Positions 1 through 64,000 of a stretch of 64,000 nt of DNA are shown piece after piece (positions within the stretch are counted from its first letter, which is position 1; each line of letters begins with the position of its first letter). Origin of the DNA: Actinomycetes bacterium (GTDB taxonomy: Bacteria; Actinomycetota; Acidimicrobiia; Acidimicrobiales; Palsa-688); NCBI GenBank assembly GCA_021787365.1, contig JAJYMB010000144.1:1-64000 (forward strand). The letters are read 5' to 3'. The notes under the pieces were generated by a model. It did no database searches. It saw only the letters and a program-made list of their open reading frames with translations, and was not told where the DNA came from. Both the position numbers and the translations under genes were made by a program.

Positions 1-13
1 ACGTTACCGTACC

Positions 14-1070
14 GTGACGTGGTGCGAGCCAAGATCGTGCTCATGGCCGCGGCTGGGATGGACAACGACGAGATCGCCGCCCGCCTCGACACGCGCCGGG
101 AGGTGGTGTCGAAATGGCGAAAGCGTTTCTTCTACCAAGGCCTTGCGGGCCTGGAAGAGCTCCCCCGGGGTGGCCGTCCCCCGGTCTTTTCCCCCTGAGG
201 TGGTGGTCGCCGTCGAGGCGCTCGCCTGCGAGCTGCCGGCCCGCCTCGGGCTGCCCCTCTCGCGCCTGCACGTGCCCGACATCGCCAGCGAGGTCGTGAG
301 CCGTGGGATAGTGGCCGAGATCTCGGGGAGGACCGTCTGGCGCTGGCTGAGCGAGGACGCGATCAAGCCCTGGCGGCACCGGTCGTGGACCTTCCCCAGG
401 GACCCCGGCTTCGAGGCCAAGGCAGGCCGGGTGCTCGACCTGTACGCCCGGGAGTGGGAGGGGGAGCCCCTGGGCGAGGACGACCTACGTGGTCTCCTCG
501 GACGAGAAGACCTCCGTCCAGGCCCGCGTCCGGTGCCACCAGACGCTCGGGCCAGCCCCTGAGCGGGGCACGCGAGCCGAGTTCGAGTACGACCGGGACG
601 GGGCGCTCCAGTACCTGGCCACCTGGGACGTGCACCGCGCCAAGGTCTTCGGCCGCTGCGAGGCGCACACAGGTACCGAGCCGTTCGGGCGCCTGGTCTC
701 CCAGGTGATGACCACCGAGCCCTACGCCAGTGCCCGGCGGGTGTTCTGGGTGGTCGACAACGGCAGCAGCCACCGGGGCGAAGCAGCCTGTCAGCGCCTT
801 TCCAGTACTTGGCCCAACGCGACCCTCGTCCAACTGCCCGTCCATGCCTCATGGCTCAACTAGGTCGAGATCTTCTTCAGCATCGTCGACCGCAAGGTCC
901 TCACGCCCAACGACTTCACCGGCCTTGCCGAGATCCCCGATCGCCTGGCCGCTTTCGAGCGACGCTATGAACTGTCCGCCGCGCCGTTCGAGTGGAAGTT
1001 CACCCGTGGCGACTTGGCGCTGCTCATGAAGAAGTTGGCTGACAAGCCGGACTACCAGGCTGCCGCCTAG
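14..1070 (+). pseudogene. IS630-family-like transposase, degenerate (frameshifts and in-frame stop)
   Basis: Segments in different frames give HTH/DDE transposase-like text: 'RTVWRWLSEDAIKPWRHRSW', 'VFWVVDNGSSHRG...NATLVQLPVHASWLN*VEIFFSIVDRKVLTPNDFTGLAEIPDRLAAFERRYE'. An in-frame TAG lies at ~861 and there is a frame change at ~480-560. Confidence 0.8.
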
Positions 1071-1119
1071 GCACCGATGGATACGTGATCGAAATTATGC
1101 CCCAGAGCACTTAGTAGAC

Positions 1120-1240
1120 GAAGTCCATACCCTGACCGGAAGCGTCGACGCCCTGACGGCGCGGGTTGATGCCCTGACCGGAAGCGTCGACGCCCTGACG
1201 GCGCGGGTCGACGCCCTGACGGCGCGGGTTGATGCCTTCG
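1120..1240. repeat. short tandem repeats coding for LTGSVDALTARVDALT-like coiled-coil units
   Basis: Alternating 'gccctgaccggaagcgtcgac' / 'gccctgacggcgcgggt(t/c)gac(t)' units repeated about five times. Confidence 0.7.
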
Positions 1241-1564
1241 TCGAAGCGCAAGCAGCGTCTGGGTGAGCTGGAAGCGGAAGACGCGCAGGTGCTCACGTCG
1301 GAGTTCGAAGCGGATTGGTTCGGCACCGGCGAGGAGCCGCCTCGCTTCGCGGCCGTCGTGCTCGCAAGCAAGCTCCTCGACCAAGCGGCGCAATTGTGCG
1401 CCTCTCACCGCCTCCGCGCGTACGACGCCGTGCACCTATCGTGCGCCATCGCCGCTCGTTCCGCCGACGAGTCATGCCGGTCCTTCGCCGCCTTCGACGA
1501 GCCCCTCAGGGCTGCGGCTGCCGCCGAGGGCTTCGACCTCGTCCCTGCCCGCACCGAGCGATGA
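1229..1564 (+). pseudogene. C-terminal remnant of a PIN-domain (VapC-like) toxin
   Basis: 'LRAYDAVHLSCAIAARSADESCRSFAAFDEPLRAAAAAEGFDLVP' matches the C-terminal part of PIN toxins. The N-terminal 'MIVYLDTSAL' part is missing. Confidence 0.6.
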
Positions 1565-2011
1565 CTGCCTCCATTGCCAGAGGCGTTCACTGATCGGCCG
1601 GTAGGACGGTGAACACCCCTCCCTGAGAGGCTTCACGGCACGGAAATGGCGCTCGTCAAAGGTGAGGACCCTCGTGGTACCGTACCTCCCCGGGGCGGCC
1701 AAAGCCGTTGTGTGGGCGTGAGCGAGCCCGGTCCCGAGGTCGAAGTACCGCGCGACCAGGCTTTTCACTGATACGGCGTCCTCGCTGGTGAAGGCGGCGA
1801 CCTGGTAGACGTCTTCGGCGAGGTCGTCGAGCAAGGCCGGTTCAGCCCGTGGCCCTGCCCTGGTCAGCAGCAGGTAGTCGAGCTCCGCGAGCACAAAGGG
1901 CGAAACCACTAGCGCTCCCGCTTCGCCCTCGAGCAACTCGCGAACAGCAGGCCCGGCCGGCTCGTCGGCGTCGTAGGCGGCAACCAAACCGCTCGTGTCG
2001 CAGATAATCAC
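1472..2011 (-). CDS. PIN-domain toxin (VapC-like)
   Basis: ORF 'MIICDTSGLVAAYDADEPAGPAVRELLEG...TTRVLTFDERHFRAVKPL'; conserved N-terminal D and C-terminal TFDERHF. Confidence 0.8.
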   Translation of the reverse strand: MIICDTSGLVAAYDADEPAGPAVRELLEGEAGALVVSPFVLAELDYLLLTRAGPRAEPALLDDLAEDVYQVAAFTSEDAVSVKSLVARYFDLGTGLAHAHTTALAAPGRYGTTRVLTFDERHFRAVKPLREGCSPSYRPISERLWQWRQSSLGAGRDEVEALGGSRSPEGLVEGGEGPA

Positions 2012-2235
2012 TGCTCGCCAAACCCGTCGGCGAGCACCTCGTCAGTCTTTTGCGCCAGGACCAGTTCTCCGAACTTGACCGTCCCCCACCTACCTCGTCA
2101 CCGCGGGAGGACCTCGTCGGTGCGCTGCTCGATGGCAGCCCGGATGAAGGCTGCCTCCGACTGCCCGGATCGCCGCGCTGCCTCCGCAAGCCGGTGGCTT
2201 GGTGCTCTCCGGCAAGTAGACAGTGGTCTTTACCA
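2008..2235 (-). pseudogene. RHH-type antitoxin partner, apparently frameshifted
   Basis: Frame 1 'MVKTTVYLPESTK' continues in another frame as 'RLAEAARRSGQSEAAFIRAAIEQRTDEVLPR'. Confidence 0.55.
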
Positions 2236-2316
2236 TATATAACTGGTACCACCCGTAGCTGGCAGGAGGAACAATGCCTACCGTCGCCACGTCACGGGCC
2301 GAGACGGCTGTGGCCC

Positions 2317-2745
2317 TTATCGCGCCGGCAACCGCCACCGGACGCCCCTGAACCGACTGAAGTCGTTGTCGTAAGAGACGACCGTGGCGTTGTGCTCGAG
2401 GGCCAGCGCGGCGAGGTGCGCGTCCGAGACGAGGTTGCCGCCGGTGCCGATGTCTTCGAGGAGGCCCGCGAGCAGGTCACGGTGCCGTGCTGTTGGCTCG
2501 ACAACGACGCCCGGAGGCTGCGCGAGCCACAACCTGAGCCGCCTGGTGGCCTCGCCTGGGGCCAGCGGGTCAGGGAAGAGGCCGACCTTGGTCGAGAGCC
2601 GGAGGAAGGCGAGCATGACGGGCCACGCGAAACCGACCGCCTCCTGGCCCGAGAGCGCGCTGTCCAGCCAGCCGAGGGCGTCATCGTGCTTCGGGCCCGA
2701 CTCGTTGACCGCGTAGAGCAAGACGTTTGCGTCCACGAGGTTCAC
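2317..2745 (-). CDS. PIN-domain toxin (VapC-like)
   Basis: 'MNLVDANVLLYAVNESGPKHDDALGWLDSAL...NLVSDAHLAALALEHNATVVSYDNDFSRFRGVRW'. Confidence 0.85.
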   Translation of the reverse strand: MNLVDANVLLYAVNESGPKHDDALGWLDSALSGQEAVGFAWPVMLAFLRLSTKVGLFPDPLAPGEATRRLRLWLAQPPGVVVEPTARHRDLLAGLLEDIGTGGNLVSDAHLAALALEHNATVVSYDNDFSRFRGVRWRLPAR

Positions 2746-2996
2746 TTGCCCGCTCGCATCTTCCGGACGAGGTCTTCGTCCTCGAGTTCGGCGGCCAACT
2801 GCAAGGCCCTGTCCAAGTTGACCTTCGGGAGCCCGAGCCTGGCGGTGGGTGTCCTAAACGGGCGAGGCGGTTGAGTCTCGGTCAGCCCCTGCCGGAGGAC
2901 TTCGTTGAGCGCTTGCTTGAACGAGAGGCCACGCTCGCGCATCCGCTTGCGAAGGAGGGCCTCGACGTCGCTGTCAAGGGTAACCGTCGTGCGCAC
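2742..2996 (-). CDS. VapB-type RHH antitoxin
   Basis: 'MRTTVTLDSDVEALLRKRMRERGLSFKQALNEVLRQGL'; overlaps the start of the downstream PIN gene. Confidence 0.85.
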   Translation of the reverse strand: MRTTVTLDSDVEALLRKRMRERGLSFKQALNEVLRQGLTETQPPRPFRTPTARLGLPKVNLDRALQLAAELEDEDLVRKMRAGK

Positions 2997-3109
2997 TGCT
3001 GCATCATAGCATCAAAATGAAAGATGATATGACAGCATGCCTTGGAGCTGAACGAGGGCCCGCTCATACCTACGGCCTTCATGGGGCCGGGCTCCGCCGG
3101 CTAGCACGG

Positions 3110-3535
3110 GTGAGTGTCGTCGTCGATGCCAGCGTGATCGTCGCGTTGCTGGTCGCCGATCAACGCCAGGCCGGCGCGCAGGCGCATCTGGAGCGCTGGG
3201 TGGACTCCGGTGAGGAACTGCACGCACCGGCGGTGTTGCCCTACGAAGTCGCCAAGGTGGTCGCCCGGTTGGTCTTCGACGGCAACCTGCAGGCCAACAG
3301 CGTCGCCGAGACCTGGTCCGATCTGGCCGCCATCGGTACGAGCTTCCAACCGTTCGACCTCGCCGAGGACGGTCCTGCCGGGGCGACCATTGCCACGCAG
3401 CTACGGCGCCGCCACGCCACCGGTTCCACGTACATCCATCTGGCGCAGCAGCTTGGCACACATGTATGGGCCCTCGATGGGGCGCTTGCCCGCAACGTGG
3501 CCGAACTCGGCCTGCCCGTAAAGCTGGTCACCTGA
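3110..3535 (+). CDS. PIN-domain protein, no adjacent same-strand antitoxin seen
   Basis: GTG start; 'MSVVVDASVIVALLVADQRQAGAQAHLERW...VWALDGALARNVAELGLPVKLV'. Confidence 0.8.
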   Translation: MSVVVDASVIVALLVADQRQAGAQAHLERWVDSGEELHAPAVLPYEVAKVVARLVFDGNLQANSVAETWSDLAAIGTSFQPFDLAEDGPAGATIATQLRRRHATGSTYIHLAQQLGTHVWALDGALARNVAELGLPVKLVT

Positions 3536-3607
3536 GCTGCTCTGGTTGTGGGGCAGTGAAAGCCAACCTGTCCCTCTCCGAGCGCACCTACCATTAGGCC
3601 AGGTTTC

Positions 3608-5047
3608 TCAGCCGTCACCCACGGCGGCCAGCATCACCTGCTTGCGCAGACCGGAGAGCCAGCCGTTCACTCGGTCTAGGTCGAAGTGCTCGGGATCGAA
3701 GCTGCCACCGCACCACTCGAGGTAACCCTCCCGCTCGTCGCTGCTCGGGTCGGCCAGGGCAGCGACCATGTCCGCGTACCCGGGCCAGCCCCCAACGTCT
3801 TCTGGAGGGCAGGCCCGAGCACCGCCGGTACAACGAGGCACCTGCTCCCCCTCGGCCACGGGCCTGACGGCCACAACCTGGACGGTGTGCTCCCAGCTAT
3901 CGCCGAAGTCGTAGTCATAGCGGAAGGACTCGCCGGCGCCGGCTATCTCGGCCAACCGGACGCGACGCTCGTCGTTGCGACGCGTTCCCCATTCCTCATC
4001 ATCCTCCCCGTAAAGCTGGCCATTGGCCTCGAACTGGTGCAGGTGCGAGTCGGTCCAACCCATGGCCGCCTGGAGGACGTAGTGGAGCCCGGCCAGGGTC
4101 ACCCCTGAAGGCACGACGACCGTGCGCCAGATCTCGGGGTCGATGCCATCGAGGCTCACCCTCAGCTCGTGTACGGTACCCGGCCCTGTCATGAGGGGCA
4201 TGTAGACAGGCGGCGCGTTAGCCGGGATGTCCAGGCGACCGAGCAGCCACGACCCCGCCGTCGTGGGGACGAGGACGTCGTCGCCCGCTTCCTCCTCGCC
4301 CCGGTCGTCGGGCCCGTTGAGGCGGGCTCCCGCCTCGCCAGGCGACCCTGGCCGACGGCGCTCGACAAGGCCCGCCATCTGCAGCAACCGGCAGGTCTCC
4401 GAAAGGCAGTCGTCGACCGAGCGGCGCAGATGGTCGGGCTTGTCCCAGGGGGCGTACCACCGGTAGGTGCCGAGCAGGTGCTCCATCAATTCGTCCAGTG
4501 CTTGCCCGTAGGGCAAGGGCCCCTCGGCCAACCTCATGATCAAGGCCGGGAACGTCTTGTCGACTACTTCGGCCACATCTTGGAACGCTGGCCAGGCGCG
4601 CCGGTAACGAGAAGCCAACGGCCCAAGGGCCACGAGCGCTCGAGCAGCCCGGTGGAGCCGCTCGTCGGGAGCGAGCTTGGGCCAGCCGGCAGTGGTAGAA
4701 AGCTTCCCCTTTTTCTTGCGCAAGGCGCCGGCTTTGGTCGCCCATAGGACGCTGAACGACAGCTCGGGTAGCTCTGCCGAGGTGGTGGTCTTGAAGACAC
4801 GTCCACCTATCTCGGGGTCCATCTGCTCTTCGAGCCCCAAGGTCGCGATTAGCTCCCGAGCGTCCGAGAGCGTCGGCCAGCCAGTTTGGGTGAGCTTGCG
4901 ACCTTCAGAAAAGAAGGCAGCCAGCTTGTCGAAGCGCGCCATCACCGGGGCACTGGCGATGGCGGCCAGGACCTCCTGGCTTGGCCCGGGCCGTGTTGAC
5001 CGGCTCGCCGGTGGCGGAGAGGACTGGGTGAAGGTTGCTCCTGGCAC
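3608..5047 (-). CDS. plasmid pRiA4b ORF-3 family protein
   Basis: C-terminal 'LRVSLDGIDPEIWRTVVVPSGVTLAGLHYVLQAAMGWTDSHLHQFEANGQLYG...FRYDYDFGDSWEHTVQV...GGWPGY' is diagnostic of this family. Confidence 0.85.
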   Translation of the reverse strand: MPGATFTQSSPPPASRSTRPGPSQEVLAAIASAPVMARFDKLAAFFSEGRKLTQTGWPTLSDARELIATLGLEEQMDPEIGGRVFKTTTSAELPELSFSVLWATKAGALRKKKGKLSTTAGWPKLAPDERLHRAARALVALGPLASRYRRAWPAFQDVAEVVDKTFPALIMRLAEGPLPYGQALDELMEHLLGTYRWYAPWDKPDHLRRSVDDCLSETCRLLQMAGLVERRRPGSPGEAGARLNGPDDRGEEEAGDDVLVPTTAGSWLLGRLDIPANAPPVYMPLMTGPGTVHELRVSLDGIDPEIWRTVVVPSGVTLAGLHYVLQAAMGWTDSHLHQFEANGQLYGEDDEEWGTRRNDERRVRLAEIAGAGESFRYDYDFGDSWEHTVQVVAVRPVAEGEQVPRCTGGARACPPEDVGGWPGYADMVAALADPSSDEREGYLEWCGGSFDPEHFDLDRVNGWLSGLRKQVMLAAVGDG

Positions 5048-5123
5048 ACGTCTATCTTGACCGGCCGGCTCCCTCGGGAGCGTGAATACCAGAGGGGGCC
5101 CCCAGGAAGCCGGGCTTCCCCGG

Positions 5124-6110
5124 CTAGATGTCTCGCGCTAGGGCGTACTCTGCGCGGACCTCCGCGATCACGTCGTCCAAGACATCGACGAGATGACGCT
5201 TGGCCTTCCAGCCGGTGACCTCGCCCACTTTGGTCACGTCGGGGACCCGGCGCGCCATGTCCTCGAAGCCGGCCTCGTAGGCCACGTCGTAGGGGAGGTG
5301 GACGAGCTCGGAGGAGCTCCCAGTACGGGCTATCACCAGTTTGGCCAGTTCCTCGATCGAGATTTCTTCCGAGCTCCCGACGTTGAACACGTCCCCCTCG
5401 GCACGGGGCTCGCCGAGCAGGCGGACCAAGGCGTCCACCACGTCGGCGACGTGGCAGAAACAACGGGTCTGTGAGCCGTCACCGTAAACGCTGAGCGGCT
5501 CGCCGGCCAGGGCCTGGCGCACGAAGCGAGGTATGACCATCCCGTAAGCCGGGCTCTGACGGGGGCCGACCGTATTGAACAGGCGTACGACGATGGTCGG
5601 CATGCCCCGCTCCCGGTGGTAGGCGTAGGCGAGGATCTCGTCCACCGCCTTGGAGGTGGAGTAGGCCCAGCGTGCCACCGCCGGCGAGCCGAGGATCCGG
5701 TCCGACGTCTCGTTGAGTGCGTCCGCATTGTTTTTCCCGTATATCTCCGAACTGCTCGCCACCATGACCTTGCGCCTGTAACGGTGCGCCGCCTCGAGCA
5801 CGCAGATCGCACCCCTGATGTTGGTCGTGAGCGAGTAGAGCGGCTGCTCGACGATCAGCTTCACGCCGACGGCCGCCGCCAGGTGCACGACCACGTCGCA
5901 GTCCCGGACCGCCTGGTCCACGGCGAGCTCGTCGAGCACCGATCCCTGGGTGAAAGAAAACGCTGGGTGGTCGCGGACGGCCTCCAGGTTGGACAGCCTC
6001 CCGGTCGAGAGCGAGTCGAGCACCGCCACCTCGTCCCCGCGAGCCAGTAACGCCTCCACGAGATGGGAACCGATGAACCCAGCGCCGCCGGTGATCAGGT
6101 ACCGAACCAC
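5124..6110 (-). CDS. NAD-dependent epimerase/dehydratase (nucleotide-sugar)
   Basis: 'VVRYLITGGAGFIGSHLVEALLARGDEVAVLDSLSTG...' Rossmann GxxGxxG; SSSEIYG, YSTSK. GTG start at 6110 chosen within a longer ORF. Confidence 0.85.
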   Translation of the reverse strand: MVRYLITGGAGFIGSHLVEALLARGDEVAVLDSLSTGRLSNLEAVRDHPAFSFTQGSVLDELAVDQAVRDCDVVVHLAAAVGVKLIVEQPLYSLTTNIRGAICVLEAAHRYRRKVMVASSSEIYGKNNADALNETSDRILGSPAVARWAYSTSKAVDEILAYAYHRERGMPTIVVRLFNTVGPRQSPAYGMVIPRFVRQALAGEPLSVYGDGSQTRCFCHVADVVDALVRLLGEPRAEGDVFNVGSSEEISIEELAKLVIARTGSSSELVHLPYDVAYEAGFEDMARRVPDVTKVGEVTGWKAKRHLVDVLDDVIAEVRAEYALARDI

Positions 6111-6230
6111 TGCGACCGAGGTTAGCCGAGCGCCCGGCCGCGGCCCCCGATGGGCGCCTGCACAAGGCTGCCGGCAGCCAATGCCAGAGCTGATGCTTCC
6201 AAGATGCACCCAAGGGTGTAAAGTGGGTGC

Positions 6231-6491
6231 ATGTCTAGGGTCATCCAGCTCAGGAACGTCCCCGACGAGCTCCACGACGCGCTGAGGGAGGGGGCGCGGG
6301 CAGAAGGCCTCTCGCTCAACAAGTTCGCCTTGCGCCAGCTGACGGACGCTCTGCAGCGAAGGCGAGCAGTTGCCCATAACCAGGCCGTCATCCGTCAGGC
6401 AAGGGTCACCATGCGAGAGATCGGTGTCCCGCCACTCAGTGCCGAGGAGCTGGCGGCGGCGGTGAGGGAGGAGCGCTCGGGTCGCCCGTGA
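6231..6491 (+). CDS. FitA/VapB-type RHH antitoxin
   Basis: 'MSRVIQLRNVPDELHDALREGARAEGLSLNKFALRQLTDAL'. Confidence 0.85.
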   Translation: MSRVIQLRNVPDELHDALREGARAEGLSLNKFALRQLTDALQRRRAVAHNQAVIRQARVTMREIGVPPLSAEELAAAVREERSGRP

Positions 6492-6880
6492 TCGTCGTCG
6501 ATGCAAGCGCGGCCTTGGCGCTCGCGCTCGGCCAGGCGGACGAGACCATGTACGTGACAGGTGAGCTGGCCGCTCCCCACCTACTCGATTGCGAGGTCCT
6601 CAACGGGCTGCGCAACCTCCTGATCGGGGGAAACCTCACCGAAGAACAAGCTGTAGCCGCCCTCAGGGTGTTCGGCGACATCGAGATCGAACGCTTCGCC
6701 GTCTCGACGCTCCGTCCCCGCATCTGGGAGCTCCGTTACAGCATGACGGCTTACGACGGCGCCTACGTAGCCCTGGCCGAGTCCCTCGACGTCGACCACC
6801 TTCTCACCGCCGACGCCCGTCTCGCCAATGCCCCTGGCCCGCGCTGCAGAGTCAGGCTCTTAGGAGCACCCTGGCCATAA
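6488..6880 (+). CDS. PIN-domain toxin (VapC-like)
   Basis: GTGA overlap with the upstream antitoxin; 'MIVVDASAALALALGQADE...MTAYDGAYVALAESLDVDHLLTADARLANAPG'. Confidence 0.9.
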   Translation: MIVVDASAALALALGQADETMYVTGELAAPHLLDCEVLNGLRNLLIGGNLTEEQAVAALRVFGDIEIERFAVSTLRPRIWELRYSMTAYDGAYVALAESLDVDHLLTADARLANAPGPRCRVRLLGAPWP

Positions 6881-6977
6881 GCGGCCGGCGGCAAGCCGCG
6901 GCGCAGGCGCCACGTGCACCTGCCGTCCCCGGCCCACGCGACGGCCACCGCGCCCACTAGGCGCTTCGGTGGGCGAA

Positions 6978-7062
6978 CTGGGTGCGCTTTTGTCTTCTGG
7001 GTGTGGATCCCCGTGCTTTAGCGACGTCGGGCGCACCTGGAAACGACAAGCGCACCCAGAAG
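6978..7062. repeat. imperfect intergenic inverted repeat
   Basis: Arms CTGGGTGCGCTTTTGTC (6978-6994) and GACAAGCGCACCCAG (7045-7059), plus CTTCTGGGTG / CACCCAGAAG. Confidence 0.6.
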
Positions 7063-7234
7063 TGACCTCGGCCCCGCGCACGAGTCCCCAACTGCGACCT
7101 CTTTTTCACTGCACCAGGTCGCAAAGCTTGCTAAACACGGAGGCGTCCTAACCCCCTGGTAGCGTCTCGGGCGCCTTCGTGAGCGAGACGATCCCGCTCT
7201 CCTGTCATTGCGATGACCGTCGAGGAGGACCATC

Positions 7235-7828
7235 ATGGCAATCAGTGAGGATACGCGGCATCGGCTGCACGTTCGGCTCGAAGAGGTGCTCGGCAGAGAG
7301 GAAGCGAGCACGCTGATGGAGCACCTGCCCCCCGTCGGCTGGGCGGACGTGGCCACCAAACGTGACTTGGACACGCTAGCGGCCGCTACCAGGAGTGACA
7401 TAGACAAGCTCGGAGCGGAGCTTCGCGGTCAGATAGCCAACCTGCGGGCCGAGCTGAAGGGCGACATCGGCGACCTGCGGGCCGAGCTGAAGGGCGACAT
7501 CGGCGACCTGCGGGCCGAGCTGAAGGGCGACATCGGCGACCTGCGGGCCGAGCTGAAGGACGACATCGGCGACCTGCGGGCCGAGCTGAAGGGCGACATC
7601 GGCGACCTGCGGGCCGGGTTGGCCGGGTTGCAGACCGGCACGGCCGACCTGCGGGCCGAGCTGAAGGGCGACATCGGCGACCTGCGGGCCGGGTTGGCCG
7701 GGTTGCGGACCGGCACGGCCGACCTGCGGGCCGAGCTGAAGGGCGACCTTCAGGCCCTCACCATTCGGCTCGTAATGGTGATGGTCACTTTGCTGGCTGC
7801 CCTCGGAGCGTTTATCAAGCTGGCCTGA
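7235..7828 (+). CDS. coiled-coil repeat protein with C-terminal transmembrane helix
   Basis: Repeated 'GDIGDLRAELK' 11-residue units; C-terminal 'LVMVMVTLLAALGAFIKLA'. Confidence 0.85.
   Translation: MAISEDTRHRLHVRLEEVLGREEASTLMEHLPPVGWADVATKRDLDTLAAATRSDIDKLGAELRGQIANLRAELKGDIGDLRAELKGDIGDLRAELKGDIGDLRAELKDDIGDLRAELKGDIGDLRAGLAGLQTGTADLRAELKGDIGDLRAGLAGLRTGTADLRAELKGDLQALTIRLVMVMVTLLAALGAFIKLA
7441..7746 (+). repeat. 33-bp in-frame tandem repeat array
   Basis: Unit gacctgcgggccgagctgaagggcgacatcggc repeated nearly identically, interrupted by two 'AGLAGL(Q/R)TGTADLR' variants. Confidence 0.9.
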
Positions 7829-7860
7829 TGCCCCTCGGCCGGCCCAAACGGTACCCGGCC

Positions 7861-9057
7861 CTACCTGAGCGCCCAGGTACCGCCGAAGGAGACTATGCCG
7901 GCGGGCTCGTGGCGGCCCTTGCGGTCCACGTCGAAGCGCACGACGTTGCGGCGCACGTCGTAGGGGTGCGCCATCGTGAAGTCCGTGACTGAAACGGTGA
8001 GGTCGTAGGTGTCGGGGAGCAGGGGGCAATGCGCCAGCACGAGGTCCACGTGGCCCACGCCGTCGAGCTTCTCGGGCACGAGGTCTGCCTCGCGGGTCGT
8101 GGGGTTGGTCACGACGATGCCCTGTAGGGTCTGGACGGCCACGGAAAAAACGGGCCGAGGCACCGGCTCGCTCGTCGAGTACCAAAGCCTTATCGTGAGC
8201 GGGTCGCCGCTCGGGAAGCGCTTGATGGTTTCCCCTGCGCGGCCGATCAGTTCGACCCGGTCGATCTTGGCCTCACCCGAGCCCCAGCGGTCCCCTGTGT
8301 CGCTGCCACTCGCGGGGCGGTCCATCACGATCGACCCGGTGTAGGCCTCCACCACCTCGCGCGGGACTCCGTCGGCCATCTTTTGGCCGTGTTTGAACCA
8401 GACGGCGTGGTCGCACATGTTGACCACCGAGCTCATCGCGTGCGAGACGATGATCACGGTCTTGCCGTTGTCCTTCAGGTACTTGAAGCGCTCGAGGCAC
8501 TTGCGCTGGAACGCCTCGTCGCCTACCGCCAAGACCTCGTCCACGAGCAGGATGTCGGGCTCGACGTTGATCGCCACCGAGAACCCGAGGCGCACGTACA
8601 TGCCCGACGAGTAGTTTTTCACCGGTTCGTCGATGAACTGACCGATTCCGGCGAAGTCCACGATGTCGTCGAAGCGCTCCTGGAGCTCCTTTTGTTTGAG
8701 GCCCAAGATGGCGCCGTTCAAGAACACGTTCTCCCGGCCGGTCAGCTCGGGGTGGAAGCCGGCGCCGAGCTCGAGCAGGGCCGACATCTTGCCCGTCACG
8801 GTGACCGAGCCCTTGTCGGGACGGAGGATCCTGGCGATGCACTTCAACATCGTGGACTTGCCCGAGCCGTTCTCCCCGATCAACCCGGTGGTCGAGCCCT
8901 CCGTGACCTCGAAGCTGACGTCATTGAGGGCCCAGAACTCCCTGTCCAACTTGGCCCGCCCACCCCGCAAGAGCGCAATCTTTATCGAGTTGTTGCGCTC
9001 ATGGTAGAGGCGGTACTTCTTGGAGACGTTATTGACGACAACGACGGGTTCGCCCAC
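7861..9057 (-). CDS. polysaccharide ABC exporter ATPase (Wzt-like, with C-terminal extension)
   Basis: Walker A GENGSGKST, signature YSSGMYVRLGF, Walker B ILLVDE; C-terminal beta-sandwich-like 'DPLTIRLWYSTSEPVPRPVFSVAVQTLQG'. Confidence 0.9.
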   Translation of the reverse strand: MGEPVVVVNNVSKKYRLYHERNNSIKIALLRGGRAKLDREFWALNDVSFEVTEGSTTGLIGENGSGKSTMLKCIARILRPDKGSVTVTGKMSALLELGAGFHPELTGRENVFLNGAILGLKQKELQERFDDIVDFAGIGQFIDEPVKNYSSGMYVRLGFSVAINVEPDILLVDEVLAVGDEAFQRKCLERFKYLKDNGKTVIIVSHAMSSVVNMCDHAVWFKHGQKMADGVPREVVEAYTGSIVMDRPASGSDTGDRWGSGEAKIDRVELIGRAGETIKRFPSGDPLTIRLWYSTSEPVPRPVFSVAVQTLQGIVVTNPTTREADLVPEKLDGVGHVDLVLAHCPLLPDTYDLTVSVTDFTMAHPYDVRRNVVRFDVDRKGRHEPAGIVSFGGTWALR

Positions 9058-10253
9058 TACAGCTCCTCAGGTAGGCGGGCTGAGAACTTGCGGAAGACCG
9101 AGAGCCCGATCACAAAGAGGGCGAGAGCCCAGACCGCGAAGTAGCAGACGTCGAACCAGCTGACAGGGGAGGCTACCAGGCACGAAACCCCCTTCGACAC
9201 GACCGAGCAGCTGTAACCGGCGTGCGCCGCCTGCAGCACCGCCCCATTCGCCGCCGAGGCGAACTGCGCTGACGTAGCTGTCAGTGGGAGCCCTGTAGGC
9301 CCAAGGACACTGAAAAGGACCCTGTGCGTAGTGCCCGGCAGCGACCCGTCGTAGATGAACGACTGCATGGTGAGGATAGCGTCGGTCATTGGGTTGGCCT
9401 TGAAGAGGGTCCCGAGCGAGAAAACGTGCCCGAAGAGGTGGACCATCCGCGGTGCGACCAACCCCCCGACCCCGTTTTTTGGGGTCCCGTTGATCCCCCC
9501 ACCTATTTCCCAGTAGGGGTAAACGACCGGAGTGAGGAACATCCAAATGAAGAACAAGATGTTGGAGAAGTGCTGGATGTCCCGCCAGTAGACGTTCGCA
9601 ACCGAAAACAAGAGCGCCATGCCCAAGGCAAACATCGTGATCACGGCCATCGTCACCAGGACGCCGGGAGCGAACTCGAGCGCCCTGAAGTTGCCGACCG
9701 CCACGACCACGACCAAGAGGAGCGCCATCTCGATCAGGTGCGATATGAGCTTGGAGGCAACCGTGGCGGCGGGTATCAGCTCGCGCGGGAACCAGGTCTT
9801 CTGGATCAGGTTTTGGTTACCGAGCATGGCTGGCATCGACTCCATGATGCTCCCCTGCCACATCGAGAAAGGAAGCATCGCCGACAAGTACATGAGGGCG
9901 TAGGTATGGAGATGGCTCGGTATGCCCACCATGGGGGGGACCCTGAGGAGGACCGAGAACACGATCATGTAGATGAGCATGTTGGCCAGCGGGTTGATCA
10001 TCGACCAGCCCCAGCCGATCACGGAGCGTTTGTACTTGCTGCGGAGCTCCCGCAGCGTGAGGTTGACGAACAGCTCCTTGTACTTCAAGTACTCGCGGAA
10101 GCCGACCGTGTTGCGAGAAGTGGTCGTTATCGTCTCGCCGCGTGGGCGGCGGCCCTCGCCCGGCCGGCCGGGCCCCATGGGAGGGACTTCGGGCCAGGCT
10201 TCGAGCGCCGGCGCCCCTGCGCTCATCTGGCTGCTAGTGCTTGCTTGGCTCAC
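9057..10253 (-). CDS. polysaccharide ABC exporter permease (Wzm-like, ABC-2 type)
   Basis: 'FVNLTLRELRSKYKRSVIGWGWSMINPLANMLIYMIVFSVLLR...'; start/stop overlap with the ATPase gene. Confidence 0.9.
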   Translation of the reverse strand: MSQASTSSQMSAGAPALEAWPEVPPMGPGRPGEGRRPRGETITTTSRNTVGFREYLKYKELFVNLTLRELRSKYKRSVIGWGWSMINPLANMLIYMIVFSVLLRVPPMVGIPSHLHTYALMYLSAMLPFSMWQGSIMESMPAMLGNQNLIQKTWFPRELIPAATVASKLISHLIEMALLLVVVVAVGNFRALEFAPGVLVTMAVITMFALGMALLFSVANVYWRDIQHFSNILFFIWMFLTPVVYPYWEIGGGINGTPKNGVGGLVAPRMVHLFGHVFSLGTLFKANPMTDAILTMQSFIYDGSLPGTTHRVLFSVLGPTGLPLTATSAQFASAANGAVLQAAHAGYSCSVVSKGVSCLVASPVSWFDVCYFAVWALALFVIGLSVFRKFSARLPEEL

Positions 10254-10269
10254 GGCATCCCTCGGGCAC

Positions 10270-13200
10270 TCACGGCTCCACCCTGAACAAGAGGCGGTTG
10301 CGGTTTAGGTTGGGGTTGTAGTAGGGGTCACAAGACGAGCGGGGCCGCCACCGCTCGTTGAAAAGCGGAGCGTCCTCGGGGTCCTCGGTCAGGCCGCGCG
10401 TTGAGCCCTCGGCGTGGTAGAGCCTCGCGTCAGGCTCGTAGACAACCTGGTAACCGGCCTGGTGGAGGCGTAGGCAGTAATCGACGTCGTTGTAAGCCAC
10501 CCGGAGACGCTCATCGTACCCGCCGACACGCCAGAAGACGCCGGGACGGGTTGCCATACAGGCGCCGGTGACGGCGGACACGTCACGGGGCAGGTCGCCC
10601 ATCCGCCACCAGTTCCCCCATTCGACCGAGTTGGCGTGGCCCCGCCAGGCCCCTACCAGGACCCCCTCGTGCTGGACCTTCCCGTCGGGCAGGTACAGGC
10701 GCGGCCCGACCGCGCCCACCTCTGGCCTCATCGCCTGCTCGATCAGGCGGTCGAGCCAGTCGGCGGTCATGACCTCGGTGTCGTTGTTCAAAAAGACGAG
10801 CAGGTCGCACTCGACGGCCGCCACCGCCAGGTTGACCTGGCGGGCGTAGTTGAACTCGTGCGGGTAGGAGAGCACCCGCCCAGGCAGCGTGGCCAGGAAC
10901 TCGAGCGTCTCGGGGTCGTCGCTTTGGTTGTCGACCACGACCAGTTCGAAGTTGTCGTAGACCGTGCGCCACATGAGGCTCTCCACGCAACGCGCCAAGA
11001 GGTGCTTGCCGTTGCGGGTCGGGATGATGATGCTCACCTTGGGCTCGCCCGAGCGCCGGAACCGCACCCGGTGCACGTCGAACCACGCCCCCTCCTCGGT
11101 CCACCCGCCCGGCACCCCGCTCTCCTCCCGCCGGCGCAGCCAGTCGCCGAGCGCCCGCTGGGCCGCCATCCAGGCCCAGGGCTTGTTGTCGCCGGCAGAA
11201 GCGGCCGAGCGCTCGTGCTGGCGCCAGCTGTAGAGGCAGTCCGCTATGTGGGCTATCCGGTCGGTAACACCGGCCACCCGGAGGACGAGGTCGTAGTCCT
11301 GGCTCCCGTCGTACTCGCGGCGCAAGCCGCCCAGGCCCTCGACGAGCGAACGGCGCAGGACCAAGAAGTGGCAGACGTAGTTCTGGCACAAGAGCAGGTT
11401 GGGAGACCAGTCGGGCTTCCAGCGCGCCTCGGTCATCTTGCCCTTGGTGTCGAGCTTGTCCTCGTCTGAATAGAGCATGTCGAGGCTCGGGTCGGCGTCG
11501 AGGTAGCGCACGACCTGCGCCAGCGCCTGGGGCTTCAGCACGTCGTCGTGGTCCAAGAAGCCCACGTAGTCGCCCGTGGCGAGGCCGAGGGCGGCGTTGG
11601 TGGCGGCCGAGATGCCCGACCGGCGCGCCAGGCGGGTGAGCTTCACGCGCTTGTCCCGCCGCCTGACCGCTTCCAGGGCCGCCAGGGTCTCCGGCCTCTC
11701 CGAAGCGTCGTCGGCAACGCACAGTTCCCAGTTGGGGTAGACCTGGGCGCGCACCGACTCGACGGCCGCCTCGAGCATCCAGGGGTCGACGTCGCACACC
11801 GGCATGAGCACGGAGATAGTCGGCTGGTAGCTGGCCGCCGCCGCCTCGGACCCGAGCGCGGCCAGCACCTCCCGGTTGCCCGGGCCACGGCGCTCGTGCC
11901 AGAGCTCGTAGCGCTCGTCTTCGGAAAGGCTGTCGGGGACGAAAATGGCGGGCGGGTCTGCTACGGGCGCCGGTCGAGGCGCGACCCGGACCGGCCGGCG
12001 GGTGGGCCTCCCGACCAGGCGCTCCACGGGCCAGAGCGGTGCACCGGGCGGGTCCAAGCCCACCCCGGTCAGCGCTTCGACGACCGACCGGCGCCGCTTC
12101 GCCGTCAGCCGAGACTGCAGCTGGCTCAACGCGCCCGAGGCCTCGGCCCAGGCGTCCTCGTCGCCGAGCAGTTGCCAGCCCCGCTGCACCATGGCGCCGG
12201 TCCCTGCCACCACGGGCTCTTCGAGCAGCCCGTCCAAGTAGGTCCCGGCCACTGCTTGTCTCGTGACGAGCCAAGGTGTGCCGGCTGCCAGCGCTGCTGT
12301 GGCCCAGGACAGAGCGCCGCTTCCGTGCTCGACCGGCGCGACGGCGAGCCGGGCCGTGCCGAGGGCGCCAACCAGGTCGCCCTCGGAGCCCACCATTTCG
12401 GCGCCCGTCACCTCGGCCAGGTACGCGAGGCCGGGGGTCGGCCAGTCGCTCACCACCCGCACCCGGAGCCCCATGTCCCGCCGGCGCCAAGCCGGCACGA
12501 GCTCCTCCAGCGCCTTGATGGCCGGCGCCTCGGGGTCACTGACCATGTCAAACGCGTCGGTCGCGACCAGCACCAGCCCTTCCCGGTCGGCAAAGCCCTT
12601 CGCCGGCCCGGCCGGGAAGAGGGGCGGCCCCCACGTCGCGGTCCTGAGACCTGTGCCCAGGCCGGCGAGCAGGCGGGCGTCGGCCTCGCTTGCGCACCAA
12701 GCCACCTCGATGCCTTCGACCTGGCGCAGCAGGCCGCCCTGGGCGAGCTCGCTCAGCGTCTCGCTCCCCTCGGTGTGCGCGCTCGCCTCGGAGCGGGACT
12801 GGTAACGGCGGACGGGGAGACGTTCGGCGTACAGCGCGGTCATGGCCTGGGGCTGGGTCGAGCGCACGAGCGGCCAGAGCCTCGTGGTGAGCCCCTCATC
12901 GCTCACGATCACGTGCGAGTAGTGGTAACGGCGGTCGGTGCACCAGCCCAGCCAGTCCTGCGGCCCAGCGACGACCTCCACGCCCTGTCGGCAGTAGTGG
13001 GGGGCGTAGGTCGTGGCCGCGAAACCGTCGGCACAGGCCAGCGTGACCCGGGTGGCAGGGCACCTGGCGAGCGCCTCGACGAGGGCGCCGAGGCCGTCGG
13101 CACCCACGAGGCTGCCGGGGACGTTGCCGGTTACCACCAGTACCCGCGAGGGGCAGAGCTCGTCGCGTTGCGCCCAGCGGCGCGGGCCGATGGGCGCGGG

Positions 13201-13734
13201 GGCGGGCTGTGGTGTGCCGGGCGGTAGCGGGACGCGCCACGAGGGTTCGTAGACGGTGCGGAGGCCCTTGGCGCGGACATGGCTGAGCACCTCGTGGAGA
13301 ACCCACGCTGCTCCCGCCCCCCGCCGGCTCGGGGCCCACCCAGCCAGAGCCTCCGCGGACACCGCGACCAGCGGGGCGTCGCTTTCTTGCACGTCCCGGC
13401 GGAAGGCGTACTCGATGCCGGCGGGAGACCCTCCCGCCCCGACGGGCACCGGCGTGCCGCCCGGCCCGGGCCACGTGCCCACCTCCGCCACCCGACCGTG
13501 CTCGTCGAGCACCATCGGCACGACCGCGCCTATGCCGAACGGCCCGCCCAGGAGCTCGCCCAGCGCCTCTTCCGGCGCGCCCGTGGCCCCAGCCGCCGCC
13601 CACAAAGGAGCTGCGGCAGAAGGGTCGGCAACGGCTGAGAGCACCGCCACGGCAGGCCCGGCGCCAACCTCCCGGAGCCAAGCCGTGAGCGCCTCCGCCA
13701 GCGAGCGGCCGGGGCCGGCGCGAAGCGTCTTCAC
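10270..13734 (-). CDS. large glycosyltransferase with two C-terminal GT2 domains
   Basis: 'PTISVLMPVCDVDPWMLEAAVESVRAQVYPNWELCVADDAS' and 'PKVSIIIPTRNGKHLLARCVESL...FLNNDTEV...VTGACMATRPGVFWRVGGYDE'. GTG start at 13734 inferred. Confidence 0.8.
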   Translation of the reverse strand: MKTLRAGPGRSLAEALTAWLREVGAGPAVAVLSAVADPSAAAPLWAAAGATGAPEEALGELLGGPFGIGAVVPMVLDEHGRVAEVGTWPGPGGTPVPVGAGGSPAGIEYAFRRDVQESDAPLVAVSAEALAGWAPSRRGAGAAWVLHEVLSHVRAKGLRTVYEPSWRVPLPPGTPQPAPAPIGPRRWAQRDELCPSRVLVVTGNVPGSLVGADGLGALVEALARCPATRVTLACADGFAATTYAPHYCRQGVEVVAGPQDWLGWCTDRRYHYSHVIVSDEGLTTRLWPLVRSTQPQAMTALYAERLPVRRYQSRSEASAHTEGSETLSELAQGGLLRQVEGIEVAWCASEADARLLAGLGTGLRTATWGPPLFPAGPAKGFADREGLVLVATDAFDMVSDPEAPAIKALEELVPAWRRRDMGLRVRVVSDWPTPGLAYLAEVTGAEMVGSEGDLVGALGTARLAVAPVEHGSGALSWATAALAAGTPWLVTRQAVAGTYLDGLLEEPVVAGTGAMVQRGWQLLGDEDAWAEASGALSQLQSRLTAKRRRSVVEALTGVGLDPPGAPLWPVERLVGRPTRRPVRVAPRPAPVADPPAIFVPDSLSEDERYELWHERRGPGNREVLAALGSEAAAASYQPTISVLMPVCDVDPWMLEAAVESVRAQVYPNWELCVADDASERPETLAALEAVRRRDKRVKLTRLARRSGISAATNAALGLATGDYVGFLDHDDVLKPQALAQVVRYLDADPSLDMLYSDEDKLDTKGKMTEARWKPDWSPNLLLCQNYVCHFLVLRRSLVEGLGGLRREYDGSQDYDLVLRVAGVTDRIAHIADCLYSWRQHERSAASAGDNKPWAWMAAQRALGDWLRRREESGVPGGWTEEGAWFDVHRVRFRRSGEPKVSIIIPTRNGKHLLARCVESLMWRTVYDNFELVVVDNQSDDPETLEFLATLPGRVLSYPHEFNYARQVNLAVAAVECDLLVFLNNDTEVMTADWLDRLIEQAMRPEVGAVGPRLYLPDGKVQHEGVLVGAWRGHANSVEWGNWWRMGDLPRDVSAVTGACMATRPGVFWRVGGYDERLRVAYNDVDYCLRLHQAGYQVVYEPDARLYHAEGSTRGLTEDPEDAPLFNERWRPRSSCDPYYNPNLNRNRLLFRVEP

Positions 13735-13748
13735 AGGTACGGGAGCGC

Positions 13749-15167
13749 TCAGTTGCCCGCCTTCCCGACCTTGGCGTACCACTGGCGCAGCGGGGCCAGT
13801 GCCCGCCAGCTGATCGTCCCGTGGATGGCCCGGAGCTCGGCTTGCTGGACGGCCGTCTCCTCTTGCAGGCGCCGCATCTCCTTCTCGGTCTCCTCGAGGC
13901 GCCGGCGGAGCAGCACGTCCTGGCCATGGACGGCCTTGATGGCGGACTCGACCGTGGTGTTGGCGGTCTGCTCGAGGAGGGCCGCCCGCTCGCCGAAGCG
14001 CAGGCGCTCGGCGGCCAGGCGCAGGCGCAAGGCCTCGTTGGCGGCTTGGAGCTCGTGGAGGCGCTCTTCGGCACTTGCCTCCCGGCTGGCAGGGCGCGGG
14101 CTCGCAGCCGCTTCGGCCGCGCCTTTCTCCAGATCCGACACTGCTTCGTCCAAAGCCTGGTCCAAGGTTGCCTCCAGTCGCTTGAGCCCGGGGGGCGCCC
14201 CCCGGCGGGCGAACATGTTGTCCAAAGTGGCGATGACCGCGGCCGGGCCCTCGGCCAGGGCGCTCGAGTCCCCGGTCCACGCGGCAAAGTCGCTGGCCGG
14301 GCTCTCCTCGGGGGCGATGGCGACGTGCGCCGCCCCGAGGGCCCAGGCGAGCGCCGTCAAGGGGGCGCTCTCGGCCACCACGGCACCGGCGCCGGCCACG
14401 GCCGCGGCCAGGTCGAACGGGCTCGTGACCCGGAGCGGCCAGGGCTCCCGCCCCCCGTAGCCCTCCCAGTCCTCCGGCTGGTAACGGCCTTCTTCCACCT
14501 CCGCCCGGCGCCGGCGGAGCGCGGCCTCGACCTCGGTGTCATCGGTGCAGAGCGGGCCGGGGGCGAGGCGGACGAGGTCGGCGGGACGGTCGCCGCCCGC
14601 TTCCCGGGCCACGCGCGCCAGCGCGCGCTCGAGCGCCGGGTCTTCTCCGTTGCGGGCGAGGAGGCTCCCCTCGACCAACACGTAGCTGGTGGGGAGGCCT
14701 TCTACCACCCGCAGGTAGGCGCGCCGGGCGTCGAGCAACGAACGAGGCAAGTGCCGAGCGGCCAGCACCGCCGGCTCTGGTACAGCGAAAGGTGGCCCCA
14801 CTGAAAGCCGCTCCTCCAGGCCCCACCCTTCCCTGGGCGCGAGCGCCACACAAGCCACCCCGGCCTCGGCCAGGGACTGGGCCAGTTTCGGCCCGGCCGG
14901 CTCGGCTCCCCCTGAGGCGACGAAGACGTCGAGCGCTGCGCCGGCCGGCGAGGCCCCCTCGGCGTACAACGCCACCGGCTCGCCGGTGAACCCGGGGGCC
15001 GACCACGAGGCGGGGCCCCCGAGCACGAGGAACGGGGAAAGGCCGGGGCAACGGGAGGCGACCTCCTGGCGCAGGAGCCACCCGGTCAGCGCGGCCATCG
15101 GATCTCCCGGCTCCGCCCCCGCCCACCACCCGACGCGGGCAGCGGCGAAAGCGAACTTCCTGGCCAT
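13749..15167 (-). CDS. hypothetical protein with C-terminal coiled coil, possibly polysaccharide pyruvyl-transferase-like
   Basis: Long ORF directly upstream of the GT; 'RAYLRVVEGLPTSYVLVEGSLL', 'VVAESAPLTALAWALGAAHVAI...LDNMF', then a coiled coil. Family assignment is weak. Confidence 0.55.
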   Translation of the reverse strand: MARKFAFAAARVGWWAGAEPGDPMAALTGWLLRQEVASRCPGLSPFLVLGGPASWSAPGFTGEPVALYAEGASPAGAALDVFVASGGAEPAGPKLAQSLAEAGVACVALAPREGWGLEERLSVGPPFAVPEPAVLAARHLPRSLLDARRAYLRVVEGLPTSYVLVEGSLLARNGEDPALERALARVAREAGGDRPADLVRLAPGPLCTDDTEVEAALRRRRAEVEEGRYQPEDWEGYGGREPWPLRVTSPFDLAAAVAGAGAVVAESAPLTALAWALGAAHVAIAPEESPASDFAAWTGDSSALAEGPAAVIATLDNMFARRGAPPGLKRLEATLDQALDEAVSDLEKGAAEAAASPRPASREASAEERLHELQAANEALRLRLAAERLRFGERAALLEQTANTTVESAIKAVHGQDVLLRRRLEETEKEMRRLQEETAVQQAELRAIHGTISWRALAPLRQWYAKVGKAGN

Positions 15168-15313
15168 CGCAGGCAGGTTACCAACCGGAGGGGGCTGGGC
15201 CCCGTAGCCGGCGGCGGTATACGCTCCCCAAGCGTGCCGCTGCTCCTAGACCCGCCTGGGGCCCCAACCCCGGGCTCCTCCCCGAGGCGAGGCCCCCAAC
15301 CCCGCCCGGGGCC

Positions 15314-17311
15314 GTGACCGGTCCCGGCAGGACCGGTGCCGGCGGCGCCAGTACGGTCGCCGAGCCGAGGCCAGCCGGGAGCGGGTTCACCAGGCAGGCA
15401 GCCACATGGCCCGCACCGGTGCGCCCCTCGTTGCGCCGCGCCCTCGCCCGACTTGCCGGGCGAGACCTGGCCACCGCCGCCCACGTCGCCAGCCTGGCCG
15501 GTGCGATCGCCTTTTGGGCGTGGCTCGACCGGGGCCTCTGGTTTTTCGGGGACGAGTGGGACTTCCTCGTGAGCAGGGGCCTCGGCTACCCGCCGGGGAG
15601 CGTCCACGGCATCTGGTTCCCGCACAACGAGCACTGGTCGACCCTGCCGATCCTGGCCTGGCGTGCCCTCTACTCCTTGTGGCATTTGAGCAGCTACTGG
15701 CCCTACCTCGGCCTGTTGCTCGCCGTGCAGGCCCTCACCGTCCACCTGGCGTGGCGTGCCTGCCGGCGGGCGGGGGCCAGCCCCTGGGTCTCGACCGCCG
15801 CCGCGCTGATGCTCGGCTTCCTGGGGGCGGGGGCGGAGGACTTCGGCTGGGCGTTCCAGGTGGGCTTCGTCGGGTCGGTGGCCTTCGGCCTGCTCGCGTT
15901 CGACCTGCTGGACCGGCCGGGGTCGCCGGCGGTGCGGCCGGTGCGGCCGGGGTCGCGGCCGCAGCCTGCGCCGGCGGAGCGCCTCGGCGTGCCCGCTCCG
16001 GTGGAGGGCCAGCGCCTTCCTCGTCACTTCGCTCTGCCCGCTGTCCTACCCGAGGCCCGGGACCTCGCCGTCTCGGCGGCGCTCCTCGCCAGCCTGATGT
16101 GCTCGACGATCGGCGACGCCATGGTTGTGGGCGCGGCTGTGCTCGCCTTCGCCCGCCTGCCCAAGGCTCGGGCGCTCCGGCTCTTGTGGCCGCCAACCGC
16201 TTGCTACGTGGTCTGGTTCTTCGGCGTGGGCCGCCTCGGGATCGCAGCCCACTCGGACCACTTCGACCTGTCCACCTTCACTTCCCTCCCGGGCTACGTG
16301 TGGGAGGGGCTGTCCACGGCTCTCGGTCGGGCGTTCAACTTCGACGCCGCCGGCGCCGCTCTCCTCGTCGGCCTGGCCGCATGGGTCGCCTGGCGAGCGC
16401 GCCGCCTCTGGGCCGAGCGCCCGGCGCTCATAGCCCTTTGCGCCAGCGCGTTGACCTTTTACGCCCTCGCCGCAGTCGGCCGGGACGCCGGCGGAGGCCC
16501 CACGGCTTCGCGCTACGTCTACGTTGTCTTCGCCATCCTGCTCCCGGTCGTGGCGGTGGTCCTCGATGGGGGCGGAAGATGGGGCTGGGCGCCGGCGCGC
16601 GTGGCCGCTGTCGGGCTCCTCGTGCTGTCGACGCTCGGCAACGTCGGGCAAGCCAGGGCTTTCACGAGCGCCCGTACAGCGCTTACTACTCGGCTGAAGA
16701 CGCAGTTGGAGGCGGTCGGGGAACTCGTCGCCGGCGGCACGGCCGACGTCTCCGGGCCGGGGGCGGCACCGGTGCCGGGCGACCCCAACCTGCAGGTCGC
16801 CGACATCGCACAGCTGGAGCGGGCGCGTTTCTTGCCCAAGCCGCACCTCGGGGCGACAACAGTGGCGGACGCCCGGGCCGTGCTCGCGCTCGGCGTCTGG
16901 GACGGCGTGCAAATGACGCTCTCGCATGCACCACTTTCGAGCGCCCGGTTCGAACTGGTGCAGGCCTCCGGCGTCAGGGTTGGCCATAGCGGTGGTTGCG
17001 TGGCTTTCTCTCCTCTCTCGGCCACCCAGGTCCCGCGCGTACAACTCGAGGTGCCCGCCGGCAAAAAATCGGCGGCGGTCCTCGTCGAGTCCGGGCCCTC
17101 CACGACCGCCCGGTTTGTGGGCGCCATGCTGGTGGCGCCTCGGACCTCTGCGCACGCCGGCCAAGCACGGATTGTGTCGGCACCGGTCGAGCTGGCCGTG
17201 CCCGCCCGCGGGACCGGTTGGCTGAATGACAACGCAGCGGGTAGTGGGGTGATCCTTACCTGGACTTATGCGACGCCGGTTACCCTGTGCGGCCTGCGTG
17301 CCGGGAAATGA
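15314..17311 (+). CDS. multi-pass membrane protein (GT-C/GT39-like glycosyltransferase)
   Basis: 'WFFGDEWDFLVSRGLG...' and many hydrophobic helices. Confidence 0.7.
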   Translation: MTGPGRTGAGGASTVAEPRPAGSGFTRQAATWPAPVRPSLRRALARLAGRDLATAAHVASLAGAIAFWAWLDRGLWFFGDEWDFLVSRGLGYPPGSVHGIWFPHNEHWSTLPILAWRALYSLWHLSSYWPYLGLLLAVQALTVHLAWRACRRAGASPWVSTAAALMLGFLGAGAEDFGWAFQVGFVGSVAFGLLAFDLLDRPGSPAVRPVRPGSRPQPAPAERLGVPAPVEGQRLPRHFALPAVLPEARDLAVSAALLASLMCSTIGDAMVVGAAVLAFARLPKARALRLLWPPTACYVVWFFGVGRLGIAAHSDHFDLSTFTSLPGYVWEGLSTALGRAFNFDAAGAALLVGLAAWVAWRARRLWAERPALIALCASALTFYALAAVGRDAGGGPTASRYVYVVFAILLPVVAVVLDGGGRWGWAPARVAAVGLLVLSTLGNVGQARAFTSARTALTTRLKTQLEAVGELVAGGTADVSGPGAAPVPGDPNLQVADIAQLERARFLPKPHLGATTVADARAVLALGVWDGVQMTLSHAPLSSARFELVQASGVRVGHSGGCVAFSPLSATQVPRVQLEVPAGKKSAAVLVESGPSTTARFVGAMLVAPRTSAHAGQARIVSAPVELAVPARGTGWLNDNAAGSGVILTWTYATPVTLCGLRAGK

Positions 17312-19026
17312 AGACGACACCCGAGGCTTCGGACGCCGGCGCAGCCGCGGGTGCCGGCGCAGCCACTGAGCCCGCCGGAGGCGCCGGCACTCCAACCGTT
17401 GCCGGCGGTGCCACCGAGGCGCCAACCGCGGCCGGCGCCACCCCTGCGCTCGAAGGTGCTGCCACGACAGAGGCCGCTTTCCAGTCTCGCTGGCACCGGG
17501 CTACCGCTCAGTTCGAGGACTGGCTTTTCCCGCCTGCCCCCATAGGTCAGCCCCATCGGGCCGCCGTGGTTGCCAGATATCTGGCCGGCTGCGCAGCCGT
17601 GGCTGCGCTGGCCCTACTGCGCCAGAGCGGCATGCCGGCTTGGCGGACACTGTGGGCCGAAGACGGGAGAGTTTTCTACAGCCAGGCCTTGTCGCTGCCT
17701 TTCACCCGCACGCTGGTGACCCTCCACGACGGTTACGTACAGCTCTACCCGCGCCTCATAGCCGAACTCGCCACCGTTTTCCCGCCCGGGGACGCACCGT
17801 GGGTGATGGCCTTGGCTGGCGCGGTCAGCCTCGGGGCCATCTCGGGGCTGGTCTTCCACATGACGAGGGCGCACGTGGCCTCGCCGGTGCTGCGCGCCTT
17901 GCTGGGGTTGTCCATGGTTCTCCTTCCCGTCGCCGGCGCCGAACTTCTGGACAACGCCGTCAATGTCCCGTGGTGGCTCTTTTTCGCCTGTTTCTGGGCG
18001 CTCCTGTGGCAACCTCGAACGCTTTCGGGCCGGGTGGGAGCGGCGTTGCTGTGCGCCCTGAGCGCCGCGTCCGAACCGCTCACTGCTTTGCTCCTACCGG
18101 TGGCGGCGCTGCGAGTTGCCGCACTAGGACCGCCATACCGCTCGGGCGGCATTTTCGCGCACGCCGCTCGCCCCGCCGGCACCCGGTCCATCACGTCGTC
18201 TTTTTGGTTTACGGCCCAAGCCCCGGTTGTGGGCCTCCTCGCCGGCCTCGTGTTTCAGGCCGTCGCCATCATGACCCACGCAGGCAATCGTGGTGTGGCA
18301 GCGGCGTTCAGCCCGGGAAGCGCCAAGGGCCTGGGCCAGTCCCTGGCCATCCGGACAGGCCTCGGGCTCGTCACCGGTGCCAGGGGAACGGACTCCTTGG
18401 TCGCCCACGACCGTGCCCTGGCGACGGCGCTCGGGGCACTGGTGCTCTTGGCGATTGTCCTCGCCGGCGGCCTTTGCCCGTCTTCGCGCGCACGCGCCTT
18501 CACCGCCGCGGCCGTTTTCACCGCCCTTACCTGCTTCCTGGTCCCCACCTGGTTACGTGACGTGGCGCCGCTGATGGCCTCGGGCAAGGTCCAGCCAGCC
18601 AGCCGTTACCAGGCCGTACCGCTCCTTTTGCTCCTAAGCGTGGTCGTGGTCGGAGCCGAGGGGTGGGTGGCCGGCGTGGGCCGGCGCCGGCCAGGGCGTG
18701 TAGCTCGCGCGCCCAGGGGCTCGGTGGGCGGGGAGCCGCCCCGGCGAGCACTCGCGCCTGGCCATTTCTCGGCCCATCGGGGCCGCCATGGCGCCAAACG
18801 CGGGCGCCCCGACTTCATCGCTGCGACAGTCTGCGTGGCGCTCCTGGCCCCCACCTGGGCGGCTGATTTCCGGGACGCCAACGCCCGTTCAAGCGGCCCG
18901 TCCTGGCCGGTGGGGATAGCCCGAGCGGCGGAGCGGTGCGCCGGCTCGTCCTTGGGCAAGGAGGCCATACCGATAGACCCACGGGGCTGGACGGCTCTGG
19001 TCCCTTGCCGGCTCCTGCTGCGGTAG
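17308..19026 (+). CDS. multi-pass membrane protein of the glycan cluster
   Basis: ATGA overlap with the preceding gene; Ala/Gly-rich N-terminus followed by many TM segments. Confidence 0.7.
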   Translation: MKTTPEASDAGAAAGAGAATEPAGGAGTPTVAGGATEAPTAAGATPALEGAATTEAAFQSRWHRATAQFEDWLFPPAPIGQPHRAAVVARYLAGCAAVAALALLRQSGMPAWRTLWAEDGRVFYSQALSLPFTRTLVTLHDGYVQLYPRLIAELATVFPPGDAPWVMALAGAVSLGAISGLVFHMTRAHVASPVLRALLGLSMVLLPVAGAELLDNAVNVPWWLFFACFWALLWQPRTLSGRVGAALLCALSAASEPLTALLLPVAALRVAALGPPYRSGGIFAHAARPAGTRSITSSFWFTAQAPVVGLLAGLVFQAVAIMTHAGNRGVAAAFSPGSAKGLGQSLAIRTGLGLVTGARGTDSLVAHDRALATALGALVLLAIVLAGGLCPSSRARAFTAAAVFTALTCFLVPTWLRDVAPLMASGKVQPASRYQAVPLLLLLSVVVVGAEGWVAGVGRRRPGRVARAPRGSVGGEPPRRALAPGHFSAHRGRHGAKRGRPDFIAATVCVALLAPTWAADFRDANARSSGPSWPVGIARAAERCAGSSLGKEAIPIDPRGWTALVPCRLLLR

Positions 19027-19065
19027 CCGCCGGCGCAACACCAGGCTCGCCTCTGCCGCAGCCCG

Positions 19066-19101
19066 TTGGCCAACTATTATGTAACGGAGTATAATACTTC
19101 A
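19066..19101 (+). promoter_or_regulatory. palindromic promoter of an ATPase gene (leaderless start)
   Basis: TTGGCC (19066-19071), 18-bp spacer, TATAAT (19090-19095), GTG start at 19102. AGTAT-A-ATACT palindrome overlaps the -10. Confidence 0.5.
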
Positions 19102-20544
19102 GTGCATAAGAAGCCGCGGGAGATCTTCGACAGGGAGAGAGAATGGTCAGCGCTCGACGAGTTCGTTTCGGGACCCACACCTCATGCGACGCTCGGGCTC
19201 GTCTACGGCCGGCGACGTCAGGGGAAGACCATGCTTGTCGAGTTCCTCTGCCAAGTGGCGGGCGGGTTCTACTTTTCTGCGCTCGAGCAATCGTCGGCGC
19301 AAAACCTGGTCGCGCTGGGCCAAGCGCTCGCGAGCTACCGAAAGCTCGGGGCGGCATTCGCCTTGAGCGGGTGGGCGGAGGCGGTCGAGCAAGTCCTCGC
19401 TCTCGGGAGTGGCAACGAGCCGCTCCCCATCGTGCTCGACGAGGTACCGTACCTGCTTTCGGTCGCGCCAGAGTTGCCTTCCCTCCTCCAAGCCGCTTTG
19501 AGCCCGGCTCGCCGGCGCCAGTACAGGTCGCGGGTCATCCTGTGCGGCTCTGCCTTCTCGGTCATGGCGAAGCTCACCACGGGCACCGCCCCTCTCCGGG
19601 GACGCGGCTCGGTCGAGCTCCTAGTACACCCGTTTGATTTCCGCCAGAGCGCCGACTTCTGGGGCCTACGGCCGCACTGGGAGCTCGCCTTCTACCACCA
19701 TGCCTTGTGCGGCGGGACGCCGGCCTATCGCGACTACGCGGCATCAGATCTCCCTGACCCCACCGCCGGCCTCGACCGCTGGGTGCTGCGCCACCTTCTC
19801 GACCCGACCAGCGCCTTTTACCGGGAAGGCCGGGTACTCCTCTCGGAGGAACGCTCGCTGGCCGAACCCCAGCTCTACCTTTCAGTGCTGGCTGCAGCTG
19901 CAGCAGGCCGTACCCGACCTTCGGAGATTGCGGCCACTCTCGGGCGCAAAGAAACTTCTTTGAGCCGCGCCCTCGCCGTGCTCGAGGAGACCCAGCTACT
20001 GGCCCGGGTGCCGGACCCTCTTCGCGCCCGGCGTTCCACCTATGAAGTGGCTGAGCCGATAATCCGCTTTTATCAACTTGTCATCGCGCCCAACGAAGCC
20101 CGCTTGGGCCGCCGTTTGGGCCAAGCGGTCTGGGCTGAGGTGGCGGCGACGGTGCGTTCCCGTATTTACGGGCCTCATCTGGAGACACTTGCTCGGGAGT
20201 GGGTCGGCTTCTACGCCTCGCCCGAGACAACCGGTGGCCCGCCGGCCCGAGTCGGGCGTACCGAAGTCCCTTGCCCCGAGCACCGTGTACACCACGAGGT
20301 GGACGTGGTCACCTTGTCTGGCGACCGAGTTGTCAGCCTTGGCGAGGTAAAGGCGGGCAACCAGCCGGTACCTGTGGACGAGCTCTCCCGGCTCGTACAC
20401 CTGCGCGACCTCCTGCCTCGGGCGAGCGGTGCACGCCTGCTCCTGTTCTCCCTGGCCGGCTTCGACGACGACCTCGAGAAAGCCGCCCGCCAGAACGGGG
20501 CCGTCGAACTCGTGGACCTCGAGCGCCTCTACACCGGCTCGTGA
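19102..20544 (+). CDS. ATPase of the archaeal ATPase_2/DUF234 type
   Basis: 'VYGRRRQGKTMLVEFL' P-loop, 'PIVLDEVPYL', 'ILCGSAFSVM', 'GGTPAYRDY'; C-terminal 'HHEVDVVTLSGDRVVSLGEVKAG' is PD-(D/E)XK-like. Confidence 0.85.
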   Translation: MHKKPREIFDREREWSALDEFVSGPTPHATLGLVYGRRRQGKTMLVEFLCQVAGGFYFSALEQSSAQNLVALGQALASYRKLGAAFALSGWAEAVEQVLALGSGNEPLPIVLDEVPYLLSVAPELPSLLQAALSPARRRQYRSRVILCGSAFSVMAKLTTGTAPLRGRGSVELLVHPFDFRQSADFWGLRPHWELAFYHHALCGGTPAYRDYAASDLPDPTAGLDRWVLRHLLDPTSAFYREGRVLLSEERSLAEPQLYLSVLAAAAAGRTRPSEIAATLGRKETSLSRALAVLEETQLLARVPDPLRARRSTYEVAEPIIRFYQLVIAPNEARLGRRLGQAVWAEVAATVRSRIYGPHLETLAREWVGFYASPETTGGPPARVGRTEVPCPEHRVHHEVDVVTLSGDRVVSLGEVKAGNQPVPVDELSRLVHLRDLLPRASGARLLLFSLAGFDDDLEKAARQNGAVELVDLERLYTGS

Positions 20545-20917
20545 CGACCGGCATCTTGGGCACCTTGGGCATCAGTCAAGGAGCGGGCGGGCGCGGTTCG
20601 CAAAGCCAGGCGGCTGTTGGTGCCGCCCAAAACGGCTCTGGTAGCACGGCCAGTCTGGGCGAAGGGCTCGTTTCCCGGTGCAGTTTGGCTTTCTGGGCGC
20701 GACCGCTGGCTTCATGGCGGCGCCGAGCGCACCCGCTACAGCAAATCGCACCCAGAAGGCCCGCACTGCGCTTTCGAGGGGCGGGGCCAAGTCGAGGCCA
20801 ACCGAGCCGCGCTGTCCCAGATCCTGCCAGCACTCGGACCACGTTGCCGGCGGTCCCGTGAAAGCCGCCGATATCAACCCGGGGCAAGACCACGCCGGCG
20901 AGCGCGACCAGAGCGTA

Positions 20918-21412
20918 CTACCGGTCTGGTGGCGAAAGGGAAAAGGGCTGCGGCCCTCCTAGCTCGCCGGCCCCCTGCTCGGCACCGCCGCCAGGCAGGC
21001 GCAAGAGCCGCCACTCCACTTTCCCTTGCTCGATGGCGGCACGAACCCGCCGCTCGCGCGCCGAGAGGGCGGAGCGGCCCGTCTTTACTTCGACGAACAC
21101 CACCCGGGTCACCTCCTCCCCCGAGTCGAGCCCGTCGAAGACCACGAAGTCAACCGGCGACCCAAGGAAACGGGCGTCGCGGGGGTTGAACTCGGCACAA
21201 AACCCAGGCAACAGCGGGGCCAAATGCTCCTGCACCTTGCCGCTCACCGTCATGTGGCTCCGGCTCAGGCTGTCCTGGCGCGCGGCCTTTATGTCTTCGT
21301 CGGTCCAGCGGTAACGGTCCCGGTGGGAACGCAGTTGGTAGCGCGCCTTCAAAACGAGCACCAGGGCCACCACCACGACCAGCGCGGCGGCTACGACGAG
21401 GGCCGAGTTCAT
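20918..21412 (-). CDS. Holliday-junction-resolvase-like endonuclease protein, membrane-anchored
   Basis: 'MNSALVVAAALVVVVALVLVLKARYQ...GFNPRDARFLGSPVDFVVFDGL...RVVFVEVKTGRSALSARERRVRAAIEQGKVEW': N-terminal TM plus VxFVExKTG motif. Confidence 0.75.
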   Translation of the reverse strand: MNSALVVAAALVVVVALVLVLKARYQLRSHRDRYRWTDEDIKAARQDSLSRSHMTVSGKVQEHLAPLLPGFCAEFNPRDARFLGSPVDFVVFDGLDSGEEVTRVVFVEVKTGRSALSARERRVRAAIEQGKVEWRLLRLPGGGAEQGAGELGGPQPFSLSPPDR

Positions 21413-21445
21413 GAACACATCTTGCCATGGGGGTGTGACGGGCCA

Positions 21446-21564
21446 CGCGCGAAAAACTGACCGATGTGCGCCGGCGGAAGCCACATCCACCGGGAACCTG
21501 CGCGTTTTCGCGCCAAAAACCTGTAGATGTGCGGTTGACGACTTCACATCGGTTGGTTTCTCGC
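21446..21564 (+). repeat. ~120-bp nested-palindrome repeat, copy A
   Basis: Closely similar (about 80+% by eye) to the reverse complement of 56954-57075. Confidence 0.9.
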
Positions 21565-21659
21565 ACGCCGGCACGCCCGCGCCTCGACTTGGCCGCCCCA
21601 GGCGCCACCAGGATCAGGCGAGGCAGCCTTCAGCCCTCTCCATTTCGCTGATCACGCGC

Positions 21660-23753
21660 TCATCGTGCCGGCGACAGCCTGATCGTATAAAAGCGCACCG
21701 TGACGCGGCCGTGGCCGCCGGCCCAGCCCCCGCCCTCCAACTCGAGCTGGCGCACCGCCGGCGGGGTGAAGGCCGGCGAGTACCCGAGCGAAGCAGGAGC
21801 CACGAGCACGTGCATGTCGCCGGCGGTGCTCGGCACAAACCGGTAAGCCTGGCGCCGGCCTCCGCCCTGCCCGGCGCCGGCGCGGACCACGATCGACACC
21901 GCCGGCGGCTTCAATAAAAGACCCTCGACTCTCGAGATGAGCGGCAATCCAAACGAAAACCGAGCTGCCACCAGCTGGCCGCTCACCTCGGGCACCGCGA
22001 CGGGCTCCCCGAAGTGCACCCGGGCGGTACCGACCAGGCGGGCCGGGCCGCAACGGTCGTGCACTCGTCCGAGCACCTGCCACGGGCCGGCGGCAGCGAG
22101 CTGGGTGTAATGGCAGTACATGGACAAGAGGGTCGCCGGGGGGCTCATCCAGGGGTCACTGCCCTCGATCACCTGCGCCGGGTCGTACACGATGCGCTCA
22201 GGGGCTCGCGCCGAAGCCAAGAACTTCGAGCCCAGGCCGTCCAGGTAGGTCGTGTACGCGCTGTAGCCCTGGAGCACGGGCTCGGGGTCCCAATCGAGCT
22301 GAGGGTAGAGGTAAGCCGCCGCTGCCTCTGCCGGCTCGATGGCGACGCTCCGGCCCTTGATGAGCGAAAGCGCGCTGGCCGGCAGGCCGTTGCCGGCGGC
22401 AAGGAGGTGGGTGCTGAGGCCCGCCTGCGCCGGCGGGAAGCCGCCCAGGCCGAGGGCCACCCGCAGGTCCGTAACCAGGGCGGCCGTGCTGGCGCCGGGA
22501 GAATGGAGCTGCGCCGGCGGCGCGCCCGCGGCCACGCACGCCAAAGAGGCGGCGACCGCCAGGGCACCCGCCTGCACGAAGACGTACCGCCGGCCCACGC
22601 GTGCCAGGGCGATCGCCACCAGCGCCAGCCCGAAGAACGTGAGGTCGTGGGTGTCGTGGCGCACGAACCCCTCCTTCAGGACGGCCCACGTCCAACCGGC
22701 GAGCGAGACAGCGAGAGCTACCTGCCTCACGCGCTCGGCCCGGCCGCGAGTGCCCCCCCGGCGCGCGTTCCCCCGGCTGCCGTGCAGAAGACGCCTTCCT
22801 TCACCTCCGGGCACTCCTTTCCCAACCGGGCCAACATCGCCTGTCGTGGCACCAAGTGGCACGTCCCGGTCCACCCGGGCCAGGGACGAGCCGGCGGAGA
22901 GGTAGAAGACCAGCCCGAGCAGCACGAGCACGACCACGGCGAAGTAGTCCTCAGCTCGGCGGCCCACAGAGAGGCTCATCGCCGAGGTGTAGCCGGCAGC
23001 TACCGAGAACGAGGCCCTGAAGTAGCCGGGCAGGTTGGCGAAGCCCTGGCCGGCGCCAGCCCACGCCACCGCCAACGCGCCGGCCAGGGCACCGACGCCG
23101 GCCGCCGCCCGCCGAAGCGCCCGCGCCCCGTACGCCGCGCCCTCTGCCACGACCGCTACGGTCAAAAGCCCGCAGGACACAAGCCCGTCGTTGAACTTGA
23201 CGAGGAGCGCGAAGCCCGCCAGCGCCCCGAGCACGACGACCGCAGCTTGGCGCCGGCCTGCCTTCTCCGAACCGAGCGCCACAAGGGCAAGGCCGAGCGC
23301 GGCCGCGCTCAACAAGTCGGCATAGCCGGTGTGGCTGTTCGCCACGGCAAGGGCCAACCACGCGACGACACCGGCAGGCACGAGCCCCCAGGCCGGCCGT
23401 GCTGCCCCCACCACGAGCGCGCCCAACCCCCAACTGACGGCGAAGGCGAACAGCACGGCGAGGAAAACTGTGAGCCGGTAGAAGGGCAAGACGGTGTCGA
23501 CCAGCCCGTACGGGCCGAAGGTGAAAATGATCCCCGGGCCCCACTGAAGGTGCCGCTCGAAGCCCTGGGCCAACCCAGCCTGCCATGACGGGTCGAGCCC
23601 GGGCGCCACCTTGGCCCAAGCTGAGGTCCTCCAGGACAAGACCGTCGCGACCAGGCTCACGCCCGCCACCGCCGGGGTGCCGGCCAGCCAAACGAACCTG
23701 TGGCGCTGCGCCGGAGGGGCCGGGGCCTCCCGGTCGGCCTCCGAGCGGGCCAC
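21660..23753 (-). CDS. large multi-pass membrane protein
   Basis: Hydrophobic ORF; GTG start at 23753 inferred because the upstream GT2 gene ends at 23762. Confidence 0.7.
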   Translation of the reverse strand: MARSEADREAPAPPAQRHRFVWLAGTPAVAGVSLVATVLSWRTSAWAKVAPGLDPSWQAGLAQGFERHLQWGPGIIFTFGPYGLVDTVLPFYRLTVFLAVLFAFAVSWGLGALVVGAARPAWGLVPAGVVAWLALAVANSHTGYADLLSAAALGLALVALGSEKAGRRQAAVVVLGALAGFALLVKFNDGLVSCGLLTVAVVAEGAAYGARALRRAAAGVGALAGALAVAWAGAGQGFANLPGYFRASFSVAAGYTSAMSLSVGRRAEDYFAVVVLVLLGLVFYLSAGSSLARVDRDVPLGATTGDVGPVGKGVPGGEGRRLLHGSRGNARRGGTRGRAERVRQVALAVSLAGWTWAVLKEGFVRHDTHDLTFFGLALVAIALARVGRRYVFVQAGALAVAASLACVAAGAPPAQLHSPGASTAALVTDLRVALGLGGFPPAQAGLSTHLLAAGNGLPASALSLIKGRSVAIEPAEAAAAYLYPQLDWDPEPVLQGYSAYTTYLDGLGSKFLASARAPERIVYDPAQVIEGSDPWMSPPATLLSMYCHYTQLAAAGPWQVLGRVHDRCGPARLVGTARVHFGEPVAVPEVSGQLVAARFSFGLPLISRVEGLLLKPPAVSIVVRAGAGQGGGRRQAYRFVPSTAGDMHVLVAPASLGYSPAFTPPAVRQLELEGGGWAGGHGRVTVRFYTIRLSPAR

Positions 23754-23761
23754 CCCGGCGT

Positions 23762-24577
23762 CTAGCCCGGGCCGGCTGCGGGCGCGGGCGTGCTCGCCTC
23801 TGTCCCGTAGATGCTGCGCCAGTCGAACACCACCGAGTGGTCGAGCTCGGAACGCCCGTCGTCGAAGTGCAGCCTGGCGGGATCTATTACCAAGCGCTCC
23901 GGCCACGAGCTCATGTTGTCGTAGTGGAAGTTGCTGCCGCCGCGGCGCAGCCCAGCGCGGTCCACTTGGAGCCGCCGGCGCATCTGGGCAGACGAACGCA
24001 TCGGGTAGTGCCGGAGGTTGAAATTGCGCGGGTAACGCTCGCCGGACGGCGGGTTGTGGTTGAACTCTCTGGTATTGGTGGCCGACGCCCGCCACGACCT
24101 GATGCGCGGCCCACAGTCGGGCCAAAGACAGTAGTGCCGGACCCGGAGAGGCGCGCTCGTCACGTCCGGGTCGTCAGCGGGGGTCCACCAGTAGTTGAAA
24201 TTGTTGAACTGGATCCAGTCGTAGGGGGAACCAACCACCTCTTCCAGCCATTCGGCATAGGTGCGGGCGCGGTCCGGGCCTTCCAAGAACTCGTCCTGGT
24301 CGGGCCAGGAAATCCAGTCGTAGCGCCCTACGTAGTCCTTAATCAGGTGCTCCGACATCGCCTGGTAGAGGCCGTAGAAGTCGAAGTCGCGCGGGACGCT
24401 CGCCAGCTCCACCAGCTCTCCTTGCAACCGGCGGAGCAGGTCGGGGGTCTCGTCGGTCGAGCCGTGGTCCCAGACGACCAGCTCGTGGCCCTGCTCGCGC
24501 AGGTACCGCACGGCGTCCTCCACGAGGTCCCCGTCGTTGTAACAGAGCAGGACGCCGAGCAGCCTGGGCCTTCCCAT
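23762..24577 (-). CDS. glycosyltransferase family 2
   Basis: 'GRPRLLGVLLCYNDGDLVEDAVRYLREQGHELVVWDHGSTDETPDLL', 'WISWPDQDEFLEG'. Confidence 0.85.
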   Translation of the reverse strand: MGRPRLLGVLLCYNDGDLVEDAVRYLREQGHELVVWDHGSTDETPDLLRRLQGELVELASVPRDFDFYGLYQAMSEHLIKDYVGRYDWISWPDQDEFLEGPDRARTYAEWLEEVVGSPYDWIQFNNFNYWWTPADDPDVTSAPLRVRHYCLWPDCGPRIRSWRASATNTREFNHNPPSGERYPRNFNLRHYPMRSSAQMRRRLQVDRAGLRRGGSNFHYDNMSSWPERLVIDPARLHFDDGRSELDHSVVFDWRSIYGTEASTPAPAAGPG

Positions 24578-24612
24578 CTGGGTAGAGGCTAGCTTCCGCT
24601 AACTTCGGTCCC

Positions 24613-25782
24613 ATGGACGGCCCCCAGCCGGCCGGCGTGGCCATAGTCGGCATGCACCGCAGCGGGACGAGCGCGGTGGCAGGCTTCCTCGCCCAGGCGG
24701 GTTACTTCGCCGGCAAGGACGACGAGCTGCTCCCGCCCCAGGAAGACAACCCGAAGGGGTACTTCGAGCGGGAGGACGTCAATGCGCTCAACGACGAACT
24801 GTTCGCTTCGCTCGGGGGCGCCTGGGAAAGGCCGCCGTCGCGCCAGCAGATAGCCGAAGCCGCCCCGGCGTGGACGGGCAGGATAGAGGGGCTCCTCGAC
24901 GGCCTCCGCGCCGGCGCCGCCGGTCGGCCCCTGGTACTGAAGGACCCCCGCGTCAGCCTGGCCCTGCCGGCGTGGACGCCCGCCGTAGGCGAGAGCCTGT
25001 GCTGGCTCGTCGTGGAGCGCAACCCCGTCGATACCGCCCTGTCGCTCCGCAAACGGGACGGGCGGCCGCTCTCGGTCGCCCTCGCCCTCTGGCAGCTCTA
25101 TTCGACCGAGCTGCTCGAGGGGTTGGCGGGCCGGCGCGTCCTCGTCGTCCACTACGACGACTTCGTCCGCCAGCCCGCCCAGGGAGGCGCCGCCCTCCTG
25201 GAGCGCCTGGGCGAGGTGCTGGCACCGGGCATGGCCGCGACGCTGGAGCCGGCCCGTGCCAAGGGGTTCGTCTCGGGGTCGATGCGCCACCATTCGACCG
25301 ACCTCGCCGGCCCTATCGCCGCCGAGACCATGACCTGCCTGCAGATGGACCTCGCCCGCTGGCTCGCGGCCCTGCCGACCGGTTGGGCCGAGCTCGAGCC
25401 GCCGGCCGAGCTTCGCCAGCAGCCCGAGAGCGCCCTCGTCGCGACAGCCGAGTACTACGACGCGATGGGCGACCGGCACGGCATAGAGACGGCCTACGAC
25501 ACCGAGCGCCACCGGGCGCTCCACTTCGAACAAGCCACCGAGTTGAAGGACCGCCACATCGCCAACATCGAAGCCGCTCTGGAGGCGGCGGCCAAGCGGG
25601 CCGAGTCCGACGAGGAGCGGGTGGGCCAGCTGGAGGCGGAGGTGCGCCGGCTCGAGGAGGACAACACCGCTCTCCGCGAGGAGTTGCGCCGGCTCCGCGA
25701 GGACGGCCTGGCCGCCGCCAGCAACCTCTTCACATTGGCGAAGCGCAGCTTGTCCGGCCGCGCCGGCGGGTCATTCTTGTAG
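24613..25782 (+). CDS. sulfotransferase family protein with C-terminal coiled coil
   Basis: 'VAIVGMHRSGTSAVAGFLAQAGYFAG...VLKDPRVSLALPAW...VERNPVDTALSLRKRD' PAPS-binding motifs. Confidence 0.85.
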   Translation: MDGPQPAGVAIVGMHRSGTSAVAGFLAQAGYFAGKDDELLPPQEDNPKGYFEREDVNALNDELFASLGGAWERPPSRQQIAEAAPAWTGRIEGLLDGLRAGAAGRPLVLKDPRVSLALPAWTPAVGESLCWLVVERNPVDTALSLRKRDGRPLSVALALWQLYSTELLEGLAGRRVLVVHYDDFVRQPAQGGAALLERLGEVLAPGMAATLEPARAKGFVSGSMRHHSTDLAGPIAAETMTCLQMDLARWLAALPTGWAELEPPAELRQQPESALVATAEYYDAMGDRHGIETAYDTERHRALHFEQATELKDRHIANIEAALEAAAKRAESDEERVGQLEAEVRRLEEDNTALREELRRLREDGLAAASNLFTLAKRSLSGRAGGSFL

Positions 25783-25875
25783 ACGAAAACGGCCTATTTG
25801 ACCACTTACGTCTGCAAGAACGCGGTGGTGGGGCCGAGGGCGCCCTAGAGGCAACGCCGGCGGGCGAGCGAGGGT

Positions 25876-27105
25876 TCAGCGGGCGGCAGCCTCGTCGGGC
25901 GCCGCATGGCCGGCGACCAGGTCAGGGGCCCGCCGGGGGGCGAGGCACCACTCGACGAGCGGGCGGGCTACCACGTCCCATGTGTAGCGCCGGGCTAGGC
26001 CTGCAAAGCGTTCCCTCGGTGGAGGGTCGGCCAGCAGTTCGGCCAGGCCCCGCTCGATGGCACCCACGTCACCGGGGGCCACCGCCTTCCCCAAGCCGGC
26101 GGCCGCGACCTCCTCGGCCAGCACGTCGCCGCCGGTCAGGACCATGGGCAAGGCTGCCCAGATGTAGTCGAGCACCCTGGAACGGAACGAATAGCGCGTC
26201 TCCAGGTGGTCCAGGTGCGCGCTCACCGCGACATCTGCCTCCAGCAGGAGGTCGGCCCTGCGCCCGTAGGGCACCCACCCCTCGTTGAAAAAGACGTGCC
26301 TCCCGCTGAGGCCGAGCTTGCCCGCCAGCCGGCGCAATTCGGTGGCCGCGCGCATCTCGGGCACGGAGGGGTTGGGGTGGCCCATGCCCATAAAGACCAG
26401 GCGCACCTCGGGCACTGTGACGGCCAGGCGGCCCACGGCGTGCACCACCGAGGCCGGGTCCAGCCAGTTGTAGACCCCGCCGCCCCAGAGGACGACCTTG
26501 TCCCTGGTGCCGATGCCGGGCAGCACACCGCGAAGCGCCGGCGCGCGGTGCACCGGCGGGTTGGCCGGGAGCCCGTAAGGGACGACCGCGACCAGCCGGG
26601 AAAGCGTGGGGTCGCCGGCACAGTTGTAAGGGTTGACTCGCCCGAGCGCGGCCAGGCTCCCGAGCCAGAAGTCCCGCTGGCGCTCGCTCGCGCAGGTGAA
26701 GAAGTCACCCCGCCGGAGAGCGACGTTCAGCACGCCGGCCTGGCGGGCGACCCGCCCGTCGTGCTCCGCCGGGCTCTCACCTCCGGCTTCGAGGTTCTCC
26801 AGGTGGTAGGGGTCGTAGATGTCCACTGCGACCGGCTTGTCCCCCCCACGCAGTTCGTCGGCCATGTACACGAGCGCGCTCGGGGCGAAGCAGGCCTCGG
26901 CCTCCCCCACCATCTCGGCCAGCGCCGGCCCGTACGCGAGGCGCAGGTCGGCGCTCGGGTGGGAACCTTCCACCGAGACCGTGCTGGCAAGGACCACGTC
27001 CACGTGGGCGGCCAGGGCCTCGGCCAGGTGCCACGCCCGGATGGCGGGGCCGGGCATCTCGGGACCGATCGGGTCGGTGGAGAGGACGAGGACGCGCCTT
27101 CTCAC
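25876..27105 (-). CDS. glycosyltransferase (GT4-like)
   Basis: 'RRRVLVLSTDPIGPEMPGPAIRAWHLAEALA...VDIYDPYHLEN...VVLWGGGVYNWLDPASVVHAVGRL'. Confidence 0.85.
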   Translation of the reverse strand: MRRRVLVLSTDPIGPEMPGPAIRAWHLAEALAAHVDVVLASTVSVEGSHPSADLRLAYGPALAEMVGEAEACFAPSALVYMADELRGGDKPVAVDIYDPYHLENLEAGGESPAEHDGRVARQAGVLNVALRRGDFFTCASERQRDFWLGSLAALGRVNPYNCAGDPTLSRLVAVVPYGLPANPPVHRAPALRGVLPGIGTRDKVVLWGGGVYNWLDPASVVHAVGRLAVTVPEVRLVFMGMGHPNPSVPEMRAATELRRLAGKLGLSGRHVFFNEGWVPYGRRADLLLEADVAVSAHLDHLETRYSFRSRVLDYIWAALPMVLTGGDVLAEEVAAAGLGKAVAPGDVGAIERGLAELLADPPPRERFAGLARRYTWDVVARPLVEWCLAPRRAPDLVAGHAAPDEAAAR

Positions 27106-27263
27106 CGGCCCTGCCCGGCTCTGCCTGCCGGCCCGCCTGGCGACCTCAGCCCCGCGCCTGCCCCCAGGGCAGGGCCCCCATCCCCGCCCGGGGCCGTTAC
27201 GCTGCGACCCGTGGTTGCCGCCATCGCCGTGAGGTTAGCCGGCTGCGCCCCTGGGGCCCGGCA

Positions 27264-28658
27264 ATGAGCCGGGTCCTCGTCGTGACCGCGGACGTCTTGC
27301 GGGAGCAGATGGCCGGGCCTGCCATGCGCGCCTGGCACATGGCGTCCCGCCTCGCCAGGGAGAACGAGGTCCGGCTCCTCACGACCTCGCCTTACTGCGA
27401 GCTCGTCGGCGAAGGCTTCGAAGCCAGAGCGGCCTCCCCTGAAGCGCTCGCCGAGGCGGTCCGCTGGAGCGAGGTCATGGTCCTCCAGGGCTACGTCACG
27501 CACCACAACCCGTGGCTCCTAGAGAACGACCGCGTGACCGTGTTCGATGTCTACGACCCGCTCCACCTGGAGACCCTCGCGCTCACCCAGGGCAACCCCG
27601 GGCCGGTCCGGGACGCGCACGTGCGGGTGTCGATCGAGACCCTGAACCACCAGCTGGAGCGGGCCGACTTCCTGATATGCGCCACAGAACGCCAGCGCGA
27701 CCTCTTCATCGGCCAGCTCTGCGCCCTCGGGCGGGCAAACCCGCTCACCTACGACGAGGACCCGACGCTCCGCCGGCTGATCGACGTGGTCCCCTTTGGC
27801 CTCCCGGACCAGGGCCCGGTGCACCGCCGGCCGGCCCTGCGCGGAGTCGTCCCGGGCATCGGGCCCGACGACGACGTGATCGTGTGGGCGGGGGGGGTGT
27901 ACGACTGGTTCGACCCCCTCACGCTGGTGCGAGCGGTCGCCAGGCTGGCGGAGCGCCGGCCCACGGTCCGGCTGTTTTTCATGGGGATGCGCCACCCCAA
28001 CCCCGACGTGCCCGAGATGCGCATGGCGGGAAAGACCCGGGCGCTCGCCGAAGAACTGGGCGTTTCCGGCAAGAGCGTCTTTTTCAACGAAGGCTGGGTG
28101 GCCTACGACGACCGGGAGAACTTCTTGACCGAGGCCGACGTGGGCGTGACCGCGCACTTCGACAGCGCGGAGACCCGCTACTCGTTCCGGACCAGGTGCC
28201 TCGACTACCTCTGGGCGGCGCTGCCCGTCGTCACCACCGAGGGCGACGCCTTCGCCGCGCTGGTCGAAGGCGAGGGCCTTGGCTTCGCAGTCCCACCGGA
28301 AGACCCAGTCGCGCTGGAAGAAGCGCTCGCCCGCCTCTTGGAGGACAAGGAGCGCGCCGAGGGCTGCCGGGCCAAAGCGGTTCAGGTGCGCGAGCTGTAC
28401 CGGTGGTCGGTCGCACTGGAGCCCCTGGCCGAGTTTTGCCGCCGGCCGAGGCGGGCGCCCGACCTCCTGGCAGGGGGTTTTGGCGTTGGGGTGCCCGAGC
28501 CGGCGGCGGCTGCCGGCCCGCCCAGGCCAAGGACGGTCGTGGAACTCGCTCGCCACCACTACAAAGAAGGAGGTCTCGGCCAGGTGGCCAACCGAGTGGC
28601 CCAGAAGGCCTACCGGATAGCCACAGGCCGTGACAAGGGGTCTACGTCCAACTCCTGA
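27264..28658 (+). CDS. glycosyltransferase (GT4-like), paralogue of 25876-27105
   Basis: 'RVLVVTADVLREQMAGPAMRAWHMASRLA...FDVYDPLHLET...VIVWAGGVYDWFDPLTLVRAVARL...FFNEGWVAYDDR'. Confidence 0.85.
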   Translation: MSRVLVVTADVLREQMAGPAMRAWHMASRLARENEVRLLTTSPYCELVGEGFEARAASPEALAEAVRWSEVMVLQGYVTHHNPWLLENDRVTVFDVYDPLHLETLALTQGNPGPVRDAHVRVSIETLNHQLERADFLICATERQRDLFIGQLCALGRANPLTYDEDPTLRRLIDVVPFGLPDQGPVHRRPALRGVVPGIGPDDDVIVWAGGVYDWFDPLTLVRAVARLAERRPTVRLFFMGMRHPNPDVPEMRMAGKTRALAEELGVSGKSVFFNEGWVAYDDRENFLTEADVGVTAHFDSAETRYSFRTRCLDYLWAALPVVTTEGDAFAALVEGEGLGFAVPPEDPVALEEALARLLEDKERAEGCRAKAVQVRELYRWSVALEPLAEFCRRPRRAPDLLAGGFGVGVPEPAAAAGPPRPRTVVELARHHYKEGGLGQVANRVAQKAYRIATGRDKGSTSNS

Positions 28659-28911
28659 GGCCTACCTCGGCCCTCCAGTCCCCACTGACGAGCCCGTGCG
28701 GGGTCCCAACGGGAGCTACTTGGTGGTCCTCCAACCCGTCATCGCGCCGCCCCGCCGACCTCAGGTCCGTGTACGGGCGGAGGGCGCTCGAAGGTCAACC
28801 TGGGAACGCGGCCTGACCGGTGCCTCCGGCTCCAGGGGCGCCGGTGCCTGGCGGCGTGGCCGGCCAGGCCGGCTGAGGGCAGCCTCGGTTGATGGCGGCC
28901 GCCGGCCCGCT

Positions 28912-29541
28912 TCAGTTGAGGGCGGCCGCCGGCTCGCCCACCTGCTTGGCACGCGAAATGACCTGGTCTATAAAGCCGTACTCCTTGGCCTCCTCGGCCG
29001 TGAACCATCGGTCGCGGTCGGAGTCGCGCTCGATCCTTTCCACCGACTGGCCGGTGTGGAAAGCGATGCGCTCCGCCATCATCTGCTTCAAGTACACGAT
29101 CTGCTCGGCCTGGATCGCGATGTCGGCCGCCTGGCCCTGCATCTGGCCCGACGGCTGGTGCATCAAGATCCGTGAGTGAGGGAGGGCGTAACGCTTCCCA
29201 GGGGCGCCGGCGCACAGCAGGAACTGGCCCATCGACGCGGCCAAGCCCATGCAGACCGTGGACACGTCGCAGGGCACGTACTGCATCGTGTCGTAGATGG
29301 CGAGGCCAGCGGTCACCGAACCGCCCGGCGAGTTGATGTACAAGCTCACGTCGCGGGTCGGGTCCTCCGCCGCCAGCAGGAGCAGTTGGGCGCAGATCAG
29401 GTTGGCAGAGCGGTCGTCCACCTCGGTACCGAGGAAGACGATGCGCTCCCGGAGGAGCCGCTGGTACACGTCCGGCGTCGGGTCGGAGGAAGGTCCGGTG
29501 GCCTGCGATAGGGGGAGAGCGAGCAGTTCGGGCTGGGCCAT
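28912..29541 (-). CDS. clpP: ATP-dependent Clp protease proteolytic subunit
   Basis: '[57 protein letters not shown]...[12 protein letters not shown]...[12 protein letters not shown]'. Confidence 0.97.
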
Positions 29542-29595
29542 AAGGGCAGGCTAGCCCCAACCCACCGGCAAGGGGCTAGGCTCGCCCCTGCAGGC

Positions 29596-29677
29596 GCGGG
29601 CGTGGCGAAATTGGCAGACGCGCCAGGTTTAGGTCCTGGTCCCGAAAGGGGTGGAGGTCCGAGTCCTCTCGCCCGCA
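29596..29677 (+). tRNA. tRNA-Leu (anticodon TAG)
   Basis: Acceptor GCGGGCG/CGCCCGC, anticodon stem CCAGG-TTTAGGT-CCTGG, long variable arm TCCCGAAAGGGG; CCA not encoded. Confidence 0.95.
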
Positions 29678-29754
29678 CACAGGCGTCGACCTACGGACCC
29701 GACTATCAACTACCGGCCTCCGGCCCGCCAGGCAAGAGGTACTGCTACGGGCGG

Positions 29755-29815
29755 CCGACGACTGCTCACGACCGACGACTGCTCACGACCGACGACTGCT
29801 CACGACCGACGACCG
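29755..29815. repeat. 17-bp tandem repeat, ~3.5 copies
   Basis: ccgacgactgctcacga x3 followed by a partial copy. Confidence 0.9.
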
Positions 29816-29895
29816 CCACGCACCAGGCCGGCGGTAGCGACAGGTCCTGCTTGTGGGGTCGGCCAGCGGTGCACCATGGCGCCTCGCTCGCGGTT

Positions 29896-30822
29896 TCAGA
29901 GTTGCCGGTACTTGACTTCGAAGACCGAATAGATCGCAAAACAGACCAGGCCAGCAGTGGCCAGGAGCAACAGGGCGGTCGCGCCCGTCAGGCGGTCGAA
30001 TGAGTAGAGCGCACCCCCGAGGCTCTTGGCCTGCGACGGGTCGTCTTTGACGGCCGCCTCCAGCAGGTACACCGCAACCAGTGCGACCAGGGCGCCGCGA
30101 ACCGCTTCGCCGGCTATCCCCGTCGCCCGGGCAACTTGGTACTTCGCGCCTCCCAGCCGGTGGGTGTCCAACGCCTTCGAATAGTCGTGCACGCACCCCC
30201 ACACGAGGAGGGCAACGCCCCCTACGGCCAGAGCGGCGCCACCCAGGCCGACCCAACCTGGGCCGCCCGGCCAGCGCAGGACCGCTGCTACCAACGGCTG
30301 AGGGTGCTGGGAGGCGCCGCCTCCTGCAACCGGACCGGGGTTGACCGCCAGTTCGGCTGCCCGCCAGCACAGGGTGAGGTACAGGCCGCCGATAGAGGCC
30401 CAGCCGGCCCGCTGTAACACACTGGCCGGCCCCTTCCCGCCCGACAGTGCCTGAGCCAGCCTCCATGCTGCATAGCCGAGCAAGCCCACCGCCATCAGGG
30501 CGATGAGCGGACGTCCCGCTGGTTGCTTGGCTACTTCCGATAGTGCCCCCGTCCCGCTGGGGCTGGAAGGGGAATGATGGGTGACGGCGATATCCGCAGT
30601 CATGAACGCCAGCAGCACATATATCACCGCCCTCGCTGCGATGCCGGAACGGGCCAGGCGCGAGAAAGCCGGGTTGGAGCGCGCCCGGCCCGCCTCCACC
30701 GGGACTTCCGCGAGGGACCGTCGCGCCTCCCCGGGTGCTGGTCCGCGAGCCCGTCCAAGCTGTCCAGGGAGCCGGTCGAACGATGGTCGGGGCCGACGGG
30801 CGTCGGGGCGTAGCGCAGCCAT
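29896..30822 (-). CDS. DUF1206 family membrane protein
   Basis: 'LARSGIAARAVIYVLLAFMTADIA...RPLIALMAVGLLGYAAWRLAQAL...GLVCFAIYSVFEVKYRQL'. Confidence 0.85.
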   Translation of the reverse strand: MAALRPDARRPRPSFDRLPGQLGRARGPAPGEARRSLAEVPVEAGRARSNPAFSRLARSGIAARAVIYVLLAFMTADIAVTHHSPSSPSGTGALSEVAKQPAGRPLIALMAVGLLGYAAWRLAQALSGGKGPASVLQRAGWASIGGLYLTLCWRAAELAVNPGPVAGGGASQHPQPLVAAVLRWPGGPGWVGLGGAALAVGGVALLVWGCVHDYSKALDTHRLGGAKYQVARATGIAGEAVRGALVALVAVYLLEAAVKDDPSQAKSLGGALYSFDRLTGATALLLLATAGLVCFAIYSVFEVKYRQL

Positions 30823-31009
30823 TGTCAGTACTTACCCACGCCATCGAGGCGCCACGCCGGTGCAGCCTCGTCGCTGCCGCGTCCACCAGCTCCGTGTGCA
30901 TGACCCCGGGCCCTTTTTTGGCGCAGCCCGGAGGCGGATCTGACTGCTCAGGCCCAAATGCGAGATCTACTCACGCGCACCGGGAGATCTCGCTCACACG
31001 CAGCGGCGT

Positions 31010-32449
31010 CTAGAAGTTGTTGGCCGGCGGGCCGGTGTAGGACACTTTGAAGCTGCCGGCGCTGAGCGGCGAGGGCGTCGCAACGTTGTTGAGGCCCTGC
31101 ACCAACACGATGTCGTCAACCGTGGTCGCTTGGGGGCCGGTCATCCCGAGCCCGCTGAAGACGACCGGGGGCGTGAACGGGGCGAGCGAGGCGGTGTGGC
31201 AGCTCGACTGGCACTCGGTTGTAGCCTCCACGATCCACTCGGCGCTCGAGCCCGGGCCGTTGTAGCTCTCACCAGGCGTGGCAAAGCTCTGGCCGGTGGT
31301 GTCGTCGGTCAGTTCTATCCTCCACGTGCCGGGGGTGACCTGCCAGATCGTGACCGTCACCCGGTCGCCGGCGCTGACGTTGACCGTCATGATGTTGGTC
31401 TCGGCCGCCGGCAATATTTCCCACCACGCCTGGACGTCGTAGCCGATCGGCGACCGCGCGTCGGGGAACTCGTCGACGCCGGCCTGGATGAGCGCCGGAT
31501 CGGACTGGCTGGTGCCGTCGAGGCCCACCCACTGGGAGACCTGGGTGGTGAGCGGGGCGCTCGAGGCGACCGAGGGGACCGTGAAGGTGCCCTTGACCTC
31601 TGTGTAAGGGCCACCTTTGGCCGAATAACCCGACCAGTTGGAGCTGCGCGTGACCGACAGGGACACCGGTGGCGAGACCGCGGGCACGACGGTCGTTTCG
31701 GGCGGGGTGGCTAGCGGGGTGGCGGGGGCGGCCTTCAGGGTCACGAAGAACTTGCCCGGCGACGACGACGCCAAGTTGCGCGCCACCAAGGCGAACGCGA
31801 CCGTCCGCTCCGCGTGGCCCGGATTGGGCCCTATCGTGACTTTGGCGGAAAAGACGCCGCTCGTACAGTTCCGGGGGTTGTGCGAGTAGACGACGGGGAA
31901 CGATTGGCTGGAAAGAAGTTGCAGCTGGCACGTGGTGGCGTCCTCGACCGCAGCGGTCACTGTCACCGTGCCCCCCGACGCCGGCACGACCGTAGGGAAG
32001 GCGCTGGCAGCGAGCAGGCGGGCCTGCAGGGCCGGCAGGAGCCGGACGTAGAAACGACCCGGGAACGACGAGGTGGCGTTGCTCGCCACCAACGCGAGCG
32101 CCACCGTGCGGGCGACCAGGGTCGGGTTTGGCCCGATCGTGACCCGGGCAGAAAAGACACCGCTGGTGCAGCTACGGGGGTTGTGCGAGTAGACGACCGG
32201 GAAGGACTGGCTGGACAGCAGTTCCAGCTGGCACGTGGCGGCGTGCTCGACGGTGCCGTTGACGCTCACCGTGCCCCCCGACGCCGGCACGACCCCCGGC
32301 GAGGCGCTCGCCGAGGTCACCAGGGCCGGGGCAGGCAAGCTGGCCGCGTAAGATGCGCGCGCGGACGCCCCGGTCAACACGAGCGCCGCCGCCGACCCCA
32401 CTGACACGGCGGCCACCCACACGCCGCGCCGAGCGACCTGGCGCCACAT
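31010..32449 (-). CDS. secreted G1 (glutamic) family endopeptidase with duplicated N-terminal domain
   Basis: 'SSNWSGYSAKGGPYTEVKGTFTVPSV...VSQWVGLDG...WWEILPA...AEWIVEATTE'; two near-identical ~85-aa repeats upstream. Confidence 0.8.
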   Translation of the reverse strand: MWRQVARRGVWVAAVSVGSAAALVLTGASARASYAASLPAPALVTSASASPGVVPASGGTVSVNGTVEHAATCQLELLSSQSFPVVYSHNPRSCTSGVFSARVTIGPNPTLVARTVALALVASNATSSFPGRFYVRLLPALQARLLAASAFPTVVPASGGTVTVTAAVEDATTCQLQLLSSQSFPVVYSHNPRNCTSGVFSAKVTIGPNPGHAERTVAFALVARNLASSSPGKFFVTLKAAPATPLATPPETTVVPAVSPPVSLSVTRSSNWSGYSAKGGPYTEVKGTFTVPSVASSAPLTTQVSQWVGLDGTSQSDPALIQAGVDEFPDARSPIGYDVQAWWEILPAAETNIMTVNVSAGDRVTVTIWQVTPGTWRIELTDDTTGQSFATPGESYNGPGSSAEWIVEATTECQSSCHTASLAPFTPPVVFSGLGMTGPQATTVDDIVLVQGLNNVATPSPLSAGSFKVSYTGPPANNF

Positions 32450-32542
32450 CACCACGAAGATATGGTGCCGGCGAGGCCTCCCGCGCAAGAAGTCAGGAAG
32501 CGATCGGCTCCCGGAGCCGCCCTTTGTGACATGACCGGCGCG

Positions 32543-34447
32543 TCAGGCGCACGAGTAGTCGGGGTCGACCCCGCTCGCGCTGGAGCCGTCGTAGCCGTAC
32601 TGCACCAGCCAGGGCACGCCATTGGCGAAGCCTATGTCGGGCGATGACAGTTTCGAGGGGTCACCGGCGACTAGCGCCCGCTGGCAGTAGGACACTGCGC
32701 TCAGGTTGCCTCCCGACAGGGAAAGGGCGCCCGGGACCCAGATGGGCGGCTGGCCTCCGGGCAGGAAGGAACCCGTGATCTTGCCCCACTGGTACCAAGT
32801 GCTGTAGATCCCGACGGTGTCGCCGGCAGAACGGATGGCGTCCAGGGCACCTTGGACTATGGCCGAGTTGACCGGCTGGAGCGACGTTGAGGTGGGCCAG
32901 CCCTCGCCCGTCTCCACGTCCAGCCACCAGACCTTGGGCGTGTACCCTTCGGACCGGACGAACGCCAGGTCGGCTTGGGCATAGTTGTAGCCCCAGTCGT
33001 AGCCCTCGCACACACTGCTGGTGGCGGCGCAAGAGGCATCAGGACCGGTCGTCTCCTGGACCGGGCTGTTGCTCGGCGCGGGCTGGAGGATGATGTAAAC
33101 GGACAACCCCGGCCCTGCCCAGGCCGCCTCGGCCGCGAAGCAACTGTTGAACGAGCCGATGGTGCCCCCGTTGACCCCGACTATGGCAAAAGGCCCGACG
33201 GCGGGCAACGAACGGACCGAGGAGGAACCGAGCGGCGAGCACTGTGGCCACGAGACGTCATAACCCGTGGCGCCGGCGGGATATGGAGTCGAGTAGGGCG
33301 CCGTAACGGGCACGGTGGTCGCAGGCGGGCGAGTCGTCGTGCTGGTGGCCGGCACGGTCGTAGTCCCCGGGGGGACCGTCGTCGTCGGGACGGCCGTGGT
33401 CGGGACGGCTGTGGTCGGGACGGCCGTGGTCGGGGCGGCTGTGGTCGGGACCGTGGTAGAGGGCAGCGTGGTAGCGGAGGGGACGACCGCGCCGGTGCCG
33501 CCGGTTTGCCCGCTGGCGAGGATGGCCACCACCCGCGAGCGCTGCGCCTGGGGGGCCGCCCGGGGCCCCTGTCCGCTGCGACCGCCGGCCCCGCCCGGGG
33601 AGGTGGCGGCGGGCGCCCGCGCCGCCCCGAAGCGAAGGACGGTCCCGTCGCGCTCTGCCATCCAGTAGCCGGAGCCCCCGCTGGTCCGCGCCATGCCGAC
33701 GACGGGGGACGCCAACTTGGCCGACCCGGCCGAACCCATAAAGGCTGCGTCGCCGAAGGCAAACGTGCCGCCGTCGGAAGCGACGAGCCAGTAGCCCCGG
33801 CCGTCGGGGGTAGCGGCCATGCCGACGATGGGCCGGTTGAGCCGCCTGGCCCCCGCCGAACCGAAAAACCTGGCGTCGCCGAAAGCGAAAATGCCCCCGT
33901 CGGAAGCGACGAGCCAGTAGCCCCGGCCGTCGGGCGTGGCGGCCATGCCGACGATCCCCTTGCTGAGGTGGATGTGGCCCGTCGAGCCGAAAAACTTGGC
34001 GTCTCCGTAGGCGAAGATCCCGCCGTCCCTCGCCACGAGCCAGTAGCCGGCGCCACCCGGCGCAACCGCCATGCCGACGATCGGCCGGTTGAGCCGCTTG
34101 GCGCCCGGGGAGCCGAAAAACTTGGCGTCCCCGAAGCTGTAGATGCCCCCGTTGGCAGCTACCAACCAGTAACCTCCCCCACCGGGCACCGCCGCGCCTC
34201 CGACGATCGGGCTCACCAGCTTGACCGCAGAGAGGTCCCCGAGCGCCGGTAGGCCGAAACCGGTGACGGACCCGTCGGCGCGCACGACCCAATAGCCCGA
34301 CCTTTGGCCCGCAACCTGCGCCGCCGCCGTACCAGCAGCCACCGGGGCCAAGCCGGTCGCGGCGCCTGCTACGGCCGCGAGCGCACAAGGCAGGGAGCCC
34401 CACCTAGGGCGCGCCCAGAGCCTCGCGGCCTCCCGCCGCCTCTCCAA
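32543..34447 (-). CDS. secreted repeat protein with GH25-like/DUF1906-like C-terminal domain
   Basis: N-terminal 'GYWLVASDGGIFAFGDARFFGSAGARRLNRPIVGMAATPDGR' repeats, Thr/Pro linker, C-terminal 'GYDVSWPQC...VWWLDVETGEGWP'. Confidence 0.8.
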   Translation of the reverse strand: MERRREAARLWARPRWGSLPCALAAVAGAATGLAPVAAGTAAAQVAGQRSGYWVVRADGSVTGFGLPALGDLSAVKLVSPIVGGAAVPGGGGYWLVAANGGIYSFGDAKFFGSPGAKRLNRPIVGMAVAPGGAGYWLVARDGGIFAYGDAKFFGSTGHIHLSKGIVGMAATPDGRGYWLVASDGGIFAFGDARFFGSAGARRLNRPIVGMAATPDGRGYWLVASDGGTFAFGDAAFMGSAGSAKLASPVVGMARTSGGSGYWMAERDGTVLRFGAARAPAATSPGGAGGRSGQGPRAAPQAQRSRVVAILASGQTGGTGAVVPSATTLPSTTVPTTAAPTTAVPTTAVPTTAVPTTTVPPGTTTVPATSTTTRPPATTVPVTAPYSTPYPAGATGYDVSWPQCSPLGSSSVRSLPAVGPFAIVGVNGGTIGSFNSCFAAEAAWAGPGLSVYIILQPAPSNSPVQETTGPDASCAATSSVCEGYDWGYNYAQADLAFVRSEGYTPKVWWLDVETGEGWPTSTSLQPVNSAIVQGALDAIRSAGDTVGIYSTWYQWGKITGSFLPGGQPPIWVPGALSLSGGNLSAVSYCQRALVAGDPSKLSSPDIGFANGVPWLVQYGYDGSSASGVDPDYSCA

Positions 34448-34470
34448 TGCTCTCCTTTCTTTCGGTTAGG

Positions 34471-35496
34471 TCAGATGGCCCCTTCGCTGAGCGCTTTTTG
34501 CACCCAGGGGATGACCTCGTCGAGCATCTGGTCGAGGGTAGTGGTGGCTTCGAAGCCGAGCACGCGCTTGGCTTTTTCGACAGACGGCACCCGCTTTTGC
34601 ACGTCGTACTCGAAGGGTGGGTCGCTCACGTAGCGGAAGGGCTCACCCGGCCCTTTTATCTTGCGCCAGATGAGCTCCGACAACTCGAGGACGGTGGTCG
34701 AGGCGGGGGTCGAAAGGTTGAAGTCCTCGTTCATAGCGGCATCAGCCTCCATAGCCATCACCACCCCCCTGGCGAGGTCCCCGCCATAAGTGTAGTGCCT
34801 CACCTGTGAGCCGTCACCCAGGATGTGGAGGGGGTCCTGGCCCTTTAGGACCTTTTGCACCAAGTCGGGCACGACATGGCTCATGGCGAGCTTGACGTTG
34901 CCGGAAGTGACCTCCACGTCCCCAAGGGCGCGGCCCTCGCCCACCCCGACGCAGTTGAACGGCCGGAGGATCGTGTAGGGCAGCTGGTACTGGTCCCACG
35001 CCGCCCTCGCGAAGTACTCGACGGCCAGCTTTTGGAACCCATAGGAAGAAAGAGGCGGCGGCACCTTGCGCTCGTCCCCTTCCACCGACGGCCACCGGTC
35101 GGTCGACTCGAAGACCATCGACGAGCTCATGTAAGTGACCTTGCGGAGCCGGCCCTGCTTGTACGCGGTGAGGGCGGCGTCGACGGAGGAGGCCATTATC
35201 CGTTCGTTGTTGGCGAGCAGGTCGTAGGCGTAGGTGTGGAAATAGGAGATCCCGCCGATCATCGCCGCGCCGGCGATGAAATGGTCTGCGCCGGCGAGCA
35301 GTTCTTCGAGCATCCCTGCGTCCCGGCAATCACCCTCTACGAAGCTGTAGTTGGGGTGGCTGTCGTAGGACTTCTTCACCGGGCCGTACTTCGAGTAATT
35401 GTCGACCCCGACCACCTCATGGCCTCGCTGGAGGAGCTCTTCTACCACATAGCCCCCGATGAAGCCGGCCGCGCCGGTCACCACCACTGTCGTCAT
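34471..35496 (-). CDS. NAD-dependent epimerase/dehydratase
   Basis: 'MTTVVVTGAAGFIGGYVVEELLQRGHEVVGVDNYSKYGPVKKSYD...' and YGFQK. Confidence 0.88.
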   Translation of the reverse strand: MTTVVVTGAAGFIGGYVVEELLQRGHEVVGVDNYSKYGPVKKSYDSHPNYSFVEGDCRDAGMLEELLAGADHFIAGAAMIGGISYFHTYAYDLLANNERIMASSVDAALTAYKQGRLRKVTYMSSSMVFESTDRWPSVEGDERKVPPPLSSYGFQKLAVEYFARAAWDQYQLPYTILRPFNCVGVGEGRALGDVEVTSGNVKLAMSHVVPDLVQKVLKGQDPLHILGDGSQVRHYTYGGDLARGVVMAMEADAAMNEDFNLSTPASTTVLELSELIWRKIKGPGEPFRYVSDPPFEYDVQKRVPSVEKAKRVLGFEATTTLDQMLDEVIPWVQKALSEGAI

Positions 35497-36248
35497 CTTT
35501 CTCCTTCTCTTCCGTCGTGGCCTGCCATCCTGCGCACCTGCTCCACTTCGAGGCGGGGGCCGAAGGCAAACCTGTACCAACGCAGGTACGCGGGCAGCCA
35601 CTTCGCCATCTTGAAATTGGAAACTCCGAAGGTGCGGTCAAGCCAGATCGTAGGCACCTCTGCCACCGGCCGGCGCAGGCGTCGGGCCTTGGCGACCAGT
35701 TCCAGGCCCACCTCGAAGCCCTTGTCGCTGTCGATGCCCACCTCCTCCACGAAATGGCGGTCGTAGGCCTTGAAGGAATTGGTCGGGTCCCAGGTGCCGA
35801 CGCGGGCGAAGATCCTGAGCGACATCCCGGCCAGGCGTGACATGAACCCCTTCAAGAGCGGGCCGCCCACCTGCTGGCCGCCCCTCGAGTACCGCGACGC
35901 CGCAGCCACGACCACCCCCCTCTCCACGAGACGGGTCAACTGGTCTATCTGCTGGGGGTCGTCGCAGCCATCGGCCATGGTCACGACCACGACGTCGGCC
36001 GCCGCCGCCTCGAAGCCGGCCCGGATGGCCCGGGCAGGGCCGGGGCCGCCAGTGTTGATGACAAGGCGCACCCTCTGGTCCTCGCGGGCGTACTTCTCGA
36101 CCCAAGGGACCGTCGCGTCATCGGGCGAGTCGCAGACCACGAGCACCTCATAAGGCAGTTTGACGGCCTCTGTGATCCGCGAGAGCGCCGGCGTGATGGC
36201 CTCCCCCTCGTCGCGCGCCGTCACCACGACCGAGACCCGAGGCTTCAT
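35493..36248 (-). CDS. glycosyltransferase family 2 (dolichol-phosphate mannosyltransferase-like)
   Basis: 'RVSVVVTARDEGEAITPALSRI...VVTMADGCDDPQQIDQL...DPTNSFKAYDRHFVEEV'. Confidence 0.88.
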   Translation of the reverse strand: MKPRVSVVVTARDEGEAITPALSRITEAVKLPYEVLVVCDSPDDATVPWVEKYAREDQRVRLVINTGGPGPARAIRAGFEAAAADVVVVTMADGCDDPQQIDQLTRLVERGVVVAAASRYSRGGQQVGGPLLKGFMSRLAGMSLRIFARVGTWDPTNSFKAYDRHFVEEVGIDSDKGFEVGLELVAKARRLRRPVAEVPTIWLDRTFGVSNFKMAKWLPAYLRWYRFAFGPRLEVEQVRRMAGHDGREGER

Positions 36249-37438
36249 ACGCGGACCCCCTCTCCCCGTACGCCCCAGATGTCGACCACTGGTTTTTGGA
36301 CCTCCAAGCGGGCATAGCGCCGATGAGGAGCCCCGATTACCAGGAGATCCGCCCGCGAGAGCACCTCTTCTTCCGGGACGAGGTTCGGGTCACTGCGCAC
36401 GTACGGGTCGGCGCAGACTACGCCGGCCGCCCTGAAGCGCAGGATCCGCTTCAACTTGTAGGCGAGGGAGCTACGGGTGTCGTCGCTCTCGCCCTTGAAC
36501 GCCATCCCCAAGATGCCGACCGTCATGGCCGAAAGGTCGTAGCGGTGCGCCAAGCGGTCCACCACGTAGAGCGGGAGGCCCTCGTTGACCATCATCGCGG
36601 CGTGGCCCAGCACGAAGTTGTTGTTGTTGAACGCGGCCAGCTGCATGGTGTCCTTCAGCAGGCAGGGCCCGGCGGCAAAGCCTGCGGCCGGGAGGTCGGC
36701 GGCCCGGGGGTAGTGGTGGGTGAGGCCGGCACGGATGCGTTCGTAATCGAGGCCGAAGTCGTTGGCCATCATGTAGAGCTGGTTGGCCAAGGCGAACTTC
36801 AAGTAGCGGTAGGTGTTGGTGAAGAGCTTGGCGAGCTCGGCCTCCTCTGGGGCCATCTCGACTGTCTCTCCGGTGAGGGCCTCGAAGAGCTTGCGGGCGC
36901 GCCCCATGGCCTCGGGGGTGCGGGCCGAGACGACCTGGGGCAGCTCGAAAAGCTCGGGGAACGCCTTGCCCTCGGCGATGCGCTCGGGGCAGAAGGCGAC
37001 CTCGACGCCGGCGCCGAGCTCAGCCACGCGCCGCTCGACGAGCGCCGTCACGCCGGGGAACACCGTGCTCCGGAGCACGAGCAGCTGGCCGGCCCGAAGG
37101 TGGGGGGCCAAGGCTTCCACCGCCGAGGGCACCGCCTGAGGGTCGGGGTTCAGGTGCTCGTCGACCGGCGTCCCGACCACCACTACGACATGCTCGGCGC
37201 GCGAGACGATCGCCGGGTCCGTCGTGGCCTCGAGCCGGCCGGCGGCGAGGGCGCGGGCGAGGACTTCAGGGGCACCCGGTTCGTCGAAGGGCATGTCCCC
37301 CGCCTCGACCATGGCCACCGCAGCTGGGTTTATGTCGTAGATGCCGGCGGAAAGGCCCCGTTCGGCAAAGGCGAGCGCCAGCGGCAAGCCCACGTGCCCG
37401 CAGCCACCTACGACCACGACGTCTAGTTCGAACCCCAT
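36245..37438 (-). CDS. UDP-sugar/UDP-ManNAc dehydrogenase family
   Basis: 'VVVVGGCGHVGLPLALAFAERG...LRSTVFPGVT...CPERIAEGKA...AGPCLLKDT...GMAFKGESDDTRSSLAYKL'. Confidence 0.9.
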   Translation of the reverse strand: MGFELDVVVVGGCGHVGLPLALAFAERGLSAGIYDINPAAVAMVEAGDMPFDEPGAPEVLARALAAGRLEATTDPAIVSRAEHVVVVVGTPVDEHLNPDPQAVPSAVEALAPHLRAGQLLVLRSTVFPGVTALVERRVAELGAGVEVAFCPERIAEGKAFPELFELPQVVSARTPEAMGRARKLFEALTGETVEMAPEEAELAKLFTNTYRYLKFALANQLYMMANDFGLDYERIRAGLTHHYPRAADLPAAGFAAGPCLLKDTMQLAAFNNNNFVLGHAAMMVNEGLPLYVVDRLAHRYDLSAMTVGILGMAFKGESDDTRSSLAYKLKRILRFRAAGVVCADPYVRSDPNLVPEEEVLSRADLLVIGAPHRRYARLEVQKPVVDIWGVRGEGVRV

Positions 37439-37633
37439 CGCTCCTGCTCCTGTGCGCCTCTCTTGACCGAGGCCACTTCTGCCTGTGCCCGCCGGCGGCC
37501 TGCGGGGAGCCTAGCAGGGCACCCCCGCTGGCTGCTACGTGGGGCCCACGGGGCTGCACCCGCCACTGGGGCGTTAACCCGCCTCCGGCTGTGCGAGCGC
37601 CTCGCCGGTACCCGCCGGACCGGCCCTCCGGCT

Positions 37634-38821
37634 TCACCTGTGGGACCCCACCTCCTTTTCCAGGTCCTCCTCCATCTCTTCTTCGAGCCGCTCCAGTGCT
37701 TCGGTGGTCTTGCCCGGGGCGAACAGCTCGGCCACCCACCGCCAGCGCTCTCGCCACACCGCTCGACGCGCCGCCAGGCCCGCCTGCGACTCGGCCGGCG
37801 GGTGCACGAGCATCGACAGGTAGGCCAACCCGCCCACCGGGATCGGCAACCAGAAGTTGACCAGGCGCCAGCCGACCACGCCCCAGATCGCGATGCCCCT
37901 CGGAGTGCCCAGGGCTACGAGCACGCTGGACACGCTGGCCTCCACCACGCCGAGCCCGCCCGGGGTGATGGGCAAGGCGGCCGCGATGTTGCCAACTCCG
38001 TAGGCCACGAGCAGGCCGACCGGGTTGACCCAATGGCCGAACGCCCCTACGAACACAAGGAGGGACCCGGCGTCCGCCAACCAGTTGGCCGCGGCGTACC
38101 CGACCGCCACCCACATGCGTCGCCGGTCGTGTGAGAGCTCGCGCACCCGGCTGATGAGCTGGGAGAAGAGCTTGGGCAGCGTCTCGGAGTGCAGGTACGG
38201 GAGCCGGCGGCCGAGCGCCCGCAGGAGCCGGATGGCGTGCTTGTCGCCCTTGCTCATCAAGACCACGAGCGCGACGAGGGTGCCCATCATGACCAGGCCG
38301 GCGAGCGCCACGAACAGGTACACCACGTGGAACCCGTAAATGGGCAGCGACGCGACGAGCGCCGCCATGAAGATCAGGTTGAGCACCACCGCCGAACCGA
38401 GGCCGAGAGTAGACAGCGTGAAGCCCGTGTCCGCCCCACCTACGCCGGCCTTCATGAGGAGGCGGTAGCCGAGCGAGTAGGCAACGGCGTTGCCGCCGGG
38501 CACGCAATGGCCGAGAGCCAGCATGGAAAGCTGGATCCGCGAGATGGAGGCGAAGCCGGGGTCGGAACCCTTGGGGACCAGCGCCCGGGTGAGCTGGAAG
38601 TAGGCCACGAGCGCCAGGGCCTCGAGGACGAGGCCGGCCAGGGGGAGGAACGGGTTGACCGAGCCGAGGAGGCGGAACGCCTCGTGCGTGCCACCGATCT
38701 GGGGCACGAGGACGTACTCGATGACGAAAAAGAGGACGAGCAGCTCAGCCAAGTGGCGCACCGTACGGGGCAGCCAATGCCGACGGCGGCGCGGGGCCGG
38801 CGAGGCGTCGGCCGTGCTCAT
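37634..38821 (-). CDS. lysylphosphatidylglycerol synthase TM-region/UPF0104-like membrane protein
   Basis: Multi-pass; 'GGNAVAYSLGYRLLMKAGVGGADTGFTLSTLGLGSAVVL...LPITPGGLGVVEASVSSVLVALG'. Confidence 0.8.
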   Translation of the reverse strand: MSTADASPAPRRRRHWLPRTVRHLAELLVLFFVIEYVLVPQIGGTHEAFRLLGSVNPFLPLAGLVLEALALVAYFQLTRALVPKGSDPGFASISRIQLSMLALGHCVPGGNAVAYSLGYRLLMKAGVGGADTGFTLSTLGLGSAVVLNLIFMAALVASLPIYGFHVVYLFVALAGLVMMGTLVALVVLMSKGDKHAIRLLRALGRRLPYLHSETLPKLFSQLISRVRELSHDRRRMWVAVGYAAANWLADAGSLLVFVGAFGHWVNPVGLLVAYGVGNIAAALPITPGGLGVVEASVSSVLVALGTPRGIAIWGVVGWRLVNFWLPIPVGGLAYLSMLVHPPAESQAGLAARRAVWRERWRWVAELFAPGKTTEALERLEEEMEEDLEKEVGSHR

Positions 38822-38878
38822 CGCTACATTGTCGCGCCGGCTCCGGGCGCTGCCGGCGGTGCCGGCTGCCCTACGGGC

Positions 38879-39487
38879 TCAGCGGTGCAGCGCCGCGCCC
38901 AACGAGCCAGCCAGAGCCCTGAACGCCCTGCCCCTATGGGACAGCCCGTGCTTGGCCCCCGGAGTGGCTTCCTCGATCTCCCCGAAGGTCCGGCCGTCGC
39001 CCTCGTCCGGCACGAACACCGGGTCGTAACCAAAGCCGCCGGTGCCCCTCCGCTCCGGGGCGACCCAGCCTTCCACTACACCCTCGGCCATCTGTTCCCC
39101 ACCGCCCGGCCACAGGGCCACGGCCACGGTCACAAAGCGGGCGTGGCGTTGGGCCGGGGTGACGAGGCCCCTGGCCTGCAGTTCGGCGAGGAGGCGGTCG
39201 ACGTTGGCCTCGTCGTCGGCAGGCTCGCCGGCGTAGCGAGCCGAACGCACGCCCGGCGCACCTCCGAGCGCTCCCACCTCGATCCCGGTGTCCTCGGCGA
39301 TCGTAGGGAGGCCGGTCGCCTGCATGAGGGCAGCAGCCTTGCGGCGGGCATTCCCGGCGAGGGTCTCCTCGGTCTCTTCCACCTCCGGCACCTCGGCGGG
39401 CCGGTCGAGCAGTTCGATGTCGACGCCGGCGGCCGAAAAGATCTCGCGGATCTCGCGCGCTTTGTTGGCGTTGGTGGTAGCGAGCAC
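38879..39487 (-). CDS. rdgB: RdgB/HAM1 non-canonical purine NTP pyrophosphatase (start uncertain)
   Basis: 'VLATTNANKAREIREIFSAAGVDIELL...EDTGIEVGALGGAPGVRSARYAGE...GFGYDPVFVPDEG...SHRGRAFRAL'. Confidence 0.92.
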   Translation of the reverse strand: MLATTNANKAREIREIFSAAGVDIELLDRPAEVPEVEETEETLAGNARRKAAALMQATGLPTIAEDTGIEVGALGGAPGVRSARYAGEPADDEANVDRLLAELQARGLVTPAQRHARFVTVAVALWPGGGEQMAEGVVEGWVAPERRGTGGFGYDPVFVPDEGDGRTFGEIEEATPGAKHGLSHRGRAFRALAGSLGAALHR

Positions 39488-39519
39488 GTAGCGCCGCGGG
39501 ACGCTCGCCCCGTTCGCGC

Positions 39520-40287
39520 TCAGGCCTGGCCCCCTTTGCCGTTTGCCCTCACGCCGTGCTCTGGCGGCGGGGTAGCCACGACCCCGCCCTGAACGGACAG
39601 GAGGGACTGGATCCCGTCGCTGGCCAGGGCCAGCATCTGGTCGAGCTCTGAACGGGAAAAGGGGGCGCCCTCGGCCGTGCCCTGCAGCTCCACCAGGCGG
39701 CCCGAGGTGGTCATGACCACGTTCATGTCCACCTCCGCCGCCGAGTCCTCGACATAGGCGAGGTCGAGCATGGGCGAGCCCTCCACCATGCCCACCGAGA
39801 CAGCCGCGCAGCCCTCCTTCACCGGGTGGGCGGCCAACCGGCCTGCCGCGACCATCCGGCTGCAGGCGTCGTGGAGCGCGACCCAAGCCCCCACGATGCT
39901 CGCCGTCCTCGTCCCACCGTCGGCTTGGAGCACGTCACAGTCGAGTGTCACCTGGCGTTCGCCGAGCGCGACCATGTCGGTCACCGCCCGCAGGCTCCTG
40001 CCGATCAGCCGCTGTATTTCCTGGGTGCGGCCCGACTGGCGGCCACGGGTGGCTTCGCGCTCGACGCGCTCGGGCGACGAACCCGGCAGCATCGAGTACT
40101 CGGCGGTCACCCAGCCCTTGCCGCTCCCTTTCATCCAGCGAGGGGTGTCCTCGGAGAAAGAGGCCGTGCACAGCACGGCGGTCCGGCCCATGCGCACCAG
40201 CACCGAACCAGCTGCGAACTCGGTGAAGTCGCGCTCCAGCACCACCGGCCGGAGCTCGTCTCTCCGGCGCCCGTCGGCTCGCGTCAT
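39520..40287 (-). CDS. rph: ribonuclease PH
   Basis: '[71 protein letters not shown]'. Confidence 0.95.
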
Positions 40288-41036
40288 ACCTGCCATGTCC
40301 TGCCTACGGCCGCGACGTCCACGGGCCCACCAAAGGCCTCCTCGGCCTCCCGGCGAGCCTCGGACTTGTCGACCGGAGGGGCGATGTGGGTCAGCACGAG
40401 GCGCTCGGCGCCGGCCGCGGCTGCGGCCGCCCCTGCCTGGCGGGCGGACAGGTGCTGCACGAGCCCCTCGTTGCCGGTAGCGAGCGACGCTTCCACCAGC
40501 GCGAGCGTCAAGCCCCCGCCAAGTTCGGAGAAGTCCCAAGCCGGGCCGGTGTCAGCCGAGTACCCGAGAGCACGGCCGTCCATTTGGGCCCGGGCAGCCA
40601 TCGTCTCCACGGGGTGGTCCGTGCGCCTCCAGGTCCATCGGACCGGGCCTAGTTGGGTGCTCTCACCATCGGAGACCACCCGCCAGTCAAAGGTGCCGTC
40701 GAAGTGCTCGTCGCGCATTACTTGCTGCAGTTCCTCGGGCGCGTACAAGGGGAAGTCACGGCGCCCGAGGAAATAGCGGAGAGCAACGTAGAGGCTCTCG
40801 AGGTCGCTCCTGTGGTCGGCGTGGCAGTGGCTGATCACCGCGGCATCGAGACGGTCGAGGGGCACGTGCAACTGCAGGTTGGCGAGCGTGCCCGGGCCGG
40901 CCTCGAGCCAGGTGCAATGACCCCCGGCCTTCACCAGGTACCCGCTGCCGGCACCCCCAGGGCCGGGGTAGCTGCCGTCCGAACCGAGGACGGTGAGGGA
41001 AAACTCCGTACTGGCTTGGTCTCCGGGCGCTAGCAC
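40284..41036 (-). CDS. MBL-fold hydrolase, Rv1339-type
   Basis: '[22 protein letters not shown]...LALVEASL...[12 protein letters not shown]'; position between rph and cysM as in mycobacteria. Start approximate. Confidence 0.82.
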
Positions 41037-41079
41037 GACCCCGGAGCCTAGTAGTACCGTCTCGAGGACCGTTGCCCGC

Positions 41080-42027
41080 TCAGAAGTAGAGCTCGTGGCG
41101 GGCGCGCTCGACCACTTCGTCGAGGTCTCCGCTCCACACGTCGGTGGAGAGGTACTTCCAGCCACCGTCGGGCGACACGGTGACGATCGTCCCTTCCTCG
41201 ATCTCGGAAGCGCAACGCGCCACGCCGGCCATGGCCGCCCCCGTCGAAAGCCCGGCGAAAATGCCGGAGGACGCGAGCCGGCGGGCCCACTCGATGCTCT
41301 CCCGGGGCCCGACGACCCTGCTCCGGTCGAGCAGGCTGTAACCGTCGTTGTCTATGAACACGGGAGGCACGAAGCCCTCGTCGAGGCTTTTCAGGCCCTC
41401 CACGGTCTCGCCCGCCGGCGGCTGCACGGCCCAGACCGACACCGCAGGGTTGCGCTCCTTCAGGAAACGACCGACACCGATGATCGTGCCCGCGGTCCCG
41501 AGGCCGGCCACGAAGTGGGTGACCTCTGGGCAGTCGCGCCAGATCTCCGGGCCCGTGCCCTCGTAGTGGGCCTTGGGGTTGGCCGGGTTGCCGTACTGGA
41601 AGGAGAACCACCAGTCCGGGTGCTCGCCGGCCAGTGCCTGGGCGCGGCGCATCGCCCCGTTGGAGCCCTCCGCCGCAGGCGAGAAGATGATCTCGGCCCC
41701 GAAGGCGAGGAGGAGCTTGACGCGCTCCGCAGAGACGTTCTCGGGGACGACGGTCGTGAAGGGGTAGCCCTTCACCTTGGCGATCATGGCCAGGCCCGCA
41801 GCCGTGTTGCCGCTCGAGGACTCGAGGATGCGCTGGCCGGGGCGAAGGCTGCCGTCTTTCTCCGCCTCTTCGATCATGTACTTGGCGGCCCGGTCCTTCA
41901 CGGAGCCGGCGGGGTTGACGCCCTCCAGCTTGATGAGCACCCGGGCGCGCCGGTTGGGCGACAACTCGCTGATGTCGACGAGGGGCGTGTTGCCGATCGT
42001 GTCGAGGACGCTGTCGTAGCGGGCCAA
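41080..42027 (-). CDS. cysM: CysO-type cysteine synthase
   Basis: 'YDSVLDTIGNTPLVDISELSP...EGVNPAGSVKDRAAKYMIEEAEKDG...ESSSGNTAAGLAMIA'; adjacent to a cysO-like gene. Confidence 0.93.
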   Translation of the reverse strand: MARYDSVLDTIGNTPLVDISELSPNRRARVLIKLEGVNPAGSVKDRAAKYMIEEAEKDGSLRPGQRILESSSGNTAAGLAMIAKVKGYPFTTVVPENVSAERVKLLLAFGAEIIFSPAAEGSNGAMRRAQALAGEHPDWWFSFQYGNPANPKAHYEGTGPEIWRDCPEVTHFVAGLGTAGTIIGVGRFLKERNPAVSVWAVQPPAGETVEGLKSLDEGFVPPVFIDNDGYSLLDRSRVVGPRESIEWARRLASSGIFAGLSTGAAMAGVARCASEIEEGTIVTVSPDGGWKYLSTDVWSGDLDEVVERARHELYF

Positions 42028-42040
42028 AGCGGTTGCGCCC

Positions 42041-42316
42041 CTAACCGCCGGCGACAGCCGGCATGAGCGTCACGGTGTCCGCCGGCCCCACCTTCGCGTC
42101 GAGGCGGCCGAGGTATCGCACGTCGTCGTCGTTCAAGAAGACGTTGAGGTGCCTGTGCATGTCCCCTTCCGGCGTGAAGAGCGACTCGGAGAGGCCCGGG
42201 TACTGACGGACAAGGTCCTTGAACACTTCCCGAAGCGTGTCGCCCTCGGCCTTCACGACAGCCCCACCGCCCGCCAATGGGCGCAACACGGTGGGCAGAC
42301 GAACTTCTACTGGCAC
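42041..42316 (-). CDS. cysO: MoaD/ThiS-like sulfur carrier
   Basis: 'VEVRLPTVLRPLAGGGAVVKAEGDTLREVFKDLVRQYPGL...LNDDDVRYLGRLDAKVGPADTVTLMPAVAGG' with GG C-terminus. Confidence 0.93.
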   Translation of the reverse strand: MPVEVRLPTVLRPLAGGGAVVKAEGDTLREVFKDLVRQYPGLSESLFTPEGDMHRHLNVFLNDDDVRYLGRLDAKVGPADTVTLMPAVAGG

Positions 42317-42487
42317 GGCAGCTCCTGGTCGGTCCTGGTTGTTTCGTCGCAGCCACCCCCACCGGCGGACCACCGTGCCGGCCGAGGTAAACCCGACTTG
42401 TCCGATCACCATTGTAGGCAAAGGCCCGTCGTAACGGGTTGGGCGCCGGCGCTTGCCCGCTACCCCGGTAGGCGCGCCTGTCCTCGG

Positions 42488-43081
42488 TTACCAGCCCAGC
42501 GCGCGGGCGGCGATCCCCCGCGTGAGGACCGGCTCCTCCCTCACCTGCCCGCCGACAATCCGGTAACTGCGCAGGACAGGCTCGGTGTCACTGAGGGACA
42601 CCACCACGTAGTGCCACAGGGGGTCCGGGGCCGCCGCTATGTCGGTCGGCGAGGGGTAGGCCGGGCTGTGGGTGTGGGAGTGCCAGACGCCGATCAGGCT
42701 CCACCCCGCCCGTTCGGCCGCACGGTCAGCGCGGAGCAAGTCCTTCGGCTCCACTGTGTAAAGACGCGCCGAAAGGGCGGCGTTGGCGGCCGGGTAGACC
42801 TCGCACACCTCGGCCACGGTGAGGTCCTCGTGGCGCCAGCGCTCTCCATTGGCACCAGCCCCCCCGGCTCCCACCTCGCCGGCTCCCACCTCGCCGGCTC
42901 CCATCTCGCCGGCCTCGATGGATCCGGGCCCCACACCTCCGGTTCTCTCGACGCCGGCGAGCAGCCCGCAGGCTTCCATGGGCAGCCCGTCGAGGCAGTG
43001 GGCGACCACCCGTTCCCATAGGGCCTGGGGCAGCACGAGCACGGCCACGAAACTACCTTTGAATGACCTTATGGCTGCCAA
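42488..43081 (-). CDS. mec: JAMM/Mov34 metallopeptidase (Mec-like)
   Basis: 'ACGLLAG...GVWHSHTHSPAYPSPTDIAAAPDPLWHYVVVSL' JAMM motif; adjacent to cysO/cysM. Confidence 0.9.
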   Translation of the reverse strand: MAAIRSFKGSFVAVLVLPQALWERVVAHCLDGLPMEACGLLAGVERTGGVGPGSIEAGEMGAGEVGAGEVGAGGAGANGERWRHEDLTVAEVCEVYPAANAALSARLYTVEPKDLLRADRAAERAGWSLIGVWHSHTHSPAYPSPTDIAAAPDPLWHYVVVSLSDTEPVLRSYRIVGGQVREEPVLTRGIAARALGW

Positions 43082-43547
43082 GGCGAACCCCCCACGCTCC
43101 GTGGTGATCAGTAACCGCCGAGCGCGCCATGACTACGACGTGCTCGGGACCTACGAGGCGGGGATCGTCCTCGTGGGGAGCGAGGTCAAGTCCTTCCGGG
43201 AGGGTAAGGTCAACCTGCGTGAGGCGTACGCGAGGGTCCAGGACGGCGAGGTCTGGCTACACGGGATGCACATCTCGCCTTACTTGCGTGCCGGCGCCTT
43301 CGGGACCGTCGACCCAGACCGCCCTCGCAAGTTGCTGCTCCACCGCCGAGAGATCAACCAACTGGCACGCGAGACCGAGCAGGGCCCCCTCACCATCGTC
43401 CCTCTCTCCGCTTACTTGAAGGATGGTCGGGCCAAGGTCGAGTTGGCGCTCGCCCGTGGGCGCAAGGCCTACGACAAACGCCGGGCCATTGCCGAGCGTG
43501 AGGCCGAGCTCGAGGCTAAGCGGGCGATGAGCGCCCGCCGGCGGTGA
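43071..43547 (+). CDS. smpB: SsrA-binding protein
   Basis: 'VISNRRARHDYDVLGTYEAGIVLVGSEVKSFREGKVNLREAYARV...YDKRRAIAERE'. Confidence 0.97.
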   Translation: MAAKANPPRSVVISNRRARHDYDVLGTYEAGIVLVGSEVKSFREGKVNLREAYARVQDGEVWLHGMHISPYLRAGAFGTVDPDRPRKLLLHRREINQLARETEQGPLTIVPLSAYLKDGRAKVELALARGRKAYDKRRAIAEREAELEAKRAMSARRR

Positions 43548-43698
43548 AGCCGGGGTGGTGGGTGATGGCCGTCCACCAGGTATGAGGTTTAGGTCACAAA
43601 GTGAACTTTCACGCTGCACACAGGCGGCTCCCAGGGAACAGGGGTAAGCCTGAGGGTGTTGAACCTGTAGAGGCGATGACATCGAAAGGACACAGGCC

Positions 43699-44883
43699 AT
43701 GCAGGACAGCCTGAAGCTGGGTCGCCTTGGCGGTGTAGAGGTAGGGGCCAACTGGAGCATCCTCTTGCTCGTGGCCCTGGTGGCGTATGCGCTCGCTTCG
43801 TCCAGCCTGCCGGCGGGTGCCCCCGGCTACCCGCGCTATGCGTACTGGGCAGCGGGCTTGGCTGCCGCTGTCGCCTTGCTGGTAGGGGTGTTGCTGCACG
43901 AAGTCGCCCACGCCGTGGCGGCACGAAGGGCGAAGATGCAGGTGGGCGGGATCACACTTTGGTTCATGGGCGGCCTCACCAGGATCGAGGGTGAAGAGCA
44001 CCCACGGAGCGAGTTGTGGATCGCGCTCGTTGGCCCGCTCACCAGCGTCGTCCTCGGAGGCGTCGTGCTTGGCGCGGCGCTCGGCGCTCGCGGGGCGGGT
44101 TGGCCATTGGCCGCGAGCACCCTGGGGTGGTTGGGCGGTATCAACATCATCCTGGGGTTGTTCAACCTGCTGCCCGCTTCGCCCCTGGACGGCGGCAAGG
44201 TCCTCCACGGGCTGCTGTGGTGGGCTACCGGCAAGCGCTACCTGGCCACACGCCTCACCGCCGGCACCGGCACGGTGCTCGGCGGCCTCGGGGTCTTCGG
44301 AGGGTTCATCACCCTCGAGATGGGCAATTTCTTGGATGGCGTGGTGCTGGCGCTGCTCGGCTGGTTCGTTCTCTCCTCGGCGCGTGGTGAACAGCTGGCA
44401 GGGCGCGCCCGTTACGTCCTCGGCGACGTCCGGATCTCTGACATCATGCGGCCGGCAGTGATCGCCCCCGGCTGGCTCACGGTGAGCGCCTTTTGGAACG
44501 AATGGGCCTCTCACTACCCAGGAGCGGCTTTCCTCCTCGAGCGTTGGGCTGGCGACGGCTGGGCCGGCGTCGTGACCGCCCAGCAGCTCGGCTCCGTGCC
44601 CCCGGGCCTGCAGGCTGCCATGAGGGCCCAGGACATCGCTTTGCCGCTGTCGGCGTCCCCCGTGGGCCCGGACAGGAAGGCCCTCGACCCCGAGGAGCCT
44701 GCTCTTGCCATCGCCGGCCGGCCCGGGGTTGCCCTCCCCGTCGAGCACAACGACAAGGTTGTGGGCATCGTGATGGCAACCGACGTGGCAGCGATGGTGG
44801 CCCGCGGCACGCCGGTCCCCCGGCGCACCTGGGGTACGCCTGTTTGGCCGCCGTCGCCGGCAGCATCGCACCTGTTGCGCTGA
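43699..44883 (+). CDS. site-2-protease-type (M50) membrane metallopeptidase
   Basis: 'LLHEVAHAVAARRAKMQVGGITLWFMGGLTRI' HExxH, 'NLLPASPLDGGKVL'; C-terminal CBS-like region. Confidence 0.92.
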   Translation: MQDSLKLGRLGGVEVGANWSILLLVALVAYALASSSLPAGAPGYPRYAYWAAGLAAAVALLVGVLLHEVAHAVAARRAKMQVGGITLWFMGGLTRIEGEEHPRSELWIALVGPLTSVVLGGVVLGAALGARGAGWPLAASTLGWLGGINIILGLFNLLPASPLDGGKVLHGLLWWATGKRYLATRLTAGTGTVLGGLGVFGGFITLEMGNFLDGVVLALLGWFVLSSARGEQLAGRARYVLGDVRISDIMRPAVIAPGWLTVSAFWNEWASHYPGAAFLLERWAGDGWAGVVTAQQLGSVPPGLQAAMRAQDIALPLSASPVGPDRKALDPEEPALAIAGRPGVALPVEHNDKVVGIVMATDVAAMVARGTPVPRRTWGTPVWPPSPAASHLLR

Positions 44884-45044
44884 CAACCTCCGCCGGCACC
44901 GCCAGCTGGCTTGGCCCGCTGGCTCGTAATTTGGTGCTGGCACCGCCGTCCACCTGGCCTGCGTCGAGAGGCGGCTCGCGGGGCCGGCGCGGTGCGGTAC
45001 TCTGGGGTTGAGCAGGTACCTTGACATGTAGTTGCAACCGACTC

Positions 45045-45398
45045 GGGGGTGACAGGCTTCGACTTTGGCTGTCAAACCGGGAGAAGCGAGCCGTGGTCCC
45101 CGGATGCCACGTAAAACAACTGGGAAAACAACAAATGCCAACACTGGCAACGCGCGTCTAGCGCTGGCTGCTTAATCGCAGCCCGTCCGTCTGGCCCCAG
45201 CCCTGCGGGCCAGGAGCGGGCGTCATAAAGCGGGGCTTACCTTGCAGCTGAGCTAGCCGGCGGCGAGGGAAATTTCAGCTAGCTAGGGCCGGCGGCCGGC
45301 GCCAGTGGCGAGCCGGCGGCTGACGAATTTCACTGGCTGCGCTCGGAGAATCCCCGGCAAGAAGCCGAAGGACGCGGGTTCAATTCCCGCCACCTCCA
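45045..45398 (+). ncRNA. ssrA: tmRNA
   Basis: 5' GGGGGTGACAGGCTTCGAC pairs with 3' CACCTCC; T-arm GCGGGTTCAATTCCCGC; tag reading frame GCC AAC ACT GGC AAC GCG CGT CTA GCG CTG GCT GCT TAA (ANTGNARLALAA). Confidence 0.96.
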
Positions 45399-45706
45399 CG
45401 ACGACGACGACGGGGTCTTAGCGGAATAAAGGCCCCGAGGCTAGCGGAATAAAAGGGGCGAACCGGACCTGGGCGGGATCGACTGGGTGATAGCTGGTCG
45501 GATCCCGTTGAACCTTCCCCCCTCTACCCGGACAGTGGTGCGGCGCTCAGGGCCCTGGCACCGACGCCGCTCGGCCGCGCACCGCCGTCGGCCGCGAGGG
45601 GCGGGTGGTTGGCCAACCCCGGCCCCCTTGGGCGGCAGCATGGGAGCGGGCCCGGGGCGAGGAACGGCCAGGAAATAGACGGCGCATCGTCGGCCCTGCA
45701 CGGGCC

Positions 45707-45751
45707 CTGTGACTTTGCATCCACTGCCACGGCGTTTTTTCATCTACTGAC
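45707..45751 (+). repeat. outer inverted repeat, left arm
   Basis: CTGTGACTTTGCATCCACTGCC (45707-45728) is the exact reverse complement of 47682-47703; followed by tttttcat..actgac, also matched in the right arm. Confidence 0.9.
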
Positions 45752-45920
45752 ACGGGCGCGGAGGCCGTTTTTTCTTTCGTGGCAGTGAGCCCGGGGACCC
45801 GGAGCAGGGAGACCACCAAACCCAGTGCGATGATGCACCGGGTCAGGACCAGTGTCGCTACGTGCATCCAGCGCCCGGTCGTCAACTTCCTGGACACCCC
45901 AAGAGCAGTCAAAGACAGCG

Positions 45921-45954
45921 AGTCTACTCGCGAGTAGTCTACTCCAAAGTAGAC
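45921..45954 (+). repeat. iteron-type inner inverted repeat, left arm
   Basis: AGTCTACTCGCGAGTAGTCTACTCCAAAGTAGAC; matches the reverse complement of 47452-47485 apart from a few spacer positions. Confidence 0.9.
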
Positions 45955-45984
45955 TCGTTGCCCGTCGGGGGAGCCCAGTCGGCC

Positions 45985-47439
45985 CTACGAGCCGAGCGCG
46001 GCCGGTACGTCCACAAGGAGGAGATGGGCGTCTTCGGCGGCTGCTAGTTGCACCTGCTCTGTGTACCCGCTCCGGGCCATCAGGACGGTCGTTACCCGGG
46101 TGGCCAACTTGAACCCCGCCTGTCGCAGAGCGGGCACCTTGTACTCGCGCAGGTCCTTCAGGACCGAGTAGTCAAGGGGCTTGTTCTGCCACTTCGCTTC
46201 GCCCACGACTGTCACTCGGCCTCGTCCGACACCCACGATGTCGATCTCCTCACTGGTACGCTCTTTGTTCCTGCGCAACGAATCGAGGGCAGGTCCCCAC
46301 CAGGCCCCAACTGTGCGGGCCCGGCCCCCGAGGTTGGTACGGGCCCAACTGCGGCACCAGTCCTCGAACTCCGGACCAATGTGCTCGTTGAGGACGGGGG
46401 CGACTTCCCCATCGAAAAGGTCCTCCGCGCGGAGCCCGGTCTCGAGGTCTTCTTGGTAAGGGAACACGAAGCGGAACCAGAACCGGAAAAATGGGTCTTC
46501 GAGGTGCCACAGCCCACCTCGGGTCTCTGGTGGGGCCAAGACGGGCAGCCTGCGGCGGACAATGTGCATGTGCTCGAGCACCGCCAGGTACTTACTGGCC
46601 TGTGCGGTCCCAAGCCGCGCCAGGTCGGTGACCTCTCCGAGTTCCTTGTCGCCAGTTGCTAACTGGGCCAGGATCGCGAAGTACACCTTGGGCTCGCGCA
46701 GTTCCTGCTCGAGGATCGTCCTCGCCTCATCCCACAGAGCACCGTTGCGGTCCAGCACCTTGGTGCAGACCGCCGTCCTAAGGTCGACAAGGCCCAGGTC
46801 GGACAGGTAGCGCGGCATACCGCCGGTGATCGCGTAGCGCTCAAAGGACTCGATAGGGCCCGTGCCTGTCAGGAACGTCTTGGCCTGCTGGTATGGCAGT
46901 GGGCGTAGCTCAAAAGGCCGGAGCCGTCCGTGTAGCGGGCTGCGCTCGGCTTGCAAGGCCTCCATCTGGCCGACAAGGGAGCCACACAGCACCAACTTCA
47001 GTTGGGATTGGTCCCGCTCTTCCTCGAAAACGGCCTGGACAGTGCTGAGGACCTCCTCATCTCCGCTCGCCGTGCCAGGCAGGAGCCAGGGGAATTCGTC
47101 TATGACCGCCAGCAGTTTGAGGGCCCGCCCGGCGCGGAAGAGCACCCTGACCAGAGAGGCCACGTCAGGTAGGTCTGGGCGCACCCCGAGCAGAGGCTCC
47201 AGCTGTTCGGCGAACCTGGTCAATTGGGCCCCGGCCGAGAGCCGATGGGCCACAAGCAGCACCGCGGGCTTGCCGTGAGCGAACTTCCGGAACAACCATG
47301 ACTTGCCAACTCGGCGTCGGCCGAACAGGCTCAGAGGCATCTTGTCCGCACTTGACCACCACTGCTCCAAGACCGATAGCTCGTCTTCACGGTCAAGGAA
47401 CATGTCGATAAGCGCCCAGCGGAACACCTGGTCAGCCAT
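45985..47439 (-). CDS. ATPase of the archaeal ATPase_2/DUF234 type with PD-(D/E)XK-like C-terminus
   Basis: 'FLDREDELSVLEQWW...LFGRRRVGKSWLFRKF' P-loop; 'LLAVIDEFPWLL'; 'LVLCGSLVGQM'; 'GGMPRYL'; 'EEIDIVGVGRGRVTVVGEAKWQNK'. Confidence 0.88.
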   Translation of the reverse strand: MADQVFRWALIDMFLDREDELSVLEQWWSSADKMPLSLFGRRRVGKSWLFRKFAHGKPAVLLVAHRLSAGAQLTRFAEQLEPLLGVRPDLPDVASLVRVLFRAGRALKLLAVIDEFPWLLPGTASGDEEVLSTVQAVFEEERDQSQLKLVLCGSLVGQMEALQAERSPLHGRLRPFELRPLPYQQAKTFLTGTGPIESFERYAITGGMPRYLSDLGLVDLRTAVCTKVLDRNGALWDEARTILEQELREPKVYFAILAQLATGDKELGEVTDLARLGTAQASKYLAVLEHMHIVRRRLPVLAPPETRGGLWHLEDPFFRFWFRFVFPYQEDLETGLRAEDLFDGEVAPVLNEHIGPEFEDWCRSWARTNLGGRARTVGAWWGPALDSLRRNKERTSEEIDIVGVGRGRVTVVGEAKWQNKPLDYSVLKDLREYKVPALRQAGFKLATRVTTVLMARSGYTEQVQLAAAEDAHLLLVDVPAALGS

Positions 47440-47451
47440 GTCCACCTCCGT

Positions 47452-47485
47452 GTCTACTTTAGCGTAGACTACTTCGGAGTAGACT
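47452..47485 (-). repeat. iteron-type inner inverted repeat, right arm
   Basis: Reverse strand AGTCTACTCCGAAGTAGTCTACGCTAAAGTAGAC, 12 bp upstream of the ATPase ATG. Confidence 0.9.
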
Positions 47486-47659
47486 ATGCATGGGTTGGGG
47501 TTGCGCGCAACCACGTTCGCCGTTGGGTGTGCCCGAGACGGCGAGACGGCAGGACGGATCTAGACGGCAGGACGGATCTGCTGAAGCGCACAGGTCCTGG
47601 CAACCAGAACCCTTGCCAGAGCTGAAAAGTGGTTGGCTAGCTGGAGGGCGTCCGCTGCT

Positions 47660-47703
47660 GTCAGTATGAAAAATCTCCTGCGGCAGTGGATGCAAAGTCA
47701 CAG
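47660..47703 (-). repeat. outer inverted repeat, right arm
   Basis: GGCAGTGGATGCAAAGTCACAG (47682-47703), perfect 22-bp reverse complement of 45707-45728, plus gtcagtatgaaaaa. Confidence 0.9.
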
Positions 47704-48147
47704 GCCCGCCCGCCGGAGCGTGTGCAACACGCCGGGGCCCGAGCACCATCGGGGTCGTGGCTCCCCTGAAAAGTGCTCACGCCGCCAGCGGTCGCCGGCT
47801 CGTCCCCCGGGCCTGCTACGAGCGCCCCGGCCGAGGTGACAACCGCGGCCCCCAGTTGGCGGTGGGGGCCCCCTGCCGCAACGGGCAGCATTGGTCATTG
47901 CCACAGCACCGACCGGTGCCGTACCCGGAGCACAAAATGCCGAGCCCTAGGACGGCAGCTCAGGGGCCTCTTCGAAGGTGCCTAGACAGATCGGCGACAG
48001 ACGTTGTGATTGTTTTTCACACTGGCCTCGCAACACCACCATTGACCAGGGAGAACCTTTTTCGCTAGCACCCCACGACGACGACGACACGACGACGACG
48101 CCACTAGGTTTGCGCCCGTGCACGCCACCTTCCTCGGCAGAGACCGG

Positions 48148-50313
48148 TCATGGTCGGACCGGCAGGGCCAGGTCGACCGGGCTCCAGGTCGCGCCGCCGT
48201 TTGTGCTGCGCCACACCTCGCCAGTGGCCTGTCCGTACGCCCAGAGGACCCCGGGCCCCGAGGCGACAATTCCCTGGACGTACTGGGCCTCGGGGCCGCT
48301 CAGCCGATAGACCGACCAATGCTGACCTCCGTCCTGGCTCACGAGTAGGCGAAGGGTGACGGCACCAGCGACGTAGCTCGGACAGGAAAGGGCGACCGTC
48401 TCGCCGCTGATGCTCGGTTGTTGGCAGCCCGACAGGTCGGCGGCCACGCTCCAGTAGCGCCAGGTGCGCCCGCCGTCGGTGCTGGTGGCAATGCCCTTGG
48501 CGCACGTCGCTGCCACGACGGCCAGCGCCTGGCTGTAGGCCAGCCCGCCGTAGCCGGCGACGTCGACGGTAGCCACGGCTTGCCACCTGGCCCCGCCGTC
48601 GTGGGTCGCGACCACGGTGGTGGGCCGCAACGGGAACGAGATCGGCGGTGTCACAGGCTTGAACGCGGCGCAGCTCCCCTCTCCCAGTGCCAGGCCGTCC
48701 TCGCTGTCGGCGAAAGAAACCGCAGAGGTCCCGGCCTCGCCGAGGCCCGCTATGGCGAACGCCCGCCCCGTGCGGCCCCGGTCGTCGCTCACCCAAACCG
48801 TGCTTATCCCTGTCTGGACTACGACCAGCCCCGACGCTCCCAGCTCGGCCACCGGGCCCCCGAGGGGACCGCCCTCGGCAGCAATGGTAGCGGCGGGGAC
48901 GCTGTGCCAGGCCTGCCCGCCGTCCTCGCTCATGAACTGGCCCGCTTCGGTGCCCACCCACAACTGCTCGCCCGCCGCCAGAAGACCGGAGAGCCTCGCC
49001 TTGCCGGTGCTGGCCACCGGGGCCCAGGAGCGGCCCCCATCACCGGAACGCCACAGGACATTGGACCCCGGCGTCCCCCCGGCCAGCCAGGCACCGCTAT
49101 GGCCGGCGACCGCCAGCTGCGAGCCCCGCTCGTCCTGGGCGGACCAGGACCGCCCGCCATCGCTTGTCCACCAGACCTGGCCCTGGCACGGCCCGTTGGC
49201 TCCCATGGTGCAGCCGCCGGCCAACGCCACGCCGTGCGTCGCATCGTAGAAATGCAGCTCGCCGAACGGCCCCCCGTACCCCTCGCCCGGTACGGCCGCG
49301 CTCTTGGGCGTGGCGAACACCTGTGACCAGCGGCGGCCCCCGTCGGCCGTCGACAGCACCGCGAGCTGGGGGGCCAGGCTGTACTTGGCGTAGTTGCCTC
49401 CGCCCGCGTAGCCCCGGCCGGGCGTGGGGAACGAGAGCGAGGTGAGCATGTAGCCCGCGCACGTCCCGGGGACCGCCCGCCAGCTGGCCCCGGCGTCGGA
49501 GGTCCGCCAGATCCGGCTGGTACAGCCACGAAGCTCCGAGCCGGTGGCTGAGAGCGCGCTCAGCCCAGTGGCAAAGCCGTGGGTGGCGTCGACGAAGGCG
49601 AGCCCGCCGCTCGGGCTGCCGCCCGGGAAGGGCACGGGCGCCCAGCGCCGGCCCCCGTCGGTGGTGCGGAAGAGCAGCCCCGGCCACGCTGCGTCCTCGC
49701 CGTACATGGCGTTCGGGTAGGCGAAGCCCACCTGCTGGTTGGCGAAGTACAGCGTCGAGGTGGCCCAGTACCAGGCGGCACCACCGGCTTGGGCGGCTTG
49801 GGCCGAGGCCGTCGGGAGAGAGATCGCAACCGGCACCTCGTGCCAGGAGTCCCCGCCATCGGCGCTCTCCACGAGGAGCGGGCCACGCCTCCCCACGCCT
49901 GCGGCGACCACCGCGCCGGCGATCGTCCCCACCCAATGGAGCACGATGTCACGGCCCCGCCAGACCGTCGCCCAGCTCGCCCCGCCGTCGGTGGTGCGCT
50001 GCAGCACGCTCGTGGCGCCAGCGGCATAGCCAGAGGTCTGGGGCTCGGGGACGGCGGCCAGGTAGCCCGTCTGCGCGGACGTGAAGACCAGGCCTATCTG
50101 GCCGCTCGCCGGCCCCGCCGATGCCACAACGCTGGGTGGAGGGACGCGAGCCGTCCCCCGCGAGACGATGTCAAGCGGCAACGGAGGCACCGTCGTGGTC
50201 GTCGTCGGTTCGGCCGAAGCCTTGCTCGCGGCCGCTGGCAGGGGGCCGCACAGGCTCGCCACCAGGGCTGCACACAAGGCCCAGGAGCGGGCCGTTGCGC
50301 GCCACGACGTCAT
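48148..50313 (-). CDS. secreted BNR/YCF48-like beta-propeller repeat protein
   Basis: Signal peptide 'WALCAALVASLCGPLPAAASKA'; multiple '(T/S)DGG.(S/R)W' motifs. Confidence 0.8.
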   Translation of the reverse strand: MTSWRATARSWALCAALVASLCGPLPAAASKASAEPTTTTTVPPLPLDIVSRGTARVPPPSVVASAGPASGQIGLVFTSAQTGYLAAVPEPQTSGYAAGATSVLQRTTDGGASWATVWRGRDIVLHWVGTIAGAVVAAGVGRRGPLLVESADGGDSWHEVPVAISLPTASAQAAQAGGAAWYWATSTLYFANQQVGFAYPNAMYGEDAAWPGLLFRTTDGGRRWAPVPFPGGSPSGGLAFVDATHGFATGLSALSATGSELRGCTSRIWRTSDAGASWRAVPGTCAGYMLTSLSFPTPGRGYAGGGNYAKYSLAPQLAVLSTADGGRRWSQVFATPKSAAVPGEGYGGPFGELHFYDATHGVALAGGCTMGANGPCQGQVWWTSDGGRSWSAQDERGSQLAVAGHSGAWLAGGTPGSNVLWRSGDGGRSWAPVASTGKARLSGLLAAGEQLWVGTEAGQFMSEDGGQAWHSVPAATIAAEGGPLGGPVAELGASGLVVVQTGISTVWVSDDRGRTGRAFAIAGLGEAGTSAVSFADSEDGLALGEGSCAAFKPVTPPISFPLRPTTVVATHDGGARWQAVATVDVAGYGGLAYSQALAVVAATCAKGIATSTDGGRTWRYWSVAADLSGCQQPSISGETVALSCPSYVAGAVTLRLLVSQDGGQHWSVYRLSGPEAQYVQGIVASGPGVLWAYGQATGEVWRSTNGGATWSPVDLALPVRP

Positions 50314-50585
50314 CCTCCTCTGAACCCCTGCGACGGGGCCTTGGTTCCCGCTGCGGCCGTCCACCGGGGGCGGCTGGCGCCCACGAAGACGGGCAATTCT
50401 GCCGTCAGGCAAGAACTCGTGGGCGCTCCTTGTGGGCGGAACCGGGGGCCGCGATGGTGGCGTACTGGGACTGTGAAGATGCCTGGGTCATTGGCGAGCC
50501 CTGATGGCGGCGGCCACCGGTTTCTCGCTCGCGGGCGTCAGCCTTCGTTGCCGCCGGCTCGCGTGAGTTCTGCCAGGATGACGTC

Positions 50586-51377
50586 GTGCAGCCACGACCT
50601 TTGGAAGGACGGGTAGTGCTCGTGACTGGTACCAGCCGGCGCGTTGGCATCGGCTCCGCGATCGCGAGGAGGGTAGCCGGCGACGGAGCCTCAGTGATGC
50701 TGCATTCCTGGTCCCCTCACGACGAGGAGCAGCCTTGGGGCGCCGACCGAGGTTGGGCCGATGCCTTGGCCCGTGAGCTTCGTGACGAAGGGGCCCAGGT
50801 GGGACATATGGCAGCCGACTTCGCCGACCCCCTTGCCCCTTCTGCAGTCGTCGGGGCGGCCGTGGAGGCTTTCGGCCGCCTGGACGCCGTGGTCGCAAAC
50901 CACGCCCGTTCGAGCGCCCAGTCGCTCGAAGAGCTCACCGCTGCCGAGGTCGACCTCACCTACGCCGTGAACACACGGGCGACGCTGTTGCTAGTGCAGG
51001 CCTTCGCCGCTCACCACGACGGCCGCCCAGGGGGCCGGGTGGTCCTTTTCACCTCTGGCCAGTACCACGGGGCCATGCCCGACGAGCTGCCTTACGTCGC
51101 TTCGAAGGCTGCCCTGCACGGCCTCACCGCCAGCCTGGCCGTGCAGCTGATGCCTCGCGGCATCACAGTGAACTGTGTCAACCCCGGCCCCAATGACACT
51201 GGTTACGCCGACGACGTGACCATCGCCGCGGTCAGAGAGCGGAACCCGGGCCGGAGGTGGAGCACTCCGTCCGACGCGGCACGGCTCGTCGCCTGGTTGC
51301 TCAGCGACGAGGCTGACTGGGTCACTGGCCAGGTCATCGCGTCCGACGGCGGCTGGTCAGCTCTCGGGGGCTCTTGA
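50586..51377 (+). CDS. short-chain dehydrogenase/reductase (FabG-like)
   Basis: 'GRVVLVTGTSRRVGIGSAIARRVAGDGASVMLHSW...YVASKAALHGLTASLAVQLMPRGITVNCVNPGP...VIASDGGWSALG'. Confidence 0.92.
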   Translation: MQPRPLEGRVVLVTGTSRRVGIGSAIARRVAGDGASVMLHSWSPHDEEQPWGADRGWADALARELRDEGAQVGHMAADFADPLAPSAVVGAAVEAFGRLDAVVANHARSSAQSLEELTAAEVDLTYAVNTRATLLLVQAFAAHHDGRPGGRVVLFTSGQYHGAMPDELPYVASKAALHGLTASLAVQLMPRGITVNCVNPGPNDTGYADDVTIAAVRERNPGRRWSTPSDAARLVAWLLSDEADWVTGQVIASDGGWSALGGS

Positions 51378-51863
51378 GGCTGCACGGACCTGTCCAGCTG
51401 TCCACCCGCGGCAGTCTCGCCGTGGTCCCATGTTTGGCGAGCGTGGCGGGGAACGGCTTCGCAAGTGACACGCGCTCGATCAGTGGGCGAAGCTCTGCGC
51501 CTTGACACCGAACCCGCCTGCCGAAAGGCGTTCCCAAACTGGTAGCGCCAGTTCGGCGAGCTCGTGAAAGCCTGGGGCGCTCGTCCGGTGCAGATCCGCA
51601 AGGGCGTGACGATGACGGGCGTTCAGCTTGCCTCCGTCGTTCACGGCGTGCTGGTCGACGCGAGCGAAGCGCCCCGACCCTCTTCACGGGCGGCGCGGGC
51701 CCGTCTGCGACCGGTCTTGGCGCGTTCGGCATGGGGGTGCCCGTACGGCCCGCTCGGTCGAGCGACAAGTCCCATCTTTGATGGCCCAGGTACGGTCTCT
51801 GCGTAGTCCGGAACGCGAACCCGGTGGAGATCGGCTACCCCGCGTCAGACTGACCCTGTGGCT

Positions 51864-52235
51864 ATGACCCTACGCTTCGAGATCTTCCCTTCCGATCTGG
51901 ACGCCACCGCCGATTTCTACACTCGGGTGTTGCGCTTCGAGGTCACTGCCGACCGCAGGGCTGAACCCGAGCCTTACATGGCCTTCCGGCGCGACGCTGT
52001 TCGGGTCGGCGCGGCCCGCCACGCCCACGAAGAGCACCGCCCTGAGCGCCGGCCGCCCGTCGGGGTGGAACTGGTCCTCGAGGTAGACGACATCGACGCC
52101 GAACTCGAACAGGTACGCACCTCAGGTTGGCCCCTCGCCGAACAGCTCCAAGAGCGCCCCTGGGGGCTGAGGGACTTCCGGTTCGTCGACCCCAGCGGCT
52201 ACTACCTACGGGTTACCAACCGGGCGCCAACCTGA
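51864..52235 (+). CDS. VOC/glyoxalase-like protein
   Basis: 'MTLRFEIFPSDLDATADFYTRVLRFEVTADRR...WGLRDFRFVDPSGYYLRVT'. Confidence 0.88.
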   Translation: MTLRFEIFPSDLDATADFYTRVLRFEVTADRRAEPEPYMAFRRDAVRVGAARHAHEEHRPERRPPVGVELVLEVDDIDAELEQVRTSGWPLAEQLQERPWGLRDFRFVDPSGYYLRVTNRAPT

Positions 52236-52382
52236 GCGAAGCCTCCGTGGAAGGGCCGGTTGCACCAACCGTGCACCAGTGGGCAGAGCGAGGAAAGGCC
52301 GCGGTCTCCGGGCAGCCATCGACGGAACGCCATTTCGGGATACCCACCGTCCCCGGTGGTGGCCCCTGGTATAAGTGAGCCC

Positions 52383-53195
52383 ATGCAACGCGACCTGCCG
52401 ATCTGCGCGACCTGCGGCGTCCAGTACGGTGCTTCGCGCGCCGACTGCCCGATCTGCCTGGACGAGCGCCAGTACGTCGGCTGGGACGGCCAGCGGTGGA
52501 CCACGTTGGCTCAGCTGCAGGGCGAGGGACGTCGCGGCCGAATCGCCGAGGAAGGCCCGGGTGTGACCGGCGTGGGCGCCGACCCGCCGACCGCGATCGG
52601 CCAGAGGGCGCTGCTAGTGGCCGCGGCGGGCGGCAACGTGCTCTGGGACATGATCACCTACATCGACGACGAAATGGTCGACCAGGTGGCACGACTCGGC
52701 GGCGTCAGCGCGATAGCGATCAGCCACCCCCACTTCTACGGCTCGATGATCGAGTGGGCGCACGCGTTCGATGCTCCCGTCTACATCCACCGGGACGACC
52801 GCCGGTGGGTCGCCCGGCCCGACGACTCGGTCGTGTTCTGGGCTGGAAACACCCTGCAGATCGGCGACGGGCTCACCCTGGTCAACCTCGGCGTGCACTT
52901 CGACGGCGGCCAAGTCCTCCACCGAGCGAGCGGGCCTGACGGGGCCGGCGTGCTGTTCTCCGGCGACATCGTCGCAGTGGCCCTCGACCGGCGCTGGGTC
53001 AGCTTCATGTACAGCTTCCCCAACTACATCCCCGAACGGCCCCGCAAGATCCGCCGGGCACTCGAGTTGCTCGCCCCGCTTCGCTTCGACACTGTCTACG
53101 GCGCCTGGTGGGGGCGGGTCGTGCGTGGCAACGGTGTCGACGCGCTGCGCAAGTCGGCCGACCGGTACCTGAGCTTCGCCCTTGACGACGGCTGA
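52383..53195 (+). CDS. MBL-fold hydrolase with N-terminal Cys cluster
   Basis: 'ICATCGVQYGASRADCPICLDERQYV' (CxxC...CxxC) followed by 'ISHPHFYGSMIEWAHAF...GVLFSGDIVAVALD'. Confidence 0.8.
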   Translation: MQRDLPICATCGVQYGASRADCPICLDERQYVGWDGQRWTTLAQLQGEGRRGRIAEEGPGVTGVGADPPTAIGQRALLVAAAGGNVLWDMITYIDDEMVDQVARLGGVSAIAISHPHFYGSMIEWAHAFDAPVYIHRDDRRWVARPDDSVVFWAGNTLQIGDGLTLVNLGVHFDGGQVLHRASGPDGAGVLFSGDIVAVALDRRWVSFMYSFPNYIPERPRKIRRALELLAPLRFDTVYGAWWGRVVRGNGVDALRKSADRYLSFALDDG

Positions 53196-53309
53196 CCGCC
53201 GACGAGAACACCGTCGAGCCGAACGGCCCCAGCAGTACGGAGCCAATGACCACCCCCGAACCGCGAGCCGCTCGCACCCGACGCAGCCGAGTTTTGCAAG
53301 AATCGTCCG

Positions 53310-54467
53310 ATGAGCGTCCACTTCGAGCACCTCGGCGTGTACAGCGATTGGGTCGAAGCGAGCCCTGGGCCGAAGGTGCGGTCCAGCCGTCCTCCCGCTA
53401 CCCAGGTCCGTAGCCTGGTCGACCAGCTCATCGTCCAGCCGGGAAGGTCCCTCGGCCCGCATTTTGAAGATGAGGGGCCGGCCGATGTCCGCCTGGAGCG
53501 ACGTTTCAAGACCGAGGGCCTGGTCGGTGAAGAGCTCAGCTACAGCGTCGGCTACGGCCCGCGAACCGGCGCCTTGCTGCTTAAGCCCGAGGCCGCCGAC
53601 CGGCCGCTGCCAGGTGTCCTCGCGTTGCACAGCCACGACGGCTTCAAGTTCTTGGGCAAGGAGAAGATCGCCGACGGGCCGCAAGGCAGGCCTGCCAGCG
53701 TGGCTGCTCTTCGTGACACCCACTACGGAGGGAGGCCGTTCGCCAACGACCTCGCGCGCGCAGGTTTCGTGGTGCTCGTACCCGACGTCTTCGGCTGGGG
53801 GAGCCGCCGGTTCCCGCTCGAGGAAATGCCCGGCAGGTTCCGGGAGCTTGCCGACCTCGATGCCGGGCCGCCGCAGCCCGGTGCTGACCCCGAACTCCAC
53901 GACGTGGCGCGTTACAACGCGGCAGCGTGGCACCACGAGCACCTGGTCGAAAAGTACTGCTCCTTGCTCGGGACCACGCTGGCGGCTGTCGTCGCCCACG
54001 AGGACCGGGTCGCACTCCGCTACTTGCTCGACCGGCAGGACACGACCAAGGCGACGGCGAGCATAGGCCTGTCCGGTGGAGGCTGTCGTTCGGCATTGCT
54101 ACGAGCGACGAGCGACGAACTGACGGCCGCTGTGGTGGTCGGGATGATGGGCACCTACGGCTCGCTGCTGGACCACAACGTGCTCAGCCACACTTGGATG
54201 TTGATGCCAGCAAGGCTCCCGGCGAGCGCCGACTGGCCCGACATCGCCGCCTGCCAGGCGCCGTCCCCGCTGCTCGTCCAGTACAACCGCCAGGATCCGC
54301 TGTTCCCTCTGGACGGAGCGGAGGCCTCCGACCAACGCATCTCTTCCCACTACGCGGTCGTCGGCGCACCAGGGGCCTACACCGGGATCTTCTACGACGG
54401 GCCGCACAAGTTTGACCAGACGATGCAGCGCGATGCGTTCAGCTGGTTGGCGGACCGGCTGGGCTAA
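53310..54467 (+). CDS. alpha/beta hydrolase (dienelactone-hydrolase-like)
   Basis: 'GVLALHSHDGFKFLGKEKIAD...FVVLVPDVFGWGSR...IGLSGGGCRSALLRAT...PLLVQYNRQDPLFPLDGA'. Confidence 0.8.
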   Translation: MSVHFEHLGVYSDWVEASPGPKVRSSRPPATQVRSLVDQLIVQPGRSLGPHFEDEGPADVRLERRFKTEGLVGEELSYSVGYGPRTGALLLKPEAADRPLPGVLALHSHDGFKFLGKEKIADGPQGRPASVAALRDTHYGGRPFANDLARAGFVVLVPDVFGWGSRRFPLEEMPGRFRELADLDAGPPQPGADPELHDVARYNAAAWHHEHLVEKYCSLLGTTLAAVVAHEDRVALRYLLDRQDTTKATASIGLSGGGCRSALLRATSDELTAAVVVGMMGTYGSLLDHNVLSHTWMLMPARLPASADWPDIAACQAPSPLLVQYNRQDPLFPLDGAEASDQRISSHYAVVGAPGAYTGIFYDGPHKFDQTMQRDAFSWLADRLG

Positions 54468-54682
54468 GCCAGCGGACCACCCACGTCGCCCAGTTCGCTG
54501 CGGAGCCGAGCGGCTGGTGCCGGGGCCCCCTGGTCCCCGGGCGGCCATCGCCCAGACATACCGGCCCGGCGCCCAGCCCCCTACTGGTGGGCTGACGGCG
54601 CCGGCAGTGGGATCCGCCTCAGCTCATGGACATCTGCAAGGATGAAGTCGAGCAGCGTCGGTCCCATGCCGTCCTATGCCCG

Positions 54683-55540
54683 TCAACGTGAGCGTTCCAA
54701 GGCCACCAGGTGCCGGGGTTTGGCCCTCGCCAGGGCGATGCCTACCAAGTCGGCCAGCACAGCCGCCGTCTCTAAGCGGGACGCCTCCGTGGGGACTGCC
54801 GGGTCGGGGCCCTTCAGGACAAACCTGCCCAGCAGTTGGCGCTCGAAGCATACCGGGAGCGTGACCGGGGTGAGCGGCAACCCACTGGCCCCCGCGTCCC
54901 AGCGGAACGCGGCATAGCTCACGTAACCAGGACGTTCGACAAACGGGACCGTGACCGCAGCCTGGCTCGGGTCGAACTCGCAAGATGCCAGGCGCAACAG
55001 GGGGACGAGGGCTTTTCTCACGGCCTCCGTCACCACCTCAGGGGCCGCGCCGTCGGCGACGATCTCGCTCACCGCCTTGACGGCGGAGAGGGCGTCGGCA
55101 CCAGTCGTGCTCTCGTTCCGGTGCTGGCGCTCTCGTGCTGCCAGCTCGCCCACCCCCACACCCACCGCGACGAGCATCGCCCAGGTCTGTACGTCAGCGC
55201 TGCGGCTTATCGCGAAGCTCTCGTAGGGGCGGGTGAGGAAGAAGTCAAACCAGGCGCCCGCCGAGACACCGGCGACGAGCGCCGCGAAGCGCCGGCCCGG
55301 CGTGACAACGAGCACCACCACCAAGACCATGAGGAGGGCGAGCGCGGAGTTAGTGACTTCCGACCGAAGGGTCACCAGCACGGCTGCCGCGGCCGGCGGC
55401 GCGCCGAGGGCCAGAGCCCAAGATATCTTGCTGGCTCTCTCATTATGCAGGCGCTCTCTCCCCCGCTCCGGTCGCTCGCTCACGGCGTCCATAGCCCCTC
55501 CTTTCGGCTCGCTCCGTCCGAACGGGCCGGACAGACACAC
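54683..55540 (-). CDS. DUF4118 (KdpD-like) membrane sensor protein
   Basis: 'VTNSALALLMVLVVVLVVTPGRRFAALVAGVSAGAWFDFFLTRPYESFAISRSADVQTWAMLVAVGVGVGELAAR'. Confidence 0.82.
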   Translation of the reverse strand: MCLSGPFGRSEPKGGAMDAVSERPERGRERLHNERASKISWALALGAPPAAAAVLVTLRSEVTNSALALLMVLVVVLVVTPGRRFAALVAGVSAGAWFDFFLTRPYESFAISRSADVQTWAMLVAVGVGVGELAARERQHRNESTTGADALSAVKAVSEIVADGAAPEVVTEAVRKALVPLLRLASCEFDPSQAAVTVPFVERPGYVSYAAFRWDAGASGLPLTPVTLPVCFERQLLGRFVLKGPDPAVPTEASRLETAAVLADLVGIALARAKPRHLVALERSR

Positions 55541-55750
55541 TCATTGTGGCGCGCCCAGGCCGAGCGGACCGCCAGCCCTGGACCGGTCCGCATATGTTCC
55601 CGCGAAACTTCTGGATAACTTCATGCGAGATTGTGGGACAACTTGCCGCGATATTGCGTGGAGCTCGGCCCGGTGTTGTTGGACGAAGGCCTCGAAGGAA
55701 GTGGGGCTCCCCAGGACGGCTTCGGGTCAGTGTTGCTCGACCACTATGAG

Positions 55751-56000
55751 TTAGTGCCAGCTCGGGCCTCGGGCCGAGAACATCGCCGGCACGGGGTCGC
55801 CCATCAGGGAGACCTCCGCGTCCACGTCCAGCCCGGCCGGCTTCAGTTCGGCGTGGGTGGTGCCGACGTCGTCGGTGAACAGCGTGGTCCCGTTCTCGAG
55901 GAGGACCTCCTTGCCTCCGACACCAACGGCGATTTCGTTTCGAAAACGGACGTCCTGTTGCCGCAACTGTTGCACCAGGGTCTCCAGGCCCTCGACTTAC
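55751..56000 (-). pseudogene. possible truncated VOC/glyoxalase fragment
   Basis: 'LETLVQQLRQQDVRFRNEIAVGVGGKEVLLENG' resembles a glyoxalase C-terminal half; the N-terminal half was not found. Confidence 0.4.
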
Positions 56001-56247
56001 AAGCTGAACCAGTTCCAGCCCGCGGGACGGGCAAGCTCCCGCCGGGCATCGCCTGGCCCCCTTCCGGGCCCGCCCCCCGGTGCGCTCGCTACCAGGCGCA
56101 AGTCGCCCGCGACGGCGCTCCTCTTTTCGGCGGAGATCGCCCCCACGCTCCACAAAGCGATCGGCCCCACACGGGGCGGGTGCAGGGCACTTACGACCTG
56201 ATCAGCGCAACGGGCGGCGGACGCGACAACCGAGCCATGCTGTCGGG

Positions 56248-56892
56248 ATGGTGCCAACTACCCCACTCGGGCAGGTCGTGGTGCTCAACGGGGCGCCTCG
56301 CTCGGGCAAGTCGAGCATCGTCAAAGTCATCCAGGAGACCTTCGCAGGGCCGTGGATGAACCTGGGCGTGGACGTGTTCAGCCGGCACGCCACGCCCCCG
56401 CGCTACCGCCCGGGCATGGGTTTACGTCCGGGGGGCGAGCGGCCAGAGGTCGAGGCCTTGGTCCCGGCGTTGTACAAAGCGTTCTACGACTCGGTGGCCG
56501 CGCACAGCCGCCAGGGCCTGAACGTCGTGGCCGACGTCGGGCACCACGAGGGCTATTCCGCGCCACTCGGGCTGCTCCCCGAGGCGGCGAGGCGCCTCCG
56601 GGATCTCCCAGCCTTCTTCGTCGGAGTCCGTTGCCCGCTGGAGGTGATCATGGCCAGGAGAGACGCCGGCGAAGCCGGAAGAAACGCCGAGTACCTGGGG
56701 ACCGGGCCCGGTGAGGAGATCCCTCTGCCGGTCCGGCTGTGGCAGGAGCAGGTCCACGTGCCTGGGATCTACGACCTCGAGGTGGACACCTCCAAGTTGA
56801 CACCGCAGGAGGCGGCAGCGGTGATCGGTGAGCGCCTCAAAAATGGTCCTCCGCCTTCGGCCTTCCGCCACCTGGCGGCCCCCTTCGGATGA
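56248..56892 (+). CDS. chloramphenicol phosphotransferase-like P-loop kinase
   Basis: 'GQVVVLNGAPRSGKSSIVKVIQETFAGPWMNLGVDVF...VVADVGHHEGY...FFVGVRCPLEVIMARRDAGE...LWQEQVHVPGIYDLEVDTS'. Confidence 0.85.
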   Translation: MVPTTPLGQVVVLNGAPRSGKSSIVKVIQETFAGPWMNLGVDVFSRHATPPRYRPGMGLRPGGERPEVEALVPALYKAFYDSVAAHSRQGLNVVADVGHHEGYSAPLGLLPEAARRLRDLPAFFVGVRCPLEVIMARRDAGEAGRNAEYLGTGPGEEIPLPVRLWQEQVHVPGIYDLEVDTSKLTPQEAAAVIGERLKNGPPPSAFRHLAAPFG

Positions 56893-56953
56893 CAGGGGAA
56901 GCCGGCCGGGCACAACTGAAAGACTGAAAGAGAAGGGCTCTTCTGGGGTGACC

Positions 56954-57075
56954 GGGCAAAAAACTGACCGACGTAAACTCTTTAGCCGCACATCCATGGG
57001 TTTTTGGCGCGAAAACGCGCAAATTTCCGGTGGATGTGGCCTCCGCCGGCGCACATCGGTCAGCTTTTCGCGCGC
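56954..57075 (-). repeat. ~120-bp nested-palindrome repeat, copy B (opposite orientation to copy A)
   Basis: Contains CTGACCGACGT/ACATCGGTCAG ends, CACATCCA/TGGATGTG inner arms and a GCGCGAAAACGCGC central hairpin. Confidence 0.9.
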
Positions 57076-57194
57076 CCAATCCCCGCGCCCGGGGTCTGGA
57101 CGCGCAGCAGGTACCGGCCCGCACACGAGAGCTGCTTGACATGGCGCCGCGATGATGTCATAGTGGTGTCATAACAGGTGTCGGAGGTGACGTC

Positions 57195-57485
57195 ATGAAC
57201 CCTTGGTTGTGGGACATAGGCCAAGCCCACAGGCACGAGCTCTCGGTCGAGGCCCACTGCCGTCGGGGTGGGCTCCCGGTGGAACTAGCCGGCCTGAGAG
57301 GGCCGGTCCAGGCAGCAAAGCGGTGGCGGCTTGGCAGGTACCGGCCCAACTTTCCCCGAGGGAGGACGACCGGCCCGGTGCCGGTGTGGGCGCGCGCCTC
57401 GGCCTGGGCCGGGCACCGGATGATCGCCTGCGGCTGCCGCCTCGTACTGCCTGCCCTCGTCGCCGACGCCAGGTCGGAGATGTAG
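57195..57485 (+). CDS. small hypothetical protein
   Basis: RBS-like ggtgtcggaggtgacgtc before ATG; 'MNPWLWDIGQAHRHELSVEAHCRRG'; precedes a co-directional gene. Confidence 0.5.
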   Translation: MNPWLWDIGQAHRHELSVEAHCRRGGLPVELAGLRGPVQAAKRWRLGRYRPNFPRGRTTGPVPVWARASAWAGHRMIACGCRLVLPALVADARSEM

Positions 57486-57487
57486 CC

Positions 57488-57946
57488 ATGCGCATATCAG
57501 AGGTGGCAGAAGCCATCTCCGCCGACCTCGCAGCGCTCGGTGGCCTCGGGGACGAAGCCACTGCAGGCACAGCCCGCAGGTTGGCAGCAGCCATGCAAGC
57601 CCCGGTCACCGCCCGGCTCTTCGAGCTACTGGGCCAGGTGGCTGCAGAACTCGGCGCTGCACTTCCGGACCGGCGGGTGGAAGTGAGGTTGGCCGGCGGC
57701 GACGTGCAGTTCGTCGTCGAAGCATCCCCCCCGCAACCGCTGCCCGAAGAAGAGCCCGGCGGGGAAGGCACCGGTGCCAGGATCACGCTGCGCCTCCCCG
57801 CACAGCTGAAGGCGAAGGTGGAAGAGGCTTCGGCTCGTGATGGCCTTTCCCTCAACGCCTACATAGTCCGCGCCCTCAGCCAACAGGTCCGCCCCGCCGT
57901 CGGCCCCAGGGTGGGACGTCGCCTCTCCGGCTACGGCCGCAGCTGA
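57488..57946 (+). CDS. protein with C-terminal RHH/HicB-like DNA-binding segment
   Basis: 'ARITLRLPAQLKAKVEEASARDGLSLNAYIVRALSQQV'. Confidence 0.65.
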   Translation: MRISEVAEAISADLAALGGLGDEATAGTARRLAAAMQAPVTARLFELLGQVAAELGAALPDRRVEVRLAGGDVQFVVEASPPQPLPEEEPGGEGTGARITLRLPAQLKAKVEEASARDGLSLNAYIVRALSQQVRPAVGPRVGRRLSGYGRS

Positions 57947-57962
57947 AAGGAAGACAACCAAA

Positions 57963-58868
57963 ATGAGCCACTACAAGTTCGAGACCCCGGGTCACTTGGA
58001 GCTCCGGGTGGACAACAAAACCGGTGACGTACGCCTGCGCGCCAGGCCCGGCACGACGACCGAGATCGAGGTCATAGGGACCGGAAGCGGCGGGGAGGAG
58101 CTGGTGGGCAACACCCGTGTGGAGCGAAGCGGGGAGGATCTGGCCCACACCATCGTCATCGACGTGCCGAGCCCGCGCGGGTTGTTGCGCTCGCTCGCCA
58201 TCTGGAACGGGTCAGTAACGGTACGGGTCGAGCTCCCAGAAGGCGCCGACATCGACGTGTCCACCGGAGCGGGCGACATCTCTGCCGACGGGGCGTTCGG
58301 CCATGCGCGCCTCGCCAGCGCGTCGGGCGACGTATCGGTGACGAGCGTGGACGGGGACCTGCACGCGAACACGGCCAGCGGGGAAATACGGACCGGTTCG
58401 GTGCAGGGCAGGGCCGAGGCGAACACGGCGTCGGGCACGATCGGCTGCGAGCTCCTCCACGGCCCCACCCGGCTGCGCACCGCGTCCGGAGACATCACGG
58501 TGAAGACGGCTCGCGCGCACGTGTCGGCCCAGACGGCTTCGGGCGACGTGCGCATAACCGAACTGTTCGACGGGTGCCAGCTGCAGGCGGCGTCAGGGGA
58601 CCTCGAGCTCGAGCGCGCCGTATCCGGCCGGGCAAAGCTCCAGACGATGAGCGGGGACGTAACGGTTGGCGTACCCCGTGGGACCGCCGTCGCCGTTGAC
58701 GCCGAGAGCCTGACGGGAGACCTTTCCTCCGAGATCGAGCTCGACACCGAAAGGCCGCTCGGCGAGGCCGAGGGCCCCGGAGGACCGACCAGCGAAGCCG
58801 ACGAACGCTGGCTCGAGCTGAGCGCCCGCACGGTGTCAGGCGACGTACTCATCAAGCGCGTGCCCTGA
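57963..58868 (+). CDS. DUF4097 family beta-strand repeat protein
   Basis: Repeated 'TASGDV/I' beta-solenoid motifs. Confidence 0.88.
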   Translation: MSHYKFETPGHLELRVDNKTGDVRLRARPGTTTEIEVIGTGSGGEELVGNTRVERSGEDLAHTIVIDVPSPRGLLRSLAIWNGSVTVRVELPEGADIDVSTGAGDISADGAFGHARLASASGDVSVTSVDGDLHANTASGEIRTGSVQGRAEANTASGTIGCELLHGPTRLRTASGDITVKTARAHVSAQTASGDVRITELFDGCQLQAASGDLELERAVSGRAKLQTMSGDVTVGVPRGTAVAVDAESLTGDLSSEIELDTERPLGEAEGPGGPTSEADERWLELSARTVSGDVLIKRVP

Positions 58869-59000
58869 CCCGACCAGCCATCGGGGCCTGCGCCGGAGCC
58901 CGCCGGCCGGGTAGGCACAGGCCGGCCGGGTAGGCACAGGCCGGCGCCCTCGATAGGGCGACGAACGGGCTGCGGGCAGGGCGCAGGCCCACGCCGCCGG

Positions 59001-59849
59001 CTAGCCCTGGCGCTTCAGGCGGCCCGTTTTCTTGGCCCAACGCTCGGCGAAGCCAAACGCGATGAGCGAGAGCGGGACGAGCGCCGCCCCGAAGATGGCC
59101 AGGATGCCGATCAAGCCGGCCTCGGCCCCGAAGCCGGCGTGGTTGAGGAGGGCATCGCGGATGCCGCGCAGCAAGTAGGTGGCCGGCGAAACGTAGGAGG
59201 CCACCTGGAGCCAGCCGGGCAGCACGTTCACGCTGTAGTACACGCCCGAGACGAGCAAGACGAGCGCCTGCACCATGAACGACATCTGCTCGCCGCGTTC
59301 GGGGTAGAGCATGGGCAGGATCGCGGCCAGGATCCCGAGGCCGACGAGGCTGGCGCTCCCAACGATGACGACGACCGCCACAGCGCCCCAGTTGGCCCCC
59401 GCCAGCTCTAGGTGGAAGAACGGGAGCGAGCAAGCCAGGACGAGCGAGGTCCGGACAAAGGCGTGCAAGACGCCGAAGACCGACATGCCCACCAGGTGCA
59501 CCACGCGGGGCACAGGTGACATCAAGGTGTGCTCGATAGTTCCCTCCCAGCGTTCCCACATGATCGTGAGGCTCATGTCATCGAGCACGGCCGAGAGGTA
59601 GGCCCACACGAGCGTGCCGATAAGCAAGAACATCGTGAGGCGCGGTTGCTCGGCGCGGCTCACCGCCCCGCTCTTGGCTGCCTCGTTGGCGATGAACGTG
59701 ATCGACAAGGTGTTGACGAGCCCGTAGAGCAGCCACACCACCTCCCAAGCCCAAAAACGCTTCCAAAGGTTGGTCTGGCGCTCGAAGAAGGCCCACCCAA
59801 GGGCCACCCGGCGGGGTTGGCGGGGCAGCTGCAGTTCGGTGACTGCCAT
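59001..59849 (-). CDS. ABC-2 type transporter permease
   Basis: 'LWKRFWAWEVVWLLYGLVNTLSITFIA...TIEHTLMSPVPRVVHLVGMS...VNVLPGWLQVASYVSPATYLLRGIRDALL'. Confidence 0.9.
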   Translation of the reverse strand: MAVTELQLPRQPRRVALGWAFFERQTNLWKRFWAWEVVWLLYGLVNTLSITFIANEAAKSGAVSRAEQPRLTMFLLIGTLVWAYLSAVLDDMSLTIMWERWEGTIEHTLMSPVPRVVHLVGMSVFGVLHAFVRTSLVLACSLPFFHLELAGANWGAVAVVVIVGSASLVGLGILAAILPMLYPERGEQMSFMVQALVLLVSGVYYSVNVLPGWLQVASYVSPATYLLRGIRDALLNHAGFGAEAGLIGILAIFGAALVPLSLIAFGFAERWAKKTGRLKRQG

Positions 59850-60703
59850 TACCCTGCCTCCTCCTCTTCCTCGTCCTCTTCGATGCTGCGCCCCGTCAGC
59901 TCGATGAACACGTCCTCCATGCCGACCTCCTCGAGAGGGCGGCCGGCGGCCACGAGCTTGCGGAGCTCGAGAGGCGTCCCCTCGGCGACGAGCTTCCCGG
60001 CCGATAGAAACCCCACGCGATCGCACAACTGTTCGGCTTCGGACATGTCGTGCGTCGTGAGCAGGATCGTCACACCCCGGTCGCGACGCGCCTCGGACAC
60101 GAAGGACTGCACCTCGCGCTTGCTCCGGGGGTCGAGCCCGGTGGTCGGCTCATCGAGCAGCAGCAGCCGCGGCGCGCTCAAAAACGCCCGTGCGACCGCC
60201 ACCTTCTGCTGCTGGCCGCGCGAGAGGTGCAGCATGGGCTCACGGGCGTGCTCGCCGTCGAGGCCGAGGCGCGCCAAGATGGCCGCGCTGGCACGACGGA
60301 CGTCGGGCCCGGAGAGGCCGTAGATGCGCCCGAAAAAGAGCAGGTTCTCCATTGCCGACATGGGCTTGAAGAAGGACGGGTCCACCGAGACGCGGTTGAG
60401 CAGGGGCCGTACGGAGGCGGCCTGCTTCACCGCGTCATAGCCGAAGACCCTCACCGAACCCTCGTCGGGCAAGAGGAGCGTCGAGAGGATGCGGACGAGG
60501 GTCGACTTACCCGAACCGTTGGCCCCGAGGACGCCGTAGATCTCGCCTGGGTGCACTTGGAAAGACACGCCGGCCAACGCCGCTCGCACCCGACGAGGAC
60601 GCCGCCAGCCCGCGCGCAAGCGTGGCGCCCGCTTTACCTTGAAGACCTTGGTCAGTTGTTCGACTTCGAGCGGCAGGGGCTGCCGCTCGCCCGTAGTGTT
60701 CAC
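59849..60703 (-). CDS. ABC transporter ATP-binding protein
   Basis: Walker A GANGSGKST, signature LSRGQQQKVAVARAFL, Walker B LLLLDEPTTGLDP. Confidence 0.95.
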   Translation of the reverse strand: MNTTGERQPLPLEVEQLTKVFKVKRAPRLRAGWRRPRRVRAALAGVSFQVHPGEIYGVLGANGSGKSTLVRILSTLLLPDEGSVRVFGYDAVKQAASVRPLLNRVSVDPSFFKPMSAMENLLFFGRIYGLSGPDVRRASAAILARLGLDGEHAREPMLHLSRGQQQKVAVARAFLSAPRLLLLDEPTTGLDPRSKREVQSFVSEARRDRGVTILLTTHDMSEAEQLCDRVGFLSAGKLVAEGTPLELRKLVAAGRPLEEVGMEDVFIELTGRSIEEDEEEEEAG

Positions 60704-61022
60704 TTCTCCACTCCTTGCGCGACTCGTAAACAGGTGATGATGCTGGTCGTGGGCAGATCCCGCCGCAGCGCCCGCCGGCGCCGGGGGACCTAACGGAGGA
60801 AGAAGGGAGCCACGGCCCAGATCCTACTGGCTGCCCCCTCCCCGAGACGACCGATTTTCCCGCGCTCGGCTCTGGGGTAGGGCAACCGTCCCTCGCGCGA
60901 GCGAGGCAAACTCCGCCGGCGGTGCTGTCCGCAGCCCACCACGCGCACCACCCGCGGGTCTAGCGGCCCCGGCCGGCACCGGCCCCCTTGAACCGAAAGC
61001 GCTTCCGAGGTCGTGGACCAAG

Positions 61023-61080
61023 GAAAGGCTCCACCCGGAAAGGCTTCACCCGGAAAGGCTCCACCCGGAAAGGCTCCGCC
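61023..61080. repeat. 15-bp tandem repeat x ~4
   Basis: gaaaggct(c/t)cacccg units. Confidence 0.9.
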
Positions 61081-61266
61081 TCAGACGGGACTTTTGGCCA
61101 TTTCCGTAACTTATGACGCGCTCGGGGCGTATATGGCCCAGAGGGCGACAGAAGTGAACGAACCCGCCAGAAGTCGCTCCCAATTTCGGCACATGGGGCT
61201 CGCCCGAAGCGCCGCTGCCCCCAGCCAGCCCCGTTTGGCTCCGCTGGTTTGGCTGGTGGGGGGAAC

Positions 61267-61395
61267 CACCGGTTGTCTAGCTCCATCCTCGTGCACGCCA
61301 CCTTGCTGATACCCGCCTCGAGCGCCTTCGAGGCGACGCTTTCGTTCCTCGGCCGCGGGATCGTCCCACCCACGCCCGACTGGGGGGGGCATGCT
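61267..61395 (+). pseudogene. remnant of a peptide ABC transporter permease (DppC-like)
   Basis: 'SSSILVHATLLIPASSAFEATLSFLGRGIVPPTPDWGG' matches the DppC/OppC C-terminal signature in isolation. Confidence 0.7.
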
Positions 61396-61747
61396 CGCCG
61401 AGGCGCGACCTCCGCTACGACGCGGAGGGCCTGCTGCGCTCCCGCTGGCGGCCCTCGCTCGGGCCGAACTGGACGACGTCCTCGCCGGCGCCCGCTGGTC
61501 CTACGGGGCGGGCCTGGTGCCGGCGGGCAAGCCGGCGGTCATGGGCTCCTCCTGCGGCGGCTACCTCTCAGCCGTCGCCGCCTGCACGAGAGGCGCAGAA
61601 ATTGCCGCCGCCGTCGTGCACGCCGGCATCTCCGATATCGCGAGCTGTCGCCACACCGCCAACAACGCACCGTTTTGGGACATCCTGCTCGGAGGCCCTC
61701 CCCATGACCCCGAGGTCCGCCAGCTGTACATCGAGATCGTCAACTGA
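61391..61747 (+). pseudogene. remnant of an S9-type peptidase/acyl-peptidase
   Basis: 'LVPAGKPAVMGSSCGGYLSAVAACTRGAEIAAAVVHAGISDIAS' resembles the GxSxGG nucleophile region; the rest of the enzyme is missing. Confidence 0.6.
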
Positions 61748-62951
61748 TCCCGTTGCCGGCGAGGCGCGCCAGCTTCAGGCCGAGGTGCACAGCCAGGCGG
61801 TCGTAGCCATTGCGCACGTCGATACCAGCCAAGCGCTCGGCCTTGTCGAGACGGTAGTAGAGCGTGCCGCGATGGAGGTGGAGGCGCTCCGCGGTTGCCT
61901 TGGCGTCGCCGGCCAGGTCCAGGTAGGTCTCGAGCGTGACCACGAGGTCGTCCTCGCCGCTTTGCAGCAGGACCTCCACTCGGGGGTCGAGCGCCGACTC
62001 GAGGGCCTCGCGGTTGGGGAGCTGAGCGAGCGCCCTGAACACGCCCAGGTCCCGCCAACGCACGACGTCCCCCATGGCCGGGATGGCAGCCGCGACCTTG
62101 GTGGCGAGCCTGGCCTGGCGGTAGGAGCTGACGGCGCGGCAAAGCTCGAGTTGGGGGTCGCCGATGGTGGCCACTACCCGAGGAGGGGCCGTCCCGTGGG
62201 CGCCGGCGAGGGCGCCAAGCCGACGGCCCAGCATTTCACGTGCTGCCTTGGCGATGACCGCCGTGCTCTCCACGTCGTCGATGTTGCGCAGGCGGACCAG
62301 CAAAACGCCGTGGTCGGAGCAGGCCAAGCGCAGGAGCGACCCGCTCGGCACCTCCCACCCGACATCGAACAAGGCCTCCTCTATGGCCGCGAGGCCGTGG
62401 GCCGGCGGGGGGAGGGGCGCTACGACGACGACAACGACGGGTTCGCCGTCGCGGACCAAGGACTGGTCGGCGAGCTGGTTGGCAGCCGCCTCCCTCAGTT
62501 CTTCCGAGGGCGACAGGAGGTGGGCGAGCGCCTGCACCACGAGGCGCTGGGCCAAGTGGTCCTCGTAAAGCATGAGCGCGGCGTGCTCGGCCGCCTTTTC
62601 GACCTCACCCAGTTCCGCGGTGCCGATCTTTTCGTCGGGGTCGATCATCCAGAGGAACCCGAGCAGGCGCTCCCGGTACCACGCCGGCGCGCACACGCGG
62701 GCGAGGATGCCGAGCTCGGGGCAGGCAGGTATGCGCAACGGGCGGCGGGCCTCCAGGATGCCGAAGCTGCGGAACCAGCTCATTAGCTCCGGCGACGTCG
62801 CCCTGTGGAGGATCGAGTCCCGCCGCACCGAGTCGATCGGGCCCACCTGGCACGAATAGACGACGGGGCGCTGCTCCCGGTCCTCCAACAGCGCGGCCGC
62901 GCCGACCCTCACCGAAAGCTGGTCGACGAGCACCTGCAGGTCCGACGCCAC
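61740..62951 (-). CDS. PucR/CdaR-type helix-turn-helix transcriptional regulator
   Basis: C-terminal 'LETYLDLAGDAKATAERLHLHRGTLYYRLDKAERLAGIDVRNGYDRLAVHLGLKL'. Confidence 0.88.
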   Translation of the reverse strand: MASDLQVLVDQLSVRVGAAALLEDREQRPVVYSCQVGPIDSVRRDSILHRATSPELMSWFRSFGILEARRPLRIPACPELGILARVCAPAWYRERLLGFLWMIDPDEKIGTAELGEVEKAAEHAALMLYEDHLAQRLVVQALAHLLSPSEELREAAANQLADQSLVRDGEPVVVVVVAPLPPPAHGLAAIEEALFDVGWEVPSGSLLRLACSDHGVLLVRLRNIDDVESTAVIAKAAREMLGRRLGALAGAHGTAPPRVVATIGDPQLELCRAVSSYRQARLATKVAAAIPAMGDVVRWRDLGVFRALAQLPNREALESALDPRVEVLLQSGEDDLVVTLETYLDLAGDAKATAERLHLHRGTLYYRLDKAERLAGIDVRNGYDRLAVHLGLKLARLAGNGIS

Positions 62952-63007
62952 TAGCCCTCGCTTCTCTGGTTCGGAAAGCCGAATATACGCCCACGGCGCC
63001 GCTCTGG

Positions 63008-63057
63008 GGCGTCAAGGCAGGGGGGACAAAGCGGCGTCAAGGCAGGGGGGACAAAGC
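63008..63057. repeat. 25-bp perfect tandem duplication
   Basis: ggcgtcaaggcaggggggacaaagc at 63008-63032 and 63033-63057. Confidence 0.95.
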
Positions 63058-64000
63058 GCGGCAAGCGAGATCCGCCAAAGCCACGGGTACGGCCACCGGG
63101 CGCTTGTGGAGGTCGCCCGACTCCTCCATCGGCCGGCCCGCCAGCGCCGACACGGCCAGCTGGAGCGCCGGCCCGCAGGTCCGGCCCTGGCAATAGCCCA
63201 TGCCGCAGCGGGTGACGTTGCGCACCTCCCGGGCGGTCGCCGCGCCCGCACCTATCGCCTCCCGGACCGCACCCCACGTCACTTCCTCGCAGCGGCAAAA
63301 GACGGTCGCGTCGTCCAGCCAGCCGAGCCAGCCCTGGTACAAGGGGTAGAGGGCCTCGAGGCGCCGGCCAAAGGCCCGCGCCGCCTGTAAACGACGAGCC
63401 AGCGTCCGTCCGTCCTGGTCGGGCCGGCGGTCGGGGAGCCCGAGGTAGGAAGCTGCCGTGTGCCCGGCGAGCTCCCCCTCCAGTTCGGCGACCTCGGCCC
63501 CGGCCACGCCGGCGAGCTCGCCGGCCACGAACAGGCCCGGCACCGAGGTCTCCATGCCCCTCCCCCAGGCGGCCCGGGCCACCGGCTTGCGCTCGTCGGG
63601 GACCTCCCGGGCGCCGAGCTGTCGAGCTAGCTCGAGGCGGGGGACGAACCCGTAGGAAACGCAAAGGGAGTCGGCCTCGAGCACCTCCTCCGTACCGCTC
63701 ACGGGCCTCCAGCCGGGGCCGAGGTGAGCGAGCACGGCGCGCTCCACTTTCAAAGCGCCCTCGGCCCGCACCACGGCCCGGCCCGTGAGGAAGCGCACCC
63801 CGTGGCGGGCCAGGGCGGCGGCGTAACCGGCGGCCTCGACGAGCTTGGCCGGGTGGGCGAGGAGGGCCGGCACGGCCCGGGGACCCGAGCGCGCCGGGGC
63901 GGCCTCGACCGCGGTCACCCTCGCGCCCGCGTCCGCCAGGGCTGCCGCCACCGGCAAGAGGAACGGGCCCGTGCCGGCAACCACCACCCTCCCCCCGGCC
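63037..64000 (-). CDS. FAD/NAD(P)-dependent oxidoreductase with BFD-like [2Fe-2S] segment (5' part beyond window)
   Basis: 'VVVAGTGPFLLPVAAALADAGARVTAVEAAP...GLFVAGELAGVAGAEVAELEG...VFCRCEEVTWG...VTRCGMGYCQGRTCGPAL'. Confidence 0.85.
   Translation of the reverse strand, partial: AGGRVVVAGTGPFLLPVAAALADAGARVTAVEAAPARSGPRAVPALLAHPAKLVEAAGYAAALARHGVRFLTGRAVVRAEGALKVERAVLAHLGPGWRPVSGTEEVLEADSLCVSYGFVPRLELARQLGAREVPDERKPVARAAWGRGMETSVPGLFVAGELAGVAGAEVAELEGELAGHTAASYLGLPDRRPDQDGRTLARRLQAARAFGRRLEALYPLYQGWLGWLDDATVFCRCEEVTWGAVREAIGAGAATAREVRNVTRCGMGYCQGRTCGPALQLAVSALAGRPMEESGDLHKRPVAVPVALADLACRALSPLP

What the first reader, a model, noticed from the sequence alone, without database searches (positions are those of the whole stretch)
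45707..47703. Single-gene ATPase/nuclease-like module bracketed by nested inverted repeats: candidate undescribed mobile or selfish element
Seen: a 22-bp perfect inverted repeat (CTGTGACTTTGCATCCACTGCC at 45707-45728; reverse complement at 47682-47703), with further matching tttttcat/actgac, encloses a ~2.0-kb segment. Its only convincing gene is a DUF234-type ATPase whose C-terminus has a PD-(D/E)XK-like 'EEIDIVG..RVTVVGEAKW' motif. A second inverted pair lies directly at the gene boundaries. No recognisable transposase is present. The gene organisation resembles a transposable unit in which an ATPase-nuclease may act on, or be mobilised through, its own repeats. The mobility idea is inference.
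Basis: partly seen in the sequence, partly recalled or inferred. Interest (0 to 1): 0.8.

Follow-up and report, generated by a model that had tools for sequence, protein, structure and literature searches.

The report
ATPase-nuclease gene with private repeat arrays
A single-gene candidate phage-defence ATPase-nuclease sits inside a small transposon-like cassette that lacks its own transposase, and the gene is flanked by its own 15-bp-period repeat arrays; related genes in bacteria and archaea carry the same kind of array in front of their start codons, which suggests that these proteins recognise and control their own genes.

Summary
The outer repeats bound a 1,995-bp insert (45708-47702) with TGTGAC...GTCACA ends, a second copy of the terminal motif 23 bp inward, and a 5-bp direct repeat (GGCCC) directly outside both ends. 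This is the anatomy of IS21-type transposon ends, but no transposase, no second copy and no relative of the ends was found. The only convincing gene (ATG 47439 to 45985, minus strand, 484 aa) is an AAA+ / winged-helix / PD-(D/E)XK protein of Pfam ATPase_2+DUF234, matching PADLOC's untested single-gene defence candidate PDC-S27. Homologues at 80% identity lack the outer repeats, so the outer cassette is only this locus's vehicle. The inner repeats belong to the gene: GTCTAC-N5-AGTAGWCTAC-N5-AGTAGAC on both sides, inverted. Surveying 55 family members, I found a tandem array with a period of exactly 15 bp directly upstream of the start codon (best period in 37/55; controls flat), in Actinobacteriota, haloarchaea, Mesorhizobium, Rhodothermus and phage contigs. 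The sister family PDC-S01 (AAA_14/DUF4143) has its own period of 22-23 bp. Best explanation: the protein binds its private promoter array and represses itself. The downstream inverted array occurs only in this subfamily. Self-mobility is not excluded, but no direct evidence supports it.

The parts
45703..45707 (.). left copy of 5-bp direct repeat GGCCC (candidate target-site duplication)
   Evidence: direct reading; empirical frequency 0.002 for a 5-bp repeat abutting a random segment of this length
45708..45756 (+). left terminal region: L1 TGTGACTTTGCATCCACTGCCACGG and L2 TTTTTTCATCTACTGACACGG, 23 bp apart
   Evidence: left and right ends 86% alike over about 49 bp
45921..45955 (-). downstream array GTCTAC-N5-AGTAGACTAC-N5-AGTAGAC (15-bp period), inverted relative to the upstream array
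45985..47439 (-). ATPase_2/DUF234 gene, 484 aa: AAA+ ATPase, winged helix (about 250-315), PD-(D/E)XK nuclease (about 340-480); PADLOC PDC-S27
47452..47486 (-). upstream array TAGTCTACTCCGAAG|TAGTCTACGCTAAAG|TAGAC, 15-bp period, from -47 to -13 of the start codon; DNA homology with L021 and L023 starts at its first base
47655..47702 (-). right terminal region: R1 TGTGACTTTGCATCCACTGCCGCAG and R2 ATTTTTCATACTGACAG
47703..47707 (.). right copy of GGCCC direct repeat

Best explanation
Two separable things are nested here. (1) Gene: a single-gene AAA+ / winged-helix / PD-(D/E)XK protein of the untested defence-candidate family PDC-S27. It binds the 15-bp-period palindromic array that covers its own promoter and ribosome-site region through its winged helix, side by side as an oligomer, and keeps itself at low expression until some trigger (probably an invader, inferred) switches the ATPase and releases or redirects the nuclease. 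Each family member has its own array sequence, so the recognition is private. In this subfamily a second, inverted array behind the stop codon may let the protein bridge both ends of its gene or shut off transcription from the other side. (2) Vehicle: the gene and its arrays ride as passenger in a non-autonomous cassette with IS21-type ends, which was inserted downstream of the tmRNA gene by a transposase acting in trans and made a 5-bp duplication. Shown: ends, duplication-like repeat, domain content, family-wide array and period, private occurrence. Inferred: DNA binding, autorepression, trigger, trans-mobilisation.
For: Array: best repeat period is exactly 15 bp in 37 of 55 upstream regions (16 bp in 5 more). 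Mean score at 15 is 7.4 against about 3 at every other shift, and regions further upstream and downstream show no peak. Binomial 3e-37 under equal shifts; 32 of 55 reach p<=0.01 at period 15 against 1 of 53 in the far-upstream control. Inverted repeats (p<=0.05) in 22 of 40 promoter regions against 4 of 40 further upstream, 5 of 40 downstream and 11 of 86 control genes. It holds in haloarchaea, Mesorhizobium, Rhodothermus and gut phage contigs. Arrays reach the start codon in several genes, so they overlie the promoter. The array occurs nowhere else in the genome at 0-1 mismatch. Array similarity tracks protein similarity (Mantel p 0.001). Protein: ATPase_2+DUF234, PDC-S27 E 6e-23; the model has AAA+, an H-H-H-strand-strand winged helix and a strand/helix nuclease fold; folds nearest 2qen, then among others Orc1/Cdc6 initiators and TnsC/MuB. 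Vehicle; IS21 ends are two repeats 23 bp apart with a terminal CA (PMC10122671). Sister family PDC-S01 has arrays of period 22-23.
Against: No binding or expression data. After correcting for overall relatedness, the link between array and winged helix is only a trend (partial p about 0.06-0.09), so which domain reads the array is unproven. Some members have no clear array (for example L015, L018, L019). Autorepression alone does not explain the downstream array. No IS21 element with these ends was found, and no empty site could be compared because the region behind the tmRNA gene is not conserved in relatives.
Confidence: 0.66

Rival explanations
1. The gene with its two inverted arrays is itself a mobile or selfish unit: the AAA+/nuclease binds the arrays as terminal repeats, cuts at them and moves the gene, alone or with a host recombinase.
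For: Inverted arrays flank the gene in the window and L025 (array match 25 and 19 against a 99% null of 11) and, with one and a half units downstream, in L021 and L023. DNA homology between the window, L021 and L023, which lie in different contexts, starts at the upstream array. Folds resemble TnsC/MuB, and Tn7's TnsA is also a PD-(D/E)XK nuclease (general knowledge).
Against: No DDE, tyrosine or serine recombinase; no target duplication at the inner ends; most family members, and L024 and L026 within the subfamily, have no downstream array. Homology boundaries at 76-82% DNA identity can also mark the limits of selection. In the 97%-identical pair L021/L022 homology runs 24 bp past the array, and the L022 copy is cut inside the gene next to a tRNA-derived att-like fragment.
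Confidence: 0.12
2. The outer repeats are ends of a Tn7- or Tn402-type element, or of another TGT...ACA family such as IS481, rather than IS21.
For: These families also have TGT...ACA ends and duplications of about 5 bp; Tn7 and Tn402 also have repeated end motifs (general knowledge; ISLxc2 of IS481 starts TGTG).
Against: The 23-bp repeat spacing matches the IS21 structure paper. The genome and its relatives are rich in IS21 genes.
Confidence: 0.2
3. The outer repeats are a chance or assembly feature and the gene was acquired by ordinary horizontal transfer.
For: No second copy anywhere searched.
Against: A perfect 21-bp inverted repeat with a second motif copy at both ends and an abutting 5-bp direct repeat is far beyond chance.
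Confidence: 0.05
4. The arrays are binding sites of an unrelated host regulator, not of the ATPase itself.
For: No binding data exist.
Against: The array sequence differs from gene to gene while the 15-bp period stays, across two domains of life; the window's array occurs nowhere else in its genome.
Confidence: 0.1

Closest known systems
PDC-S27 (PADLOC phage-defence candidate, single gene; Pfam ATPase_2 + DUF234)
   Same: HMM match E 6e-23; ATPase fused to a PD-(D/E)XK domain, as stated for PDC-S27 and PDC-S01 in PMC12988326
   Different: The promoter arrays with a strict 15-bp period do not appear in the papers searched; the subfamily's second, inverted array behind the gene is unusual even within the family
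PDC-S01 (AAA_14 / DUF4143)
   Same: Solitary AAA+ / PD-(D/E)XK gene with its own periodic upstream array
   Different: Period 22-23 bp instead of 15; separate family
IS21-family insertion sequences
   Same: TG...CA ends, two terminal repeats 23 bp apart at the left end, 5-bp duplication-like repeat, about 2 kb
   Different: No istA or istB; passenger gene instead; no autonomous relative with these ends found
Mobile insertion cassettes (MICs, known from IS231-type ends; from own knowledge)
   Same: IS-type inverted repeats around a passenger gene with no transposase
   Different: IS21-type rather than IS4-type ends; no helper IS identified; passenger is an ATPase-nuclease
Archaeal Orc1/Cdc6 initiators bound to origin repeats
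   Same: AAA+ plus winged helix; fold-search neighbours; repeat arrays as binding sites (inferred here)
   Different: Extra PD-(D/E)XK nuclease; the array is the gene's own promoter region, not an origin

Membership tests
PDC-S27 candidate defence gene | match to PADLOC PDC-S27 models | tested here: met
   PDLC04984 E 6e-23, PDLC04985 E 2e-12
PDC-S27 candidate defence gene | AAA+ ATPase fused to PD-(D/E)XK with conserved active residues | tested here: met
PDC-S27 candidate defence gene | anti-phage activity | not testable with these tools
   experimental validation pending for most PDCs according to PMC12988326
IS21-family element | istA and istB genes inside | tested here: not met
IS21-family element | TG...CA ends with two terminal repeats about 23 bp apart | tested here: met
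   left 23 bp, 0 of 2000 shuffles; right 22-24 bp with a small gap; reference PMC10122671
IS21-family element | short target-site duplication | tested here: met
   GGCCC, 5 bp; empty site not available
Mobile insertion cassette | passenger gene between IS ends, no transposase | tested here: met
Mobile insertion cassette | a known helper IS with the same ends | tested here: not met
   none in own genome, 296 class genomes, 396 phylum genomes, plasmids or viral contigs
Mobile insertion cassette | movement in trans | not testable with these tools
   needs an experiment

The most novel reading that the evidence does not exclude
The AAA+ / winged-helix / PD-(D/E)XK families PDC-S27 and PDC-S01 are self-recognising genes defined by private arrays of fixed period (15 or 22-23 bp). 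In this subfamily the paired inverted arrays are working ends, at which the protein cuts or bridges its own gene, making it a minimal selfish or homing-like unit without a classical recombinase.
Probability: 0.12. Interest if true: 0.88.

Novelty: new variant of a known kind. Interest (0 to 1): 0.62.

Why it matters
PDC-S01 is reported as the fourth most common defence system across prokaryotes, and PDC-S27 is abundant in archaea, yet most PDCs lack experimental validation (PMC12988326). A private promoter array of fixed period in both families gives a concrete handle on what these proteins bind and how they are kept silent, and makes their switch directly testable. It also shows such a gene travelling in a transposase-less cassette.

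Tried and rejected
Cognate element for the outer ends: own genome and 60 relatives, 296 class genomes with 3 mismatches, 396 phylum genomes (the weak 17-29-bp hits are chance level), plasmids, viral contigs. Two weak plasmid hits (Cupriavidus; Paraburkholderia, beside an ORF that reads like an IS91-type transposase) were at E=4 and share only about 16-29 bp, so chance. IS21 transposases of 61 genomes: their loci do not carry these ends. IstA/IstB remnants in the spacers: none convincing. Empty site at the tmRNA locus: the region behind tmRNA is not conserved even in the same genus. Empty site for the L022 copy: its left flank matches G027 but the junction is a tRNA-derived att-like fragment of an integrative element, so it gives no clean boundary. 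Winged-helix-specific co-variation with the array: trend only. Phage proteins: no PHROG; no viral-contig relatives. Literature: DUF234, COG1672, PF03008 and DUF4143 hold almost no functional papers in the library.

Full report
WHAT IS THERE. The window is contig C108 of a 4.56-Mb draft genome. A 22-bp perfect inverted repeat lies at the stated coordinates. Read closely, the repeat resolves into a transposon-like insert of 1,995 bp, 45708-47702, with ends TGTGAC...GTCACA, and the direct repeat GGCCC directly outside both ends (45703-45707, 47703-47707). A 5-bp direct repeat abuts a random segment of this length in 0.2% of cases. Inside each end the motif CATCCACTG is followed by a second copy: at the left exactly 23 bp further in (0 of 2000 shuffles reach the score), at the right 22-24 bp with a small gap. 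The cryo-EM paper on IS21 (PMC10122671) describes just this anatomy: two terminal repeats per end, 23 bp apart, and a terminal CA.

THE CASSETTE HAS NO TRANSPOSASE AND NO KNOWN RELATIVE. The only convincing gene inside is the ATPase. The spacers show no convincing IstA or IstB remnant. The ends occur once in the genome and in none of 60 relatives, with no match at up to two mismatches in 296 class genomes and no convincing match in 396 phylum genomes, plasmids or viral contigs. IS21 transposases are common in these genomes but lack these ends. I therefore call it a non-autonomous cassette with IS21-type ends. It works like a mobile insertion cassette (a term from own knowledge), but the helper element is not identified.

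THE GENE. It starts at ATG 47439 and ends at 45985: 484 aa, Pfam ATPase_2 and DUF234, PADLOC candidate PDC-S27 at E 6e-23. AlphaFold (seven sequences, mean pLDDT 75) gives an AAA+ core, a winged helix (about 250-315) and a C-terminal domain with the strand/helix order of PD-(D/E)XK nucleases (the fold name is inference). The nearest solved folds are P. abyssi 2qen, Orc1/Cdc6 initiators, NLR/Apaf-1 ATPases, TnsC and MuB. Walker residues and E398, D400, E414 are invariant in 12 homologues down to 27% identity, and K416 nearly so. [quoted passage not shown]

OUTER AND INNER REPEATS ARE DIFFERENT THINGS. Homologues at 79-81% identity (L021, L022, L023) sit in other contexts and lack the outer repeats. 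The inner repeats stay with the gene. DNA homology between the window and L021 or L023 starts 46-47 bp before the start codon, at the first base of the upstream array, and between L021 and L023 it ends 16 bp after the stop codon, inside the downstream array. In the window both arrays fit GTCTAC-N5-AGTAGWCTAC-N5-AGTAGAC and are inverted relative to each other. L025, 56% identical and from a Gemmatimonadales MAG, also has inverted arrays at both ends (array match 19 against a 99% null of 11; window 25). L021 and L023 keep about one and a half units downstream. L024 and L026 have only the upstream array.

A FAMILY-WIDE ARRAY. I collected 55 ATPase_2/DUF234 genes: 41 from genome searches and 14 from plasmids and phage contigs, most about 25-35% identical to the window protein. 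For the 75 bp before the start codon I scored direct repeats at every period from 8 to 30 bp. Period 15 is the best in 37 genes and 16 in 5; the mean score is 7.4 at 15 and about 3 at every other period; regions 160-240 bp upstream and regions after the stop codon show no peak. At period 15, 32 of 55 reach p<=0.01 against 1 of 53 far-upstream controls. Inverted repeats (p<=0.05) are in 22 of 40 promoter regions against 11 of 86 other genes. Examples: Rhodothermus ATTATACTCCAGAGT|ATAATACTCTCGAGT|ATAAT running to the start codon, Halorussus TACTCTGAAGTATGG|TACTCTAAAGTACGA|TTATCCGAAGTACTA, window TAGTCTACTCCGAAG|TAGTCTACGCTAAAG|TAG. The letters differ from gene to gene while the period stays. The window's array occurs nowhere else in its genome at 0-1 mismatch. 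Array similarity follows protein similarity (Mantel p 0.001), but a specific link to the winged helix is only a trend.

A CONTROL THAT BECAME A SECOND CASE. I meant the sister family AAA_14/DUF4143 (PDC-S01) as a negative control. Its upstream regions show no 15-bp peak but a clear one at 22-23 bp: 11 of 15 genomic loci (three of the 15 are near-identical copies), and mean 7.8 at 22 bp in ten plasmid genes. Fixed, family-specific periods are what side-by-side binding of a protein of fixed shape would give (inference).

MECHANISM. Most likely each protein binds its own array, which in several genes reaches the start codon and must overlie the promoter, and represses itself; a trigger frees the ATPase-nuclease. 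The downstream inverted array of this subfamily may serve looping, block opposing transcription, or be a working end of a mobile unit. No direct evidence for movement through the arrays exists: no recombinase, no inner duplication, and the one 97%-identical pair (L021/L022) has homology running 24 bp past the array, with one copy cut by an integrative-element junction.

NOVELTY. The protein family is known as a candidate defence gene, and IS ends around a passenger are a known idea. The fixed-period private arrays in PDC-S27 and PDC-S01 were not found in the literature searched. That library lacks most subscription papers, so priority is not certain.

Noticed in passing
G000 contig C2 (L037, L038) and window 19066-20544: Four more ATPase_2/DUF234 paralogues in the same genome, three on one 50-kb contig; the window copy at 19066-20544 also matches PDC-S27 and has no clear 15-bp array.
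   Followed up: partly
L170-L199, L200-L209: AAA_14/DUF4143 (PDC-S01) genes carry upstream direct repeats of period 22-23 bp, for example L206 TTTCAATCGGTCGTATCTTGAC x3 and L184 CGTCCGAATAGTAGGG.
   Followed up: partly
L006, L082, L083, L084, L088: A sub-group of DUF234 genes has best period 16 instead of 15, with shorter winged-helix sequences in four of the five.
   Followed up: no
L022:2918-2998 and G027:C126 (L141:3492-3572): A tRNA-derived att-like fragment; in G027 a relaxase-like ORF lies behind it, in L022 a 5'-truncated ATPase directly abuts it: an integrative element site.
   Followed up: partly
window 45045-45399 and behind: tmRNA gene; everything downstream of it differs between this genome and its relatives, suggesting an insertion hot spot.
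   Followed up: partly
L036:1955-3148: ORF that reads like the C-terminal part of a Tn3-type transposase, near a weak (3-mismatch) match to the outer end; the match is probably chance.
   Followed up: no
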